This document shows positions 1-64,000 of a stretch of 64,000 nt of DNA, piece by piece. A program made the translations under genes and the position numbers. Numbering within the stretch: the stretch's first letter is position 1; the number at the start of each line of letters is the position of its first letter. Under the pieces are notes generated by a model. The model was not told the origin of the DNA. It saw only the letters and a list, made by a program, of their open reading frames with translations, and searched no databases. The stretch lies in NCBI RefSeq assembly GCF_000697965.2, contig NZ_CP015881.1, forward strand, positions 1-64,000. Direction: 5' to 3'. The DNA comes from Ensifer adhaerens. Lineage in GTDB: Bacteria; Pseudomonadota; Alphaproteobacteria; Rhizobiales; Rhizobiaceae.

Positions 1-33
1 TCGGCGCGGAACCGCCGATCGAGGGCCTGCTTC

Positions 34-57
34 ATCGGTTGTCCGCGGACAACCGAT
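34..57. repeat. parS-like palindrome 1 (CCGCGG core)
   Basis: A perfect 24-bp palindrome whose inner 16 bp (38-53) read GTTGTCCGCGGACAAC. This fits the repABC centromere consensus GTTNNCNGCNGNNAAC bound by RepB (ParB). It lies 8 bp beyond the stop codon of the HutC-like gene. The same 16-mer recurs at 1295-1310 upstream of repA. A role as an operator of a neighbouring regulator cannot be excluded. Confidence 0.75.
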
Positions 58-64
58 CCTTCGA

Positions 65-844
65 CTAGCCGATGGGGCTGGGCGCGAACTGCGCAACGAG
101 TTCGTGGCGGTCGCCGGGATAGGTGAGCCGCACATGCGTGACCGGCGCCCGTCCGCTCCAGGTCCGCCGCTCGATGACGAGGCAGGCTGTGCCGGTGGCG
201 ATACCGAGCGCCTGCGCTGCCGACTTGCTGGCCGCCACGGCACGAATGCGGTGTTCGGCCGTGCTCCACGGTACCTTGCCGAGCAGCCACGAACCGGGCG
301 CCGCGGTCTCGAATGTTTCCTCTTCGGCCTCCGGAACCGCAGAAAGGCTGATCAACCTCTCCTCGAAGCAAAAGGGACGCGAGCCGGCAAAATGCCGGCA
401 CGTTACGTCCAGCAGCTTGCCCGAGCTCGGGAGATCCAGGCGTTCACGATCCCGGCTTTCGACCTTGCGCACTTTTCGCTCATCCACGCGGAAGCTGTAA
501 TCGAGCCCCAGCGACTGGACTTCGAGTTTAACGTCGTGGATCTCCATGACGGCGGACTGGACCTGCGGAAAGGTAACGTAGCTTCCCGACTTGCGCCGCC
601 GCTCGATCAGCCCGCGCTTGACGAGTTCGGTCAGGGCCTTGTTCACCGTCATGCGCGAGCAGTCATATTGCTCGGTCAGTTCGTGCTCGAACGGGATGCG
701 GTGTCCGGGTGGCCACTCCCCGGAAAGAATGCGCCCTTCGACGTCACCGAGGATGCGCTGGTGCAGCGATAGCACCTGCCCCTGACTGTCGGCCGCATCG
801 CCAGGCGGGTCACTTGAAACGGATCGATCTTGCTTGGTGTCCAT
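65..844 (-). CDS. GntR/HutC-family transcriptional regulator
   Basis: A 259-aa regulator with an N-terminal GntR winged helix-turn-helix (about residues 28-92; the recognition helix region contains CSRMTVNKALTELVKRGLI) and a C-terminal UTRA effector domain (about 110-255). The HTH matches the HutC subgroup of histidine-utilisation repressors, but no hut genes are visible here, so its ligand is unknown. The start is taken at the Met at 844 because the longer reading frame to 973 has a low-complexity extension that would run over the parS site at 932-947. No strong ribosome binding site is seen. It is transcribed away from repABC. A HutC paralogue recruited to another pathway is equally possible. 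Confidence 0.85.
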   Translation of the reverse strand: MDTKQDRSVSSDPPGDAADSQGQVLSLHQRILGDVEGRILSGEWPPGHRIPFEHELTEQYDCSRMTVNKALTELVKRGLIERRRKSGSYVTFPQVQSAVMEIHDVKLEVQSLGLDYSFRVDERKVRKVESRDRERLDLPSSGKLLDVTCRHFAGSRPFCFEERLISLSAVPEAEEETFETAAPGSWLLGKVPWSTAEHRIRAVAASKSAAQALGIATGTACLVIERRTWSGRAPVTHVRLTYPGDRHELVAQFAPSPIG

Positions 845-931
845 GACAGCGAACTTAATCAATTCGCAGCCGCGAAACAGCCCTTCCCTCGCCGATTTGC
901 GCTTTTCCACGGCGGCTGAAACGGCTTTCAC

Positions 932-947
932 GTTGACAGCTGTCAAC
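932..947. repeat. parS-like palindrome 2 (CAGCTG core)
   Basis: Perfect 16-bp palindrome GTTGACAGCTGTCAAC (18 bp with flanking C/G) matching the repABC parS consensus GTTNNCNGCNGNNAAC. It lies about 88 bp upstream of the HutC-like start, in what should be that gene's promoter region. The identical 16-mer recurs at 8069-8084 and 10747-10762. Confidence 0.85.
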
Positions 948-983
948 GCTTGGGCGGCGCAGTTCGGCGCCACGCCTCACTCC

Positions 984-1175
984 TCAGTAAAGGAGGTGCC
1001 ACGGCGTCAGGAACGCGCGCGCCCATTCCTGATTACGATCGGACTCTTCGCACGTCGCCTTGTCGAGCGTCGTCGAGGCGACATCCACTTCCGCCTGCCG
1101 CTTTGTCTTCATCGCCTTCGGCACAGGCGGGGGCGGCTCAAGATAGCCAAGGGTCATTCCACCGAGATAGAACAT
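984..1175 (-). CDS. hypothetical small protein
   Basis: A possible 63-aa protein starting MFYLGGMTLGYLEPPPPVPK, with a short hydrophobic N-terminus, a proline run and a charged remainder. The Met at 1175 has a GGAG-type ribosome binding site 6 bp upstream, which is why it is preferred over the longer frame to 1211. I recognise no family. It sits between two parS-like palindromes upstream of repA, and it may not be a real gene. Confidence 0.35.
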   Translation of the reverse strand: MFYLGGMTLGYLEPPPPVPKAMKTKRQAEVDVASTTLDKATCEESDRNQEWARAFLTPWHLLY

Positions 1176-1294
1176 CAGGAAGCTCCATGCATCCAATCGC
1201 CAACTGAACACAATCCTGACACAATCAGATCCGCTGTCAATAGTCTATTAAATCTATGCTCTAATTGGAGATGCGCGAACGTGCCCGAAGGGAA

Positions 1295-1310
1295 GTTGTC
1301 CGCGGACAAC
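1295..1310. repeat. parS-like palindrome 3 (CCGCGG core), upstream of repA
   Basis: GTTGTCCGCGGACAAC, identical in its 16-bp core to the copy at 38-53, with an 18-bp perfect palindrome in total. It lies 117 bp before the repA start, in the presumed promoter/leader of the operon, a common position for partition sites in repABC plasmids. It could serve both partition and RepA/RepB autorepression. Confidence 0.8.
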
Positions 1311-1426
1311 TCGGCCGCTTCACAAGCTCGCTTTCCACCGCAAGGGCAGCACCTCCGTCAAAACGCTATGCATTTGTAAAACCGCGCCGAATCGGAGCAT
1401 AGTGCATCTGCGCATATTGTCCGGAT

Positions 1427-2659
1427 ATGACGATTTTTGCGCAGTTTTCGGGGATATCAATGTTGCAGCAAAAAATTCAAAGCCAGGACGCACAGGAGCA
1501 TCTGCCGACGCTTCTGGCTGCCGATGCTTTGGAGCTTGCCCATCAGCTGCAGCAGCACCAAAAGAAAATCTTCCCCCCGCAAGCGCAAAAGCAGATGCGT
1601 CTCTTCAGCCCTGCCGAAGCGGCAGCCTTCATCGGAATCGGCGAAGGCTATCTGAGGCAGGTGGCCTCAGAGGGCCACGGCCCAGCGCCCTTGTCAAACG
1701 GTCGGCGCATGTATGCCGTTTCCGACATCGAACGCATTCGCCGCGTTCTCGACGATGGCGGCAAGTCGGGCAAATATGTCCCGCACCGGCGCGGCGATGA
1801 AAAGCTGCAGGTCCTGTCTGTGATGAACTTCAAGGGCGGGTCGGCTAAGACGACGACCTCAGCCCACCTCGCCCAATATCTGGCACTTCGCGGCTACCGC
1901 ACGCTCGCGATCGATCTCGATCCGCAGGCTTCGCTTTCCGCCCTCTTCGGCCATCAACCGGAGTTGGATGTCGGAGAAGGCGAGACGCTTTACGGCGCGA
2001 TCCGCTATGACGCCCCGCGGTCGATCGCCGATATCGTGCGGTCGACCTACACCGCCAATCTGCATCTCATTCCCGGCAATCTCGAACTCATGGAATTCGA
2101 GCACGAAACGCCGAAGGCGATGATGACGGGCGGGGCTGCAGAAACCCTTTTCTTCGCCCGCATCGGCGATGTGCTCGCCGATATCGAGAGCTTCTACGAC
2201 ATCGTCGTCATCGATTGCCCCCCGCAGCTCGGCTTCCTCACCATGTCGGCGCTCTGTGCCGCAACGTCCGTCCTGATCACCGTGCATCCGCAGATGCTCG
2301 ACGTCATGTCGATGTCGCAGTTCCTGTCGATGACGAGTGAGTTGATGAGCGTCGTCGAAAAAGCCGGTGGCCGCACCAGCTATGACTGGATGCGCTATCT
2401 CGGAACACGGTTTGAGCCGAACGACGGCCCTCAAAGCCAGATGACCGGTTTCATGCGCGCCATTTTCGGCAATCGCATGCTGCAGAACGCCATGGTGAAG
2501 TCGACAGCTATCTCCGACGCCGGCGTAACGAAGCAAACGCTTTATGAAGTCGAGCGCTCGCAGTTTGTCCGCGGCACCTACGACCGCGCAATGGACTCTC
2601 TCAACCTCGTCAATGGCGAGATCGAGGACCTGGTCCGCAAGGTCTGGGGGAGGAAGTAA
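1427..2659 (+). CDS. repA: RepA, ParA-type partition ATPase of repABC
   Basis: A 410-aa ParA-family ATPase that drives plasmid segregation and, in repABC systems, represses its own operon with RepB. An N-terminal helix-turn-helix-like segment (about 58-110) is followed by the deviant Walker A motif KGGSAKTTT (136-144) and the switch motif DLDPQ (163-167). The length is usual for rhizobial RepA (about 400 aa). An alternative Met lies at 1460. repB starts 3 bp after the stop, consistent with a single transcript. The upstream 250 bp contain a parS-like palindrome. Confidence 0.97.
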   Translation: MTIFAQFSGISMLQQKIQSQDAQEHLPTLLAADALELAHQLQQHQKKIFPPQAQKQMRLFSPAEAAAFIGIGEGYLRQVASEGHGPAPLSNGRRMYAVSDIERIRRVLDDGGKSGKYVPHRRGDEKLQVLSVMNFKGGSAKTTTSAHLAQYLALRGYRTLAIDLDPQASLSALFGHQPELDVGEGETLYGAIRYDAPRSIADIVRSTYTANLHLIPGNLELMEFEHETPKAMMTGGAAETLFFARIGDVLADIESFYDIVVIDCPPQLGFLTMSALCAATSVLITVHPQMLDVMSMSQFLSMTSELMSVVEKAGGRTSYDWMRYLGTRFEPNDGPQSQMTGFMRAIFGNRMLQNAMVKSTAISDAGVTKQTLYEVERSQFVRGTYDRAMDSLNLVNGEIEDLVRKVWGRK

Positions 2660-2662
2660 TCC

Positions 2663-3664
2663 ATGGCCCGTAAGAACCTGATCGGGATATCGGAGGAACG
2701 CGTCGACGATGCCAACGGCGCACCGGGCAACGACCGCCCGATCGCCGGGCTGATGGCCGGTGCCCGCCCCCCGACTGCTGTCGGTGGCATCACCCGGTCG
2801 CTGTCGAACATCACGCAGAAGGTCGAACGCGCCCAGGAGCTCGAGCGGCAACTTGCCGAAGGGCAAGCGGTCGTCGAACTCGATCCGGCGCTCATCGACG
2901 CATCCTTCATCGTCGATCGCCTCGGGATTGCGGCCGACGCGCAACTGAGCCTCGCTGAACAGATGCGAGAGCACGGACAACAGGTGCCCATCCTGGTCCG
3001 GCCGCATCCAACCATCGAGGGGCGATACCAGGTCGCCTACGGCCATCGCCGCCTGGCTGCTGCCCGCGACATCGGTAGCAGTGTTCGTGCGGTCGTTCGC
3101 AATCTCAATGACGAGCAATTGGTCGTCTCGCAGGGACAGGAAAACAACACCCGTTCCGACCTCTCCTTCATCGAGCGCTCGCTCTTTGGCAGCCGCCTTG
3201 AGGATCGCGGGTTTTCGCGTGAGATCATCATGTCGGCGCTGGGTGTCGACAAAGCCGCCCTGTCGAAGATGATTTCTGTTGTTCGCCGGCTACCGATTGC
3301 GCTGGTCGAGGCCATCGGACCGGCACCATCGATCGGACGGCGCCGTTGGTTTGAACTCGCTGAGCTTCTCGCACAAGATGGCAAGCCGGAGGCCGCAGCC
3401 GCCTTCACGCAAAGCCGAGAATTCCAGAAGGCCGGCAGCGATCAGCGTTTCGACGCCTTGTGCACTTTCTTAAGCGCCTCCAGGGCGCGTGCCCGGCCTA
3501 TCCCATGGCTGGCGCCAGACAACACAACCCCGGTGCGTATCCGTGAAACGGACGTCGAGACGACGCTTGCCTTCAACAGCAAGACGGCACCAGGCTTTGC
3601 AGATTTCGTGAGGCAGAGGCTCAAATCTCTGTACCTCGAATATCAAGAGGAAACAGGAGACTAA
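2663..3664 (+). CDS. repB: RepB, ParB-type centromere-binding protein of repABC
   Basis: A 333-aa ParB-family protein that binds parS and cooperates with RepA in partition. It shows the ParB nuclease/CTPase fold with the arginine box YGHRRLAAAR (about 126-135), followed by a helix-turn-helix region (about 190-225) that would contact the GTTNNCNGCNGNNAAC palindromes found in this window. It follows repA by 3 bp and is followed by a 155-bp gap that holds the antisense RNA. Confidence 0.97.
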   Translation: MARKNLIGISEERVDDANGAPGNDRPIAGLMAGARPPTAVGGITRSLSNITQKVERAQELERQLAEGQAVVELDPALIDASFIVDRLGIAADAQLSLAEQMREHGQQVPILVRPHPTIEGRYQVAYGHRRLAAARDIGSSVRAVVRNLNDEQLVVSQGQENNTRSDLSFIERSLFGSRLEDRGFSREIIMSALGVDKAALSKMISVVRRLPIALVEAIGPAPSIGRRRWFELAELLAQDGKPEAAAAFTQSREFQKAGSDQRFDALCTFLSASRARARPIPWLAPDNTTPVRIRETDVETTLAFNSKTAPGFADFVRQRLKSLYLEYQEETGD

Positions 3665-3670
3665 CTGAGC

Positions 3671-3710
3671 AAAAGAAAAAGGCTTCCGAACGACTAGCGC
3701 TGCGGAAACC
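3671..3710 (-). terminator. Rho-independent terminator of the ctRNA
   Basis: On the minus strand an 8-bp stem (arms 3703-3710 and 3681-3688, one G-U pair, 14-nt loop) is followed by a T-rich run corresponding to 3671-3680. It ends the counter-transcribed RNA just before the repB stop codon. Confidence 0.8.
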
Positions 3711-3725
3711 CTTCTCTCGTGTAGC
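3672..3725 (-). ncRNA. ctRNA (incA-type antisense RNA) between repB and repC
   Basis: repABC plasmids encode a small antisense RNA in the repB-repC gap that down-regulates repC and causes incompatibility. Here a consensus promoter (TTGACA, 17-bp spacer, GATTCT) and an intrinsic terminator bracket about 54 nt on the minus strand. The 5' end is inferred as about 7 nt after the -10 box and has not been measured. The RNA is complementary to the repC leader. Confidence 0.85.
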
Positions 3726-3731
3726 AACTAG

Positions 3732-3760
3732 AGAATCCCATTTCCGCGAATCGGTGTCAA
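3732..3760 (-). promoter_or_regulatory. ctRNA promoter
   Basis: On the minus strand the -35 box TTGACA (3755-3760) is separated by 17 bp from the -10 box GATTCT (3732-3737). The perfect -35 and ideal spacing suggest a strong constitutive promoter, as expected for a copy-number-control antisense RNA. Confidence 0.85.
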
Positions 3761-3819
3761 GAGTTTTCAACGTCGTTTCGGCGAACGGATTTCTTTTGCC
3801 TTGGAAAAGGTGAAGAAGA

Positions 3820-5088
3820 ATGGATCGTGGGATTGTCACGACGCCCTTCGGGCGGCGGTCGATGACGCTTGGGATGTTGGCACACCAACTTTCCAGCGCT
3901 CCGGCCGTCGACGACGGGAGCGTCGACAAGTGGAAATTGTTTCGAACGGTGTGTGCCGCCAAGACAAGCCTTGGGGTTTCCGACCGTTCGCTTGCGGTGC
4001 TGAACGCACTGCTGTCCTTTTACCCAAAGAGCGAACTCGACCCGGCCGCCGGCCTCGTCGTGTTTCCGTCGAATGCGCAGCTTTCGCTCCGTACGCACGG
4101 CATGGCCGAGACGACGCTGAGGCGGCATCTGACGGCGCTTGTCGAGGCTGGGCTCATCCTCAGGCGCGACAGTCCCAATGGCAAGCGTTACGCCCGACGT
4201 GACCGCAAGGGCGCGATCGGCCAGGCCTTTGGCTTCGATCTCGCACCGATGCTTGCACGGGCGTCCGAGTTCGCAGCGGAAGCGGCACGGCTGGAAGCGG
4301 ATCGTCGCTACCTGCAGGTGATGCGCGAACGTCTGAGCCTTTGCCGGCGCGACGTCGTCAAGCTCGTCGAGCTCCTGCGCCAGTCCGATGTCCTCCAAGC
4401 GGAAGAAGCGGAAACGCAGTGCCAGGCGGTCTACACGGCACTGTCGCGCAAGCCGCTGATCACCGAAGTGGAGCGCGCCCTCGCCGTTTTGTCGGCACTC
4501 CGCGACAATCTGACTAATTACCTGGAAAACTTGCTGAAAACGCAGAATACGGCTGCCAATGAACGCCAGTATGAGCGGCACATACAGAGTTCAGAATCCG
4601 ATTATCAATCTGAATCTGAAAACGCTTGTGAAAGACCTGAAGCGGCATTTTCGGATCTGGCTGGCACCAAGACGTCATGCACTCCGGATGATGATACCGT
4701 TGCAGGCAGTGCAAAGTCGCCCGGCCTTTCTCGCCTTCACGATCATATCGGCGCGCTGCCGGTGGTGCTGAAAGCCTGCCCGCAGATCCGTGACTATGGA
4801 CCAGCGGGGCGAATTGGTAACTGGCGGGACATGTTCCTAGCCGCAACCGTTGTCAGGACGATGCTCGGCGTCAGCCCGGAGGCCTACGACGAGGCGTGCA
4901 CGGTGCTTGGTCCCGAAACGACGGCAACGGTACTCGCCTGCCTTCTTGAACGGTCCGAGCACATTCATTCGGCCGGGGGCTATCTGCGGGACCTGACGCG
5001 CCGCGCGAGAAACCAGACATTCACCGTGTCGGCGATGCTGTCGGCGCGCTTGCGAGCCCAAGCCGGAGTGGTCGCCGTGAGCGGATGA
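3820..5088 (+). CDS. repC: RepC, replication initiator of repABC
   Basis: A 422-aa RepC initiator, within the usual 400-440 aa range, with the conserved N-terminal domain (TLGMLAHQL, then a winged-helix-like region around 80-130 with AETTLRRHLTALVEAGLI). A variable linker at about 235-300 corresponds to the most AT-rich DNA of the gene. RepC acts in cis at an origin inside its own coding sequence. The start has a purine-rich leader (AAGGTGAAGAAG). Expression should be controlled by the ctRNA just upstream. Confidence 0.96.
   Translation: MDRGIVTTPFGRRSMTLGMLAHQLSSAPAVDDGSVDKWKLFRTVCAAKTSLGVSDRSLAVLNALLSFYPKSELDPAAGLVVFPSNAQLSLRTHGMAETTLRRHLTALVEAGLILRRDSPNGKRYARRDRKGAIGQAFGFDLAPMLARASEFAAEAARLEADRRYLQVMRERLSLCRRDVVKLVELLRQSDVLQAEEAETQCQAVYTALSRKPLITEVERALAVLSALRDNLTNYLENLLKTQNTAANERQYERHIQSSESDYQSESENACERPEAAFSDLAGTKTSCTPDDDTVAGSAKSPGLSRLHDHIGALPVVLKACPQIRDYGPAGRIGNWRDMFLAATVVRTMLGVSPEAYDEACTVLGPETTATVLACLLERSEHIHSAGGYLRDLTRRARNQTFTVSAMLSARLRAQAGVVAVSG
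4505..4625. other. Candidate oriV: AT-rich segment inside repC
   Basis: This stretch of repC is clearly richer in A and T than its surroundings and contains three AATCTGA motifs, at 4507-4513 and as an overlapping pair at 4607-4619. In characterised repABC plasmids the origin lies within repC at an AT-rich region. Placement here is by that analogy and by base composition only. Confidence 0.5.
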
Positions 5089-5414
5089 ACAGCGACAGGG
5101 GGCATGAGCGTCTCCTCTCGCGGAAACGCTTTGGCTTGTCTGTGACGTTGAAATGCGGGACACTGTAAGTGCAGGGATTCGTTGACATCTCTACGTTATT
5201 CTTACGTCTGAGATTGTTTTCAGACCCTCGCCACCCATCAGAAAACATTGCTGTTTCTCCTTCTTTTGGAAAGGAAGGAGCGGTTCAGTTCCGTTGCGCG
5301 GACTCAGCGTACAAGACTTCGAATTTCTCGATCTCGAGCCGAATGATTGAGCGTCCTCCCTTGTTAGAGCCCGTTCTAGCGGCAGAATCCGTTCAGGTGG
5401 CGAACTCGCGGGCT

Positions 5415-5430
5415 GTTGCCAGCTGGCAAC
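5415..5430. repeat. parS-like palindrome 4
   Basis: GTTGCCAGCTGGCAAC, perfect over 20 bp with flanks (5413-5432), matching GTTNNCNGCNGNNAAC. It lies 327 bp downstream of the repC stop. A centromere downstream of repC is known for some repABC plasmids. Confidence 0.8.
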
Positions 5431-5626
5431 AGGTTGCTGGTTTAAAGCCGAGCGCCCTCCCCCCAAAAAGCTGGGTCGCGAAAGGGTAAACTAAAGCGAC
5501 AAAGCACCAAGCATAGTTGGATCTCACTGCCGCGTGATTGCGAACACGGTATGGCTGGGGGAAACAGCGAGTATGGTACTCAACTCACTGACCGGGTTTG
5601 GCGTTGATAGACGAGACATCAACACG

Positions 5627-5642
5627 GTTGACAGCCGTCAAC
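5627..5642. repeat. parS-like palindrome 5 (imperfect)
   Basis: GTTGACAGCCGTCAAC matches the GTTNNCNGCNGNNAAC consensus but has one broken base pair near its centre. It lies about 180 bp before the DUF1612 gene. Confidence 0.65.
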
Positions 5643-5823
5643 ACATTGGCGTGCGCCGAGACACATGCAAGTCCTGTTTGAATAGAAATATTCGCCGTCG
5701 TCGTTTGCGAAATCAGGCGGCGCAGCTCGCTGGTCTTCAAGCGGTGGAGAAAGCGTCTCCTGCCTGTGGGGGAAGTGATTCTCATGTTACGTTCCACATC
5801 CGCAGGAACCGTTTATTTTCAAA

Positions 5824-6990
5824 ATGCGATACCAGTCTCCCGATCCCTACCATCCAACGCTGATCCCGCTGATGATTTCGGCGGAAGACGCCTTGGCGCG
5901 GCTCGATGAGCGCACGAACCGTCATGTCGTCGAAGACGGGTACCGCGAGCGCGGGCATTTCTTCGATGCGACTGCAGCACTTTGGGTGGCCGGCGAACTC
6001 GTTCATGTCGAGGATCTCGTGCTGCACGATGCACACATGGACGCGCGAGCGCCGACCCACGAGTTGACCATCGCCCATTCGGTCCTGAAAGTCCGCCGCC
6101 GCATCTGGCTCGGCGAGCCTGGTTGGGCCCTTTCTGCCCAGGGGCTTGCAGCACTCAGCGGCGAACAGAGCCCGGTCCCGGAGCTCGATATCCCTTCACT
6201 TGCGCCGGCCGAAACACGTCAGGCGGCGGGTGTCGATCGTGAGCCGGAGCGGGGCGAGCCGGAGGACGACGGCGACAGCAATCCGATGGCGGCCGAATTC
6301 GCGGCCATCGACGCCGCCATCGCTCGCTCGCAGCGCCTGCTCGATGCGCATGACCAGGACACGCTGGAAGTCGCGGAACGGACGGCGTTAGCGACAGCCC
6401 GCGAGCCGCTGGGACAGCTCGGCCTGCTCTTCGACGAAGAGTGGGATGAGGAAGCGCGTCTTGACGAATGGCGCCAGATGGTGGCAGCGGCTGATCAGCT
6501 GCCGCCCTGTCTTGGAGCCGCCTTGCTTTTCGATGCCTGGGAGCGGAGGGAGCCTCTGCGCCGTCAGCATTGGCTGGGGTCATTGTTGGTCGGCGCTTAC
6601 CTGCGCTCCAGAGGCAAGGTCACCTCGCACCTGCTGTCGTTCAACACCGGGCTAAAGACCATCCGCTATGAGCGACGGAGGTCCCGGGACCCACTGACCC
6701 GCTGGAGCGCCTTTCTGGAGGCGATGACGGTGACGGCGGATCTCGGTCTCAAGGAACTCGACCGGCTGTTGCTTGCGAAGACCCAGATGGACATGCGCAT
6801 TCGCGATCGTCGTTCCAACAGCAGTCTGCCGGCCTTGATCGACCTGGTTCTGTCGCGGCCGATCGTATCGGCGGCTTTGGTCGCCAAGCATGTCGGGGTG
6901 ACGCCGCGCGGCGCGCTGAACCTCGTTCGCGAGCTTGGCATCCGCGAGATGACCGGCCGCGGGCGTTACCGCGGCTGGGGCGTGCTTTGA
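5824..6990 (+). CDS. RHE_PE00001 family protein (DUF1612 with C-terminal HTH)
   Basis: A 388-aa protein of the type often found beside repABC loci on rhizobial plasmids. The N-terminal half begins with a conserved segment (ISAEDALARLDERTNRH). The middle (about 130-180) is acidic and probably disordered. The DUF1612 region spans about 190-320, and a C-terminal helix-turn-helix (about 335-385: PIVSAALVAKHVGVTPRGAL) ends in GRGRYRGWGVL. A DNA-binding role is inferred from the HTH; no biochemical function is known to me. Confidence 0.85.
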   Translation: MRYQSPDPYHPTLIPLMISAEDALARLDERTNRHVVEDGYRERGHFFDATAALWVAGELVHVEDLVLHDAHMDARAPTHELTIAHSVLKVRRRIWLGEPGWALSAQGLAALSGEQSPVPELDIPSLAPAETRQAAGVDREPERGEPEDDGDSNPMAAEFAAIDAAIARSQRLLDAHDQDTLEVAERTALATAREPLGQLGLLFDEEWDEEARLDEWRQMVAAADQLPPCLGAALLFDAWERREPLRRQHWLGSLLVGAYLRSRGKVTSHLLSFNTGLKTIRYERRRSRDPLTRWSAFLEAMTVTADLGLKELDRLLLAKTQMDMRIRDRRSNSSLPALIDLVLSRPIVSAALVAKHVGVTPRGALNLVRELGIREMTGRGRYRGWGVL

Positions 6991-6991
6991 A

Positions 6992-7021
6992 CCGGCGGCA
7001 GCGCGGAAAGCTTGCCGCCGG
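6992..7021. terminator. Bidirectional stem-loop between convergent genes
   Basis: Perfect 9-bp arms (6992-7000 and 7013-7021) with a 12-nt loop lie directly after the DUF1612 stop codon and before the converging small membrane protein gene. There is no long T run, so its strength is uncertain. Confidence 0.55.
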
Positions 7022-7033
7022 ACCGTATCGGCG

Positions 7034-7249
7034 TCAGCCCATCGTGATCACGATCAACAGAACGAAGATCACCGGCACCAGCGTCAATGCCGGAATGATG
7101 ATCGCCGGGTAACCGAAGGCGACGATGGCGAGCAGCCAGAGCAGCGCGCAGTTGATCAGAAACAGCACCTTGGCCGTCTGTGAACCTTGCACGGCCTCCT
7201 TGAGCATCCAGCCGAACACCGGCACGTGGTAGACAAGTCTCGCAATCAT
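7034..7249 (-). CDS. small membrane protein
   Basis: A 71-aa protein with an amphipathic N-terminus (MIARLVYHVPVFGWMLKEA) and two hydrophobic segments (about 27-48 and 50-70), so it is probably an inner-membrane protein with two passes. It follows the Crp/Fnr-like gene on the same strand after about 55 bp and may be co-transcribed. Function unknown. Confidence 0.75.
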   Translation of the reverse strand: MIARLVYHVPVFGWMLKEAVQGSQTAKVLFLINCALLWLLAIVAFGYPAIIIPALTLVPVIFVLLIVITMG

Positions 7250-7304
7250 GGTTTTTCCTTTGCGTGGGTGGCCGCATTGGGGGGACAGGCGGCGCGGGTT
7301 TTAT

Positions 7305-8015
7305 TCAAGGGCGTGTCGTCTCGCCGGTCTGTTGTCGGGTGAAGCCTGCGGTCGCTTCGAGGCGTTCGGGATCGAGGACACGCATTGTCTTCGGGTGGCT
7401 GAAGTCGATCAGGCCCTCGCGCTTGAAACGGTTGAGACAGCGGCTGACCGTTTCGACGGTAAGGCCAAGCCAATCCGCAAGGTCGGCGCGGGTGAGATGG
7501 AGATGAAAGCTCAACCGGGCAGCGCCGTTACGGCCGGTCCGATTGAACAGGCGCGATAGTTCCACCAGCGCACTGGCGACTTTCTCGCTGGCGGTCTTGC
7601 GACCAAGCAGCGTGGCATGGATCTGCATGCGGTGAAGCGTCGTCTTCAACTCGCTGGCGACGGCCGGATTGGTGGCGTTGAGATCCGCGTCACCCAGAGG
7701 CTCGATGCGCGCGATACTCAGCGTTTCGGCGGTGGCGATGTTGCGGCCGTCGATAGTGAAGCCGAAGAGCCGGCCCGGTCCGAGCACGTCGGTGATCTGG
7801 CGGCGACCGTCGTTGAGAAGTTGCGAAAGCACGACGCAGCCGTCAACGACACGGTAGAGCGCGCGGTTGCGTCCGCCCTCATAGAGCAGGGTCAGGTTTT
7901 CGCCGACGACACGACTACGCGAGGCCGGGCGAGGCGGCCTTATCGAGGACGCGCGAGGGGGAGCCGCTGGCGCGGCAGTGGTGATCAGGGTTTCTGGCAT
8001 GAAAAACGTCCGCAT
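7305..8015 (-). CDS. Crp/Fnr-family transcriptional regulator (FixK-like)
   Basis: A 236-aa regulator with a cyclic-nucleotide-binding fold (about 25-145) and a C-terminal winged HTH (about 165-225) containing TRADLADWLGLTVETVSRCL. That is the Fnr/FixK recognition-helix pattern (E-T-V-S-R) that reads TTGAT-type half sites. There is no N-terminal cysteine cluster for an Fe-S cluster, so direct oxygen sensing like Fnr is unlikely and a FixK-like role is more plausible. The start is placed at the Met at 8015; Met 8000 is an alternative. A perfect parS-like palindrome lies 54 bp upstream. Confidence 0.85.
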   Translation of the reverse strand: MRTFFMPETLITTAAPAAPPRASSIRPPRPASRSRVVGENLTLLYEGGRNRALYRVVDGCVVLSQLLNDGRRQITDVLGPGRLFGFTIDGRNIATAETLSIARIEPLGDADLNATNPAVASELKTTLHRMQIHATLLGRKTASEKVASALVELSRLFNRTGRNGAARLSFHLHLTRADLADWLGLTVETVSRCLNRFKREGLIDFSHPKTMRVLDPERLEATAGFTRQQTGETTRP

Positions 8016-8068
8016 GACCGACGCAAGGAGGCGTGATGCCCCGATGCCGACGGGCGTCGAAGGAGGAT

Positions 8069-8084
8069 GTTGACAGCTGTCAAC
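8069..8084. repeat. parS-like palindrome 6, upstream of the Crp/Fnr gene
   Basis: GTTGACAGCTGTCAAC, identical to the copies at 932-947 and 10747-10762. It lies between the end of an upstream gene (8090) and the Crp/Fnr start (8015), about 3 kb from repC. Confidence 0.85.
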
Positions 8085-8089
8085 GGAGG

Positions 8090-8485
8090 TCAAAGCCGGA
8101 TGACGACCTGTGGCGGGCCTCGCGGACGGGCATTGGGTGCGTGAACTTGTGGCACCGGTCGAACTGCCGCAACCCGGATCGCAGGTGTGCGGTTTGCCTC
8201 CAGGCGCTCGCTGAGAGAACCGTCCGGCGGCGTCAGCAGCGCCCAGAAGAACCGACAGGCGCTGCAAACATGTTTATGGCCGGGCTGGTCTTTGCCGTCT
8301 TCACCCAAACCGGTCTGGCAAAAATCGGGCAGGGACCCGTCGGGCAGGGCATAGAGCGCCAGTTCGGCCGCCGGCAGGCGAGTGGCCAGGGCAGGGCCGA
8401 GATGGGCAAAACCAAGCAGGAACAGCGCCGCGGCGCAAAGCATGCGCACGGCATTGTTCCATCTGATCTTCTCGCGACGTGTCAT
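8090..8485 (-). CDS. secreted hypothetical protein (possibly DUF2946-like)
   Basis: A 131-aa protein with a basic, hydrophobic N-terminus (MTRREKIRWNNAVRMLCAAA) that looks like a signal peptide or anchor, then a Cys/His-containing stretch (HKHVCSAC). That arrangement resembles small periplasmic DUF2946 proteins sometimes linked to metal handling. The family assignment is tentative. The gene is on the same strand as the downstream Crp/Fnr gene, separated by a parS-like site. Confidence 0.6.
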   Translation of the reverse strand: MTRREKIRWNNAVRMLCAAALFLLGFAHLGPALATRLPAAELALYALPDGSLPDFCQTGLGEDGKDQPGHKHVCSACRFFWALLTPPDGSLSERLEANRTPAIRVAAVRPVPQVHAPNARPRGPPQVVIRL

Positions 8486-8582
8486 CGCCCCGGCTCGTTC
8501 CTGTTTCGATGGGGCAGAGATTGGCGACCGGCTTGATAAAGCTCAATGTGGCAAACCGCGCAGGGGCAGAATGCCGCAGCCA

Positions 8583-8615
8583 GAAGAACGCCGCGCCTCC
8601 GATTGGGGCGCGGCG
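8583..8615 (-). terminator. Terminator of the tctCBA operon
   Basis: A 9-bp perfect GC stem (8589-8597 with 8607-8615, 9-nt loop) lies about 50 bp beyond the tctA stop and is followed on the minus strand by TTCTTCT. Confidence 0.7.
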
Positions 8616-8665
8616 ATTAACCTATTGAATTATATTGTTATTGTTGCGAAATTGGCGGGCAGGGA

Positions 8666-10171
8666 TCAATCCTCCTCGACAAAAACCTCGTGGCGCTTGG
8701 CATTCACACTCGGCAGGAACACGACGACGAGCACCAGGGCTGCGATCAGAAGCAGGATGGCGCTGATCGGTCGAGTGACGAATGTCGTCGGGTCTCCGCG
8801 CGACAGGATCATGGCGCGGCGGAGGTTTTCTTCGAGCAGCGGTCCGAGCACGAAGCCGAGCAGCAACGGAGCGGGTTCGCAGCGCAGCTTCAACAGCAGG
8901 TAGCCGACGAGGCCGAAGAAGGCGACGGCATAGAGGTCGTAGACATTGGAGTTGACGCTGTAGACCCCGATCGAGCAGAACGCCATGATGATCGGGAAGA
9001 GCACGTAATAGGGGATCTTGAGCAGCTTCACCCAGAGCCCGATCAACGGCAGATTCAGGACCACGAGCATCAGATTGCCGATCCACATGGAGGCGATGAT
9101 GCCCCAGAAGAGGGCGGGCTGTTCGCTTGCGACGTTCGGACCGGGCACGATGCCCTGGATGATCATCGCGCCGATCATCAGCGCCATCACCGGATTGGCG
9201 GGAATGCCGAGGGTGAGCAGCGGAATGAACGAGGTCTGCGCGCCCGCATTGTTGGCGCTTTCCGGACCGGCGACGCCGGCAATCGCACCGTGGCCGAACT
9301 CTTCGGGGTGGTCCGAGACGCGTTTCTCCACGGTGTAGGAAGCGAAGGCCGCAAGGATTGCGCCGCCACCGGGCAGAATGCCGAGCGCCGAACCGATGAT
9401 GGTGCCGCGCACGACCGGCGCGAACATGCGCTTGAAGTCGTCCCTGGTCGGCATCAGGTCGGTGACCTTGGCCATCAGCACCTCGCGGGTGCGTTCGTTT
9501 TCAAGGTTGCGCAGGATCTCGGCGATGCCGAAGACACCGACGGCGAGCGCTACGAAGTTCAGGCCGTCGGCATATTCCCGGATGCCGAGGGTAAAGCGCG
9601 GCGTGCCGGAATAGATATCGGTGCCGACGAGGCCGAGCAGGAGGCCGAGGGCGACCATGGCCAGCGCCTTGACGATCGACCCGTGCGCGAGTGCGATCGA
9701 GGAGACGAGGCCGACGATCATCAACGAGAAGTATTCGGCAGCGCCGAACTTCAGGGCGATTTCGGTCAGGGGCGGTGCGAAGACCGCGACGAGGAAGGTC
9801 GAGACGGTGCCGGCAAAGAATGAGCCGAGGGCAGCGATCGCCAGGGCGGCGCCGGCCCGACCCTTGCGGGCCATCTGGTAGCCGTCGATCGCGGTGACGG
9901 CTGACGACGATTCGCCCGGCATGTTGATCAGGATCGCCGTGGTCGAGCCGCCATACTGCGCGCCGTAATAGATGCCGGCGAGCATGATCAGCGAGGAGAC
10001 CGGCTCGAGTTGGAAGGTGATCGGCAGCAGCATGGCGATGGTTGCCGTTGCGCCGATGCCCGGAAGGACCCCGATCAGGGTGCCGAGAAGCACGCCGATG
10101 AGGCAGAAGAGCAGGTTGGCGGGGGAACCGGCGGTCACAAAGCCGAGCGCGAGATTGTTGAAAAGATCCAT
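8666..10171 (-). CDS. tctA: Tripartite tricarboxylate transporter, large membrane subunit TctA
   Basis: A 501-aa integral membrane protein of the TctA family with about 11-12 hydrophobic segments and the family motifs GVLPGIGATATIAMLLP near residue 40 and YGGSTTAILINMPGE near residue 75. It carries the substrate through the inner membrane using the ion gradient, with TctB and the periplasmic TctC. The start at 10171 is chosen because it follows tctB by 10 bp. The substrate (citrate, another tricarboxylate or an unrelated acid) cannot be read from the sequence. Confidence 0.95.
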   Translation of the reverse strand: MDLFNNLALGFVTAGSPANLLFCLIGVLLGTLIGVLPGIGATATIAMLLPITFQLEPVSSLIMLAGIYYGAQYGGSTTAILINMPGESSSAVTAIDGYQMARKGRAGAALAIAALGSFFAGTVSTFLVAVFAPPLTEIALKFGAAEYFSLMIVGLVSSIALAHGSIVKALAMVALGLLLGLVGTDIYSGTPRFTLGIREYADGLNFVALAVGVFGIAEILRNLENERTREVLMAKVTDLMPTRDDFKRMFAPVVRGTIIGSALGILPGGGAILAAFASYTVEKRVSDHPEEFGHGAIAGVAGPESANNAGAQTSFIPLLTLGIPANPVMALMIGAMIIQGIVPGPNVASEQPALFWGIIASMWIGNLMLVVLNLPLIGLWVKLLKIPYYVLFPIIMAFCSIGVYSVNSNVYDLYAVAFFGLVGYLLLKLRCEPAPLLLGFVLGPLLEENLRRAMILSRGDPTTFVTRPISAILLLIAALVLVVVFLPSVNAKRHEVFVEED

Positions 10172-10181
10172 TGCGCGTCTC

Positions 10182-10643
10182 CTAGAATTGGACCCAGGGG
10201 CCGAAGCGCTGGAAGGGCAGGCCGAGACCATAGCTGAACACGGCGACGGAGAAGGCCGTCAGCGCTGCGGAGAGCGCCAAAGCCATGAGCGGCGTCATGC
10301 GGCCGGAGGCAAAGCAGGCGATGAGTGCCGTGAAGAACAGTGCCGGGACGAAGCCGAGGCCGCGGACCGTGAGGCCGAAGAAAACCGGCGCCGGCAAAAT
10401 GAAGAGCATGCCACGCAGCGCAATCGCGCCGATCGGCTCCCCCTGGACGCGGGTGGACTGTACGAGGATCACGATGCCGAGGAGCGTCAGGATGATCGCG
10501 AGCACGAGGGGGAAATAGCCAGGCCCCATGCGGAAGGCCGTGCCGAGCTCTAGGTTGAAGGCCTGCCAGGCGAAGAACAGGCCGACCGCGGTCAGGATCC
10601 CGCCGCAGAGCGCATTGGTGCTATCGAAGGAGAGTGATTTCAT
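10182..10643 (-). CDS. tctB: Tripartite tricarboxylate transporter, small membrane subunit TctB
   Basis: A 153-aa membrane protein with four predicted helices, typical of the poorly conserved TctB subunit (FRMGPGYFPLVLAIILTLLG is characteristic). It is encoded 10 bp before tctA. The gap to the upstream tctC is unusually long for this operon type (219 bp) and contains a parS-like palindrome and a GC hairpin. Confidence 0.93.
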   Translation of the reverse strand: MKSLSFDSTNALCGGILTAVGLFFAWQAFNLELGTAFRMGPGYFPLVLAIILTLLGIVILVQSTRVQGEPIGAIALRGMLFILPAPVFFGLTVRGLGFVPALFFTALIACFASGRMTPLMALALSAALTAFSVAVFSYGLGLPFQRFGPWVQF

Positions 10644-10746
10644 CGTGTCCCCATTTGTTTTCGCGGGGTAGCCGGGCCGAGGCGTCGACGGCCTCCCGCA
10701 TTGGCATTGCCGGCTCGCGCCGGGTTCGCACATTGGGCAACGTCGC

Positions 10747-10762
10747 GTTGACAGCTGTCAAC
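10747..10762. repeat. parS-like palindrome 7, between tctC and tctB
   Basis: GTTGACAGCTGTCAAC, identical to palindromes 2 and 6. It is 5.7 kb beyond the repC stop, inside the transporter operon: 101 bp after the tctC stop and 104 bp before the tctB start. Confidence 0.85.
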
Positions 10763-10815
10763 CGCTGTTGACGGCGCCTGTCCGGACACCGTCGGGAACA
10801 TGCCCATGTCAGAAC

Positions 10816-10848
10816 CGCCGCGCCCCGAGATGACTCGAGAGCGCGGCG
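10816..10848 (-). terminator. Hairpin downstream of tctC
   Basis: Perfect 8-bp GC arms (10816-10823 and 10841-10848) lie 15 bp after the tctC stop. There is no T run, so it may be an RNA-stabilising hairpin that raises tctC message over tctBA, as is common for binding-protein genes, and not a full terminator. Confidence 0.45.
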
Positions 10849-10862
10849 CGATGAGCGGTGGA

Positions 10863-11840
10863 TTAGTCGGCGTACTGGCCGGCCGCTTCGATCACCGGCT
10901 TCCAGCGGGCGATCTCGCCTTCGAGCTTGGTCTTCAGCGCGGCCGGGGTGGCGTCGGCGTCCGAAGACGGCTCGGTGCCGAGTTCGCCGAAGCGGGCAAC
11001 CACGTTCGGATCCTTGAGCGCCACCTGCAGCGACTTCGACAGGCGTTCGGTCACTTCAGCCGGCGTACCCTTCGGCGCGTAGACGCCGTGCCAGATACCA
11101 ACCTGCAGGTTCGGCAGACCACCTTCGGTGGTCGTCGGCAAGTCCGGGAAGACCTTCAGGCGTTCGGGCGAGGTGACGGCGTAAGCCTTGATCGTGCCGC
11201 CCTGAATCTGCTTGGTGGTGTTGGTCGTCTGGTCGCACATGATGTCGACCTGACCGCCGAGGAGATCGGTCATCGCCGGACCGGTGCCCTTGTAGGGAAC
11301 GGTGGTCAGCGGCGTTTCGATGGCGCTCATGAACATCATGCCGCAGAGGTGCGAGGCGGCGCCGATGCCGGCGTTGGCGACGGTGACCGTGTCCTTGTTC
11401 GCCTTCACATATTCGACGAGACCCTTGAGGTCGGTCGGCTCGAGGTCCTTGCGCGCGACGATGGTCATCGGCACTTCGGTGACGAGGCCGACATATTCGA
11501 AGGCGTTCAGCGTGTCATAGGCGAGTTTGCGGTAGAGCGTCGCGCTGGTTGCCATGCCGATGTGATGGAGCAGCACGGTGTAGCCGTCCGGATCGGCCTG
11601 GGCGACGCGACCGGCGCCAAGCGTGCCGCCGGCGCCGCCGACGTTCTCGACGATGATCTGCTGGCCGAGGTCCTTCGACATGGATTCAGCAACCAGGCGC
11701 GCAACCGTATCCGTCGGGCCACCGGCGGAGAAGGGCACGACCATGGTGATCGAACGCTCGGGGTAGGTCTGTGCGTTGGCGGAAACGGCAAAAATGGAAA
11801 GGGCGGCAACGGCGCCGAGCAATGCGTTGAGGGTTTTCAT
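10863..11840 (-). CDS. tctC: Tripartite tricarboxylate transporter substrate-binding protein TctC (Bug family)
   Basis: A 325-aa periplasmic binding protein with a clear signal peptide (MKTLNALLGAVAALSIFAVS, cleavage near NAQ-TYP). The Bug-family motifs YPERSITMVVPFSAGGPTDT (mature N-terminus) and ADPDGYTVL are present. It delivers substrate to TctAB. Bug proteins bind very diverse carboxylates and amides, so the ligand is open. It is the first gene of tctC-tctB-tctA. Confidence 0.95.
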   Translation of the reverse strand: MKTLNALLGAVAALSIFAVSANAQTYPERSITMVVPFSAGGPTDTVARLVAESMSKDLGQQIIVENVGGAGGTLGAGRVAQADPDGYTVLLHHIGMATSATLYRKLAYDTLNAFEYVGLVTEVPMTIVARKDLEPTDLKGLVEYVKANKDTVTVANAGIGAASHLCGMMFMSAIETPLTTVPYKGTGPAMTDLLGGQVDIMCDQTTNTTKQIQGGTIKAYAVTSPERLKVFPDLPTTTEGGLPNLQVGIWHGVYAPKGTPAEVTERLSKSLQVALKDPNVVARFGELGTEPSSDADATPAALKTKLEGEIARWKPVIEAAGQYAD

Positions 11841-12068
11841 CTTCTTCCTCCCGGATGAAATATGGCCAGCCGGCAAGGTTTCCTCCCACGCCGGTGCTGG
11901 ATGCCCCCATTTGCGGACGCAATCTTAGCACAGACAACGGGCTGTCCGCACGATCCGACGCATTTGTCAGGAGCCTGGATCGGCTTTGGGTGGATTTGGA
12001 AACATGGCGGTGCTGGCGTGGGTGGATTTCCACCCATCGCGCGTTTGGCTGCGCGCCGCGGGAAGGGC

Positions 12069-12854
12069 CTAGAGGCCGGTGCGCCGCTTCAGATCGGCGA
12101 TTTCGTCGGCGGTGAGGTTACGCGCAGCACCCTTCGGCAAATCACCGAGAGCGATCGTCCCGATCGAAACTCGCAGCAGCCGCAGCACTTCGAAGCCGAG
12201 CGCATCGAGCATGCGGCGAATCTGGCGGTTTCGACCCTCTTCGAGTTCCACCTCGATCCACATGTTGCGGCCGCCCACCCTTAGGCGTTCGGCCCTGGCG
12301 GCCCGCAACATCTCGCCGCCTTCGTCGATGCCGGCGACCATTTGCGCAAGCTGCGCGTCGTCGATCTGCCCGGTCAGTTGCACGTGATAGACCTTGCCGA
12401 CATGGGTTTCCGGATCGAGCAGCCGCTGCGCAAGCACCGTGTCGTTGGTGAACAGCAGAAGGCCCTCGCTCGCCTTGTCGAGGCGTCCGACCGGCGACAG
12501 ATGGGTGGAGTCGATGTTCTTCAGGCAGTCGAAGACCGTCGGCCGGCCCTCCGGGTCATGCCTGGTCGTCACCAGCCCGCGCGGCTTGTTCAGCATCAGG
12601 TAGACCTTCTCTTGGGCAAGCACGGCCTTACCGTCGACGGCGAGACGGTCCATGTCGACATCGACCCATGCGGTGAGGTCAGTCGCCTTGCGCCCGTTGA
12701 TGCTGACGCGGCCTTCAAGCACCAGCTTTTCGGCCTGCGTGCGCGAGCAGTAACCAAGCTTGGAAAGGGCGCGGGCGACCGTCACGCGTTTTCCCGTATC
12801 GGCCGCGGGGCGGCGGCCGGTATCTCGGGCGGCTGTCGGTCGCTTCTGTTTCAC
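12069..12854 (-). CDS. rRNA pseudouridine synthase (RsuA/RluB/RluE family)
   Basis: A 261-aa enzyme that isomerises a specific uridine in rRNA. An N-terminal S4 RNA-binding domain (about 24-70: [20 protein letters not shown]) precedes the catalytic domain. The signature [16 protein letters not shown], whose Asp is the catalytic nucleophile, lies near residues 122-137. The family fits the small RsuA/RluE branch; which rRNA position it modifies cannot be told. The basic N-terminal tail is typical of alphaproteobacterial members. Confidence 0.93.
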
Positions 12855-12932
12855 GTTCTGGTCTTCCGGTTGCTGGTCATCTTGTGCAGCATGGTCCCGC
12901 CTGCGAGCATCGCCGGCGGCACAATCTCGACA

Positions 12933-14495
12933 TCAGCCGATCTTGCTATAGTCGATCCGCCGGGCGAGCCAGCAGCCGATCGTCAGCCCCGTCACCTTGC
13001 CTTCTGCGTCACGCGAAACGACTACGGTCCAGTCTCCCGGTGCCGGCGCGTCCATCGAGCGTTTGCAGCGCAGCAGCCAGACATCGTCGGCGAGCGGCCG
13101 CAGGGCGTGCATGGCGCCTCTGCCAAGCGAACCGTCGAAACCACCATAGAAGACGCCGTTGGTGGAGACGATGTCGAGATGGGCGTCGAGTTCTGCCGCA
13201 TGGTAGCGGCCGGCGATATCAGGCTTGGCGGCGCCAGAGATGCGCGCGGCGTGAACCGTCAGGTTCTCACGCGGGCGCTCCATGTGCAGCGAGGCGCCTT
13301 CCACGCGAAGGGTAACGGCCGCTGACTGCGCGCTGCCATCCGGACCGACCGCAAGCGTTTCGGCACCCGTGGCGAAGTTCAGCGCGACGCGGGATTTGCC
13401 GGCGGGCCTGGTAACGAGTGCGAGGCCCGTTTCCGGATCCAGATAGCTGCCGGTGCCGTCGGCATCCCAGGTGCCTGTCGCGGGCTCGGCATCGCTGTGG
13501 CCAAGGGCGACCTTCATCAATGCGGTCGCCGCCGCATGGGCGTCGGCTTCATGGTTGAACATCACCACGACCGAAAGGCGCTCAGCGGGCGCGTAGAGCC
13601 TGCGGCTGCGGAAGCCGCGCAGCGCGCCGCCATGGCCGGTGATGGCGACGTCGCCGATCTTTTCATGCGCAAGGCCGAACCCATAATGGGCCGGGCGGCC
13701 ATCGGCATAGGTCTGCGGTACGGACAGGCGGCGATAGAGACTGTTTTCGTCATTCCGCGTCCGGTCGATGAAGCATTCCCAGGCGAGCATATCGTCGAGC
13801 GAAGCGGAAACACCGGCATCGCCCGCCCAGTAGATGTTGTTGGCCGCCTCGAAATAGCCAGCCGTCTCATTGCCCTCGTAGCCGACGATACCGTCGGGGG
13901 GCAGGCTCGTATCGGCGGTGAGGGCAGCGGTCTGCATGTCGGCCGGGCCGAACACGGAACGCTGATAGAGCTCGGCCATCGAGCGCCCGGTATGCGCTTC
14001 GATGAGGTCGGCGAGAATGCGGAAATTGCCGTTCGAATAGGAGTAGCGCGTGCCCGGCTCGAAATGGGTCGACCGCGCGGAGGAGAGCAGGGGCCGTGCG
14101 TCCTCGCGGCGGAAGGCGCCGTCGTGCCTGGCGCCTTGCAGCACGGTCAGCGCCCAGTAGTCGCGCAGCCCCGACTGGTTGTGACAGAGATGGGCCACGG
14201 TCGGGCGCTTGCCTTCGAGCAGAGGCAGGTAGGCGTCGAGCGCGCGGTCGAGCTTTGCCGGTTCGCCGACGGCGTCCAGAAGCACGGCGCAGGTCATCTG
14301 CTTGGTGATCGAGCAGATCGGTACGCGGGTTGTCGCCGTCATCGGCCTGCGGGCGGTCAGGTCGGCGTAGCCCCAGCGGTGGCTGAGGATCACCTGACCA
14401 TCCCGGACCACACCGGCGACGCCGCCGGGACCGGGATAGTGTTGGGGCAGGGCTTTTAGGGCGCGTTCGAGAGTGGAAAGTTCGGAAGTGGTCAT
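12933..14495 (-). CDS. dap: D-aminopeptidase (serine beta-lactamase-like, DAP type)
   Basis: A 520-aa protein of the penicillin-recognising serine hydrolase family. The catalytic motifs are S62-I-T-K65, Y153-S-N155 and H288-G-G. The first two fall at the positions described for the Ochrobactrum anthropi D-aminopeptidase, which also has 520 residues. A C-terminal region (about 330-520) would form the two antiparallel beta-barrel domains of DAP. It releases N-terminal D-residues from peptides. There is no signal peptide, so it should be cytoplasmic. The Met at 14495 is the natural start; the longer frame is low-complexity. Confidence 0.9.
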   Translation of the reverse strand: MTTSELSTLERALKALPQHYPGPGGVAGVVRDGQVILSHRWGYADLTARRPMTATTRVPICSITKQMTCAVLLDAVGEPAKLDRALDAYLPLLEGKRPTVAHLCHNQSGLRDYWALTVLQGARHDGAFRREDARPLLSSARSTHFEPGTRYSYSNGNFRILADLIEAHTGRSMAELYQRSVFGPADMQTAALTADTSLPPDGIVGYEGNETAGYFEAANNIYWAGDAGVSASLDDMLAWECFIDRTRNDENSLYRRLSVPQTYADGRPAHYGFGLAHEKIGDVAITGHGGALRGFRSRRLYAPAERLSVVVMFNHEADAHAAATALMKVALGHSDAEPATGTWDADGTGSYLDPETGLALVTRPAGKSRVALNFATGAETLAVGPDGSAQSAAVTLRVEGASLHMERPRENLTVHAARISGAAKPDIAGRYHAAELDAHLDIVSTNGVFYGGFDGSLGRGAMHALRPLADDVWLLRCKRSMDAPAPGDWTVVVSRDAEGKVTGLTIGCWLARRIDYSKIG

Positions 14496-14592
14496 GGCGC
14501 TGAAGGATCGGTCCGACGAAGGGCAGGGCGGTGTCTGCCTTCGTTCGTACCGTCCCCTCCCGGCACTTGCAATGCCGCGCCGACAGCTCTCC

Positions 14593-16311
14593 TCAGCCGG
14601 CGCCTGCCTGGGCGTGATAGAGGCGGCTGTAGGCGCCCTTGGCGGCCAGCAGCGTTGCATGCGGTCCCTGCTCGCGAATGCCGCTGCCGTCGACCACGAC
14701 GATGCGGTCGGCATCGCGGATCGTTGCCAGCCGGTGCGCGATGATCAGCGTCGTGCGCCCCTTGGAAAGCTCGGCGAGCGACTGCTGGATTGCTCTCTCG
14801 GTTTCCGTGTCGAGCGCCGAGGTGGCCTCGTCGAGAATGAGGATCGCCGGGTTTTTCAGGAACATGCGGGCGATCGCCAGTCGCTGTTTCTGTCCGCCGG
14901 AAAGCTTGACGCCGCGTTCGCCGATCACCGTGTCCATGCCGTCGGGCAGGGCGGCGATCATGCCGTCGAGCCGGGCGCGCCGCGCCGCTTCCAGGATGTC
15001 GGCTTCGTTTGCTCCGAGCCGGCCATAGGCGATGTTGTCGCGAATGGTGCCGGCAAAGAGGAAGACATCCTGCTGCACGATACCGATCTGGCCGCGCAGC
15101 GACGACAGGGTGATGTCGCGGATATCGGTGCCGTCGACAGTGATTGCGCCTTCCATCACTTCGTAGAAGCGCGGCAGAAGCGAGCAGATCGTCGTCTTGC
15201 CGGCGCCCGACGGGCCGACGAAGGCGATCGTCTCGCCGGCGCGGATCGTGAGGTCGATATTCTGGATGATCGGCTTTTCGGCGCTGTAGCCGAAGGAGAC
15301 GTTGCTGTAGGTGATGTCGCCCTTGAGATCAGCGACGTCGGTCGCACCGGGACGATCCTCGATATCGGGCTCGGTTTCCATCAGTTCGAGGAAGCGCTTG
15401 AAGCCGGCGATGCCCTTCGGATAGGTCTCGATCACCGAATTAATCTTCTCGACCGGCCGGAAGAAGACGCCGACCAGAAGCAGGAAGCTGACGAAGCCGC
15501 CATTGGTCAGCTCGCCCGTCAACACGAAGTAGCACCCGGTAATCATCACGATCAGCTGCGTCAGCCGCATGCTCATGTAGCTCAGCGACGTGCTGGCCGC
15601 CATGATACGGTAGGCCTCAAGCTTGGTGCGGCGATAGTTCTGGTTGTCGGTCTCGAACAGGCTGCGCTCATGGGCCTCGTTGGCGAAGGCCTGGACCACG
15701 CGCATGCCACCGACATTCTCCTCGATACGGGCGTTGAAGTCTCCGATCCGGCCGTAGAGATTGCGAAAATTCCGGGTCATGCGCCCGCCGTAGCGGCTGG
15801 TCACCCAGGCGGTCAGCGGCACGACGGCGGCGGTAATCAGCGCCAGCTGCCAATGCACCATCAGCATCAGGATCAGCGCACCGATGAAGGTCATGACGGC
15901 AATGAACAGATCCTCCGGACCGTGATGCGCGACCTCGCCGATTTCTTCCAGATCCTTGGTGAGGCGGCCGACGAGATGGCCGGTCTTCTGGTTGTCGAAG
16001 AACGAGAAAGAGAGCTTCTGCAGATGATCGAAGGCCATGCGCCGCATGTCCGTCTCGATATTGATGCCGAGCATGTGGCCCCAATAGGTGACGGTTGCCA
16101 TCAGGCCGGTGTTGAGCAGGTAGACGATCAGCAGCCCCACGGAGGACAGCAGGATCAGTGTCCATTCCTGGCTCGGCAAGAGCTGGTCGACGAACAGCTT
16201 CACCGCAATCGGGAAGCCGAGTTCGAGCAGGCCTGATAGTACGGCGCAGGAAAAGTCGAGAATGAACAGGCCGCGATAGGGGCGGTAGAACGCGAAGAAA
16301 CGCTTCAGCAT
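14593..16311 (-). CDS. ABC exporter, fused membrane and ATPase domains
   Basis: A 572-aa half-size ABC exporter: a six-helix membrane domain (about 1-310), then the nucleotide-binding domain with Walker A GPSGAGKTT, signature LSGGQKQR and Walker B ILILDEATSALD. It probably acts as a homodimer moving a lipid, peptide or drug outward; the substrate is unknown. The Met at 16311 is preferred because the frame upstream of it is not protein-like. The downstream D-aminopeptidase gene on the same strand begins about 97 bp after its stop. Confidence 0.92.
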   Translation of the reverse strand: MLKRFFAFYRPYRGLFILDFSCAVLSGLLELGFPIAVKLFVDQLLPSQEWTLILLSSVGLLIVYLLNTGLMATVTYWGHMLGINIETDMRRMAFDHLQKLSFSFFDNQKTGHLVGRLTKDLEEIGEVAHHGPEDLFIAVMTFIGALILMLMVHWQLALITAAVVPLTAWVTSRYGGRMTRNFRNLYGRIGDFNARIEENVGGMRVVQAFANEAHERSLFETDNQNYRRTKLEAYRIMAASTSLSYMSMRLTQLIVMITGCYFVLTGELTNGGFVSFLLLVGVFFRPVEKINSVIETYPKGIAGFKRFLELMETEPDIEDRPGATDVADLKGDITYSNVSFGYSAEKPIIQNIDLTIRAGETIAFVGPSGAGKTTICSLLPRFYEVMEGAITVDGTDIRDITLSSLRGQIGIVQQDVFLFAGTIRDNIAYGRLGANEADILEAARRARLDGMIAALPDGMDTVIGERGVKLSGGQKQRLAIARMFLKNPAILILDEATSALDTETERAIQQSLAELSKGRTTLIIAHRLATIRDADRIVVVDGSGIREQGPHATLLAAKGAYSRLYHAQAGAG

Positions 16312-16646
16312 GCACGTGCACTCACTGGGGGCGGGGGCGCCATGGGCGCTGATAGAAAGATGATTTTTAATGTCATGTTTTTGGATCGAAACCAACCCAG
16401 AAAAGCGTGAAAGCGTGTCGGCCACGTGACGCGACCGATGTCTCGTGCACCTGCGAGACGCAATCGGTTCACTTCGGCACCGGTGGGAAGGAAACGTTAA
16501 CCATAGGCTTCGTAGAAATGGAATCAGCAGAGCAAATCGCCTTCTGTTGGGGACACCGGAAGCGGAGCCATTGCTCGATATCACTACGCGTAGGGCGTCT
16601 TTGTGCGTTCGCGTCAACGCACGAAGTCCAGGGGGCAAACGAGACG
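16312..16646. other. Divergent intergenic region
   Basis: 335 bp between the divergently oriented ABC exporter and the DUF6074-like gene. Short AT-rich patches (for example 16360-16385) may hold promoters, but no clear operator, RNA or reading frame is visible. Confidence 0.5.
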
Positions 16647-16940
16647 ATGGCAAGCAATCAATCAGTGGAAGCCACGGAAACCAACACCATTGTTCCGTTT
16701 CCGGTGGTCAGGAGATTGCATGCCATTCGCAGTGCTGCCGCCGAGCTTGAAGATCTGCACGGTGCCGAAGCGCTGCAATTCTGGCGCCGCCGCTGCCGCG
16801 CTCTAGCGGATGAGCTCTTTGCCTGCGGATGTTCGGAAGACGAAGTGCGCCATCAGGTTCTGGTTTTTCAGGACGAGGTGCAGATCGAGCTGCAGCATCG
16901 CCACCTCTCGCGTCTTTCTGCAGGCGCGATGAGCCAGTAG
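16647..16940 (+). CDS. DUF6074-like small protein
   Basis: A 97-aa protein with the pattern of short rhizobial DUF6074 proteins: a NTIVPFPVVRRLHAIR motif near residue 14, then a helical region rich in Trp, Arg and acidic residues. No catalytic motif is seen and the function is unknown. The start at 16647 is preceded by an AGGGGG purine run. It converges on the adenylate cyclase gene. Confidence 0.7.
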   Translation: MASNQSVEATETNTIVPFPVVRRLHAIRSAAAELEDLHGAEALQFWRRRCRALADELFACGCSEDEVRHQVLVFQDEVQIELQHRHLSRLSAGAMSQ

Positions 16941-16950
16941 CCGCTGCGTC

Positions 16951-18171
16951 TCAGGCCACCGGCAATTCCGGATCCCAGGTAAACAGCTCCTTGGCCCTCG
17001 CGATGCCGCGCAGCGCAAAGCGGCCGAGCGAGACTGCGTGGACCCGTTCATCCGGCGGGCAGGCTTCGACGAAATCAGACGACATGATCATGTGCCGCTC
17101 GACGGAACGGCACATCGAGGAAATGCGGCTCACCTCATTGACCGCCGGGCCGACCACGGTGAAATCGAGGCGGGTCTGGCTGCCGATATTGCCATAGAAA
17201 ACTTCGCCAATATGGAGCCCGAGATAGACCTCGGTGGTCGGCTTGCCTTCGGCCTGCCGGCGGGTGTCGAGTTCCGCAAGCATGCGGCGCAGCTGCCGTT
17301 CGGCGGCGATTGCGTTGGCGCAGGCGGTCCCCGGATCGTCGGCATTGAAGATCGCCAGAACACCGTCGCCGATCAGCTTCAGCACGCTGCCGCCATGGTC
17401 GTGAATGGCGGTGATCACGGTTCCTGAATAATCGTTGAGAAGCGGGATGATCTCGTCGGGTGCTGCGGTGTCGGAGATGCGCGTATAGCCGCGCAGGTCG
17501 GAAAACCACATGACCGTTTCGATGCGTTCGGCCGAACCGCGGGCAATGCTGCCTTTGACGACGCGCTGGCCGGCATCGGCGCCGAGATAAACGTCCGCAA
17601 GCGTGCTGATGATCCTCACGCATGAGCCTGCCTTCACCGCCAGCGCAAGCGTTGGCAGCAGGATACGGAGTGCTGCGATGTCATCGTCGCTGAAGCCACC
17701 GTCGTTCCGCGTCGTCCAATAGGAATAGAAACAGTCCATCTCGCCGACGCGGCCCTGGTCGGTGAAGTGGTGGATCATGCTGACGCAGTCGGTGTGGCCT
17801 TCGTCTTTCAGCTTGTCCAATATGTTGTAGGTGGTGCCCTCGTCGGAGGAAAGCCGGATGCGGCGCTCCGCGGTTCGGTCGCAAAGCATGTGGTAGAAGA
17901 TCGAATTCTGCCAGTTCAGCAGCGCCTCGCCCGTGGTCGTCGAGCCGTATTGGATGACCTCCGGCGTGATCTCGCTTTCGTCGTTCCACTGGAACGCGCG
18001 CCCCTCGAATTCGGGATGCAACGTGTCGATCAACCCGAGCGCGCGGGCAAGGTCGAGACCGGCTGCCCGACATTGCTCGCAGAAGCCGGCAAACAGCTCC
18101 GGCTCGTCCAGTCCCTTCAGGCCCTGTTCTGAAAGCCAGAGCACGATATCGCGTAGCTGTTGGTCGTTCAT
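16951..18171 (-). CDS. class III adenylate/guanylate cyclase, soluble
   Basis: A 406-aa protein with an N-terminal regulatory region (about 1-185, no recognisable sensor domain) and a C-terminal class III cyclase domain (about 210-380). Metal-binding residues occur in MWFSDLRGYTRISD and in KLIGDGVLAIF. It should make cAMP from ATP; guanylate activity is not excluded. No membrane segment is present. The Met at 18171 is chosen by homology length. Its start lies 69 bp after the stop of the oxidoreductase gene on the same strand. Confidence 0.88.
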   Translation of the reverse strand: MNDQQLRDIVLWLSEQGLKGLDEPELFAGFCEQCRAAGLDLARALGLIDTLHPEFEGRAFQWNDESEITPEVIQYGSTTTGEALLNWQNSIFYHMLCDRTAERRIRLSSDEGTTYNILDKLKDEGHTDCVSMIHHFTDQGRVGEMDCFYSYWTTRNDGGFSDDDIAALRILLPTLALAVKAGSCVRIISTLADVYLGADAGQRVVKGSIARGSAERIETVMWFSDLRGYTRISDTAAPDEIIPLLNDYSGTVITAIHDHGGSVLKLIGDGVLAIFNADDPGTACANAIAAERQLRRMLAELDTRRQAEGKPTTEVYLGLHIGEVFYGNIGSQTRLDFTVVGPAVNEVSRISSMCRSVERHMIMSSDFVEACPPDERVHAVSLGRFALRGIARAKELFTWDPELPVA

Positions 18172-18239
18172 GGCGCATCCCGCTCGGCCGAGGTCGACTG
18201 CCTGATGATGTGGTGCATCATCCATAGCCGAACCAGGGC

Positions 18240-20306
18240 TCAGAGCGAAAGATGCAGTTTGCCCGTTTCGCTCTCCGCCGGCACGGCGCAACAGATCAGC
18301 GCTTCGCCTTCGCCGACCGGGAAGGAGGGCTGCGAGGGGTAGGTCACCCTGCCCTCCAGCACTGGCGTCCGACAGGTGCCGCAACTGCCGTTGCGGCAGC
18401 CGTATTCCGGCTTCAGGCCACGCGCCTCCGCCAGATCAAGCAGCGTGCCTTCGCCCGGTTGCCAGCGCGCCTCCTTGCTCGACTTGGCAAAGACGACGTG
18501 AACCGGGGCGTTCGCCGCCGGTACCATCACCGGGCCAGAACCGCCGTCCGGTCGCCGGGTCAGCGACGACAGCCCGAAGGCCTCCGCATGGATGCGGGCA
18601 TCGGCGATGTTGAGCGCCCGCAAGCCGTCATAGAGCGACTGGGTGAAGGCGGCCGGGCCGCAGAGATAGAAATCGTAGTCGTCGAAGGGCAGGGTGGCCT
18701 TGAGATGGGTGAGGTCGATGCGACCGGCAATGTCATAGTCCTGGCTTTCGATGGCCGTTGCCGGCTGGCTCAGCGCCCGCACCAGACGAATATTGCCCTC
18801 GCCTTCCGCGACCAGGTCGGCGATCTCCCGATCGAAGGCGCGCTCTTCCGGCGAGCGGGCGGCCTGAAAGATCCAGGTCGGGCGCGTGCGCCGCTTGCGG
18901 CGGCTTTCGGCGACAATGTGCTTGAGCATGGCAAGGATCGGCGTGATGCCGACGCCGGCGCCGATCAGCACGGCGGGCCGCCGCTCGGTTCCATCGATCG
19001 TGAAGCTGCCGGCAGGCGCCCGCGCCTCGATCCGGTCTCCAGGCTTCAGTCCGTGCAAGTGCCGGGAAGCCACGCCGTCCTTCTTGACGCTGATGCGGTA
19101 GAGACCATCCGTCGGTGCCGAGGACAGCGTATAGCTCCTGACGAGCGGTCTTTCGCCGTCTCCGACGTTGATGCGGATCGGCAGGTGCTGGCCGGCCTGA
19201 TGGGCCATGAGCCCGACGCCATCGTCCGGCGCGAGGTAGAGTGAGCGGATCGTCGTGCTCTCGTCCTCAACGCGGGCAATCCGGAACGGGCGCCACGCAT
19301 CGGCAAGGGCCGCGGCCTCAAGCCGGACCTTCGCCTGATCCCAGTCGCCGGTGGAATTGAGACTGGGAGACCAGCCGCCCTCCTCGAAGGCCCAGCGAAG
19401 CGGCAGGCCGTCCTCGCGATAAATGACCTTCTCCGGCCGGAAGCGCCACAGGCGTTCGGCGCCCTGAAATGCCGCGACCTCCGGAGAAGACAGGATCACC
19501 TCGGCGCTGCCGGTCATCTGCAGCATGTCGCCGGTCGCAAAATCGACGAACAGCAGTCCTGCGCGCGGGTTGACCATGAAATTGCCGAGCGTGTTGAAGA
19601 ACAGGTTTCCGGAGAAGTCCGGAATCGTCAGCACGCCGTCCTCGCCGATCTGTACGAAACCCGCCTTGCCGCCGCGATGCGAGACGTCGACCTGGCGCTC
19701 GCCGCTGTCGCGATCGACGTAGGACGCGACGAAGAAGGTGTCGGCCTTGGCGATGATGGCCCGGGCGCGGGCGTCGAGCACGCGACCATGCACCGGGCGC
19801 ACCGAGGCCGGCTGGTGCGGGTCGCGAACGAAGGCGAACTGGCGAAGCTGGATATATTGCGGGCAGTTGCCGAAGCTCTGCCGGACGCGGAGCGTGAAGC
19901 CGTCGTCGGCATCGCGCCGGATCGCGCCGTTCAACCGGTTCCTGCGCCGGGTTTCGAGCTGGATGCCGAGCATGCCGATGGAGTGCGCGTCCTCCATGCC
20001 GGCATCGGCCGGATCATCCCTGTCACGCGGCAACCGTATATCGAGATTCCAGGCGTCCGGCGCCTGCATGAAGCCGGGGGCTGCCGCGCGCATCGTCGCC
20101 CAGACATCGCCGCTCGCGTCGACGGCTCCGAACATGGCGAAGGGCAGCATCGGGAAGAATTGCTGGTGCTGCTCCGGCATGAAGCTGCGCACGAAATTGC
20201 GCCCGGTCGCATCCATGCGCTCGGCGACGCCGAGGCTGCGCTGGATGGCGAGTTCGCCTTCGTGCCACGGCGAATCCGGCTTTTTCTGCTGTGCGTTGTC
20301 CGGCAT
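18240..20306 (-). CDS. Three-domain oxidoreductase: PNPOx-like + FAD/NAD(P)H reductase + 2Fe-2S ferredoxin
   Basis: A 688-aa fusion. Residues about 25-320 form a pyridoxamine-5'-phosphate-oxidase-like flavin-binding split barrel. About 345-590 is a ferredoxin-NADP reductase type domain (RSYTLSS FAD motif, GAGVGITPILAML nucleotide motif). About 600-688 is a plant-type 2Fe-2S ferredoxin with C-x4-C-x2-C (CRNGSCGTC) and a distal Cys in LICC. It should pass electrons from NAD(P)H through FAD and the cluster to an unknown acceptor. It follows the GST gene on the same strand, with a hairpin between them. Confidence 0.9.
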   Translation of the reverse strand: MPDNAQQKKPDSPWHEGELAIQRSLGVAERMDATGRNFVRSFMPEQHQQFFPMLPFAMFGAVDASGDVWATMRAAAPGFMQAPDAWNLDIRLPRDRDDPADAGMEDAHSIGMLGIQLETRRRNRLNGAIRRDADDGFTLRVRQSFGNCPQYIQLRQFAFVRDPHQPASVRPVHGRVLDARARAIIAKADTFFVASYVDRDSGERQVDVSHRGGKAGFVQIGEDGVLTIPDFSGNLFFNTLGNFMVNPRAGLLFVDFATGDMLQMTGSAEVILSSPEVAAFQGAERLWRFRPEKVIYREDGLPLRWAFEEGGWSPSLNSTGDWDQAKVRLEAAALADAWRPFRIARVEDESTTIRSLYLAPDDGVGLMAHQAGQHLPIRINVGDGERPLVRSYTLSSAPTDGLYRISVKKDGVASRHLHGLKPGDRIEARAPAGSFTIDGTERRPAVLIGAGVGITPILAMLKHIVAESRRKRRTRPTWIFQAARSPEERAFDREIADLVAEGEGNIRLVRALSQPATAIESQDYDIAGRIDLTHLKATLPFDDYDFYLCGPAAFTQSLYDGLRALNIADARIHAEAFGLSSLTRRPDGGSGPVMVPAANAPVHVVFAKSSKEARWQPGEGTLLDLAEARGLKPEYGCRNGSCGTCRTPVLEGRVTYPSQPSFPVGEGEALICCAVPAESETGKLHLSL

Positions 20307-20332
20307 GGTCGGGTGTCCCGGTTGGAAGGGGG

Positions 20333-20355
20333 CCGGGGCAGCGCTGCCGCCCCGG
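20333..20355 (-). other. GC-rich hairpin between GST and oxidoreductase genes
   Basis: 7-bp perfect arms (20333-20339 and 20349-20355) lie in the 59-bp gap between two same-strand genes. It may attenuate or stabilise the transcript; there is no T run. Confidence 0.4.
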
Positions 20356-20365
20356 GGAGCTTGGA

Positions 20366-20977
20366 TCAGGCGGCGAGGCCGACGGCGGTCTTCTCAAAGC
20401 CGACGAAGCCGGGCAGGCGCTCGATGCGCGAAAGCCAGGCACGAACATGGGCGTAGTCGGAAAGGTCGACATTGCCTTCCGGTGCTGCCGACACGTAGCT
20501 GTAGAGGGCGACGTCGGCGATGGTCGGCCTTGCGCCCACGAGGAAGTCGTGGCCGGCAAGCTCCGCATCGATCTGTGCAAGCACCCGGTGGGCCCTGGAG
20601 ATAGCCCCTTCTGCATCCAGATTGGCGCCGAAGACCGTGACGAGACGCGCGGCTGCCGGACCAAAGGCGATGTCGCCAGCGGCAACCGAGAGCCATTTCT
20701 GCACCTTCGCCGCCGAGGCCGGATCTTCCGGCAGCCAGTCGATGCGGCCGAGCTTCTTGGCGAGGTAGACGAGGATGGCGTTGCTGTCGGCGATGACCGT
20801 GCCTTCGTCGTCGAGCACCGGAACCTGACCGAAGGGATTGAGCGCGAGGAATTCCGGCGCCTTGTGTGCCCGCGCCTTGAGGTCGACGTCGATCAGCTCG
20901 TGCGGCACGCCGAGCAGCGACAGGAAAAGCTGCGCCCTGTGCGAGTGGCCGGAGAGCGGATGGCGGTAGAGTTTCAT
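20366..20977 (-). CDS. glutathione S-transferase
   Basis: A 203-aa cytosolic GST: thioredoxin-like N-terminal domain ([20 protein letters not shown], then [11 protein letters not shown] with the cis-Pro and [10 protein letters not shown]) and an all-helical C-terminal domain. The order (GST, then the flavin/Fe-S oxidoreductase) and the divergent LysR gene suggest one stress- or xenobiotic-induced unit. Confidence 0.93.
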
Positions 20978-21124
20978 GGGAGATGTCCTCGAAGAGCTTG
21001 AGAACCGTCACGGCCCTCCGGCGGTTCGGAATGAACCACCTTCGAGATCAATCTATGACTTTCCAATTTTCGGCAGTAGAATGCGATTTCGATAGTCTGA
21101 TTTCCGAATTATGGAAGGATAAAA

Positions 21125-22018
21125 GTGGACCGTCTCGACGCCATGGGGGTTCTGATCGCCGTCATCGAAAACGGCAGCCTGTCGGCAGCCTCCCGGCACC
21201 TCAAGGTGCCGTTGGCCACGATCAGCCGGAAGGTTTCCGAGCTTGAAACGCATCTGGGCGCGCAACTCATCACCAGGACCAACCGCAGGATCCAGTTGAC
21301 CGAGGCGGGCCGCGTCTATGTCGAGGCTGCCAAGGAGATCCTTGCCCGCGTCGAAGAGGCGGAACGGGTGGCAGCCGGCGAATACAGCACGATCAAGGGC
21401 GATCTGACGGTCTCTGCGCCCATCGTCTTCGGACGCCTGCATGTGCTTCCCGTCGTGGTCGATTTCCTCAAGGCCCATCCCGAGGTCGATATGCGGCTCG
21501 CCTTGGGCGACCGGTTCGCCAATCTCGTCGACGATCACATCGACGTGGCGCTGAGGATCGGCAACCTGCCCGACAGCAATCTCGTGGCGACGAAGATCGG
21601 CACGGTGCGCCGGGTGGTCTATGCAAGCCCCGATTATGTCGCGCGGCATGGCGTGCTCCGGCACCCGAGCGAACTTGCCGATCACGATTGCATCACCTTC
21701 GAAAACGTCACGGCCGCCCATGTCTGGCGTTTCCTCGACGGCGGGCGCGAGCTGGCCGCGCCGATCCGGTCGCGGCTTATCGTCAATACGGCGGAATCCG
21801 CCGTCGACGCGGCGATATCCGGTCTTGGATTGACGCGGGTGCTTTCCTATCAGGTGGCGCGCCAAGTGGCGGACGGCCTGCTCGTGCCGCTGCTGGAAGA
21901 CTTTGAGCACCCGGCGCTGCCGGTCCAGCTCGTCTATCTTCCGCAGGGGCTGGTGCCGATGAAGCTCCGGGCCTTCGTCGACTTCGCCGCCCCGCGGCTG
22001 CGCGCGGTCCTGCGATAG
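21125..22018 (+). CDS. LysR-family transcriptional regulator
   Basis: A 297-aa LysR regulator of the DsdC/PA2477-like type: N-terminal winged HTH (about 5-62, SLSAASRHLKVPLATISRKV) and a C-terminal effector-binding domain (about 88-293). It is divergent from the GST gene with a 147-bp shared promoter region, so it probably controls the GST-oxidoreductase operon. It converges with the LytTR regulator gene. Confidence 0.93.
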   Translation: MDRLDAMGVLIAVIENGSLSAASRHLKVPLATISRKVSELETHLGAQLITRTNRRIQLTEAGRVYVEAAKEILARVEEAERVAAGEYSTIKGDLTVSAPIVFGRLHVLPVVVDFLKAHPEVDMRLALGDRFANLVDDHIDVALRIGNLPDSNLVATKIGTVRRVVYASPDYVARHGVLRHPSELADHDCITFENVTAAHVWRFLDGGRELAAPIRSRLIVNTAESAVDAAISGLGLTRVLSYQVARQVADGLLVPLLEDFEHPALPVQLVYLPQGLVPMKLRAFVDFAAPRLRAVLR

Positions 22019-22028
22019 TGGGCGGCGG

Positions 22029-22832
22029 CTAGTCCGGCTGGCTGCGTTCGCCGGTCGTCGGGCGGATGTGTCGGGCGTAGGTTCGGCCGACGCGGATCTC
22101 GCTGCCGTCGGAGAGAAGGGCGATGAGCGCGGCGAAGGGGGCCTGCTTCAGCCCCACGATACAGTCCCGGCGCACGATCGAGCTGCGATGCAGCCTGAGG
22201 AATTCTGCGGGATCGAGGCGACGCTCGAGCGAGGCGAGGCTTTCGTGGTGCAGATAGGACCGGCCCTCGACGTGAATGCGGACATAGTCGCGTTCCGCCT
22301 GAAAGCGCACGACCCGGTCGAGCGCGATCCGCACGAATTCTCCCCGGGCCTTGATCCAAAGGTCGCCGGTCTGGGTTTCGTGCTTGCGCAGCGCCTGGCG
22401 CAGCGCCGTCACGGTTTCGTTGAGTTCGAGCACCCGCTCGGCGCTCGTGCGTGCGGCGATTGCGAGGCGGGCTCGCTCGATCGCGGTGCGCAGGCGGCTG
22501 GATTCGATCGGCTTGGTGACATAGTCGACCGCGGCGGCTTCGAAGGCGCGCAGCGCATAGTGGTCGAAGGCGGTCACGAAAACGACTGCGGGTGCGTGGT
22601 CGCCCAGCCGTTCCAGGACATCGAAGCCGGTGCCGCCCGGCATCTGGATGTCGAGCAGGATCGCGTCCGGCGAAAGCTCGGCAACCATGGAGCAGGCTTG
22701 CTGCACGTTGCCGGCCGTTCCCACCACCTCAACGGCGGGCATGGCGCCGAGCAGGCGCAGAAGGCGCCGCCGCGCCAGCGGCTCGTCGTCGATGACGAGG
22801 ATCGAAAGCGGAACAGTCTGGATTTCATTCAT
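22029..22832 (-). CDS. LytTR-family response regulator
   Basis: A 267-aa response regulator: receiver domain (about 9-125, acidic pocket DDE at 15-17, phospho-acceptor D61 in LLDIQMPGGTG) and a C-terminal LytTR DNA-binding domain (about 165-262). LytTR proteins bind paired direct repeats about 21 bp apart, and such repeats occur in this locus (23956-23985 and 25170-25199). Its ATG overlaps the stop codon of the upstream kinase gene by 4 bp, so the pair is translationally coupled. Confidence 0.94.
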   Translation of the reverse strand: MNEIQTVPLSILVIDDEPLARRRLLRLLGAMPAVEVVGTAGNVQQACSMVAELSPDAILLDIQMPGGTGFDVLERLGDHAPAVVFVTAFDHYALRAFEAAAVDYVTKPIESSRLRTAIERARLAIAARTSAERVLELNETVTALRQALRKHETQTGDLWIKARGEFVRIALDRVVRFQAERDYVRIHVEGRSYLHHESLASLERRLDPAEFLRLHRSSIVRRDCIVGLKQAPFAALIALLSDGSEIRVGRTYARHIRPTTGERSQPD

Positions 22833-23923
22833 GCAAGCCTCAGCGGCATTGTGATTGCAGCTCTGAAACGACCGGGCGTGACGAGACCCGAAACGCAGGC
22901 GCCGACGCCGGGAAAACGAGCCTGGACGCGATCGGCTACATTCTTGAGGCCGATCCCCGTGCCCGGCCTCCGCTCGGTTTCGGGTGCTGCCGCAATGTCG
23001 TTTTCGACGGAGATTTCCAGCGCATGGCCCACTTTGGCGGCGCTGATGACGATTTCCACCTGATCCGGCGAGCGGCTGACCCCGTGCTTGACGGCATTTT
23101 CGATCAGCGGCTGCAGGATGAGGCTTGGCACCAAGGCCTCCTCGAGACCGGTGTCGATGTCCATTCGGAGCCTCATGCGGTCGCAATAGCGCTCGCCCTC
23201 GATATGCAGGTAACGGGCCTGGAGCGCGAGTTCGTCGGCAAGCCGCACGTCGTGCAGCGGGTCAAGCTCCAGCGTCGTGCGCAGAAAGTTGGACAGCGAC
23301 ATCACCATGCGCGTCGCGGCAAGGGACTGCCCCTCCTCGATCAGGCCGGTGATGGAGTTCAGTGTGTTGAACAGGAAATGCGGGTTGACCTGGTAGCGCA
23401 GCGCTCGCATCTGTGCGGCGAGTGCCTCCTCGCGCGTGATCGCCAGGCGTCGCTCGCGCTCGCGCAGTTCGAAGCTGTAGAGCAATGCCACGAAGAAGAA
23501 GGACCAGCCGACGAAGGTCGCCATGCTGTAGACCAGCGTGTAGCCGATGCTGGTCCAATCGGGCGTGATCGGGTCGGGACGCACGATGAAAAGATAGAGA
23601 AGAAAGTCGACGCCGGTATTGGCGATCGCAGCCATCAGAGCGGTCGTAAAGCCGACGACGATCTTCAGCGCGATGTGTTGATGGCGGACGCCGAACATCG
23701 CAGCGGCGATGCCATAGGAAAAGACCATGCCGCAGGACATCAACAGGAGCTTGCCTGGCGCGGACATGATCGGGTCGATCCCGAGGATCGCCCAAAGAAT
23801 GCTGCTGATCAGGAATTCCACGAACCAGTAGAGTAAACCGAGCCAGAGCGTCGCGCGCCGCACGCTGGCGATGTAAGCGCTCTCGTCCACCGATCTTGCG
23901 TCGTCCTCAGGTTTCATGGCCAT
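22829..23923 (-). CDS. LytS-type sensor histidine kinase 1
   Basis: A 364-aa membrane kinase with about four N-terminal transmembrane helices (about 25-150), no extracytoplasmic sensor domain of note, then a His_kinase (PF06580) region with the phospho-accepting H182 in RYQVNPHFLFNTLNS and an HATPase domain (PLIENAVKHG, GTGIGLKNVADR). Partner of the overlapping LytTR regulator. About two thirds of its residues match the second kinase encoded just upstream (impression by eye), so the two arose by tandem duplication. Confidence 0.93.
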   Translation of the reverse strand: MAMKPEDDARSVDESAYIASVRRATLWLGLLYWFVEFLISSILWAILGIDPIMSAPGKLLLMSCGMVFSYGIAAAMFGVRHQHIALKIVVGFTTALMAAIANTGVDFLLYLFIVRPDPITPDWTSIGYTLVYSMATFVGWSFFFVALLYSFELRERERRLAITREEALAAQMRALRYQVNPHFLFNTLNSITGLIEEGQSLAATRMVMSLSNFLRTTLELDPLHDVRLADELALQARYLHIEGERYCDRMRLRMDIDTGLEEALVPSLILQPLIENAVKHGVSRSPDQVEIVISAAKVGHALEISVENDIAAAPETERRPGTGIGLKNVADRVQARFPGVGACVSGLVTPGRFRAAITMPLRLA

Positions 23924-23955
23924 TTTTATCCTTCAACCGGCCGCCGATGTCGATT

Positions 23956-23985
23956 GCCGTTCGTCGGCCAAATCGAGCGGTTTGC
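23956..23985. promoter_or_regulatory. Candidate LytTR operator upstream of kinase 1
   Basis: Two 9-bp direct repeats, GCCGTTCGT (23956-23964) and GCGGTTTGC (23977-23985), are spaced 21 bp start to start, the geometry of LytTR binding sites (consensus around a central GTT). They lie 33 bp before the kinase 1 start. A closely similar block lies upstream of kinase 2. Confidence 0.5.
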
Positions 23986-24036
23986 AGAAAGGCCCGGACT
24001 TTCGACTACCGGCCGTCGTTGGCCGGAGAGCGGCGA

Positions 24037-25131
24037 TCAGACCAGCCGCAGCGGCATGGTGATCGCTGCCCGAAAACGGTACGGTGCCACGAGGCCGGAT
24101 ATGAAGGCTCCGACCTCGGGGAACCGGGCCTTGATGCGGTCGGCGACATTCCTCAGTCCGGTGCCGGTCCCGGCAGGTTTGTTCGCCGGGCGCGGCGGCT
24201 CGTTCGCCATGTCGTTTTCTACGGAAAGCTCCAGCGTCTCGCCTTGCCTTGCCGCCCGGATCACGATCTCGACCACGCCGATCGAACCGCCCACGCCGTG
24301 CTTGGCCGCATTTTCGATCAATGGCTGAAGGATGAGGCTCGGGACCAGCGCCTGCTCCAGGCCCGGTGCAATCTCGAGCTTGACCCGCATGCGGTCGGAG
24401 AAGCGTTCGCCCTCGATGTTGAGATAGCCGAGCTGCAAGGCCAGCTCGTCGGCAAGGCAAACGTCCTGCATCGGATCCAGCTCGAGTGTCGTGCGCAGGA
24501 AGGAGGAGAGCGAGAGCACCATGCGGCGGGCGGTCGTCGATGCGCCCTCTTCGATCAGCCCGGCAATCGAGTTCAAGGTGTTGAACAGGAAGTGCGGATT
24601 GACCTGGTAGCGCAGCGCCCGCATCTGCGCCGTCAGCGCTTCCTCCCGTGTCACGGCAAGCCGGCGTTCCCGCTCGCGCAGTTCGGAATTGGCGAGAAGG
24701 GCGATGTAGAGAAACGCCCATCCGTGAAACAGCGCCATGCAATAGATGAGGGTGTAGCCGACATTGGTCCAGTTGATTGGGCCCGGATCGCCATGCTCGA
24801 TCAGGCCGTGACTGAGGAGATCGATGCTGGCATTGATCGCTGCGGCGACGAGCGCCAGGGCGGAGCCGAGCAGAAGCTTGAAGAGGATGGACCTGCCCCG
24901 GAAGCGAAAGAGTGCCACTGCCATCGCATAGGACATGAGTGTCCCGTTCAGCATCAGGATCAGGGTGATCGGCGCGATCGCAATCGGGTTATATCCAAGG
25001 AAAGCCCAGAGCGTACTGCTGATGACGAACTGCATGAACTGGTAGAGGAGCCCGAGGAAGAGCGTCGCCCGCCGAACGCTTGCGGCATATCCAGCCTCGT
25101 CAGGCAAAACCGTCTCATGTCCTCGCGCCAT
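24037..25131 (-). CDS. LytS-type sensor histidine kinase 2 (paralogue)
   Basis: A 364-aa paralogue of the downstream kinase with the same layout: about four transmembrane helices, the phospho-accepting H180 in RYQVNPHFLFNTLNS, and an HATPase domain (PLIENAAKHG, GTGTGLRNVADR). All catalytic motifs are intact, so it should be active. It has no response regulator of its own and may feed the shared LytTR regulator. The transmembrane region differs most from kinase 1, suggesting a different stimulus. Divergent from the autotransporter gene. Confidence 0.93.
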   Translation of the reverse strand: MARGHETVLPDEAGYAASVRRATLFLGLLYQFMQFVISSTLWAFLGYNPIAIAPITLILMLNGTLMSYAMAVALFRFRGRSILFKLLLGSALALVAAAINASIDLLSHGLIEHGDPGPINWTNVGYTLIYCMALFHGWAFLYIALLANSELRERERRLAVTREEALTAQMRALRYQVNPHFLFNTLNSIAGLIEEGASTTARRMVLSLSSFLRTTLELDPMQDVCLADELALQLGYLNIEGERFSDRMRVKLEIAPGLEQALVPSLILQPLIENAAKHGVGGSIGVVEIVIRAARQGETLELSVENDMANEPPRPANKPAGTGTGLRNVADRIKARFPEVGAFISGLVAPYRFRAAITMPLRLV

Positions 25132-25169
25132 GCGAGGTTTTATCCTTCAAGTCCATATGGTTGTCGACC

Positions 25170-25244
25170 GCAGTTCGTCGCCGAAAACAAGCCGTTTGCA
25201 GAAACCCACAGCCCTTCGACGCCGCAATCTGCCGTTTGCAGAAA
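25170..25244. promoter_or_regulatory. Candidate LytTR operators between kinase 2 and the autotransporter
   Basis: GCAGTTCGT (25170-25178) and GCCGTTTGC (25191-25199) repeat the 21-bp spacing seen before kinase 1. A second exact GCCGTTTGCAGAAA copy follows at 25231-25244, 40 bp from the first, with a degenerate partner at 25211. The region is the shared promoter of kinase 2 (minus strand) and the autotransporter (plus strand). Confidence 0.5.
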
Positions 25245-25360
25245 GCCGAATTCTCGCTTTTTGCGGGCTTGCTATAGCCGCCCCATGACCCGTGCTTTCC
25301 CGGCGAATCCGTTCGCCTGGGATTTGTGCGCCCACGAATGAAAAGGAAAAGGGGCAGACA

Positions 25361-28300
25361 TTGAATACCTGTGCGAAGGCGGACGTTTTGAGGATCAACC
25401 TTCTGAGTTCGACGGCGCTCGGTCGCGCCGGACTGCTCTCACTGGCTCTGGCCGCCGTGCCACTCGTGCCGTCGCCGGCAAAGGCGGCCGGATTGCTGGT
25501 TCCAAACGACACAACGTGGTCCAGCGACCATACGATCAACGGCAATCTCGTTATCCGCGGCGGGCCGGGCGGCGCGACACTGACGATCAACAATGGTGCC
25601 AAGGTTGAGAGTACCGATGGTTACATCGCAGACAGTCGCGGCAGCGTCGGCACGGTCGTCGTCTCCGGGCCGGGCTCGACCTGGGACATCGTCGATGCCA
25701 ATCCCAACGGCGACCGCATGCTCTTTGTTGGCGGCTTCGAAGGCGGTATCTATGGCGGCAAGGGCACGCTGATCGTCGAGAACGGCGGCAAGGTTTCGGC
25801 TAAGGAGACCTATGTCGGCGCCCTGCAGGAGGGCGACGGAACGCTCGTGGTGCGCGGCGCGGGTTCCATGCTAAACACCGAGTTCCTGGGGGTCGCTTAC
25901 GGTGCACTGACGCTCAACACCGCTACAGTTCGGATCGAGGACGGCGGCCTCGTCAACACCAACAAGACCTACTTCGAAAACGGCACGGTGCTCGTCACCG
26001 GCGACAATACGCGCTGGGTCAACACCGGTGAATTCACGATCGGCGACAGCTTTACCGTCGAAAAGGGCGCTGTCGTTTCCACCAACACCGCGATCCTGCG
26101 TGAGGACGAGAGCACCGACACCATCCAGGCCGTTATCGACGGCGCCGGCAGCGAACTCAAGGTCGCCGACAGGTTGCTGATCGGCGAGGCTGGTCGGGCG
26201 AACCTTTCGATCGCCAACGGCGGCAAGCTCTCGGTTGGCGGTGACATCGTGCTCTCCGCCGTCGGCGGCATCAACAACGAGGGCATGGGCAACCTGACGA
26301 TTGGCGGCAAGGTCAATCTCAACAACATCGCTGAACCGATCGCCGAACAGGCGCAGGCGGCAGGCACGGTCAATTCCTCGGCGAAAATCGATTTCGGACC
26401 GCGCAAGGGCTACGTCAACTTCAACCATACGAACACGGGCTACGAGTTCGCCAACACGATGGTCGGCAAGGGCACGATCACCAACTTCTCCGGCGAGACC
26501 ATCGTTGGCGGCGACCTGTCGAAGTTCTACGGCAAGGTGAATGTCTCCGGCGGCAAGCTGGTCCTGAAGGGCAATATCGACACGATCGACAACGACCCGG
26601 ACAACGGTCCCGTGGACTTCAGCGAGACCCGCTTCGAAGTGAGCGGCGGCACCCTGATCGTCGATGGCGAAACGGGACGTGTTGAGGGCGATCGTTTCTA
26701 TACCAATGAAGTGAATGTGCTCGGCGAGTTGAACCGCATTCGCAATCCGAACTCGACCGCTTTCGGCAGGCTCGGCGGCTCCGGCACGGTCGGCGACACG
26801 TTTATCGACAAGAATGCGATCATCTCGCCCGGCAACAATTCGACCGGAACGCTGACGATCATGGGCCGGCTGGATATGGCCTCTGGCTCGATCTATGAGG
26901 CCGATATCGCCGGCGACGGCCGCTCCGACCGGATCGTTGTCAAGAGCATAGGCACCAACGACAACACCGGTATCGCCAAGATCGGAACCGGTACCAATGT
27001 CCAGGTGACGGCACTCGACGCCAACACCAGCTACAAGACCGGTCAGACCTACACGATCCTGACCGCCGATCGTGCGATCGAAGGCAAGTTCGCCGAGGCG
27101 ATTTCGAAATCGGCGTTCCTCGAAATCTCGCTCGACCAGAAGGAAAAGCAGGTCGATCTGACGATCAAGGTCAAGAACGGCGGCAAGCCGGGCGGCGAAG
27201 AGCCGGGTAAGCCGGGTGAGCCGGGTGGAGAGCCGAAACCGGGCGAGCCGGGCGGAGAGCCCAAGCCTGGTGTCTTCGAAGGCGAGGCTGCCACCGGCAA
27301 CCAACGGCAGACGGCACTGGCGCTGAACACTCTTGCCCAGAGCGGCCCGTCGGTCGGCCTCTACAATGCATTGACACTGCTCGACGGCGCCGGGGCACGC
27401 CGTGCCTTCGATCAGCTCTCCGGCGAAGTCCATGCGTCGGCCCAGACCGCGTTGATCAACGACAGCAGCCTGTTGCGCCACGCGGCGAACGACCGCATCC
27501 GCGATGCTTTCGGCGACGTCGGCGCTGCAAACGTCCCGGTTCTGGCCTACGGTCCGGAGGACAAGATCACGACAGGCGCAGTCGCGGCGGTCAACTCTGT
27601 CCCGGTGGCGCCGCCGGCCATGGTCGGCTGGGGACAGGTGTTCGGGTCCTGGACCAACACCGACGGCAACGGCAACGCCGGTGCGCTCGATCAGTCGACC
27701 GGCGGTTTCGTTACCGGTTTCGATGCGGCTATCTCGGACAATGCGCTCGTCGGTATCATGGCCGGCTACAGCCGGACCAACTTCGACGTCGACAGCCGCT
27801 CGGCGAGCGGCAACAGCGACAATTACCACCTTGGTGTCTATAGCGGCAGCCGGTGGGGCGACGTCGCACTGCGCTCGGGCCTTGCCTATACCTGGCATTC
27901 GATCAACACGTCGCGCAATGTCGCCTTCCCGGGCTTCAGCGATCAGTTGAAGGCCGATTATGACGCCGGTACCTTCCAGGCCTTCGGTGAAGTCGGCTAC
28001 CGCATCGACCTGCCGAGTGTCGCGCTCGAGCCGTTCGCCAACCTCGCCTATGTCAGCCTGCACACCGACGGCTTCACCGAGCGCGGTGGTGCGGCGGCCC
28101 TTTCGAGCCGGAGCAACACGACGGATACGACCTTCACGACGCTCGGTCTTCGCGCTTCGGCTCCGCTCAGCCTCGGCACGACCGAAGCGAAGCTGCGCGG
28201 CATGCTCGGCTGGCAGCATGCCTTCGGCGATACGACCCCGTTCTCGTCGATGGCGTTCGGCACGGGCAGCGCCTTCTCGGTCGCCGGTACGCCGATCGCC

Positions 28301-28438
28301 GAGGATGCGGCGATCATCGAAGCCGGCATCGACTTCGCGCTGACCGGCAATGCGAGCCTCGGCATCACCTATACCGGCCAGTTCGGCTCCGGCACGACGC
28401 AGAACGCGGTCGACGCCAAGCTCGATGTGCGCTTCTGA
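25361..28438 (+). CDS. Autotransporter (type V secretion) surface protein
   Basis: About 1025 aa. A signal peptide (hydrophobic core AGLLSLALAAVPLV, cleavage near AKA-AG) is followed by a long beta-helical passenger with degenerate repeats rich in Gly, Asn, Thr and Val (about 40-600). A Pro/Gly/Glu/Lys linker (about 606-645) leads to a 12-strand translocator (about 760-1025) ending in VRF, the expected C-terminal aromatic. The likely start is TTG at 25361 behind AAAAGGGGCAG, giving a clean signal peptide; a GTG at 25292 would add 23 residues. The passenger is probably an adhesin; the target is unknown. Confidence 0.9.
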   Translation: MNTCAKADVLRINLLSSTALGRAGLLSLALAAVPLVPSPAKAAGLLVPNDTTWSSDHTINGNLVIRGGPGGATLTINNGAKVESTDGYIADSRGSVGTVVVSGPGSTWDIVDANPNGDRMLFVGGFEGGIYGGKGTLIVENGGKVSAKETYVGALQEGDGTLVVRGAGSMLNTEFLGVAYGALTLNTATVRIEDGGLVNTNKTYFENGTVLVTGDNTRWVNTGEFTIGDSFTVEKGAVVSTNTAILREDESTDTIQAVIDGAGSELKVADRLLIGEAGRANLSIANGGKLSVGGDIVLSAVGGINNEGMGNLTIGGKVNLNNIAEPIAEQAQAAGTVNSSAKIDFGPRKGYVNFNHTNTGYEFANTMVGKGTITNFSGETIVGGDLSKFYGKVNVSGGKLVLKGNIDTIDNDPDNGPVDFSETRFEVSGGTLIVDGETGRVEGDRFYTNEVNVLGELNRIRNPNSTAFGRLGGSGTVGDTFIDKNAIISPGNNSTGTLTIMGRLDMASGSIYEADIAGDGRSDRIVVKSIGTNDNTGIAKIGTGTNVQVTALDANTSYKTGQTYTILTADRAIEGKFAEAISKSAFLEISLDQKEKQVDLTIKVKNGGKPGGEEPGKPGEPGGEPKPGEPGGEPKPGVFEGEAATGNQRQTALALNTLAQSGPSVGLYNALTLLDGAGARRAFDQLSGEVHASAQTALINDSSLLRHAANDRIRDAFGDVGAANVPVLAYGPEDKITTGAVAAVNSVPVAPPAMVGWGQVFGSWTNTDGNGNAGALDQSTGGFVTGFDAAISDNALVGIMAGYSRTNFDVDSRSASGNSDNYHLGVYSGSRWGDVALRSGLAYTWHSINTSRNVAFPGFSDQLKADYDAGTFQAFGEVGYRIDLPSVALEPFANLAYVSLHTDGFTERGGAAALSSRSNTTDTTFTTLGLRASAPLSLGTTEAKLRGMLGWQHAFGDTTPFSSMAFGTGSAFSVAGTPIAEDAAIIEAGIDFALTGNASLGITYTGQFGSGTTQNAVDAKLDVRF

Positions 28439-28974
28439 TGCGCAGGTTCGTCTGGCTCTCGACAATGCTGATGGCGACGTTCGTCGCCATCACGCCGCTT
28501 CATGGCGAAGACGCCGCCGGCAAACCCGCGGCGCCCTCCCAGCTTTCGGAGACCTACGAGGACTGGAGCGTCGCCTGCGCCGAGATCGAGGGAAAGAAAC
28601 ATTGCCTCCTCTCGCAGCGCCAGTTCCACAAGAGCGGTCAGCATGTCCTGACGATCGAGCTTCGCACGGCGGCCGAAGCCGGGCTTGAGGGGAGCCTCGC
28701 GCTCCCCTTCGGTCTTTATCTGGACAAGGGCGTGACGCTTGGCGTCGACGACGCGACCGGCGGCAAGCCGACCCGCTTCCGCACCTGCTTGCCGCTCGGC
28801 TGCATCGTGCCTTTGACCTTCACCGAAGCGACGGTTGCGCTGCTTCGTAGCGGCACGGCATTGAAGATCGGCGCGTTCGCCAGCGACAGCCAAAAGGACG
28901 TGGCGTTCGCTGTCTCGCTCAAGGGCTTCGCTGCAGCACTCGACCGGGTGATCGCCCTGTCCGGAAAGAGCTGA
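28438..28974 (+). CDS. Invasion-associated locus B (IalB) family protein
   Basis: A 178-aa secreted protein with a signal peptide (VWLSTMLMATFVAITPLHG) and the IalB fold: YEDWSVACAE near residue 40, paired cysteines (CAEIEGKKHC and CLPLGC). IalB proteins occur in many host-associated Rhizobiales; the molecular role is not settled. Its ATG overlaps the last base of the autotransporter stop codon, so the two are translationally coupled and probably act together at the cell surface. Confidence 0.9.
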   Translation: MRRFVWLSTMLMATFVAITPLHGEDAAGKPAAPSQLSETYEDWSVACAEIEGKKHCLLSQRQFHKSGQHVLTIELRTAAEAGLEGSLALPFGLYLDKGVTLGVDDATGGKPTRFRTCLPLGCIVPLTFTEATVALLRSGTALKIGAFASDSQKDVAFAVSLKGFAAALDRVIALSGKS

Positions 28975-28997
28975 GGCAACGTCACGGCCTTCGCTTC

Positions 28998-29024
28998 ACC
29001 GCCAGGCTTTTGGCCGGTTTTTTT
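28998..29024 (+). terminator. Rho-independent terminator of autotransporter-ialB operon
   Basis: A 7-bp stem with one bulged base (28998-29004 with 29011-29018) is followed by seven T residues, 24 bp after the ialB stop. Confidence 0.8.
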
Positions 29025-29142
29025 AAGGTGCGTAGCCTCCCGGGGCGGGCCCGGTCGTGCGAAAGAGCGCGGCCGGGTCTTCTCCATGGGGGGAACCGAG
29101 TGTCGCCATCCGGACGCGCCACCGTTGGTGGGCGCTTTCGGC

Positions 29143-29721
29143 CTATCGGGAGGACACGTCGATCGCATCGCCGATGGCGTAGAAATGCCCGCCCGCCACA
29201 TAGTGCAGGCTGCGCAAGGCCGGATCGGCCGTCTCGAACATCCAATGCCCGTCGCGAAACACGCGATCGTCGGCCCAGGCCGCGAAGACTTCGCCGATGA
29301 ACAGGTCGTAGCGGCTCTCGATCGACGGCTCGCTGATCAGCCGGCAGGCGAGCCAGGCGGAGCAACCGGTAACAAGCGGAAGATCATAGTCCGGCATGTC
29401 GAACAGTTTGACGCCGGCGTTGCGAAGTTTGTCGGGATCGTCGTGAAGGCTCGTGGTGCCCACCGCATGGGTCAGCAGCGCCTGGGCGGCGGTCGGCACC
29501 TGGATGACGAACACGCCCGCTTCCTCCGCGAGGCTGCGGGTACGGGTGGCGCTGTCGAGCACGACCGTCAGCTTGGGCGGATCGTAATCGAGCGCGCAGG
29601 CCCAGGCTGCCGCCATCACATCCTGAACGCCGCCATGGCGGGCGGAAACCAGGACTGTCGGGCCATGGTTCAGCAGCCGGTATGCCTTTTCGAGAGGAAC
29701 GGCACGAATATGCGAAACCAT
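29143..29721 (-). CDS. flavin reductase-like (FMN-binding split barrel) protein
   Basis: A 192-aa protein of the flavin reductase-like family: the N-terminal GPTVLVSARHGGVQDVMAAA is the typical FMN-phosphate-binding entry, followed by the split barrel. It would reduce or bind FMN with NAD(P)H; a specific monooxygenase partner is not visible nearby. Monocistronic, with its 3' side facing the ialB terminator. Confidence 0.88.
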   Translation of the reverse strand: MVSHIRAVPLEKAYRLLNHGPTVLVSARHGGVQDVMAAAWACALDYDPPKLTVVLDSATRTRSLAEEAGVFVIQVPTAAQALLTHAVGTTSLHDDPDKLRNAGVKLFDMPDYDLPLVTGCSAWLACRLISEPSIESRYDLFIGEVFAAWADDRVFRDGHWMFETADPALRSLHYVAGGHFYAIGDAIDVSSR

Positions 29722-29880
29722 CAGACTACCTCACCGCCATTGGCGGACATTGACCGATCATGCCTCTTCTATAGGGGCGCTGCATTTCGCCAACAAGCGC
29801 AACCTTTCGCGGTGCCGGAGGGGCGGTACGGCAGCGGCTAAGGCACTTGAAAGGGATGCGGGCCGACGAAACATAAGCAT

Positions 29881-29934
29881 TTGACAAACGCATACCCGTT
29901 TGGCTATACGTTATTTCATAGCCAAACGGGTATG
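29881..29934. promoter_or_regulatory. Promoter and 17-bp-arm operator of the ArsR-type operon
   Basis: TTGACA (29881-29886) and TATACG (29905-29910) form a candidate promoter with an 18-bp spacer. A perfect inverted repeat with 17-bp arms (29891-29907 and 29918-29934, beginning CATACCCGTTTGGC) and a 10-bp spacer overlaps the -10 box and ends 4 bp before the arsR-like start codon. This is the arrangement of an autorepressor operator for the ArsR protein encoded next. Confidence 0.85.
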
Positions 29935-29938
29935 AGAT

Positions 29939-30262
29939 ATGACTGAGTTACAGGACGCGGTTTTTCGGGCGCTCGCCGATCCCACACGCCGTGGGCTCTT
30001 CGAACACCTTTGCCGCCAGGGGGATACCACGGTCGTCGGCTTGTTGGCCGATGCCGGGGTTTCGCAGCCGGTCGTGTCCAAGCATCTCAAGATCCTGAAG
30101 GCTGCAGGGCTCGTGCACGACCGGCATGAGGGCCGCTACACCTATTACAGCGCCCGGCGCGAAGCGCTCGCGACGCTGGTTGACTGGACGACGGAGATGG
30201 CCGGCTTCTGGCAGGACCGCTTCGACGATCTCGATGATCTCCTGAAGAGAATGGACCAATGA
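29939..30262 (+). CDS. ArsR-family transcriptional repressor
   Basis: A 107-aa winged-HTH regulator (about 8-90; recognition helix VSQPVVSKHLKILKAAGLV). It lacks the CxC metal motif of ArsR/SmtB metal sensors and belongs with the SdpR-like members that are coupled to SRPBCC genes. It probably binds the 17-bp-arm inverted repeat immediately upstream and represses itself and the next gene. Its stop overlaps the SRPBCC start by 4 bp. Confidence 0.93.
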   Translation: MTELQDAVFRALADPTRRGLFEHLCRQGDTTVVGLLADAGVSQPVVSKHLKILKAAGLVHDRHEGRYTYYSARREALATLVDWTTEMAGFWQDRFDDLDDLLKRMDQ

Positions 30263-30669
30263 TCGAAACAACGGAAACCACCCGCTCTGTCGTCGTCGAA
30301 CGCGACTTTCCCTATCCGCCGGAGAAGATCTGGCGCGCGCTGACGCAGCCGCATCTGATTGCCGAATGGCTGATGCGCAACGATTTCATTCCCGAAGTCG
30401 GCCGTCGCTTTACCCTTTCCGCCGATTGGGGCCAGGTCGATTGCGAGGTTCAGACGATCGAGGCGAACCGCTCGCTCGCCTATCGCTGGGACACCAAGGA
30501 CTTGACCAGTGTCGTCACCTGGACGCTCGCGCCCGCCAGGGGCGGCACGAGCCTGCGCATGGAACAGCGCGGCTTCAGAGCCGACCAAAAGGCCTATTTC
30601 CAGGGCGCGACGGTCGGATGGCCACGCTTCTTCACCCAGCTGGAAGACGTCGTCGCGAAACTCGACTGA
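30259..30669 (+). CDS. SRPBCC (AHSA1-like) domain protein
   Basis: A 136-aa START/Bet v1-type protein of the AHSA1 family (PYPPEKIWRALTQPHLIAEW near the start; TSLRMEQRGF near the end). These proteins form a hydrophobic cavity and are very often encoded with an ArsR partner, as here. The ligand is unknown. Overlaps the repressor gene by 4 bp, so translation is coupled. Confidence 0.92.
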   Translation: MIETTETTRSVVVERDFPYPPEKIWRALTQPHLIAEWLMRNDFIPEVGRRFTLSADWGQVDCEVQTIEANRSLAYRWDTKDLTSVVTWTLAPARGGTSLRMEQRGFRADQKAYFQGATVGWPRFFTQLEDVVAKLD

Positions 30670-30711
30670 TCGCAGCCATTGACGACCGTTGCTCAAACCC
30701 AAGGTGCCAGA

Positions 30712-30927
30712 ATGACCGCCCTGATCCGGAAAATCCATCGCTGGACGTCGCTGCTCTTCTCCCTGGCCGTTGCCGCGATCTTTGCCGGCATGCCAGTAAT
30801 GACGCTCCCCGAATGGGTCTACTACCTGCCCCTGCCGCCGTTGGCGGTGCTGCTACCGACCGGCATTTACCTTTTCGTGCTGCCCTATCTGGGCAAGCCC
30901 GAGGGCAGGATGCAGGCGGCGGAGTAG
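30712..30927 (+). CDS. small membrane protein in the ArsR-SRPBCC operon
   Basis: A 71-aa protein with two hydrophobic segments (about 12-31 and 37-60) separated by a short Pro/Glu loop. The Met at 30712 has an AAGGTG ribosome binding site 5 bp before it and follows the SRPBCC stop by 42 bp. Function unknown. Confidence 0.75.
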   Translation: MTALIRKIHRWTSLLFSLAVAAIFAGMPVMTLPEWVYYLPLPPLAVLLPTGIYLFVLPYLGKPEGRMQAAE

Positions 30928-30935
30928 GGAATAGC

Positions 30936-30973
30936 GCCAGCCCGGCTCAATCCGCGGACAGAGCCGGGCTGGC
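30936..30973. terminator. Terminator-like hairpin after the ArsR operon
   Basis: Perfect 13-bp arms (30936-30948 and 30961-30973) with a 12-nt loop lie just after the small membrane protein and overlap the 3' end of the opposing AraC remnant. It could stop transcripts from both sides. Confidence 0.7.
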
Positions 30974-31201
30974 AAAGCGCTTGCGATATTCGGCCGGCGT
31001 GACGCCGACATGGCGCATGAAGGCGCGCCGGAGCGTATCGGCATCGGCAAAGCCGCAGCGGGCGGCGACCTGCTTGGGGGCGTCCTGCCCCTGCTCGAGC
31101 AGGCGCCTGGCCGCCGCGACACGTGCTTCTACGATCGGCCCAACATCGGGCATAAGCGACCAGCGAAACAGATAGGGCGCAAAATCGCTGCTGATTGTCA
31201 T
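30947..31201 (-). pseudogene. AraC-family regulator remnant (C-terminal HTH only)
   Basis: An 84-aa open frame whose last 60 residues match the second half of an AraC-type DNA-binding domain (VEARVAAARRLLEQGQDAPK, VAARCGFADADTLRRAF, GVTPAEYRKRF). The first HTH and any ligand-binding domain, normally 200 or more residues, are missing, and the first 20 residues do not look like AraC sequence. It is most likely a decayed fragment of a GlxA/FtrA-type regulator. A functional mini-regulator is unlikely. Confidence 0.75.
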
Positions 31202-31266
31202 ACTGCGGATCCGCTGATTGCGCGCGGTGGCACCACGGCCACGGCGCGAACTGACGAGCGCTTCCC

Positions 31267-32160
31267 TCAGGCCTGCTCCACGAGGCAGTCGATCAATGCT
31301 CGGGTCGCAGCCGGTAGGTTTCTGTGCGGCGGATAAATGAGGGAGAAGGGGCGCGACCGGCCACCGAATTCCGGCAGAAGCTCGACCAGGCTGCCGCGCG
31401 CCAGGCGGTCGCGCGCGATGAAATCATAGGTTTGGCAGATCCCGAGGCCTGCCTCCGTCAACGAGACGGTGCCGAGCACGTCGTCCTCCACCTGGATCGG
31501 GCCATGGGGTATCCAGTCGAGGTCGGCTCCGGCGACGCGCAACAGCCATGGGGCCGGACGCCCGCTGCTCGGCATGATGAAGGGCAGGCAGGTATGTGCT
31601 GCGAGCTCGTCGACAGAACGCGGCATGCCACGCCGCGCGACGTAATCGGGCGAGGCGACCAGCCTCAACGGCGCATCTTCGAGCCTTCTGCCGATCATGC
31701 CGCTGTCGGGGAGCTGGCCGAGGCGTATGGCAAGGTCGTAGCCCTCGGCGACCAGATCGACATTGCGGTTGGCAATCGACAGCTCGACGGTGACGGATGG
31801 ATGCCTCGTCGCGAAGCGGGTCAGCTTTTCCGGCAGCTGGAAATGGCCATAGGTCGTGGGCGCACTGAGCCGAACGCGTCCGGCAACAACGCCGTCGCCT
31901 TGAATGGCGCGTTCGGCCTGATCGATTGTCTCGAAGGCTGCTCGCACCTGATCGAGGTAGACCCGCCCGGCGTCGGTGAGGCTGATGCGCCGCGTCGTCC
32001 GCCGCACCAGCTGCGTGCCGAGTTTCGTCTCGAGCCTGGTGATGGCGCGGCTCAGCACGGAAGGCGTCGTGGCCAGCGCGACGGCTCCTGCGGTCATCGA
32101 CCCCTTGTCCATGACGGTGATGAAAGCCTCGACATCGGCGAGGTGATCGAAGCGACGCAT
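31267..32160 (-). CDS. LysR-family transcriptional regulator
   Basis: A 297-aa LysR regulator: HTH at about 6-62 (GSMTAGAVALATTPSVLSRAITRLE) and effector-binding domain after residue 90. The Met at 32160 has an AGAGG ribosome binding site 7 bp upstream; an extra upstream Met at 32184 is less likely. It is divergent from the DJ-1/PfpI-like gene (120-bp gap), the likely target. Confidence 0.93.
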   Translation of the reverse strand: MRRFDHLADVEAFITVMDKGSMTAGAVALATTPSVLSRAITRLETKLGTQLVRRTTRRISLTDAGRVYLDQVRAAFETIDQAERAIQGDGVVAGRVRLSAPTTYGHFQLPEKLTRFATRHPSVTVELSIANRNVDLVAEGYDLAIRLGQLPDSGMIGRRLEDAPLRLVASPDYVARRGMPRSVDELAAHTCLPFIMPSSGRPAPWLLRVAGADLDWIPHGPIQVEDDVLGTVSLTEAGLGICQTYDFIARDRLARGSLVELLPEFGGRSRPFSLIYPPHRNLPAATRALIDCLVEQA

Positions 32161-32279
32161 TTTTGCCTCTGAAGACCAGATCATTTCCTGCGCGGCGCAT
32201 TTATCGCCGCAGATGGAAGCAATAAATAAGCAGCATCAATTGAGAGCCGCAATGTCAGGCTCGCTTCAACCAGGAGAAA

Positions 32280-32978
32280 ATGATGCCAGAGACGACATCC
32301 GTTCCGAAAAAGCCTGTGCTCTTTGTGCTCACCAGCCATGGCACTAAGGGGGAGGGCGGCCAACCCACCGGCTTCTATCTTGGAGAGGTCACCCACCCGC
32401 TTGCCGTGCTCGAGGCGGCCGGCATTGCCGTCGAGTTTGCTTCGATCAAGGGCGGCGAGCCGCCGGTCGACGGGCTCGACCTCAATGACGGGACCAATGT
32501 CCGCTACTGGAACGACGAAGGGTTCCGTGCCGCAATCCGCACGACGGTTCGGCTCGATGATATCGATCCCGCCCGCTACGCGGCCATTTTCTTCGCCGGC
32601 GGTCATGGCGCCATGTGGGACCTGCCACAAAGCCGCGCCGTCGACCGGGTGACGCGTTCGGTGTTCGAGGCCGGCGGTGCTGTCGCGGCGGTCTGCCACG
32701 GACCGGCAGCCCTCGTAAACGTCAAGCTTTCCGACGGCCGCTATCTGGTTGCTGGCCGCAACGTCAGCGCCTTCACCGATTCCGAAGAGCGCGCCGTCGG
32801 CCTCGACAAGACGGTCCCGTTCCTGCTCGCAAGCACGCTTGTCGAGCGCGGTGCGACGCACCATCCGGCCGCGGACTGGACATCGAAGGTGGTTGTCGAT
32901 GGCAGGCTGATCACCGGCCAGAACCCGCAGTCGGCGACTGGGGTCGGCGAGGCGCTTCGCGATATCCTGAGTGCCTGA
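32280..32978 (+). CDS. DJ-1/PfpI-family protein (Hsp31/HchA-like)
   Basis: A 232-aa class I glutamine-amidotransferase-like protein. The nucleophile elbow is AVCHGPAAL (Cys near residue 139) and an acidic residue lies in LGEVTHPLAVLEAAG. The large lid region with GGHGAMWDLP is typical of Hsp31-type glyoxalase III/deglycase proteins. It probably deals with reactive aldehydes such as methylglyoxal. Divergent from a LysR gene. Confidence 0.9.
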   Translation: MMPETTSVPKKPVLFVLTSHGTKGEGGQPTGFYLGEVTHPLAVLEAAGIAVEFASIKGGEPPVDGLDLNDGTNVRYWNDEGFRAAIRTTVRLDDIDPARYAAIFFAGGHGAMWDLPQSRAVDRVTRSVFEAGGAVAAVCHGPAALVNVKLSDGRYLVAGRNVSAFTDSEERAVGLDKTVPFLLASTLVERGATHHPAADWTSKVVVDGRLITGQNPQSATGVGEALRDILSA

Positions 32979-33219
32979 TCCCGCGTAGCCGGGCACTTGG
33001 AAAGGTTCGGCAAGTCTGTCCCGATCGTGCTGCCGGCGATGCGTCGCCGACAGCGTGAGGCGAACCGGACAGGTGGGGCGCTCGACTGCCATTGCGTTGG
33101 CCATGGCGGGAAACCGGAAAAACCGCCATGTTCACCATCCCTGTCGCGTCCGGTTGACACTGCCCGCACACCATTGGGTAAGCCGTCTCGGGCCGGAAAG
33201 TTCCGTCGGAGCGGAGGCT

Positions 33220-33693
33220 TCAGCCGCGCCGCGCCGCCTCGATCGCAGCGACGTCGATCTTGCCCATGGTCATCATCGCTTCGAAGGCGCGCTTTGCTTC
33301 GCCGCCGCCGGCCGCCAGGGCATCGGTCAGGACCCTTGGCGTGATCTGCCAGGAAATGCCCCATTTGTCCTTACACCAGCCGCAGGCGCTCTCCTGTCCG
33401 CCATTGCCGACAATGGCGTTCCAGTAGCGGTCGGTCTCCTCCTGGTCGTCGGTGGCGACCTGGAACGAAAAGGCCTCGTTGTGCTTGAACATCGGCCCGC
33501 CGTTGAGGCCGAGGCAGGGAATTCCGGCGACCGTAAACTCCACCGTCAGCACGTCTCCCGCCTTGCCCGACGGAAAGTCGCCGGGCGCGCGGTGCACGGC
33601 ACTGACCCGGCTATCGGGAAAGATCTCGGCGTAGAAGCGAGCGGCTGTCTCGGCCTCCTTGTCGTACCAGAGGCAGATCGTATTCTTGGCCAT
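33220..33693 (-). CDS. VOC-family protein (PhnB/3-demethylubiquinone methyltransferase-like)
   Basis: A 157-aa vicinal-oxygen-chelate protein: CLWYDKEAETAARFYAEIFP at the N-terminus, GPMFKHNEAFSFQV in the middle and CGWCKDKWGISWQITP near the end are hallmarks of the PhnB-like subgroup. The enzymatic activity of this subgroup is not established. The start at 33693 fits the conserved N-terminus. Confidence 0.92.
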   Translation of the reverse strand: MAKNTICLWYDKEAETAARFYAEIFPDSRVSAVHRAPGDFPSGKAGDVLTVEFTVAGIPCLGLNGGPMFKHNEAFSFQVATDDQEETDRYWNAIVGNGGQESACGWCKDKWGISWQITPRVLTDALAAGGGEAKRAFEAMMTMGKIDVAAIEAARRG

Positions 33694-33941
33694 GACGCGT
33701 CCTTTCGTTTTGAAGCCGGAGGGGCCGTTTCCTTCGCCACCTGCTCTGCGAGATAGGTCGGTGCCCCCGTTTCTCCACCCTGAAATCTTCCCGCACTTGC
33801 CTTTGCCCGACGGAACGCGCGTCGAAGGCATGTGCGCCGGGTCGTCGCATCCGGCGCTTTCCCGTTGGAAATTCAACCGCTGATACCTAATTGTGCAGCC
33901 TCGATACGCGCGCGAGGCTTCTCTTCGCGCGCTCCTAGGGG

Positions 33942-34712
33942 ATGCGGATGATACAACTGAATGGAACTGTTGCGGTGGTAACAGGTGCTGGTCGCGGCCT
34001 CGGAGCGGCCCTGGCCTATGCATTGGCCGAAGCGGGCTGCGCTCTCGTGTTGTGCGGGCGCAGCCAGAGCGCGCTCACGGACGTGGCCGAACCGATTGTC
34101 CGTGCTTTCGGGCGACGGGTACAAACCGTTGCGCTCGATCTTGCGGATGCGAAAAGCGTGGCTGCGGCAGTCGAGGGCATCAAGGCCGAGAACGGACGCA
34201 TCGATATCCTCGTGAACAACGGCGCCATGTGGCTCGAGGACAGTGACGAGGATCATCCTGATGACGCGGTGCTCGGCGTCGTCAACGCGGCGGTTACCGG
34301 GACCTTCCTGTTCACCCAGGGGCTGCTGCCTTTGTTCGCTCACTCGCCCCGGCCGGATATCGTCACGATCGGCTCGATCAGCGGCCTGCCTAATGCCGCA
34401 CTCCAGACCGTGTCCGTGCCCTTTTATGCTGCCAAGCGGGCGCAGGCCGCCCTGGCCGATGGCCTGCGCCAGAAGCTTGCAGGTACCCCCGTCCGTTCGA
34501 TCGTCGTCCACCCGCCATACATTGAGGACATCTCGCCGCTTGATGGCGCATGGGAGGCGGCCGGCAGTCGACGGAAGGGCGAGGCGGCGACGAACCGGGA
34601 CATCGCCGAGGCAGTGCTGTTCGCGCTGACGCGGCCGCGGCATGTAACCTTGTCGATCACCGTCGATGCCGACGAAGGCGGCCTCTATCCGTCTCCGGCT
34701 CGCTCCGCCTAG
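33942..34712 (+). CDS. short-chain dehydrogenase/reductase
   Basis: A 256-aa classical SDR: cofactor motif TGAGRGLG (about 14-21), NNG (about 91-93), catalytic Ser in IGSISG and the Y-x3-K pair in FYAAKRAQA. NAD(P)(H)-dependent oxidoreductase with unknown substrate. It stands alone, divergent from the VOC gene. Confidence 0.92.
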   Translation: MRMIQLNGTVAVVTGAGRGLGAALAYALAEAGCALVLCGRSQSALTDVAEPIVRAFGRRVQTVALDLADAKSVAAAVEGIKAENGRIDILVNNGAMWLEDSDEDHPDDAVLGVVNAAVTGTFLFTQGLLPLFAHSPRPDIVTIGSISGLPNAALQTVSVPFYAAKRAQAALADGLRQKLAGTPVRSIVVHPPYIEDISPLDGAWEAAGSRRKGEAATNRDIAEAVLFALTRPRHVTLSITVDADEGGLYPSPARSA

Positions 34713-34747
34713 CGGCGGGGGCCTGTCAGAGACCGATCCGATACATT

Positions 34748-34772
34748 GCCGAACGCCCCAATGGCGTTCGGC
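34748..34772 (+). terminator. Hairpin downstream of the SDR gene
   Basis: Perfect 10-bp arms (34748-34757 and 34763-34772) with a 5-nt loop lie 36 bp after the SDR stop. No T run follows. Confidence 0.5.
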
Positions 34773-34909
34773 GAAAATCAGGCATCGTTCGCCGAGATCC
34801 TTCAATCTCGATCGTCCACATATGCAGACGATAAGTCCAATTTAGGCCGACTACAGAGGCGCCGTCCACGTCGATATATCCATGACATCAACAATGGAGA
34901 AACGACATC

Positions 34910-35647
34910 ATGCACAGTGTCTCTGAACCGATCTTCACCTCAGGCTTTCCACTCGGAAGTTCCGCCGGCCTGGTCACCGCCTTGGAATGGCTCGGCCAGC
35001 CCTATCGCCTCACCCGCGTCGACATGCTCGGGGAAATGCGCACCGACGCCTATGAGCGCTTCAACGGTCGGGTCGAAACGCCCGCTCTCGTGACCGACAA
35101 GGGCGACGTGCTGACCGAGACCATGGCGATCGCCTTATGGCTGGAGGGGCGCGATCAGGAGCGTCGCATCAGCTTCGCCCCGGGCACTTTCGAGGCGGAC
35201 CGCATGCACCAGTTCATCGCCTTCCTCAACACCGGCTTTACCGGCGCGTTCTTCTCGATGTGGGTGGCGCTGGAATCCGAAGGCGCCACGGAGGAATACC
35301 GCGAAACCTTGCGCGCCTTCGGCCGCGAATTCGTCGCCAAGCGTCACAAGCAGCTCGAAGCGATGATGGGCGACAGCGATTACCTCATCGGCGACCGGCC
35401 GACGCTTGCCGATGCGGTCTTTGCCGGCGTGGCCCGCTGGGTCGATTTCCATGAGGCGATCGATCCGAAGGACTATGCGCGCAACTATCCGCGCATCCAT
35501 GCGCTGCGCCAGCGCATCGAGGCCGATCCGGCCTTCCGCTTCGCAGTGGCGATCGAGGATGGCGAGCCTGTTACCGGCAGCGGTGCGATGAAGGGCCTCG
35601 TCCCGCTCGAGGATGTGTTGCGGATGACGGGCGCACTCCGCGCGTGA
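34910..35647 (+). CDS. glutathione S-transferase family protein
   Basis: A 245-aa protein with a GST N-terminal thioredoxin-like domain (ALEWLGQPYRLTRVDMLGEM, ETPALVTDKGDVLTETMAIA) and a helical C-terminal domain (YLIGDRPTLADAVFAGVARW). The substrate is unknown. It is followed by a strong 15-bp hairpin. Confidence 0.88.
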   Translation: MHSVSEPIFTSGFPLGSSAGLVTALEWLGQPYRLTRVDMLGEMRTDAYERFNGRVETPALVTDKGDVLTETMAIALWLEGRDQERRISFAPGTFEADRMHQFIAFLNTGFTGAFFSMWVALESEGATEEYRETLRAFGREFVAKRHKQLEAMMGDSDYLIGDRPTLADAVFAGVARWVDFHEAIDPKDYARNYPRIHALRQRIEADPAFRFAVAIEDGEPVTGSGAMKGLVPLEDVLRMTGALRA

Positions 35648-35657
35648 TTTAAGAAAG

Positions 35658-35692
35658 TGAGGTGGCGCACCGGCAGGCGGTGCGCCACCTCA
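35658..35692. terminator. Bidirectional terminator-like hairpin
   Basis: Perfect 15-bp arms (35658-35672 and 35678-35692) with a 5-nt loop lie between the convergent GST and DUF-type genes. Very stable; no T run. Confidence 0.7.
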
Positions 35693-35722
35693 AACAGTTG
35701 GAGCGGCCAGCCGCCGCCGACA

Positions 35723-36100
35723 TCACACCTCGAATACGTCGACGAACGATTCCGGGAAGCTTTGCCGGGCAACCTTCTCGTTGATGACGAGCAATGCTTC
35801 GTAGGACACGGGATCGAAATCCTTGTCGACCGGCAGCACCTCGCGTCCGAACAGGAGGTTCAGCCGGGCGGCATCGAGATTGCCGCGCTCGAATGGTTCC
35901 GCGCCGAAATGATGCCAGAGGGCGTGGAGGAAGGCCGCATCGATGCGGTGCGCCCCCGAGCCGGGCCGGGCATGGCGGGGCAACGCCTTGATCGGCGTTG
36001 CTCCCTTGGGGTTGGCCCGACGGATGACGAACTGGATGCCCGTGCCCGGCATGGCGTAGGGAAAACCCCGGTGTTTCGTCATATCAGCCAGCTTGGCCAT
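35723..36100 (-). CDS. conserved hypothetical protein downstream of yghU
   Basis: A 125-aa protein starting MAKLADMTKHRGFPYAMPGT behind a good AGGAG ribosome binding site. No signal peptide, membrane segment or recognised motif is present. It begins 10 bp after the yghU stop, so the two form an operon. Confidence 0.7.
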   Translation of the reverse strand: MAKLADMTKHRGFPYAMPGTGIQFVIRRANPKGATPIKALPRHARPGSGAHRIDAAFLHALWHHFGAEPFERGNLDAARLNLLFGREVLPVDKDFDPVSYEALLVINEKVARQSFPESFVDVFEV

Positions 36101-36110
36101 TCTATTCTCC

Positions 36111-37025
36111 TTAGGCGGTCTGCTTCTCGACGATCTTGTCCTCAGTCTTCGTATCGAAGTCGGAAGCGTCGTGACGCTCATGCAATTGTTCGGACGGGTT
36201 GCCGCTCAAGCGGTTGACCATGCGGCCACGCTTGACGGCCGGCCGGGCGGCGATCTCGGCCGTCCAGCGCTGGACGTGCTCGTAGCTCTGAACCTCGAGG
36301 AAAGTACCGGCATCGCCATATACCTGCCCGAGCGCCAGATTGCCATACCAGGGCCAGGTGGCCATGTCGGCAATGGTGTATTCCGAGCCGGCGAGGAAGC
36401 GGTTCTCCGCGAGATGGCGATCGAGCACGTCGAGCTGGCGCTTCACCTCCATCGCGTAGCGGTCGATGGCGTATTTGATCTTCATCGGCGCATAGGCATA
36501 GAAATGGCCGAAGCCGCCGCCGAGGAACGGTGCCGAGCCCATCTGCCAGAACAGCCAGTTCAAGGTCTCTGTGCGGGCGCGAAGCTCGCTCGGCAAGAAG
36601 GCGCCGAATTTCTCGGCGAGATAGGTGAGGATCGAGGCCGATTCGAACACGCGCACCGGCGCGCCGCCGCCCTTGGGCGCATGGTCCATCAGCGCCGGGA
36701 TCTTGGAGTTCGGGTTGACGTCGACGAAGCCAGAACCGAACTGGTCGCCGTCTCCGATCCGGATCGGCCAGGCATCGTATTCGGCGTCCTTATGGCCGGC
36801 CGCCAGCAGCTCTTCGAGCATGATCGTGACTTTCACGCCGTTCGGCGTCGCCAGCGAGTAAAGCTGCAACGGATGCTTGCCGACGGGCAGATCCTGATCG
36901 CGCGTCGCGCCGGCGGTCGGACGGTTAATGCTGGCAAACGCGCCGCCATTGCCCTTGTCCCAGGTCCAGACCTTGGGAACGTCATAGCCGGCGGGGAAAT
37001 TGTCAGCGGGGGATTTTTCGGTCAT
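36111..37025 (-). CDS. yghU: glutathione-dependent disulfide-bond oxidoreductase YghU
   Basis: A 304-aa GST-fold protein of the YghU/Ure2p-like (nu-class) group. N-terminal extension, then thioredoxin-like domain (HPLQLYSLATPNGVKVTIML, VDVNPNSKIPALMD, VFESASILTYLAEKFG) and a helical C-terminal domain (TETLNWLFWQMGSAPFLGGG). Such enzymes reduce disulfides with glutathione. The ATG at 37025 is preferred over the TTG immediately before it. Confidence 0.94.
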   Translation of the reverse strand: MTEKSPADNFPAGYDVPKVWTWDKGNGGAFASINRPTAGATRDQDLPVGKHPLQLYSLATPNGVKVTIMLEELLAAGHKDAEYDAWPIRIGDGDQFGSGFVDVNPNSKIPALMDHAPKGGGAPVRVFESASILTYLAEKFGAFLPSELRARTETLNWLFWQMGSAPFLGGGFGHFYAYAPMKIKYAIDRYAMEVKRQLDVLDRHLAENRFLAGSEYTIADMATWPWYGNLALGQVYGDAGTFLEVQSYEHVQRWTAEIAARPAVKRGRMVNRLSGNPSEQLHERHDASDFDTKTEDKIVEKQTA

Positions 37026-37153
37026 CAAATCTGTCCTTGTCTTGGCGGAAACCTCGAACGTCGTGTTCGCTTATATAGGAAGTTTATCAAGCCACCACAT
37101 CGACTTGGCTGCGAGGACGACCATGCTCAAAGGCCAGACGCTGGAGAATTTTT

Positions 37154-37573
37154 TTATCGAAGTTGGATGAGACCGGCATCCGTCGGCACGAAACCGCACC
37201 GGTCGACGTAGAATTCGCGCAGATGCGGGTCGAAGTCTACATGCAGCCATTCGCAGCCCGAGGCCTTGGCGTGCGTTACGGCCTCTTCGACGAGCAGCGT
37301 GGCGTAACCCTTACGCCTCAACGGTAGCGTCACCATCGTATCGAGCAGGAAAGCATGCACGCCACCGTCCCAGGCGACATTAACGAAGCCTGTCAGTGCG
37401 CCCGAGATCCGCATGGTGACCCAGCCGAGGCTGAAGCGGTTGACCTGGCTCCACCAGTCGTCATCGGTCAAGGCGTGCTCGAAGCATTCGGCGTGCAGGG
37501 TATTCAGTTCCTTGTTTTCAAATGCGCCGCGCCAGGCGAACGCGGGTACTTCAGTCGGATTCTCTACCGTCAC
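37154..37573 (-). CDS. GNAT-family N-acetyltransferase
   Basis: A 139-aa acetyltransferase of the GNAT fold; the acetyl-CoA-binding motif A is LPLRRKGYATLLVEEAVTHA (about 83-102). The substrate is unknown. It is divergent from terC with a roughly 225-bp gap. Confidence 0.9.
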   Translation of the reverse strand: MTVENPTEVPAFAWRGAFENKELNTLHAECFEHALTDDDWWSQVNRFSLGWVTMRISGALTGFVNVAWDGGVHAFLLDTMVTLPLRRKGYATLLVEEAVTHAKASGCEWLHVDFDPHLREFYVDRCGFVPTDAGLIQLR

Positions 37574-37797
37574 GGTTCAACCTCAGAGTTTGCCGGGATC
37601 GATTTTGACCACCAGGGCTCGGCTGCCAGCAAGCGCGGCCGAGTTCTTGAAAAAAATCATGGGCCTCCCTTGATACCGGAAAACCGAGCTCCTATCTGCC
37701 GCCTAACCCGCTGGTCCGGGCCCCTCTGGCGAGAGCTTCGGCACTCTTGCGATGTCGGACCTTATTCCGACAACATGTGCCGATTGGGGACCCGTCT

Positions 37798-38781
37798 GTG
37801 GACTTTTCCTTCATGTCTGTAGTGTGGCTGGGAACGCCACTGTGGCTGTGGGCGAGCTTTTTCGCCCTCGTGATCGCTATCCTGTCGTTCGACCTTGGTA
37901 TTCTCCATAAGGAGAACAAGGAGATCAACGTTGCCGAAAGCGTCAAGCTTTCCGCCTTCTATATCGCCCTCGGCCTGAGCTTCGGCGGCTTCGTCTGGTG
38001 GTATCTCGGTGCCGAGTCCGGCCTTGCCTATATGACCGGCTTCGTCGTCGAAAAGACCCTGGCGCTCGACAACGTCTTCGTCATCGCCCTCATCTTCTCC
38101 TTCTTCGCCGTCCCGCGCATCTACCAGCACCGCGTGCTCTTCTGGGGTATCCTTGGCGTTATCGTGCTGCGCGCGATCATGATCGGCGTCGGCGCGACGC
38201 TCGTCGCCGAATTCTCCTGGGTTCTCTATATTTTCGCTGCGTTCCTGGTCTTTACCGGCATCAAGATGCTGGTGATGAAGGAGGCCGAGCCCAACGTTTC
38301 GGACAACGCGCTCGTGCGCTTCATGCGCAGCCGTTTCAACGTCACCGAGGAACATCACGGCGAGCGCTTCTTCGTGAAGCTCGTCAACCCGAAGACCGGC
38401 AAGATGACCTGGTTCATCACGCCTCTTTTCATGGCGCTCGTCATGGTCGAGGTGGCCGACGTGATCTTCGCCGTCGACTCGGTTCCCGCGATCTTCGCGA
38501 TCACCACGGACCCGTTCATCGTCTACACCTCGAACATCTTCGCTATCCTCGGCCTGCGCGCCCTCTACTTCGCGCTCGCTGCCATGATCCATCGCTTCCG
38601 CTACCTGAAGCCGGCGCTGGCCGTCGTCCTGATCTTCATCGGTTCGAAGATCTTCGTCGCCGATCTCCTGGGGCTAGAGAAGTTCCCCGCGGCCCTGTCG
38701 CTCGGTGTCACCTTCGCGATCATCGCTTCGGGTGTTGTCTGGAGCCTGGTCAAGACCAAGGAAGAGCAACTGCCGGCATAA
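37798..38781 (+). CDS. TerC-family integral membrane protein
   Basis: A 327-aa membrane protein with about nine helices and the TerC/Alx motifs SFDLGILHKENKEI, EKTLALDNVFVIALIFS and EVADVIFAVDSVPAIFAIT; the acidic residues inside the helices are thought to bind metal. Members take part in manganese export or metalation of exported proteins, so a manganese role is most likely. GTG at 37798 behind TTGGGGAC is preferred; ATG at 37813 is the alternative. No yybP-ykoY riboswitch is recognised upstream. Confidence 0.9.
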   Translation: MDFSFMSVVWLGTPLWLWASFFALVIAILSFDLGILHKENKEINVAESVKLSAFYIALGLSFGGFVWWYLGAESGLAYMTGFVVEKTLALDNVFVIALIFSFFAVPRIYQHRVLFWGILGVIVLRAIMIGVGATLVAEFSWVLYIFAAFLVFTGIKMLVMKEAEPNVSDNALVRFMRSRFNVTEEHHGERFFVKLVNPKTGKMTWFITPLFMALVMVEVADVIFAVDSVPAIFAITTDPFIVYTSNIFAILGLRALYFALAAMIHRFRYLKPALAVVLIFIGSKIFVADLLGLEKFPAALSLGVTFAIIASGVVWSLVKTKEEQLPA

Positions 38782-38812
38782 CGCCCGGGCTCATCCGACC
38801 GTGACGAGAAAC

Positions 38813-38849
38813 GCGGCGGCCTTCGAAAGGGGGCCGCCGCGATCTTTTT
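38813..38849 (+). terminator. Rho-independent terminator of terC
   Basis: Perfect 9-bp GC arms (38813-38821 and 38832-38840) are followed by GATC and five T residues, 31 bp after the terC stop. Confidence 0.8.
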
Positions 38850-38917
38850 GGCCTTGCCGAGCGTGGGGTTGACCCTCGCCCGGACGACCCGTCGGGTCGA
38901 GCCGTCCGGGCGAGGCA

Positions 38918-40333
38918 TCACCCGATGATCGCCTTCGGTTCGAGGAAGGCGTCGAGGCCGAAGGGACCGAATTCGCGGCCGATGCCGGATTGCTTGAACC
39001 CGCCGAAGGGCGCTTGAGCGTCGGCCGGGGTTTCGTTGATCACCACGCGCCCCGCCTCCAATTGTCGGGCGATGCTGCGCATACGTTCGGCGTCGGTGCC
39101 AAGAACGTAGGACTGCAATCCGTATTCCGTGTCGTTGGCAATCGCGATCGCTTCCGCTTCCGTTTCGTAGGAAAGAACGCTGAGCACGGGGCCGAAGACT
39201 TCCTCGCGCGCAATCCGCATGTCGTTGGTCACACCGGAAAAGACGGTCGGGCGGACGAACCATCCCCGTTGCAGCCCTTCCGGCCGGCCTTCGCCGCCGA
39301 CAAGAAGCGTCGCACCCTCTTCCTGCCCCAGGCGGATATAGGCCTGGACACGCTCCCACTGCCGGGCGCTCACCATCGGGCCGATGTCGGAGGCCGGATC
39401 GCTCGAAGGTCCGGGTCGCAGAGCGGAAACGGCGTGCGCAAGGCGCGATATCACCTCCGTATGTCTTCGCTTCGGAACAAGAAGCCGGGTTCCGGCGATG
39501 CAGGCCTGCCCGCTGTTGCGGAAGGCCGATGCCAGAACATGCGGGATCGCCCGGTCGAGGTCCGCGTCATCGAGCAGGATCTGCGGCCCTTTTCCGCCCA
39601 GTTCGAGCGTCACGCGCTTGAAGCTTTCCGCTGCATTGCGCAGGATCTCCCGACCGGTCGTGGTGGAGCCAGTGAAGGTGATCTTGGCGATGTCGGGATG
39701 CCGGCTGAGTTCCGCGCCGACCACGTGGCCGTAGCCGTTGACGACATTGAGGACGCCATCGGGCAGTCGCGCTTCGTGCAAGACTTCGAGCAGCACCTGG
39801 GTCTGGATAGCGCTCATCTCCGACGGCTTGATCACGATGGTCGTGCCGGCCGCGATCGCCGTGGCGAGTTTGGTGCAGATGAAGCCGATGTTGCTGTTCC
39901 AGGGTGTGATTGCCGCGGCCACGCCCACGGGTTCCATCACCACCTCCGCATTGCCGATACGACGGGTAAAGGCGTAGTCGGCCACGGTCCTTGCCGCGAC
40001 GTCGAACACGTTCGCGGCGTGCGGCACGGAGAATGCGAGGAACGACTGCGGCGCGCCGTATTCGATGGTCATGGCCGCACGAAGCGCATCGGCGTTGGCG
40101 GCGACAGCCTTCGCCAGCGTTTGCAGCATGGCGATGCGTTCGGCCGGTGTCGTTTGCCGCATGGCCGGGAAGGCCCGTTTCGCGGCAGCAATGGCCGCGT
40201 GCGCATCCCGATTGTCGCCCAGCCGGACCTCGCCGATCTCTTCCTCCGTGGCGGGATTGAAAAGCGCGAAGCGCTCGTCGCCGTGAGGCGCAACGAAAGC
40301 GCCATCGACATATATCTGCTCAATGATCTTCAT
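38918..40333 (-). CDS. NAD(P)+-dependent aldehyde dehydrogenase
   Basis: A 471-aa aldehyde dehydrogenase: ITPWNSNIGF and KPSEMSA (cofactor site), FTGSTTTGREI, the general base Glu in TLELGGKGP and the catalytic Cys in NSGQACIAGTR. Oxidises an aldehyde to an acid; the substrate is unknown. The start at 40333 gives a normal-length protein. Divergent from the LysR gene at 40430, the probable regulator. Confidence 0.93.
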   Translation of the reverse strand: MKIIEQIYVDGAFVAPHGDERFALFNPATEEEIGEVRLGDNRDAHAAIAAAKRAFPAMRQTTPAERIAMLQTLAKAVAANADALRAAMTIEYGAPQSFLAFSVPHAANVFDVAARTVADYAFTRRIGNAEVVMEPVGVAAAITPWNSNIGFICTKLATAIAAGTTIVIKPSEMSAIQTQVLLEVLHEARLPDGVLNVVNGYGHVVGAELSRHPDIAKITFTGSTTTGREILRNAAESFKRVTLELGGKGPQILLDDADLDRAIPHVLASAFRNSGQACIAGTRLLVPKRRHTEVISRLAHAVSALRPGPSSDPASDIGPMVSARQWERVQAYIRLGQEEGATLLVGGEGRPEGLQRGWFVRPTVFSGVTNDMRIAREEVFGPVLSVLSYETEAEAIAIANDTEYGLQSYVLGTDAERMRSIARQLEAGRVVINETPADAQAPFGGFKQSGIGREFGPFGLDAFLEPKAIIG

Positions 40334-40429
40334 CGTCCGATTTCCTGTTGCGATGAAAAGGATATGCATCGGAACGATCGTCAGGATAAGATCATCAATC
40401 ACAGACACTCTGATGAGGAAAATAGCGCA

Positions 40430-41371
40430 ATGAAGGCGAGCCTGTCCGAACTGGAGGCGGTGGCGGCAATCGCGCGGCTCGGCGGCTTTCGGGCCGCTGC
40501 CCGGGAACTCGGGGTTTCGTCCTCGTCGTTGAGCCATGCGGTCCTGGCGCTGGAGGCGCGCCTCAATGTGCGCCTGTTCAACCGCACGACGCGATCGGTG
40601 GCGCTGACGACGGCAGGCGAGGCTTTCGTTGCCGAGATCCTGCCGGCTCTTGCCGCCATCGACGGCGCCGTCGAGCGGGCGACGGAGTCTCAGGCACGAC
40701 CGAGCGGCATGCTGCGGCTCAACACCTCCCCGGGAGCGGCGAAGATGGTTTTGCGGCCGCTACTGATCGAGTATCTGAGGCGATATCCAGAGATGGCGCT
40801 GGAGGTTGCGACCGACAATGCGCTGGTGGATATCGTAGCGCTCGGTTTCGACGCCGGGTTTCGTCTCGCCGAGGCGGTTCCTCCGGATATGGTCGCCGTT
40901 CCGGTCGTGCCTCAGTCGCGCATGATCGTCGTGGGTTCGCCGGACTATTTTCGCGAAAGAGCGGTGCCGCTGCTGCCGGGCGATCTGAGGCAGCACGCCT
41001 GCATCCGGGCGCGCATGGCAAGTGGCAGGATCTATCACTGGGAGTTTTCCCGGCGCGGGGAAAGCGTCGAAATCGATGCGCCGGGACCGCTCATCCTCGA
41101 CGACAGCGAACTCATGCTTCAGGCGGCTCTCGGCGGGGTGGGACTGGCCTATCTCTCCGATCATCACGTCCGCGACGACGTCGAGGCCGGGCGTCTGGTT
41201 CCGGTGCTGGAAGAGTGGACGCCGCCCTACGATGGGCTATGTCTCTATTTTCCTGGCCGCCGGCACGTACCGGCGAAATTGCGTGCCCTGATCGATCTGG
41301 TCCGGGAACTGCGTTCCGGCGGCCCCCGCGCGCCCGCTCACACCCCGCATTCGCCAGCCTTGAAATTTTAA
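40430..41371 (+). CDS. LysR-family transcriptional regulator
   Basis: A 313-aa LysR regulator: HTH at about 4-62 (GGFRAAARELGVSSSSLSHA) and effector domain from about 88. The start at 40430 is set by the HTH; the same frame stays open far upstream only because it runs antisense through the aldehyde dehydrogenase gene. Likely controls that divergent gene. Confidence 0.93.
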   Translation: MKASLSELEAVAAIARLGGFRAAARELGVSSSSLSHAVLALEARLNVRLFNRTTRSVALTTAGEAFVAEILPALAAIDGAVERATESQARPSGMLRLNTSPGAAKMVLRPLLIEYLRRYPEMALEVATDNALVDIVALGFDAGFRLAEAVPPDMVAVPVVPQSRMIVVGSPDYFRERAVPLLPGDLRQHACIRARMASGRIYHWEFSRRGESVEIDAPGPLILDDSELMLQAALGGVGLAYLSDHHVRDDVEAGRLVPVLEEWTPPYDGLCLYFPGRRHVPAKLRALIDLVRELRSGGPRAPAHTPHSPALKF

Positions 41372-41488
41372 CATGAGTATTACAGACAAGTTTATTTCTG
41401 CGTGCTAAGAGACACGGCGCTCGATTGGTCCCTTGGCCATAGATCGCCTCTCGGCAGGGGTGCGCACGCCGCGCCAAATCGAAATTAT

Positions 41489-42031
41489 ATGATCGGATCA
41501 GACACAGTGGTCGACATCGATACGCGCCATCAGGTCTATTTCGCCAACCGTACTGCCCTGGTCGCCTATGCCACGCGGATCGTCGGATCGCGGGAAACGG
41601 CCGAAGATATCGTGCAGGAGGCCTTCATTCGATTTGCGCCGGCAAACACCGGCAATCCGCCTTCTGCCGGACCGTCCGGGCTTTCGCTCGCGTATCTCTA
41701 CAAGATCGTCCGCAACCTGTCCCTCGACCTCTTGAAGCGCCGCAAGATCGAAGCGCGGGAAGAGCAGAGCGAGCCGCCGTTCTGGTCGATGCCGATCGAG
41801 GTGCCGACGCCCGAGGACATCATTCTCGTCAGCGACGAAATCAGACGCATCTCCGGCATTCTCGAAGACCTTCCCGAGGAAGTGCGGGTCGCGCTCGAGA
41901 TGCACCGTTTCGGCGGCTACACCCTCGAAGAGATCGCCGCCCATCTCGACATCTCCGTCGCGACGGCGCACCGCCACGTGCGCGCCGCCATGATGCGGGT
42001 TGCGACAACGCTTGCGGGTGGGGCCTCCTAG
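41489..42031 (+). CDS. FecI-like ECF RNA polymerase sigma factor
   Basis: A 180-aa ECF sigma factor: region 2 (about 10-75, VGSRETAEDIVQEAFIRF) and region 4 (about 115-172, LEDLPEEVRVALEMHRFGGY, then EEIAAHLDISVATAHRHV). It belongs with the iron-starvation FecI group by context: fecR-like anti-sigma and STN-bearing TonB receptor genes follow. It should drive the two matching promoters at 42050 and 43231. ATG at 41489 gives normal length; a GTG at 41402 is the alternative. Confidence 0.92.
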   Translation: MIGSDTVVDIDTRHQVYFANRTALVAYATRIVGSRETAEDIVQEAFIRFAPANTGNPPSAGPSGLSLAYLYKIVRNLSLDLLKRRKIEAREEQSEPPFWSMPIEVPTPEDIILVSDEIRRISGILEDLPEEVRVALEMHRFGGYTLEEIAAHLDISVATAHRHVRAAMMRVATTLAGGAS

Positions 42032-42049
42032 AATTTCAGGGGTCCCCGT

Positions 42050-42079
42050 GTGAAAAAAAATCGGGTGCTGGTCGTCTTT
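42050..42079 (+). promoter_or_regulatory. FecI-type promoter upstream of fecR
   Basis: A 30-bp element made of GTGAAAAAAAATC (-35 region) and GGTCGTCTTT (-10 region). It is 27/30 identical to the element at 43231-43260 with no gaps. Placement before fecR and before the receptor gene is that expected for promoters read by the FecI-like sigma factor. The fecR start lies about 117 bp downstream. Confidence 0.75.
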
Positions 42080-42196
42080 ATGACAGAGCGAAAGTACCAC
42101 GGAAGCGTCCCGCTTCCCGGTGACGCCGCTTGACGGGGTTGGGGGCTACAGAAACAAAGTGCTAGGGCGTCGAACATCCAAGCGGCAGGCAGGGCT

Positions 42197-43195
42197 TTGA
42201 CCAAGGACAACCACATATCGGAGGCGCTGCTCGAAGAGGCCATGGATTGGTTCCTCGAGCTGAAGGCGCGCCCGAACTGTCGCGACACGCAAGCCCGGTT
42301 CCGCGCCTGGCTGGGCCAGTCGGAATTGCATGGCCAAGCCTGGCAGACGGCGTTGCGGACCTGGCAGCTGCTCGGTGAGGTGCCGCCGGTGCACGAGCAT
42401 CTATGGCGTGGGGCAAGGCCGTCCGTTTTCGTCGAGCCACCGGTCCGCCAACGTCGCCGGATGGGAACGGGCGGCTTGGTCGCCGGCGTGGCGCTGGCGC
42501 TTGCTGCCTGCCTCGTCCTCTTCGTCTCCCTGCCGTCGCTTCTCGTGTGGTGGCAGGCCGATCACGTGACCGAGACGGCGCAAAACAGGACGATTACGCT
42601 TGCGGACGGGACGATCATCGAAATGGGCGGCGGCAGCGCCATCGCCACCGACATCAGCGCCGGCACCCGCCATGTCAGGCTGCTGAAGGGCGAAGCCTAT
42701 TTCAACGTCGCCCGCGATCCCTCGCGTCCCTTTGTCGTTGAGGCGGGTGGCGTCGAGGTGTCCGTGCTGGGGACTGCGTTTGATGTGCAGCTGGCGAGCA
42801 CGGAGACGACCGTCGAGCTGGCGCACGGCACGGTGGCCGTCTCCTATAGTGCAAACGCGCACAAGCAGAATTTCGAACTGGCCCCGGGAGAAATGGCGAC
42901 GGTGAGCCATGCGACCGGCGCAGTCTTGCGAAGCGCGATCGCGGCGGATGATATCGGCGCCTGGCGAAGCGGCAGGATGTTCGTCAATGATGTCACGGTC
43001 GCCGCTGCCGCCGAGCGGCTGCAGCGCTACCATTCCGCCTGGATTTCCATTCCGCAGCCGGATCTGGCAGGGCGGCGTGTAACCGGCGTCTACGATCTGA
43101 AGGATCCGGATCGGGCGCTCCAGGCGCTGGTGCAGCCTTTCGGCGGCAAGGTACGCGAGGTGACCCCCTATGGCCGCATCCTGACGCGGTTTTAA
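42197..43195 (+). CDS. FecR-like anti-sigma factor / signal transducer
   Basis: A 332-aa single-pass membrane protein: cytoplasmic N-terminal DUF4880 region that holds the sigma factor (about 8-60), one transmembrane helix (about 95-120, VAGVALALAACLVLFVSLPS), the periplasmic FecR domain (about 128-220) and a C-terminal DUF4974-type domain that contacts the receptor's STN domain. Start codon TTG at 42197 behind GGCAGG. Works between the FecI-like sigma factor and the TonB receptor. Confidence 0.93.
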   Translation: MTKDNHISEALLEEAMDWFLELKARPNCRDTQARFRAWLGQSELHGQAWQTALRTWQLLGEVPPVHEHLWRGARPSVFVEPPVRQRRRMGTGGLVAGVALALAACLVLFVSLPSLLVWWQADHVTETAQNRTITLADGTIIEMGGGSAIATDISAGTRHVRLLKGEAYFNVARDPSRPFVVEAGGVEVSVLGTAFDVQLASTETTVELAHGTVAVSYSANAHKQNFELAPGEMATVSHATGAVLRSAIAADDIGAWRSGRMFVNDVTVAAAAERLQRYHSAWISIPQPDLAGRRVTGVYDLKDPDRALQALVQPFGGKVREVTPYGRILTRF

Positions 43196-43230
43196 TTGGA
43201 GTAAAAAAATCAGGAAAAAATCGCGCGCCG

Positions 43231-43260
43231 GTGAAAAAAAATCCGGGGCCGGTCGTCTTT
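43231..43260 (+). promoter_or_regulatory. FecI-type promoter upstream of the TonB receptor gene
   Basis: Second copy of the 30-bp element: GTGAAAAAAAATC, then GGTCGTCTTT, differing at only three spacer bases from the copy at 42050-42079. It ends 52 bp before the receptor start, leaving room for a leader. Confidence 0.8.
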
Positions 43261-43312
43261 GGTTGGAAACGCGCGCCCGCAAGGCCGCGTGGAATGCCGA
43301 GACGGGGGTAAA

Positions 43313-45619
43313 ATGCGTTCGCCGAAATGCCGCAAGGGACATCTGAAATTCGATACGGGACGTCGCCGTGAAAGACGGCGCCTGCTGACGACGACGGCGA
43401 TCGCCGCGTTTTCCTCCCTCGCGCTGATGCCCGTTTCCACGGCCTCCGCCCAGCAGACCACGTCGCGCGTCAGCAACGCCCGCAGCTTCGACATCCCGTC
43501 GCAGCCGCTTTCCACCGCGCTCAACGCCTTCGGGCGGCAGTCCGGCCTGCAGGTGACCCTGGCGGCTTCCACCTCGCAGGGGCTTCGCTCGGCGACGGTC
43601 AGCGGAACGATGACGGCGGACCAGGCGCTTGCCCGGCTTTTGTCGGGCACCGGCATTTCCTACAGGATATCGGGCGGCACCGCGCTGGTCGGCTCGGCCG
43701 TGTCGGCGGGTAGCAGCGCTGCTGTCGCTGCGGACGGAGCAACGGTGCTCGATCCGATTTCGGCCTTCGGTGCCGGGCCGCTCGGCGCCGGCGAGATCGT
43801 CATCTCGTCGGAAGACCTGAAGCGCAAGAACCCCGCCAACATTGCCGACGTGTTTTCCGGCGAGCCCGGCATTTCGGTCGGCAGCTCGTTGCCGATGTCG
43901 CAGAAGGTCTACGTCCACGGCATCGAGGAAACCAGCCTCGCCGTGACGATGGACGGCGGCCGACAGAACAACAAGGTCTTCCACCACAACGGCACCAACC
44001 TCATTGACCCCGGCCTGCTGAAGGCCGTCAACGTCGATGCCGGCGTTGCGCCGGCCGATGCCGGTCCCGGGGCGCTTGCCGGCGCGATTGCTTACGAGAC
44101 GATCGACGCGCGCGATCTGCTCGATGGCGACGGCTTCGGCGGCTTTGTCACGTCGAGCTACAATTTCAACAGCGACACGGTGACGACCGGGATCTCCGCA
44201 TACGGCATGCGCGACGGGCTCGAGTTTCTCGGCTACTTCAATTTCGGCAACGGCAACGATTTCACCGCCGGCAACGGGCAGGACGTGGAAGGCACCTCGA
44301 CAGACGTGTTGAGCGGGCTTGGCAAGCTTGCCTACGAGTTCGACAGCGGCGACCGTTTCGAGATCAGCCACGACCGCATTCGCGACGACGCGCCGCGTCC
44401 GTTTCGCGCTAATATCGGCTTTATCGACGGACGCCCACCATGGGAGCCGCGCGTGCGCGACTACATGCTCGACCGGCAGAACACGGTGTTTACCTATACC
44501 GACAGCACGCCGGAGGGCTGGTGGGATCCAACGCTGATGCTCGCCTACTCCAGGACGGAGGTCGAAATTCCGATCATCCTGCCGCCGCGCCTCAACATTC
44601 CGCCCTATCCCGCCACCGGCACCACGAGCAGCTTCAACGGCAAGTTCGAGAACAAGTTCTCGTTCGACATGGGTAGCGTCATTGCCGGCGTTGACTTTTA
44701 TGACGACAAGGCTGACCTCGACGACATGTTCGATGCCAGCACCGAGAAGGCGCGCAATGTCGGCATCTATGCCCAGGCCCGGCTCGAGCCCTGGGAGAGA
44801 ACGCGGCTCTCCTTCGGTGCGCGCGGCGACACGCAGCAGTTTACCGGGACGACGGGAGAAGAGTGGAACAATTCGGGCCTCAGCGGCAACGTCTCGGGCG
44901 AGTACGACCTCATCGAGGACCTGCTGACCGCCAAGGCGGGCTATTCGCACGTCTGGGCAGGCATTCCGCTCGCCGAAAACTTCATCATGAATCCCAACTG
45001 GAACTATGGCAGCGGTCCGAAGCCGGTGACGGCGGACAACTATATCCTGGGCCTGGAGGCGAACTACAACGACTTCACCGTCGAGGGCAGCGTCTTCCAG
45101 ACCGATATCGATGACGCGCGCACGCCGCGTTATGCGGTCACGCGCGGGATCGAAGCGCATGACGTCCGCTCGCGCGGCTTCGAGATCGGCGCCGGCTACA
45201 GCTGGGGCGATGGCTTTTTCAAGGTGAAATACGCCAATATCGACGTCGAGATCGACGGCAAGCCTGCCGATTCTGATCTCGGCACCTATCTGGCCGCGCC
45301 GGCCGGCCAGATCATCACGCTGCAAGCGGTCCACACGCTGACGGACTGGGGCGTCACTTTCGGGGCCGACGCGGAAATTGCGCTCGACTACGACGACGTT
45401 GCCGACGGCAGCAAGCCCTTCGAGGGCTACCAGGTCTTCAACGCCTTTGTCGAATACGTGCCGCCGGAGCGACCGAACCTGTTGCTGCGCGCCGAACTGA
45501 AGAACATTTTCGACGAAACCTATTCGGACCGGGCGACCTACGGTCAGGAGTTCGGAACGGTGACGCCGCTCTACGAGCCGGGCCGTTCCTTCATCCTGAC
45601 CGCCAAGGCGACTTTCTAG
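43313..45619 (+). CDS. TonB-dependent siderophore receptor with STN signalling domain
   Basis: A 768-aa outer-membrane receptor: long basic signal peptide (core LLTTTAIAAFSSLALMPVS, cleavage after ASA), periplasmic STN domain (about 58-128), plug domain (about 160-270) and a 22-strand barrel ending in TAKATF. The STN domain marks it as a transducer that signals ligand binding to FecR. Lying directly before the siderophore genes, it is the best candidate for ferric-petrobactin-type uptake, though the plug has some similarity to haem-type receptors. The ATG at 43313 keeps the promoter at 43231 outside the gene. Confidence 0.92.
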   Translation: MRSPKCRKGHLKFDTGRRRERRRLLTTTAIAAFSSLALMPVSTASAQQTTSRVSNARSFDIPSQPLSTALNAFGRQSGLQVTLAASTSQGLRSATVSGTMTADQALARLLSGTGISYRISGGTALVGSAVSAGSSAAVAADGATVLDPISAFGAGPLGAGEIVISSEDLKRKNPANIADVFSGEPGISVGSSLPMSQKVYVHGIEETSLAVTMDGGRQNNKVFHHNGTNLIDPGLLKAVNVDAGVAPADAGPGALAGAIAYETIDARDLLDGDGFGGFVTSSYNFNSDTVTTGISAYGMRDGLEFLGYFNFGNGNDFTAGNGQDVEGTSTDVLSGLGKLAYEFDSGDRFEISHDRIRDDAPRPFRANIGFIDGRPPWEPRVRDYMLDRQNTVFTYTDSTPEGWWDPTLMLAYSRTEVEIPIILPPRLNIPPYPATGTTSSFNGKFENKFSFDMGSVIAGVDFYDDKADLDDMFDASTEKARNVGIYAQARLEPWERTRLSFGARGDTQQFTGTTGEEWNNSGLSGNVSGEYDLIEDLLTAKAGYSHVWAGIPLAENFIMNPNWNYGSGPKPVTADNYILGLEANYNDFTVEGSVFQTDIDDARTPRYAVTRGIEAHDVRSRGFEIGAGYSWGDGFFKVKYANIDVEIDGKPADSDLGTYLAAPAGQIITLQAVHTLTDWGVTFGADAEIALDYDDVADGSKPFEGYQVFNAFVEYVPPERPNLLLRAELKNIFDETYSDRATYGQEFGTVTPLYEPGRSFILTAKATF

Positions 45620-45729
45620 GGCGTCCGCGACCGCAACGGCCGCCGCCTCCAGGTGGCCGTTGCCTCAACAAGCGGAGGCGGCCACCCAAGCGCCGCCCAC
45701 GCAAGCGAAAGCCGAAACAGGAGTTCCAG

Positions 45730-46020
45730 ATGCAAGAAGCCACCACCCATTTTGCGACGGAAGACGGCCAGAAATACCTGACGCAGCTCTGCAAGCATTT
45801 CGCCCACAAGGTCGACGTCGAACAGGAGGGCCCGCGCGCCGAGCTCAGGTTTTCCTGCGGCACCGGCTACCTCCATGCCACATCAGAAGGCTTGAGCATC
45901 CGCGCCCGCTCACCCGATGACGCCAACCTTGCGGACACGAAATCGGTGATCGAAAGCCATCTTCTGCGCTTCGCGTTCCGGGAAGAGCCCGATCCGCTTG
46001 CCTGGCAGCCCGCCGGCTAA
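45730..46020 (+). CDS. DUF2218 protein
   Basis: A 96-aa protein of the DUF2218 family (TEDGQKYLTQLCKHFAHKVD; LRFSCGTGYLHATSEGLSIR). DUF2218 genes are often found beside siderophore uptake genes; the function is unknown. It lies 110 bp after the receptor, with a GC hairpin in the gap, and 102 bp before asbA. Confidence 0.9.
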   Translation: MQEATTHFATEDGQKYLTQLCKHFAHKVDVEQEGPRAELRFSCGTGYLHATSEGLSIRARSPDDANLADTKSVIESHLLRFAFREEPDPLAWQPAG

Positions 46021-46122
46021 GCGAACCGCTCGCAAGCTAGTTCCGACAAGAAAATTCAATGTGTTGGTCGAAAGCGCCCAACGCAATTGCGCGGCTATGC
46101 GTGTCGCGTGCCGAGGATCAGG

Positions 46123-47907
46123 ATGCAATCGTCTAGGCAAATAGCAGAAATCGCCACCTTTCAAAGCTTCGCAAACTGCTACCTGCGCGAAGTCAATCCG
46201 GGCATCCGGGCCATGCATCGCGCCGCAGGCGGCGCCGTCGATTGCGTGGAATGGTCTCTTCCCAGGCAGCAGATGATCCTGCGCGCCGAGGTGACGTCGC
46301 CGTCGCTCTGCGGCCCACACCATTTCGGCAGGGTCTGGGGCAGGGGCGTGTCCGACGCCACCTGGCGCCAGATTGAACTGATATCGGCCCTCCATATCCT
46401 GGTGCACGAATGCTACCGCCAGGTCGACGAGGCCAAGGCCGACGTTTTGCGCGGCTTCGAGCTCGAACTCTTGATGCGCGTGCTCGAAAGCTACCAGCAG
46501 ACGGCGCTCTACATCGACAGGGCCGCGCCGGAGCCGGCGGACGGCGACCATTTCATCGAAGCGGAGCAGTCACTCGTCTTTGGCCATTGGCAGCACCCGA
46601 CGCCGAAGAGCCGCCAGGGCATGACCTATTGGCAGCAGGAAAGCTACGCGCCGGAACTGGGCGGCCAGTTCAAACTGAACTACTTCGCGGCAAAACGCGG
46701 CGATATCAGGCACGATTGCGCGCGCGCGGTTGCAGCGCCCGAGATCGTGCGGTCCCTCGTCGGGCCGGATGCCAACGGGATCGCGCTCGGCGACGACGAT
46801 TATCTGTTGCCAATGCATCCGCTTCAGGCTGAAGCCCTGCTGCTTGATCCCGATATCCGCGGCATGCTGGGGGAGGGGCGGCTGCGGCATCTCGGCCCCG
46901 CCGGCCCGGCCTTTACCGCGACCTCGTCGGTGCGCACGGTTTACGGCGCCGATGCCGGCTGGATGCTTAAATTTTCCCTGCCCGTGCGCATCACCAACTC
47001 CGTGCGTCTCAATCGTCGTCAGGAGCTCGAAGCGGGTGTCGCAATGGCGAAGCTGATTGACCGGATCGGTTTTGCCGAACGCTCGCGAAACTTCCGCATC
47101 ATTCAAGACCCCGCCTATATCACGCTCGAGCTGCCGGGACGCAGCGAGAGCGGCTTTGAAGTCATCCTGCGGGAGAACCCATTTGCGGACGGCGGCGGGC
47201 GGGGCGTCGTCACCGTCGCGGCCCTGACGGCCGATCCGCTACCGGGGCTGGTTTCGCGCCTCGAACGGCTGGTTCGGACGGTCGCCGCCCGCACGGGCGA
47301 GAGCCTGCTCGATGCGACGCACCTCTGGTTTCGCCGGTATCTCGATTGCGCCGTCGAGCCGCTGATCCGCCTCTATGACGACTACGGTATAGCGCTCGAA
47401 GCCCACCAGCAAAACAGCCTGCTGGACGTCGGCACCGGCTATCCGTCCGTCAGCTACTATCGGGACAATCAGGGCTTCTATCTCTCGGAGCGGTACCGCA
47501 GCCTGATTGCCGGCCATGTGCCCGAGACGCAAACGATCGCGTCCCTCTATTTTGCCGAGAGCGAAATTCGGGATCGCTTCGCCTATTACCTGATCGTCAA
47601 TCAGGTCTTCTCGGTGATCAGCCGCATGGGCCATGACGGGCTCTGCGATGAGAGCCTGCTCCTGCGCGAACTGCGCGCGCATCTCGAGCGCTATGCCACC
47701 CGAATGAGTGGCGCCGGGCGTGACTTTGCCCGTCACGTGCTCGACATGCCGACGATCGTCTCCAAGGCCAACCTGACGACGCGTCTCTACGACGTCGACG
47801 AACTGCAATCCAGCAACGCGCCGTCCCTTTATCGCCCCGTGCCGAACCCGCTGAGGGCGCCGGCTGTTCTGACTGCGCCGAGGACCGACCATGCCATTGC
47901 CTCTTGA
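46123..47907 (+). CDS. asbA: NIS siderophore synthetase AsbA-like (IucA/IucC family)
   Basis: A 594-aa NRPS-independent siderophore synthetase (B. anthracis AsbA is about 600 aa). Family motifs: HPLQAEALLLD, FTATSSVRTVYG (ATP loop), KFSLPVRITNSVRL and EAHQQNSLLD (active-site His/Gln region), plus the C-terminal FhuF-like segment. In petrobactin synthesis AsbA joins citrate to spermidine. Assignment to asbA rather than another NIS enzyme rests on gene order with asbB, asbC, asbDE and asbF. Start ATG at 46123 behind GAGGATCAGG. It overlaps asbB by 17 bp. Confidence 0.88.
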   Translation: MQSSRQIAEIATFQSFANCYLREVNPGIRAMHRAAGGAVDCVEWSLPRQQMILRAEVTSPSLCGPHHFGRVWGRGVSDATWRQIELISALHILVHECYRQVDEAKADVLRGFELELLMRVLESYQQTALYIDRAAPEPADGDHFIEAEQSLVFGHWQHPTPKSRQGMTYWQQESYAPELGGQFKLNYFAAKRGDIRHDCARAVAAPEIVRSLVGPDANGIALGDDDYLLPMHPLQAEALLLDPDIRGMLGEGRLRHLGPAGPAFTATSSVRTVYGADAGWMLKFSLPVRITNSVRLNRRQELEAGVAMAKLIDRIGFAERSRNFRIIQDPAYITLELPGRSESGFEVILRENPFADGGGRGVVTVAALTADPLPGLVSRLERLVRTVAARTGESLLDATHLWFRRYLDCAVEPLIRLYDDYGIALEAHQQNSLLDVGTGYPSVSYYRDNQGFYLSERYRSLIAGHVPETQTIASLYFAESEIRDRFAYYLIVNQVFSVISRMGHDGLCDESLLLRELRAHLERYATRMSGAGRDFARHVLDMPTIVSKANLTTRLYDVDELQSSNAPSLYRPVPNPLRAPAVLTAPRTDHAIAS

Positions 47908-49627
47908 TCTCAAGGGCCGCCCGGACGAGCGGGTGCTTCGCCAGCTCGTTGCCGCGCTGCTGTTCGAAGGTATCGTTGAGGCCAGCGAGCACACGGATGG
48001 GGATGTCACCACCTTCCACTGGTCGATCGGCGGCCGGCAGTTCCGCTGCCACGGCGCCATCGGCCCCTTTGGCCGGCTCCGTCTGGCTGCCGGATCGGTA
48101 GAGATGCGCGATGATGCGGACGGCTGGGTCGTGCCGCCGCTGGCGCAGCTGGTATCCGTCCTGCCGGGCAGCGGACCGACGCGCGGAAAGCTGCTCAACG
48201 AACTCACGCAGACGATCGCCTTCAGCGCCTGGAACGAGCGTCAGGTACCGGCGCGGCTGCGCCGCGCTTTGTCATTTGCGGAGTTGGAGGGAGCGCTTGA
48301 GGAGGGCCATCCCTATCATCCCTGCTACAAGGCGCGTACCGGCTTTTCCGTCGCCGACCATGCAGCCTATGGGCCCGAAATGGGAGGAGCGTTCCAGCTC
48401 GTCTGGCTTCTGGTGGCGCGCAAGCATCTTCGCTGCGCGATCCCCGGTGACGAGGATGCTTTCTGGGAAGCGGAACTGGGGGAGGAAACCTGGTCCGAAC
48501 TCCGGGCGAAGCGGCAGGAGCGCGGTCTTTCGCCTGATGCGTTCGGTCTCGTACCGCTGCATCCCTGGCAATGGCGCGAACTCCGTGAGAGACAGCTTTC
48601 TGGCTGGATCGCCGCGGGCGAAGCCCTTTGCCTCGGCCCGGCGGGGGACGGATACACGGCGACGCAGTCGGTCCGATCCCTGTTGAACCGGGACCGACCG
48701 TTGGCCGCGAGCGTCAAGCTGCCGCTCAACATCGTCAACACCTCGTCGCGCCGTACCCTTGAGCCGCATTCGGTCTGCACGGCGCCGGTGATCTCGCGCT
48801 GGATCGCCGAGATGGTTGCCGGAGATCCGGCCTTTCGCGACCGCTATCCGCTCACCGTCCTGCAGGAATATGCCGGCATCATAGCCGACAGCGACGGCCC
48901 TTTGGCCGGACAGGTCGCAGCCATCTGGCGCGAGAACGCGGAAGCGACGCTTGGCTCCGGCGAGGCCGTCATTCCCTTCAACGCGCTGATGATGGTCGAA
49001 GCGGACGGGCGTGCCTTCGCCGACGACTGGATCCAGCGCTTCGGCTTGATGCCCTGGATCAACCGCCTGATTGAAGTCGCGGTCCTGCCTGTCTGGCACC
49101 TGCTGGTGCACCATGGGCTTGCGGTAGAAGCGCACGGGCAGAACATGCTGCTCGTCCATCGCGATGGCTGGCCGGCCCGGCTGATCCTGCGCGATTTTCA
49201 CGAGAGCATCGAGTTTTCGCCGGGCTTTCTGCGCGCGCCGGAAAAGGCGCCGGATTTCCTGTCGCTCGAGCCGATCTACCGGGAGGCGGAGCCCGACCAG
49301 TTCTATTGGACGGACAACCTGGATTCGCTGCGCGAATTGGTGATGGACACGCTGTTCGTCTACAATTTGAGTGAGATCTCCCACCTTCTCGACCACTGCT
49401 ACAACCTGCCGGAAACGCTCTTCTGGCAGCGCGTTCAAACCGTGCTTGCCGCCTACGAGGCGGAGCACGGCGCGACGGAGCGGCTGGCGCAGCTCGGCTG
49501 CGACCAGCCCCGCATCCTGACCGAATCCCTGATGACGAGGAAGCTGCTCGCGCTCAAGCCGGAATACCACCACGAGGTGGCAAACGCCTTGGCCGCAAGG
49601 ATGCTTCAACGAAGGAGAAAGCCATGA
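47891..49627 (+). CDS. asbB: NIS siderophore synthetase AsbB-like (IucA/IucC family)
   Basis: A 578-aa second NIS synthetase with the motifs HPYHPCYKARTGFS, PLHPWQW, DGYTATQSVRSLLN, VKLPLNIVNTSSRRTL and VEAHGQNMLLV. In the petrobactin pathway AsbB adds the second spermidine or dihydroxybenzoyl-spermidine arm to citrate. Overlaps asbA at its start and asbC by 4 bp at its end, so translation is coupled. It is clearly diverged from the first synthetase and so is not a recent duplicate. Confidence 0.88.
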   Translation: MPLPLDLKGRPDERVLRQLVAALLFEGIVEASEHTDGDVTTFHWSIGGRQFRCHGAIGPFGRLRLAAGSVEMRDDADGWVVPPLAQLVSVLPGSGPTRGKLLNELTQTIAFSAWNERQVPARLRRALSFAELEGALEEGHPYHPCYKARTGFSVADHAAYGPEMGGAFQLVWLLVARKHLRCAIPGDEDAFWEAELGEETWSELRAKRQERGLSPDAFGLVPLHPWQWRELRERQLSGWIAAGEALCLGPAGDGYTATQSVRSLLNRDRPLAASVKLPLNIVNTSSRRTLEPHSVCTAPVISRWIAEMVAGDPAFRDRYPLTVLQEYAGIIADSDGPLAGQVAAIWRENAEATLGSGEAVIPFNALMMVEADGRAFADDWIQRFGLMPWINRLIEVAVLPVWHLLVHHGLAVEAHGQNMLLVHRDGWPARLILRDFHESIEFSPGFLRAPEKAPDFLSLEPIYREAEPDQFYWTDNLDSLRELVMDTLFVYNLSEISHLLDHCYNLPETLFWQRVQTVLAAYEAEHGATERLAQLGCDQPRILTESLMTRKLLALKPEYHHEVANALAARMLQRRRKP

Positions 49628-50904
49628 TCCGTATTGACGACAGGCTCTATGACGAGGCCTATTTCAGCGCCAGATCGGCCGAACTCGCAGCCGAGATCGG
49701 CCTTGGCGCACAGGACACCGGCCGCTACGCCGTCTGCTTCTCGGAGACGGTCGATTGGCTGGCTCTGTTCTTTGCCATCCGCAAGGCGGGCGCGAGCGTG
49801 CTGCCGATCCATCCGGGCACACCCTATCCGGCCGCGCGCAAGCTCGCGATCGGCGCCGGCTGCGACCGGCTGTTCTACAACAGCCTGACGGCCGAAGTTC
49901 TCGAACCATCCGACCTGCTTTCGGCTGAGGGCACGCTGTTGCAGATGAGCTCCGGAACGACGGGCGCGCCGAAATGCGTGGCGCGCAACTGGACGGAAAT
50001 CGATGCCGAGATCGAAAGCTATGTCGCCACCTTCCGCGAACCGGAGGACATGACGCCGGTCGTCGCCTGCCCGACCACCCATTCCTACGGGCTGATCTGC
50101 GGCATCCTGGTGGCGCTGAAGCGTGGGCAGACGCCGGTCATCGTCAACACCGCGAACCCGAAATATCTCCTGAAGGTGCTGCGCGAGATCGAACGGCCGC
50201 TGCTCTATTCCTCGCCGGCGATCCTGCACACGCTGGCGCGGCTGACGCCCGCGGGCGAACAGATCCACGCAACGATGACGTCGGGCACGCTGCTTCCCGA
50301 TCCGTGGTTTGCCGACATTCGCGCCAAGAGCCGGTTCATGTTCCAGCAATATGGCTGCTCGGAATCCGGCTGCATCGCCATCAATCCGGATGTGACTTCC
50401 GCCGGTGACATGGGCTTCGTCCTGCCGCATCTGATCGCCGCCACCGGCAACACCGCCGAGGACGCGGGTGAGATCGTCGTTAGCAACGGCGACGGCGCGC
50501 CGATCCACACGCGTGACCTCGGCTACCGGCGCGCCGACGGCATGCTGGTCTTCGTTTCCCGCCTGGACGACATGATCAACGTCTCCGGCCTCAACGTCTA
50601 TCCGAAAGACGTGGAGGATGCCGTCATGGCGATGCCGGCGGTCACCGACGCCGTGGCCTTCCGCAAGGCCGATCGTTTTGCCGGCGAGCGCGTGGCGCTG
50701 CTCTTTAGCGCCGAGGCGCCGGTGGCGCCGCAGGCCGTGCGCGAATGGTGCAGCCGACACCTCGCATCTCACCAGTTGCCGATGGAAATCCTGCAGATCG
50801 ATGCAGTTCCGCGCCAGGCGAACGGCAAAATCAGCCGCCGCGATGTCGCGGCCCGTCATCTGGCAGGCGAATTCAACAAACCGATTGCGGGAGCCGCATC
50901 ATGA
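49624..50904 (+). CDS. asbC: AMP-dependent aryl-acid ligase AsbC-like
   Basis: A 426-aa adenylating enzyme (AsbC of B. anthracis is about 410 aa). Phosphate-binding loop LLQMSSGTTGAPK (about 105-117), GCSESG, SRLDDMINVSGLNVYP and the catalytic Lys402 in QANGKISRR. In petrobactin synthesis it activates 3,4-dihydroxybenzoate and loads it onto the AsbD carrier. Four-base overlaps on both sides. Confidence 0.88.
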   Translation: MIRIDDRLYDEAYFSARSAELAAEIGLGAQDTGRYAVCFSETVDWLALFFAIRKAGASVLPIHPGTPYPAARKLAIGAGCDRLFYNSLTAEVLEPSDLLSAEGTLLQMSSGTTGAPKCVARNWTEIDAEIESYVATFREPEDMTPVVACPTTHSYGLICGILVALKRGQTPVIVNTANPKYLLKVLREIERPLLYSSPAILHTLARLTPAGEQIHATMTSGTLLPDPWFADIRAKSRFMFQQYGCSESGCIAINPDVTSAGDMGFVLPHLIAATGNTAEDAGEIVVSNGDGAPIHTRDLGYRRADGMLVFVSRLDDMINVSGLNVYPKDVEDAVMAMPAVTDAVAFRKADRFAGERVALLFSAEAPVAPQAVREWCSRHLASHQLPMEILQIDAVPRQANGKISRRDVAARHLAGEFNKPIAGAAS

Positions 50905-52211
50905 CCGAAAGCGAAGTTCTGGCGGCGATCGAGGCCGTCCTGACCGACAAAATGGCGCATGGACATATGGACGGCTTCGGCCTCGATGCCCGTCTCAACG
51001 AAGATCTCTATCTCGACTCCGTGCTGATCCTCGAAATCTTCCTCAATCTCGAGCTCGAATACGGGTTGTCGGTGCCGGAAGAGGCGATCGCAAAACGGGA
51101 GATCGAAACGGTCGCCGATCTCGTCGCGCTCTATGTGCCGAAGCCGACCGCCGCCATCGTGCCCGCCTTTCCGCTCACCGGCGGGACGACCGACGAGGGG
51201 GTGCACGGCGAGGCCTATTACGACATCAAGGTCCATTGCTTCGTCAGTTGCGTCTCGGACGGCCTGAAGCGAAACGGGCTCGATCAGCGGCCGTTCTATT
51301 TCGGTGTCTGGGACGCGAAGTTCGCGGTCAGCGAGCGTTTCGAGCTTCTCTATCATGCGCCCGATATCACCCAGGAATTCTTCCGTGGCTGGTTCGAGCG
51401 GCTTTACGGCGTTTCCGTCGTCGAGTGGTACGATCCGCAGCGCACCAAGCTCGACAACCTCGCAGTGCTGCTCGGGCTGATGAAACAGCGCGGCGAAACC
51501 GGCTCGGTCATGGTCATGCTCGACATGTTCCACCTGCCGGAGCGGGAGAACAAGTTCAACCAGAACCCCTTCCCGCACTATCTGATGCTGCAGGAAACGC
51601 CCGATCCCGACAAATGGTTCGTGCACGACCCCGACTATCGCTGGGAGGGCGAGATTGCCCGCGAGAAGGTCGTTCACGCCATCATGCAGCCTACTGTCGG
51701 CGGCGGTTATGTCTTCGACAATGCCGAGGCGCGCGCGCCGTTTGCCGAAGATCTGAGGGCCTATTTCGAGGCCTGCTTCGTCCGGGACCGCAATCCGCTG
51801 GTCGATGCCGTCAGAGCGATAGTCGCCGCGCATCTCGACGGGACGAACGGTGTCGCACTCACTGATCTCGGCGCCGCGGTGCGGGAACTGCCTGTTATCA
51901 CCGTCCGAAAATACGCCTATGAGCACGGCTTTGCCTTCTACTGGCGGGCGCTGAAGTTGCCGGCCGCCGAGTTCGAGGGCTGGTGCGGGGAGATCGAGGC
52001 GCTGGTTCAGTCGCTGAAGACGCTGCACTACGCCTGCATGAAGCTCGCCCAGACAGGCGATCGCTCGCTGTTGGGCGCCGTCATCGAGCGTCTCGACGAA
52101 GCCGACCGGCTGGAGACGAAGCTGAAGGTCAAGCTCGCAGAGGTCTTCGATCTCTGGTGCGATCTTGCCATCCCCCAGGAAATCCGTCCCTTGAAGAGAA
52201 TTGCGCGATGA
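50901..52211 (+). CDS. Fused aryl-carrier protein and AsbE-like condensing protein (AsbD-AsbE)
   Basis: A 436-aa protein. Residues about 1-80 are a carrier domain with the phosphopantetheine Ser40 in NEDLYLDSVLILE, equivalent to AsbD (about 90 aa). After a short linker (80-105), residues about 105-436 resemble AsbE (about 330 aa), which transfers the carrier-bound 3,4-dihydroxybenzoyl group to spermidine. In B. anthracis these are two proteins; here one open frame covers both with no stop or second start needed. Overlaps asbC and asbF by 4 bp each. Confidence 0.82.
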   Translation: MTESEVLAAIEAVLTDKMAHGHMDGFGLDARLNEDLYLDSVLILEIFLNLELEYGLSVPEEAIAKREIETVADLVALYVPKPTAAIVPAFPLTGGTTDEGVHGEAYYDIKVHCFVSCVSDGLKRNGLDQRPFYFGVWDAKFAVSERFELLYHAPDITQEFFRGWFERLYGVSVVEWYDPQRTKLDNLAVLLGLMKQRGETGSVMVMLDMFHLPERENKFNQNPFPHYLMLQETPDPDKWFVHDPDYRWEGEIAREKVVHAIMQPTVGGGYVFDNAEARAPFAEDLRAYFEACFVRDRNPLVDAVRAIVAAHLDGTNGVALTDLGAAVRELPVITVRKYAYEHGFAFYWRALKLPAAEFEGWCGEIEALVQSLKTLHYACMKLAQTGDRSLLGAVIERLDEADRLETKLKVKLAEVFDLWCDLAIPQEIRPLKRIAR

Positions 52212-53053
52212 GAGTTTCGCTCTGCACCATCACTTTCCGCCACCATCTGATCTCGCTCGACGAGATCGCCGCCTGGGCCGAGGCCAACGACTTCCAGGGT
52301 ATCGAACTCTGGGGCGCGCATGCGCGCAACCTCTCGCCGCGCGCGGATCGCAACGCCGAATGGCTCGACGGCTACGGCCTCTCGGTGCCGATGATCAGCG
52401 ATTACCTGCCGCTCGACGGTGACGTGGAAGCGCTGCGGCACAAGGCGGTCGAGCTTTGCCGACTGGCGCGCCGGTGGCGCACCCGCAAGATCCGCACCTT
52501 CGCGGGAAGCCGTGGCAGCCTTGACGTCAGCGCTGACGAGCGGCGGGAGATTGTCGAGCGCCTGAAGGAGATCTGCACCATTACCGCAAGCTACGGCATC
52601 CAGCTGCTTGTCGAAACGCATCCGAAGACGCTCGCCGACACGGCGGCCTCGACGATGCGGCTCATCGAAGAGGTGGACCATCCCTCCTTCGCCATCAATT
52701 TCGACACGCTGCATGTTTGGGAAGGCGGCGACGACCCGGTCGCCGTGCACCGTGCGATGAAACCGCACATTCGCCACTACCACCTGAAGAACATCGTCGG
52801 CCGGGCAGAACTTTCCGTCTTCGAGCCGGCCAATGTCTATGCCGCCGCCGGCAGCCGGCGCGGGATGACGCGGCTCTTCGAAGGCGCCGTCGACTACGAC
52901 CGTTTCCTCTCGGAAATTGCAGGTGACCCGCAGGCCGATGCGTCGCTGGAATGGTTCGGCAACGATTGCTTCGAGACCCTGCGTCGCGATCGCAGGCAGG
53001 TCCGCGAGGCGGTTGACGGGACCGAGCCGAACCGCCGGGCCGCCGGCCAATAG
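52208..53053 (+). CDS. asbF: 3-dehydroshikimate dehydratase AsbF-like
   Basis: A 281-aa TIM-barrel enzyme of the xylose-isomerase-like fold, the same length as B. anthracis AsbF (280 aa). Candidate metal ligands are E136 (VETHPK), D166/H169 (NFDTLH), H192 (HYHLKN) and E248 (EWFGND). It converts 3-dehydroshikimate to 3,4-dihydroxybenzoate, the aryl cap of petrobactin. Start at 52208 overlaps the asbDE stop. A different sugar-phosphate isomerase/epimerase function is possible but unlikely in this operon. Confidence 0.88.
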   Translation: MRVSLCTITFRHHLISLDEIAAWAEANDFQGIELWGAHARNLSPRADRNAEWLDGYGLSVPMISDYLPLDGDVEALRHKAVELCRLARRWRTRKIRTFAGSRGSLDVSADERREIVERLKEICTITASYGIQLLVETHPKTLADTAASTMRLIEEVDHPSFAINFDTLHVWEGGDDPVAVHRAMKPHIRHYHLKNIVGRAELSVFEPANVYAAAGSRRGMTRLFEGAVDYDRFLSEIAGDPQADASLEWFGNDCFETLRRDRRQVREAVDGTEPNRRAAGQ

Positions 53054-53110
53054 GCGTTACGCATCATGATGGCCCGGACGTCTGCGCGCCGGCTCGTGTC
53101 GGCTCGGGGC

Positions 53111-54940
53111 CTATTGTGTCTGAAGCCTGTAGATCTCGGTCTCTTCGCTTCGGCCGGCCAGACAATGTTTGCCGAGCTGGGCGAGATCGGAGCGATCGTC
53201 ATCAGCCACCAGACCGAAGGTTTCGCCGCTCAGGAGGATCATTACCTCTTCACTTGGCGCGATCGATTTGCCGAGCTGCTCCAGCCGGTTGCAGGCGTTC
53301 ACCGTGTCGCCGACGATCGTATAGGCCGACCGACCGGTCATGCCGATATTGCCGGCAACGACCGACCCGGAATGGATGCCGATGCGCACCCTGAGGGGCG
53401 GCAGGCCCTTTAGGCGTCGCTCGGCGTTGTCGCTGGCGATCGATTTGGCGATCGCCCGCGCTGCCCGGATTGCCCGATCTGCATGGTCCATTTGCGCGTC
53501 GGGTGCGCCCCAGAAGGCCATGACGCAATCACCGATGAACTTGTCGATGGTGCCGCCTTCGCTTTCGATGCAGTGGCCGAGCAGGTCGAAGTGGCTGTTG
53601 AGCAGTGCCGCCACGTCGCCGGCGCTGGTCTTTTCTGCCGTCGCGGTGAAATCGACCACATCGGTGAACATGATGGTGACGGTGCGCTGGGTGGATGCCA
53701 GGTCCTCACGACCGATCAAGTGGCGCACGAGCTTCTTCGGCACATAGGTCTCAAGCCAGCGCAGCCCAGTCAGCATCGTGTTGTAGGCCTTAGCCTGCTC
53801 GTCGAGTTCGGTGAAGAGGCTGCCGGGAAGCGGCCGCAGAGCGGCAAAATCGAGCATGCCGACGGCACGGACCTCACGCGCCATGCTGGTGACCGGGCGA
53901 ACGATCAGGCGACCGACAACCCACGCGATGACGATCGCGACGAACAGCACCGCGAGGCCGGCAATGCCGGCCCGCAGCAGGTCCCACACCGGCTTCTCGA
54001 CCGCTTCGATCGGAACCTCGACACCGATAATGAGCGGAGAGGGAGCGTAGCCGCGGATCTCGCGCGTCAGGACGACCCGTCCGTCGTCCCCGAGCTTGAC
54101 CGCGCGTATCTCCATGTCCGAATCGTCGAAGGTCTCGGCCGGTTCTTTCCACAGTGCGGCGAGAAAAGGGTCGCCCAGTTCGTCGAGCTTCGGCAACCGA
54201 TGCTCCGCCGAAAGGAGCGGATGTCCCGCGGCCATCAGCGGATGGGCGAGAACCTGGTCGCGGCCGTAGAGGACGAAGGGCGTCGCCCCCGGGTTCGAGA
54301 CGGCAATCTGGCGCAGGAAGTCGGACATGGTGTCGACCGTTATCGTGGCACGGAAAACGCCGGCAAATTCACCGTTGTGGTTTGCCGGTTGCTGCAAATT
54401 CGTGACTGACGTGCGTATCGCCGGATCGGGTACGAAATAGACGGGCCCCCAGTGAGGCGTGCCGCTGCGCCGCGCTTCCTCGATCTCCGCGCGCTCGTTG
54501 TCGCTCGTGACCTGGTCGGTATAGGAAAAGACACCCTTTGGACCCTGCGTAACGCCGATGATATCGCCGTTGGGCTTCACGAAAGAGAGTACTCGAACTT
54601 GCGGCGTTGCCGCCAGAGCGCCCGTCATCACGCGTTCGAACTTCGGCGAATCCTTCGGGTCGAGGCGGCCGGCACCGACCTCTCGCGCCAGAAAGGCGAG
54701 CTGATCCTCCACAGGCGAGAAGCGGCTGCCGATTTGCGTCTGCACCGCCTCCAGGCCGAGATGCGCCGATTGCACGAGCAGGTCGCGGGTCGTGCCCGCT
54801 GACATGAACCAGACGACCGAGAGGATGACGGCTGCGGTCAGGGCGACCAGGGCTGCCATCACGATCGCCAGGGTGCGCGACAGGGAGATGGTTCGGTTGG
54901 GTTTTTCGGCGTTAGTCGCCTTGGTCGTCTGCACCAGCAT
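53111..54940 (-). CDS. membrane-bound class III adenylate cyclase with Cache and HAMP domains
   Basis: A 609-aa protein: transmembrane helix (about 24-46), periplasmic Cache-type sensor (about 50-310), second helix (about 325-347), HAMP (about 350-400) and a C-terminal class III cyclase domain (about 430-600) with the metal-binding residues in IMFTDVVDFTATAEK and KFIGDCVMAFWGAP. Makes cAMP in response to an external ligand. It converges with asbF, 57 bp away. Confidence 0.92.
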   Translation of the reverse strand: MLVQTTKATNAEKPNRTISLSRTLAIVMAALVALTAAVILSVVWFMSAGTTRDLLVQSAHLGLEAVQTQIGSRFSPVEDQLAFLAREVGAGRLDPKDSPKFERVMTGALAATPQVRVLSFVKPNGDIIGVTQGPKGVFSYTDQVTSDNERAEIEEARRSGTPHWGPVYFVPDPAIRTSVTNLQQPANHNGEFAGVFRATITVDTMSDFLRQIAVSNPGATPFVLYGRDQVLAHPLMAAGHPLLSAEHRLPKLDELGDPFLAALWKEPAETFDDSDMEIRAVKLGDDGRVVLTREIRGYAPSPLIIGVEVPIEAVEKPVWDLLRAGIAGLAVLFVAIVIAWVVGRLIVRPVTSMAREVRAVGMLDFAALRPLPGSLFTELDEQAKAYNTMLTGLRWLETYVPKKLVRHLIGREDLASTQRTVTIMFTDVVDFTATAEKTSAGDVAALLNSHFDLLGHCIESEGGTIDKFIGDCVMAFWGAPDAQMDHADRAIRAARAIAKSIASDNAERRLKGLPPLRVRIGIHSGSVVAGNIGMTGRSAYTIVGDTVNACNRLEQLGKSIAPSEEVMILLSGETFGLVADDDRSDLAQLGKHCLAGRSEETEIYRLQTQ

Positions 54941-55051
54941 GCCTCATGTTGCAGCAGGTGCTCGCCATTCGCGCGGCCCCGCAAGGAATGCACCCTCTTC
55001 TAGCTGTTTTGGGCTTTTTTCCAAGCGTGCGCCGGCCTTTCCCGTTCTGCG

Positions 55052-56236
55052 TCAATCTGTCCCTTGCAGCCGCCGGCTGATCGGCTCGAACTCCGGGGTC
55101 GCCTTGCGCGGCGTCGTGTCGCGCTCGTTGGCCTCCATCTGCTGCCAGTATTTCCAGCCGACCTTTTTCGCGCCGAGCTCGTAGTCCATGCCGTCCCAGG
55201 CATCCTCGCGGAAACTGTAGAAGGCCCAGTGCAGATCGTCCCTGTCGAGCGCGGTCAACACGTCCTCGAGATAGGTCTTGCAGCCGGACCAGAGGCGCAT
55301 GCAGCCGAACTCGCCGGCAACCAGCCGATTGAGCGGCACGCCCTTGTCTTTTGCCCATCGCACCGGCTCTGCAAGATAGGCTTCGACCCGGGCCCTGTCC
55401 CACGTCTCCTCGCCGTCGCCGAAGGGCACCTTGCCGGGGTAGGCGTAGGGCTTGTCGCGCTTCATGTTCGGTGCGCTGGTCGCGGCATAGGGCTCATACA
55501 TGTGGAAGCTGTAGAGCACCTTCTGGTCGGTGAGCGCTGCCGGCCAATAGGAAAAGGCGTCGGCAGCCGCATACCAGCCGGCATCCGCCATGATGGGCGT
55601 TGCCGGGTCGACCGCCCGGATGGCGGCGATTACCGTCTTGTAGAAGGCCCTGAGGTCCGAGGCGCTGCCCGCCTGGTCGCCGTACCAGGCTTGCATCGTC
55701 TTTCGGTCGGCATGTTCGGCAAGGCCGTTCCTCTTTTCAGGCGCCGGCTCGTTGACGATGTTGTAGGCGGCGACCGCGGGATGATCCTTCAGCGCGCGGG
55801 CCAGATCCTGCCAGAAGGCTGCTGCCTGGCCCCACCAGATCTTGTCCTGCCAGAGACGGCCGTCGAACCGGTTGCCGTTGTTCTGCGCCCAGCGCATGCC
55901 GGGCAGCGACAGCGGCGCGATGACGACCTTGAGGCCCGCCTTGTCGGCCCGGTCGAGGGTCTCCTTCAGCGTCTTGAGGTCTGCCGCCGGTATGCCTTCG
56001 TATTTGTCGGCGTCGCCGATCAGATAGTCGCGCTTGGCCGGCTCCCACTTGTCGTAGGACAGGCGCACCCAGGTGGCGCCGTAGCCGGCCAAGGCCCTGA
56101 AATAGGCGTCGTCCGGGGGCAGCCGGTTGAAGCTGTTGCCGCCATGCTGCGGCTTATCCCAGAAGGTGATGAGATCGGCGGCACTGGCGGAGCCCGCAAG
56201 GCTGCAAGCGAGGAGGGCGGAGGCAATCAGGCGCAT
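55052..56236 (-). CDS. secreted glycoside hydrolase family 5 (cellulase-like)
   Basis: A 394-aa protein with a signal peptide (MRLIASALLACSLAGSASAA) and a GH5 TIM barrel. Acid/base E163 in AYNIVNEPAP and nucleophile E309 in LVAGEFGCMR are both present, so it should be active. Likely target is a beta-1,4-glucan or mannan, of plant or bacterial origin; the exact substrate cannot be read. Monocistronic. Confidence 0.88.
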   Translation of the reverse strand: MRLIASALLACSLAGSASAADLITFWDKPQHGGNSFNRLPPDDAYFRALAGYGATWVRLSYDKWEPAKRDYLIGDADKYEGIPAADLKTLKETLDRADKAGLKVVIAPLSLPGMRWAQNNGNRFDGRLWQDKIWWGQAAAFWQDLARALKDHPAVAAYNIVNEPAPEKRNGLAEHADRKTMQAWYGDQAGSASDLRAFYKTVIAAIRAVDPATPIMADAGWYAAADAFSYWPAALTDQKVLYSFHMYEPYAATSAPNMKRDKPYAYPGKVPFGDGEETWDRARVEAYLAEPVRWAKDKGVPLNRLVAGEFGCMRLWSGCKTYLEDVLTALDRDDLHWAFYSFREDAWDGMDYELGAKKVGWKYWQQMEANERDTTPRKATPEFEPISRRLQGTD

Positions 56237-56410
56237 TCGGTCGGTCCTTCTGGAGTTCTTGGCCTTCGCGGCTCTTGGTTTGGCGCGGCCAACCTACCGG
56301 CGGATCGTTTCGCTGAAGTTCCCTGGGGAACAGCGTCAGGGTTCAAAGCGAGTTTGCGAAACCCATTGGCGGTGACTGATGCCGAGCGGTTTCGTTCTTC
56401 GCGAGAAAAA

Positions 56411-56445
56411 GGCCTCGCAGCGGATCAGTGATCCGCTGCGAGGCC
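56411..56445 (-). terminator. Terminator: perfect 17-bp-arm palindrome
   Basis: Arms 56411-56427 and 56429-56445 are perfectly complementary around a single central base. On the minus strand they are followed directly by TTTTTCTCGC. It terminates the alpha/beta hydrolase gene ending at 56469. Confidence 0.85.
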
Positions 56446-56468
56446 CGCTTGCCTGGATATCTTCGCGA

Positions 56469-57224
56469 TCAGTCGGAAAGCGCTGTCGCCGCCTTCTCAA
56501 TCAGTTCGGCGACGGCGGCCGGCTGGGACAGAAAGACCGCATGACTTACCTTGACCTCGACCGTATCGCTGCCGGCACGCTTGGCCATCGTCCGCATCAG
56601 GTCCGGATGAATGGCCCGGTCTTCGGTCGCAATCAGCGCCCAGCTCTTCTTGCCCTTCCAGGCCGGTGCCGTGATCTTCGTCTCGAAGGCAGATTTTGCC
56701 GGGAAGACCTGGGAATGAGCCATGAAACGGGCTTCTACCTCGGGAACGTCGGCGGCGAAGTCCGCGGCGAAGACTTCCGGATCGAGATAGAGATATCCGT
56801 CGTCCGTTGCCGCGATGCCCTTGGTTGCAGCCGGCTTCCTGGCTGCCAGGTCAAGCAGAGTTTCGCCAGCATCCGGCTGAAAGGCTGCGACATAGACGAG
56901 GCCGGCGACGTTTTCGGAAGTCCCGGCTTCGGTGACGATCATGCCGCCATAGCTGTGGCCAACGAGGACCGATGGGCCGTCCTGAAGGTCGAGGATGCGT
57001 TTGGTTGCCGCGACATCGTCGCCAAGCGAGGTCATCGGCGGTTGGACGACCGTGACGGTGAAGCCTTTGGTGGTCAAAAGGTCGAAGACCTTGCGCCAGC
57101 TCGAGCCGTCGGCGAGTGCGCCGTGCACGATGACGACATTCTTGACGGGTTCGGCCAGGGCATGCCCAAGCGGGGCCGCCGCCAAAGCCAGGAGTGTGGC
57201 AGCCAGGATTCTCATCTTTCGCAT
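56469..57224 (-). CDS. exported alpha/beta hydrolase
   Basis: A 251-aa hydrolase with a signal peptide (MRILAATLLALAAAPLGHALA) and the fold VIVHGALADGSSW (oxyanion loop), the nucleophile elbow VGHSYGG and a distal His in VSHAVFLSQP. Belongs to the group resembling plant salicylate/cyanohydrin esterases (AB_hydrolase_6). The substrate is unknown. Start at 57224 behind AAAGGACC. Confidence 0.9.
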   Translation of the reverse strand: MRKMRILAATLLALAAAPLGHALAEPVKNVVIVHGALADGSSWRKVFDLLTTKGFTVTVVQPPMTSLGDDVAATKRILDLQDGPSVLVGHSYGGMIVTEAGTSENVAGLVYVAAFQPDAGETLLDLAARKPAATKGIAATDDGYLYLDPEVFAADFAADVPEVEARFMAHSQVFPAKSAFETKITAPAWKGKKSWALIATEDRAIHPDLMRTMAKRAGSDTVEVKVSHAVFLSQPAAVAELIEKAATALSD

Positions 57225-57383
57225 TCTTAGGTCCTTTCCTTGAGAGCGGAGTGATTGTTCCCCGACAAGCGGCGTCTTCTTCGGGTGACGCTTCTGGATT
57301 TTGGAAGGCGCACGCATGCTCTGGCCGCGGGGTCCGCGGCGCATGATGGTGCGTCTTCGATAGTTCGGACGGCGATTGCCGAA

Positions 57384-59771
57384 CTATGGTAAGAGGAGAG
57401 CCGCTTGTCCGGCAGCGGTTCGCCGGCCTGCCGTCAGCGCCATTGCGGATGCCGCGAGCGCGTTGCGGTCGAGCCGGAAGTGGCGGTAGAGATCGCCGAT
57501 CGTGCCGGTCTGGCCGAAATGTTCCACGCCGTGCGCGATGGTGCGGTGGCCGGCGACGGCACCGAGCCACGAGAGCGCTGCCGGATGGCCATCGAGCACG
57601 GTGACGATCGCGCAGTGGCCGGGCAGCGGATCGAGCAGCCGCTCGATATGGCTTTTCGCACGGGGGTTGCCACGGGCCCGTTCGCGCTGGGCGGCCGTCC
57701 AACCGGCATTGAGACGGTCAGCCGAGGTGACGGCGAGCACGCCAATGTCGCGGCGGACCTCGCCTATAAGTCCGGCAGCGGCAATCGCCTCGTCGGCCAC
57801 CGCACCCTGGTAGGCAATGACGACATCGCAGTTTGGCCCTGGCTTGCGCAGCCAATAGGCGCCGTCGATTGAACCCTGGCCAAAATCATCGTCGACGCGC
57901 TTCAGCGGCTGTTCGAGCGGCTTGGTGGTGAGCCTCAGATAGACGGAGCCGCCGGTCTCGTCGCGCAGCCAGGTGCGCTCGTCCGGATCGTTGTCGCCAT
58001 CGCGCTGCATGTAGTCGAAGGCCCATTCCATGATGACGGCGAGTTCGTCTGCAAAGGCTGGTTCGAACGCTGCCAGTCCGTCCTGGCTGATCCCAATCAG
58101 CGGCGTGCCGATCGACTGGTGCGCGCCCCCTTCGGGCGCCAGCGTCACGCCCGAGGGCGTGCCGACGATCATGAAGCGGGCGTCCTGGTAGCAGGCATAG
58201 TTGAGCGCATCGAGGCCGCGGCAGACGAAGGGGTCATAGACAGTGCCGATCGGGATCAGCCTTTTCCCGAAGAGCGAATGGCTGAGGCCGGCGGCGCCGA
58301 GCAATAGGAACAGATTCATCTCGGCGATGCCGAGTTCCACATGCTGGCCCTCCGGAGTGAACTCCCACTTTGCCGTCGATGGAATGCGGTGCTCGATGAA
58401 GGCGTCGGCGAGCGGCTGGCGGGCAAAGAGCTTGCGCCGGTTGACCCAAGCGCCAAGACTGGTGGTGCCGGTGACATCGGGCGACGTCGTGAGGATGCGT
58501 TCGGCCAGGTCCGACTTGCCCTTGGCGAGATCGTCGAGGATCTTGCCGAAGGCCATCTGCGTCGACACCTCGCGCTGGGTCTCAAACGCGATCGGCGGCA
58601 CCTCGAGCCGGTGCTCGGCGTGGCGGCGTATGCCTTCGGCAAAGAAAGGGACCGCGGCGAGGAACGCCTGGAGCGCTTGACGATCCGCCACTCCGGCGAA
58701 AGGCTCCCATTCCTCGCCGCGCCCGACACCCATATGCGCCTGCCATTCGGCGAACTGGGTCGTCGTCATCAGGCCACCGTGATTGTCCTTGTGGCCGGCA
58801 ATCGGCGTGCTCCAGCCCTTGATGGTATAGGCAAGGAAGCAGGTCGGCCGATCATGGTCGATCGCTGCGAAGGTTTCGGCCATCGTCTCGACGCAGTTGC
58901 CACCGAGGTTCTCCATCAGCGCTGAAAGCTCGGCATCGCTGCGCCGCTCGATGAGCGCCGAGACGTCACCCTGGTCGCCAAGATCGTCGGCAAGCCGCTT
59001 GCGCCAGACGGCACCGCCCATGAAAGTCAGCGCCGCATAGTCCTGATTGGAGCAACCGTCGATCCAGTCGCGCAGCTTCTCGCCGCCCGGTTCGGCAAAG
59101 GCCGCGCGCTGTAGCACGCCATATTTCACCCGCACCACGTCCCAGCCGAAGGCGTCGAAGATTTTCTCGACGCGCTCGAACAGGCCCTCGCGCACGATCC
59201 CGTCGAGCGACTGCCTGTTATAGTCGATGATCCACCAGCAGTTCCTGAGGTCGTTCTTCCAGCCCTCCTGCAGCGTCTCGTAGACGTTGCCTTCGTCAAG
59301 CTCGGCATCGCCGACGAGCGCGACCATGCGGCCGATCTTGCCCTCGCCCCATTGTTTGGCACGGACGAAATCCTGGACGATCGAGGCGAGCGCGGTGATG
59401 CCGACGCCGAGACCGACCGAGCCGGTCGAAAAATCGACATCGTCGACATCCTTGGTCCGGCTCGGATAGCTCTGCGCCCCGCCAAAGCCGCGGAAGTTCT
59501 CAAGTTTCTCGCGCGTCTGTCGGCCCATCAGATAGTGCATCGCGTGGAAGACCGGCGCCGCATGCGGCTTGACGGCAACACGATCCTCCGGCCTGAGCGC
59601 CGAGAAATAGAGCGCGGTCATGATCGAGACGACCGAGGCGCAACTGGCCTGATGCCCCCCAGTCTTGATGCCGTCGACCTTCGGCCGGATGTGGTTGGCG
59701 TGATGGATCATCCAGTGGGAGAGCCAGAGCAGGCGCTTTTCAATGGTCTTCAGATGGGTCGTGTCGGTCAT
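57384..59771 (-). CDS. AceE-like thiamine-diphosphate E1 enzyme / transketolase-family protein
   Basis: A 795-aa homodimeric-E1-type enzyme: N-terminal TPP domain (GGHQASCASVVSIMTALYFS, and the TPP motif GDAELDEGN ending near WWIIDYNRQSLDG), central pyrimidine-binding domain with the catalytic Glu in HVELGIAEMNLFLLLGAAG, and a C-terminal transketolase domain. It resembles pyruvate dehydrogenase E1 (AceE), but no E2 or E3 gene is near, and it is somewhat shorter than typical AceE (about 890 aa). A non-PDH 2-keto-acid role is possible. Confidence 0.8.
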   Translation of the reverse strand: MTDTTHLKTIEKRLLWLSHWMIHHANHIRPKVDGIKTGGHQASCASVVSIMTALYFSALRPEDRVAVKPHAAPVFHAMHYLMGRQTREKLENFRGFGGAQSYPSRTKDVDDVDFSTGSVGLGVGITALASIVQDFVRAKQWGEGKIGRMVALVGDAELDEGNVYETLQEGWKNDLRNCWWIIDYNRQSLDGIVREGLFERVEKIFDAFGWDVVRVKYGVLQRAAFAEPGGEKLRDWIDGCSNQDYAALTFMGGAVWRKRLADDLGDQGDVSALIERRSDAELSALMENLGGNCVETMAETFAAIDHDRPTCFLAYTIKGWSTPIAGHKDNHGGLMTTTQFAEWQAHMGVGRGEEWEPFAGVADRQALQAFLAAVPFFAEGIRRHAEHRLEVPPIAFETQREVSTQMAFGKILDDLAKGKSDLAERILTTSPDVTGTTSLGAWVNRRKLFARQPLADAFIEHRIPSTAKWEFTPEGQHVELGIAEMNLFLLLGAAGLSHSLFGKRLIPIGTVYDPFVCRGLDALNYACYQDARFMIVGTPSGVTLAPEGGAHQSIGTPLIGISQDGLAAFEPAFADELAVIMEWAFDYMQRDGDNDPDERTWLRDETGGSVYLRLTTKPLEQPLKRVDDDFGQGSIDGAYWLRKPGPNCDVVIAYQGAVADEAIAAAGLIGEVRRDIGVLAVTSADRLNAGWTAAQRERARGNPRAKSHIERLLDPLPGHCAIVTVLDGHPAALSWLGAVAGHRTIAHGVEHFGQTGTIGDLYRHFRLDRNALAASAMALTAGRRTAAGQAALLLP

Positions 59772-59821
59772 CGCCAGGTTCCGATGGAGAAGGACGTAAG
59801 GTGACAGTCTAGGCCAAGGAC

Positions 59822-60841
59822 TCAGCCGTCCTTGTAGTAGTAGCTGTAGCCGTTGAGCGCCGGTGCGCCGCCGAGGTGGGCGTAGAGAACGCGAGACCCC
59901 TCCGGGAAGAATCCCTTGCGGGTAAGGTCGATCATCCCCTGCATGGATTTGCCCTCATAGACAGGGTCGGTAATCATCGCTTCGGTGCGAGCCGCGAGCC
60001 GGATCGCCTCGTTGGTTTCCTCTGATGGTACGCCATAGGCGGGATAGGCGTAATCGGGATTGATCACGATCTCGTCTTCGCGGATCGCCCTGCCGAGGCG
60101 AACCAGTTCGGCCGTCGAGTCGACGATCTTTCGAACCTGGGAGCGGGTCTGCTCGAGCGTGCCCGATGCGTCGATGCCGATCACCCGATTGGCGCGGTCC
60201 TGTGCGGCAAAGCCGACGATCATGCCGCCCTGGGTGGAGCCGGTGACGACGCAGACGACGATGTAGTCGAAGGTGAAGCCGAGCTCCTTTTCCTGTGCCG
60301 CCACCTCTTCGGCAAAGCCGACGTAGCCGAGTGCGCCATACTTGTGCACCGAGGCGCCGGCCGGGATCGGGTAGGGCTTGCCGCCGGCATCCTTAACCGA
60401 CTGGATCGCATCTTCCCAGCTCTTCCGAATACCGATGTCGAAACCGTCGTCGACGAGTCGACTGTCCGCCCCCATCAGCCGTGTCATCAGGATGTTGCCG
60501 ACGCGGTCATAGACCGCATCATAGTGCGGCACCCATTTTTCCTGGATGACGACGCATTTCATGCCGATCTTGGCAGCAGTGGCGGCGACCATGCGGGTGT
60601 GGTTCGACTGCACGCCGCCGATCGAGACCAGCGTATCGGCGCCCGAAGCGATTGCGTCGGGCACGATATACTCAAGCTTCCGGAGCTTGTTGCCGCCCGT
60701 GGCGAGGCCGGAATTGCAGTCGTCGCGTTTGGCGTAAATCGCGACCTTTCCGCCGAGCGCCGCCGTCAGTCGCGGCAGATGCTCGATCGGCGTCGGGCCG
60801 AAGGTGAGGGGGTAGCGTTCGAACTTCTCAAGCAGTGACAT
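59822..60841 (-). CDS. acdS: 1-aminocyclopropane-1-carboxylate (ACC) deaminase
   Basis: A 339-aa fold-type II PLP enzyme cleaving ACC, the plant ethylene precursor, to 2-oxobutyrate and ammonia. The PLP lysine is K52 in [11 protein letters not shown]. The two residues that separate true ACC deaminases from D-cysteine desulfhydrases are present with a one-residue shift: E296 (DPVYEGKS) and L323 (YAHLGG). Divergent from an Lrp-type gene, the classic acdR-acdS arrangement in Proteobacteria. Confidence 0.95.
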
Positions 60842-60983
60842 GATCCAGGCCTCCGTGTGAAAATTGTAGGAGAAGGATAGGCGAATTCTCGTGAAAGGTG
60901 CTCTCTAAATTGCTGTCAAAATTTCGCTGGATAGAATACAATTCCGATCAAGTTTTGATTTTCTTCAATAAACGGGATAGATA

Positions 60984-61460
60984 ATGAAAGATTCTTCCGA
61001 TGATGATTTTGACCGGATCGATCTCAAGATCCTGCGTGCCCTGCAATCCGAAGGACGGCTGACCAACGCCGACCTTGCCGAGCGGGTAAACGTCAGTCCG
61101 GCGACCTGTCATCGGCGAACACAGAGGTTGTTCGAAGAGGGTCATATCACCGGTGTGAGGGCGGAGGTCGCGCCGGCAGCGGTCGGTCTCGGAGCGTTGG
61201 TGATGGTCGGCGTTGTGCTCGATCGTTCGACGCCCGAGAGCTTTGCGGCCTTCGAGGGCGCGGTGCTGGAGATGAAGGAAGTGCTCGACTGCAATCTCGT
61301 TGCTGGCGACTTCGACTATCTTTTGAAAATCCGGGTCCGAGACATGGCGGACTTCAACAAACTGCACGGTCAGAAGCTGATTGCGCTACCGGGGGTACGC
61401 CAGACGCGCACCTTCTTTGTGATGAAGGAAGTCAAGGAGAACGCCCGGCTGCCGTTCTGA
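60984..61460 (+). CDS. acdR: Lrp/AsnC-family regulator AcdR
   Basis: A 158-aa Lrp-type regulator: HTH (about 10-58, TNADLADERV-like region with VSPATCHRRTQRLFEEGHI) and a RAM effector domain (about 70-150). Divergent from acdS with a 142-bp AT-rich intergenic region, so it probably activates acdS in response to ACC. Confidence 0.92.
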   Translation: MKDSSDDDFDRIDLKILRALQSEGRLTNADLAERVNVSPATCHRRTQRLFEEGHITGVRAEVAPAAVGLGALVMVGVVLDRSTPESFAAFEGAVLEMKEVLDCNLVAGDFDYLLKIRVRDMADFNKLHGQKLIALPGVRQTRTFFVMKEVKENARLPF

Positions 61461-61553
61461 CGGTCGTCGAACGATTGGCCTTTCGCATCGAAGGGCACGC
61501 GAGACCCGGTACGTCTTCAGCGTGCCGGATGCGGCCCGATAGGTGCAACCCGG

Positions 61554-63389
<1,836 letters not shown>

Positions 63390-63436
63390 CTCGTTTCCTC
63401 CGTCAGATGCTGCGCGTATCTTAGTTGGTCGTCGGG

Positions 63437-64000
63437 TCAGTCGGGCCAGCGCAGCAGGCCGGCGAAGCGGCGTGCGTTGCGTTCGGCGAGCGACGTGGCG
63501 ATGATCTCGTTCGAGGCTCTCGCCTTGTCGAGCTCCTCGGCGAGGCGGCTGGCGACGATCTTCTCCTGGCCCGGATGCAGGTTACAGGGGTCGAGGTAGA
63601 AGTAATTGTGCTCGGCCTCGTGGTCTCGCACGATGATCGGCGGCGCGCCGCGGGCCAGCGCATCGGCGAGATCCCAGGCGGTGATATGGGCTTCCTGCGG
63701 GTCGATGTTGACGCGCAGCCGGTCGAGCGGGTTGTTGGTCGGGTCGGCCTCGATCACCGGCTTGATGCCGGGACGGCCGTCGAGCGTCTCGCGCCAGAGG
63801 TTCAGGTAACCGGTTTCGCGCTCGCGGATGCCGGCATGGTCGCGGGTTTCCCAGGCTTGAAGTGCCGCCATCACGCCGAGCATGCTTTCCTTGCCCACCT
63901 TCATGCCGCGGCCGATGCCGAGGTTCTGCAGGAAGGTGTTGCGCACCATTTCCTTTTTGCCGGCGACGATGCCGGAGGTCGGGCCGCCCAGAAACTTGTG
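63437..64000 (-). CDS. PLP-dependent SelA-like enzyme, C-terminal part (cut by window edge)
   Basis: The last 187 residues of a larger fold-type I PLP enzyme; the frame runs off the right edge of the window. The segment HKFLGGPTSGIVAGKKEMV contains the probable PLP lysine (HK), as in SelA-like enzymes such as D-glucosaminate-6-phosphate ammonia-lyase. The gene is upstream of and on the same strand as the peptide ABC ATPase (47-bp gap), so it belongs to that operon. Confidence 0.8.
   Translation of the reverse strand, partial: HKFLGGPTSGIVAGKKEMVRNTFLQNLGIGRGMKVGKESMLGVMAALQAWETRDHAGIRERETGYLNLWRETLDGRPGIKPVIEADPTNNPLDRLRVNIDPQEAHITAWDLADALARGAPPIIVRDHEAEHNYFYLDPCNLHPGQEKIVASRLAEELDKARASNEIIATSLAERNARRFAGLLRWPD

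Follow-up and report, generated by a model that had tools for sequence, protein, structure and literature searches.

A petrobactin-type siderophore locus of Ensifer adhaerens and the homospermidine linker predicted from its host genome

Described counterparts and spread of the locus

The gene set by which Ensifer soil bacteria make and take up a petrobactin-type siderophore is already described. As given in the parts of PMC8822346 available to us, this 2022 paper described the S. fredii counterpart together with mutants, showed its activation by FecI and repression by RirA, named Ensifer adhaerens Casida A as a further carrier, and called asb "rarely found in other rhizobia"; PMC12815270, in its accessible part, builds on that study. 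Other described systems are asbABCDEF of Bacillus anthracis, the Rhodopseudomonas rhodopetrobactin cluster and the mll clusters of Methylorubrum/Methylobacterium.

The locus analyzed here comes from an Ensifer adhaerens-type bacterium. It falls within a stretch of 64,000 nucleotides (the window) of a secondary replicon of 1.74 Mb and matches a record labelled E. adhaerens 'Casida A-T305' at 100% identity. From fecI to asbF, its counterpart in S. fredii USDA 205 has the same genes in the same order, with 80-87% identity for AsbA-F, 83% for FprA and 78% for the equivalently positioned fecI product. S. fredii USDA 205, however, carries fatBDCE directly after asbF, which the window's locus lacks. 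The same gene order was likewise found in five Ensifer loci (L003-L007). With the Bacillus anthracis cluster, compared by description, the locus has the enzymes and their order in common, whereas AsbD and AsbE are fused, a FecI/FecR/TonB-receptor uptake set and a DUF2218 gene are added, and the host apparently has no spermidine route.

According to the available portion of PMC11317620, the rhodopetrobactin and mll clusters share with the window the AsbDE fusion, AsbF, DUF2218, a receptor and sigma/anti-sigma factors, whereas mll fuses B and C too. The window's AsbE is 57-61% identical to that of loci L062, L071, L074, L077, L079 and L082. An acetylated rhodopetrobactin- or methylolanthanin-like metallophore, as the common AsbDE fusion and DUF2218 gene could suggest together with a homospermidine-only genome signature like that of the fetched rhodopetrobactin/mll relatives, is nevertheless a very improbable product. 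A relative of the Rhodopseudomonas-locus acetyltransferase (GNAT, mllH type) was detected in 7 of 80 related loci (the Rhodopseudomonas locus itself, Methylorubrum, Methylobacterium and Boseaceae) and in no ORF of the window at E 1e-3, and the intact AsbF favours 3,4-dihydroxybenzoate.

The sequence-only reading had regarded such a locus as unusual for rhizobia, a claim that did not survive: the S. fredii counterpart has been known since 2022 (PMC8822346, as far as its available text goes), relatives of the AsbDE fusion were found in 151 stretches among the genome contigs searched, and AsbE occurred in 16/16 genomes of the genus. Nor is the AsbDE fusion new, as the rhodopetrobactin, roseobactin and mll loci precede it (PMC11317620, available portion). 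As a gene finding the locus is therefore ordinary, since its type is already known from S. fredii, mutants included, and the species is named in the same partly available report, PMC8822346. The related-locus counts given here rest on 80 stretches kept of the 151.

Gene content and petrobactin-type assignment

The genes of the locus all run in one direction in the order fecI-fecR-fprA-DUF2218-asbA-asbB-asbC-asbDE-asbF (Table 1), without internal stops. Gaps of +165, +117, +110 and +102 bp separate fecI-fecR, fecR-fprA, fprA-DUF2218 and DUF2218-asbA, and the five asb genes successively overlap by 17, 4, 4 and 4 bp. The sequence-only reading had listed its genes at the right place, in the right order and with the right overlaps, and its interpretation as a petrobactin-type asb cluster preceded by FecI, FecR and a TonB receptor is borne out by the domain, 3dx5 and 3to3 matches. 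It had missed the 96-aa DUF2218 gene, however, and its "carrier/AsbE protein" is a single AsbD-AsbE fusion.

Table 1. Coordinates and assignments of the features of the locus (window numbering)
Feature	Position	Strand	Assignment	Evidence or context
TGA-N9-ACA	41374..41388	+	candidate RirA-type site	upstream of fecI; one base off TGA-N9-TCA
fecI	41489..42031	+	ECF sigma factor, 180 aa	PF08281 E 8.1e-12; PF04542 E 7.3e-10
fecR	42197..43195	+	FecR-type anti-sigma/signal transducer, 332 aa	PF04773 E 4.4e-21; PF16220 E 5.7e-8
GGA-N9-TCA	43198..43212	+	candidate RirA-type site	just 3' of fecR
GTGAAAAAAAATCC...CGTCTTTGG	43231..43262	+	highly conserved stretch before fprA	alignment of 14 loci
fprA	43313..45619	+	TonB-dependent receptor with STN signalling domain, 768 aa	PF07660, PF07715, PF00593
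DUF2218 gene	45730..46020	+	DUF2218 protein, 96 aa	PF09981 E 4.1e-26
asbA	46123..47907	+	IucA/IucC-type NIS synthetase, 594 aa	PF04183 E 2.5e-55; PF06276 E 8.2e-38
asbB	47891..49627	+	NIS synthetase, 578 aa	PF04183 E 1.2e-69
asbC	49624..50904	+	AMP-forming aryl-acid ligase, 426 aa	NF006167, position and neighbours
asbDE	50901..52211	+	aryl carrier (residues about 1-80) fused to AsbE/DUF6005, 436 aa	see text
asbF	52208..53053	+	3-dehydroshikimate dehydratase-like protein, 281 aa	3dx5 (AsbF) E 6.1e-76

The starts of fprA, asbA and asbF in Table 1 are likely ones of our choice. Domain scans were done on the longer ORFs 41402-42031 (fecI), 43259-45619 (fprA), 46087-47907 (asbA) and 50745-52211 (asbDE), and 51983-53050 was used for searching asbF against 3dx5. 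fecR is listed with a TTG start, the position of which is tentative.

The Bacillus anthracis structures 3dx5 (AsbF) and 3to3 (AsbB) were the best PDB matches of asbF and asbB, the latter with E 5.5e-99; like the domain matches, these similarities greatly exceed what chance would give. The only two PF04183 genes in the window's genome are asbA and asbB. AsbC scored 551.5 bits against NF006167 (cut-off 513), a model named only 'acyl-CoA synthetase' and thus not petrobactin-specific. The AsbE part of the fusion matched PF19468 with 483.5 bits (E 3.7e-145); the AsbD part reached 62.3 bits with NF005798, below its cut-off of 100, but has the carrier motif LNEDLYLDS, which was present in 73 of 81 aligned rows. 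AsbD and AsbE shared one ORF in 80/80 related loci. In AsbF, E136, H138, D166, H169, H192, K194 and E248 were invariant across 59 aligned rows, and these acidic, histidine and lysine residues presumably include the catalytic ones. Of the petrobactin-type asb gene set, two NIS synthetases, an AsbC ligase, AsbE and an AsbF with its conserved site are recognized by homology, and the locus is very probably a petrobactin-type iron-starvation operon, a statement that concerns the class of the product and not its linker.

By homology, AsbF would convert 3-dehydroshikimate to 3,4-dihydroxybenzoate. Following the petrobactin pathway, AsbC would activate this acid and load it onto the AsbD part of AsbDE, the AsbE part would pass it to a triamine, and AsbA and AsbB would couple two such arms to citrate. 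The earlier description of the locus as "complete" is fair for this biosynthetic set, whereas no fat (inner-membrane importer) genes adjoin it, in contrast to S. fredii USDA 205. The best FatB relative detected in this genome has 41% identity and sits on a different contig, and no exporter came to notice in the analysis. The missing neighbours could mean that the cluster is silent or decayed and iron is obtained via other siderophores, yet this has only the slightest chance, as all genes are open, the five asb genes overlap, AsbE and AsbF each occur in 16/16 genus genomes, and the S. fredii counterpart is functional according to the published text available.

Uptake and upstream elements

An ECF sigma factor, FecR and an STN-domain receptor occur together in the locus, constituting a FecI/FecR cell-surface signalling set. 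FprA is a putative ferric petrobactin receptor. Among NCBIfam models it scored highest with haem-receptor families, short of their cut-offs (best 162.8 versus 316.85), and its PDB matches are mixed, with haem, enterobactin, pyoverdine, transferrin and other receptors. A DUF2218 gene was found in 56 of the 80 related loci; the one in the window sits where S. fredii has c14010 and belongs to the family of mllG. The ferric siderophore would re-enter via FprA, whose signalling domain would act through FecR on FecI and so raise expression, and RirA would repress the locus when iron is sufficient; both modes of control by FecI and RirA are carried over here from the S. fredii results in the available part of PMC8822346.

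That text gives the RirA motif as TGA-N9-TCA. No exact RirA box was found before fecI or fprA, these two upstream regions containing only one-mismatch forms; in the whole window, 18 matches were counted against 11.4 expected, and 4 of 100 shuffles were as high. Most of 13 aligned relatives, though not L009, conserve the stretch around the candidate site upstream of fecI, and the place matching the candidate site 3' of fecR holds an exact TGA-N9-TCA in 6 of the 13. The highly conserved stretch before fprA is a candidate sigma-FecI promoter, or else a leader or N-terminal coding remnant.

Polyamine supply and the predicted product

Rhizobial asb clusters receive the name petrobactin from their genes. 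In the accessible parts of the papers on these clusters no product structure is reported, and the S. fredii siderophore was measured by dye assay (PMC8822346, available text). The sequence-only reading had cautioned that another polyamine might be used, and the polyamine genes of the window's genome (G000) strengthen this caution. A homospermidine synthase is present, whereas searches of G000 found no AdoMet decarboxylase, no convincing spermidine synthase and no carboxyspermidine decarboxylase (nspC/CASDC), the single weak nspC match being LysA (477.9 bits). Two SpeE-like proteins, C2:433534 and C1:2148132, fell well short of the equivalog cut-offs (135 and 44 bits against 472 for NF002956) and, with no AdoMet decarboxylase found either, are unconvincing as spermidine synthases. 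A 367-aa saccharopine-dehydrogenase-like protein (L104) found no support as a spermidine enzyme either. Among 50 hand-picked asb-bearing genomes, 29, S. fredii USDA 205 included, had neither a carboxyspermidine decarboxylase nor a convincing spermidine synthase. Rhodopetrobactin B has homospermidine arms, and the fetched relatives of its source lineages show the homospermidine-only signature.

Because the genome holds a homospermidine synthase and a spermidine pathway was not found, homospermidine most likely forms the arms of the siderophore. We therefore predict from gene content, with a probability of roughly 60%, that the 'petrobactin' of E. adhaerens and S. fredii is unacetylated bis-homospermidine petrobactin (C36H54N6O11, [M+H]+ 747.392) rather than petrobactin (719.361), the asb enzymes having taken the sole triamine that their hosts make.

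Canonical petrobactin with spermidine arms, for which spermidine would be taken up from plants or medium or made by a route that escaped the searches, appears rather unlikely, though several observations point to it. YEM holds yeast-derived spermidine. This medium was used in the S. fredii siderophore tests, as stated in the available part of PMC8822346, and both that paper and PMC12815270, in their accessible text, use the name petrobactin. PF01564 matched above its low Pfam cut-off (22.9 bits) in 16/16 genus genomes, including G000 (best 31.9), where the 866-aa fused protein C2:433534 also exceeded the cut-off of the MFS/spermidine-synthase subfamily (NF037959, 98.5 versus 40); an nspC/CASDC-type gene occurs in 8/16 genus genomes. 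The searches of G000, however, found no host spermidine supply of the kind expected for petrobactin proper, only these weak SpeE-like proteins, and the S. meliloti ability to make spermidine is unlike most rhizobia (PMC13293326).

Should the linker depend on which polyamine the host supplies, many alphaproteobacterial 'petrobactins' would be another compound, which might affect how well receptors fit it and how siderophores are pirated in soil. Within the genus, nspC was found in 1/9 genomes with AsbF at least 84% identical versus 7/7 with AsbF 77-79% identical (Fisher p 0.0014, species relatedness left in the statistic, for which reason the correlation was set aside as proof). Relatives with an nspC/CASDC-type gene can probably make spermidine, and under the bis-homospermidine prediction such species of the genus would make spermidine or mixed forms (719.361, 733.377).

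Gene content and earlier description of the asb locus

The asb locus is genuine, biosynthetically complete and of the petrobactin type, as the sequence-only reading had proposed. ORF listing, Pfam and NCBIfam recovered all the genes it had named, together with overlaps of 17 bp between asbA and asbB and of 4 bp each at asbB/asbC, asbC/asbDE and asbDE/asbF. It had, however, overlooked a DUF2218 gene, and its "carrier/AsbE protein" is a single 436-aa protein comprising AsbD and AsbE. A PF04183 search of the whole 7.27-Mb genome found two genes only, asbA and asbB. A plasmid record carrying the label Ensifer adhaerens Casida A-T305 matches the 11,565-bp locus at 100.0% identity.

Features of the window
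Feature	Position	Location or context	Evidence
TGA-N9-ACA	41374-41388	before fecI, in a stretch conserved across most of 13 relatives	alignment
fecI-fecR-fprA-DUF2218-asbABC-asbDE-asbF	41489-53053	+ strand	ORF listing, Pfam, NCBIfam
GGA-N9-TCA	43198-43212	just after fecR	alignment
Highly conserved stretch	43231-43262	between fecR and fprA	alignment of 14 loci
DUF2218 protein, 96 aa	45730-46020	between fprA and asbA	
1-aminocyclopropane-1-carboxylate deaminase	59822-60841		TIGR01274, 555 bits (cut-off 392)
ctRNA_p42d and S-element; sRNA Atu_At1; terC RNA (as listed)	3669-3822, 33062-33169, 37708-37767		Rfam

An asb locus of this type has already been described. According to the available parts of PMC8822346, suppressor and deletion mutants of S. 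fredii CCBAU45436 established that a siderophore detected by chrome azurol S assay, the method used there, needs asbA, and its production also depends on RirA and the RseP-FecR-FecI cascade; E. adhaerens Casida A was named as a carrier, as was Aminobacter aminovorans. The accessible text of PMC12815270 takes petrobactin to be the siderophore of S. fredii. In the main text of PMC8822346, "spermidine", "mass spectrom-" and "LC-MS" are all absent; PMC12815270, the ISME paper, likewise contains neither "spermidine" nor "mass spectrometry". Whereas the S. fredii set, fprA-c14010-asbABCDEF-fatBDCE, carries the fat genes after asbF, none were found adjoining asb in the window; the closest FatB relative found in this genome lies on contig 1 at 41% identity, compared with 61-70% given for FatBDCE of Casida A (PMC8822346, available parts).

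Distribution and locus variants

The locus had been regarded as unexpected in rhizobia; it is instead ordinary in this genus, AsbE being present in 16/16 genomes of the genus versus 0/14 controls, and AsbF likewise in all 16. Each of these genomes also has a FatB relative at 40-42% identity. A contig scan with the AsbDE fusion protein confirmed 151 stretches. Among the best 80 of these, at author-set blastp thresholds, AsbD and AsbE shared one ORF in 80/80, a count favoured by the fused query. AsbA was found in 78, AsbB in 79, AsbC in 79, AsbF in 58, FprA in 62, FecI in 57, FecR in 58, DUF2218 in 56 and a complete four-gene fat set in 54, the missing genes including contig-end cuts and sub-threshold matches.

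Several variants were observed. An AsbF relative was absent genome-wide at E 1e-10 from 14 of 66 genomes with asb clusters (reached via L012, L020, L022, L025, L029, L036, L051, L052, L053, L056, L062, L065, L071 and L079). A second asb type (L013-L017 and L034; hosts Ensifer, Sinorhizobium sp. A49 and a Rhizobiales isolate) has an AsbF 76-80% identical to that of the window and lacks fecIR-fprA in the available locus sequence. When the 16 genus genomes were sorted, nspC, for carboxyspermidine decarboxylase, occurred in all seven whose AsbF is 77-79% identical. AsbDE apparently precedes AsbC in Azospirillum (L078, L080), unlike in the window, and AsbB and AsbC form a single ORF, a fusion resembling mllBC of the methylolanthanin cluster, in Shinella (L038, L039, L042, L043) as well as in Methylorubrum (L074, L082).

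Polyamine supply and the expected product

The arms of petrobactin are spermidine. In the window's genome, homospermidine synthase was clear (PDB 4plp, E 6.8e-242). Petrobactin with spermidine arms could still be made here, through spermidine uptake, an unrecognised spermidine route or enzyme preference; PF01564 exceeded its low cut-off in 16/16 genus genomes, and an 866-aa fused protein of the window's genome clears a subfamily cut-off. Against this, searches of that genome for the tested spermidine routes gave for nspC a sole match of 20.5 bits, which is LysA, no AdoMet decarboxylase, and SpeE-like (spermidine synthase) proteins far under equivalog cut-offs. Across the genus set, nspC was found at E 1e-118 or better in 8/16 genomes (three above the curated cut-off), and AdoMet decarboxylase in two, G009 and G013, whose PF01564 matches, of 131 and 52 bits, are also the best in the set. 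S. meliloti makes spermidine, unlike most rhizobia (PMC13293326, available parts).

Among 50 asb-bearing genomes hand-picked from the best 80 loci and counted regardless of kinship, 49 carried homospermidine synthase at E 1e-30 (as two fragments in G057); the exception, Oceanimonas, has nspC. nspC occurred in 18 (E 1e-30) and SpeE in three (E 1e-20), the same three carrying AdoMet decarboxylase. Neither nspC nor SpeE was found in 29. S. fredii USDA 205 and 5/7 Ensifer-labelled genomes are among these, as are Rhodopseudomonas infernalis and both Methylorubrum. This set is not independent of the 16 genus genomes, because at least seven of the 50 appear, from identical coordinates, to be the same genomes.

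In the available parts of the sources, synthetic rhodopetrobactin B has an acetylated dibutylenetriamine (homospermidine) arm (PMC12780827), and the compound was found both in Rhodopseudomonas palustris CGA009 and in Methylorubrum extorquens PA1 (PMC13251462). Fetched relatives, used as stand-ins for these strains, share the homospermidine-only signature, R. infernalis being an imperfect stand-in because it lacks an AsbF relative at E 1e-10. Since the rhodopetrobactin B arm is homospermidine and the producers' relatives share this signature, homospermidine is pointed to. Relatives of the Rhodopseudomonas acetyltransferase occurred in 7/80 loci (L062, L071, L074, L077, L079, L081 and L082, among the best 80 of 151), whereas none was found in the window. 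From gene content, the product would be expected to be an unacetylated bis-homospermidine petrobactin, with a calculated m/z of 747.392 versus 719.361 for petrobactin; no report of it was found in the accessible open-licence literature. The diacetyl form was calculated at 831.4135, 9 mDa from the 831.4228 printed for rhodopetrobactin B in the available text of PMC13251462 and of the same nominal mass.

Candidate regulatory sites and neighbouring features

Neither upstream candidate site in the window is an exact RirA box, and RirA control here is therefore inferred by analogy with S. fredii. Exact TGA-N9-TCA occurs at the post-fecR place in 6/13 relatives; the RirA motif was present in 5/10 RirA peaks (PMC8822346, available parts). 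The conserved stretch between fecR and fprA, read by eye, could be an ECF promoter, or else a short coding leader that certain species join in frame to fprA, whereas in others it stops immediately upstream of that gene.

Elsewhere in the window, ctRNA_p42d and the S-element indicate a repABC-type replication region, and terC RNA precedes a TerC protein. The gene for 1-aminocyclopropane-1-carboxylate deaminase, an enzyme lowering plant ethylene, sits near the siderophore locus.
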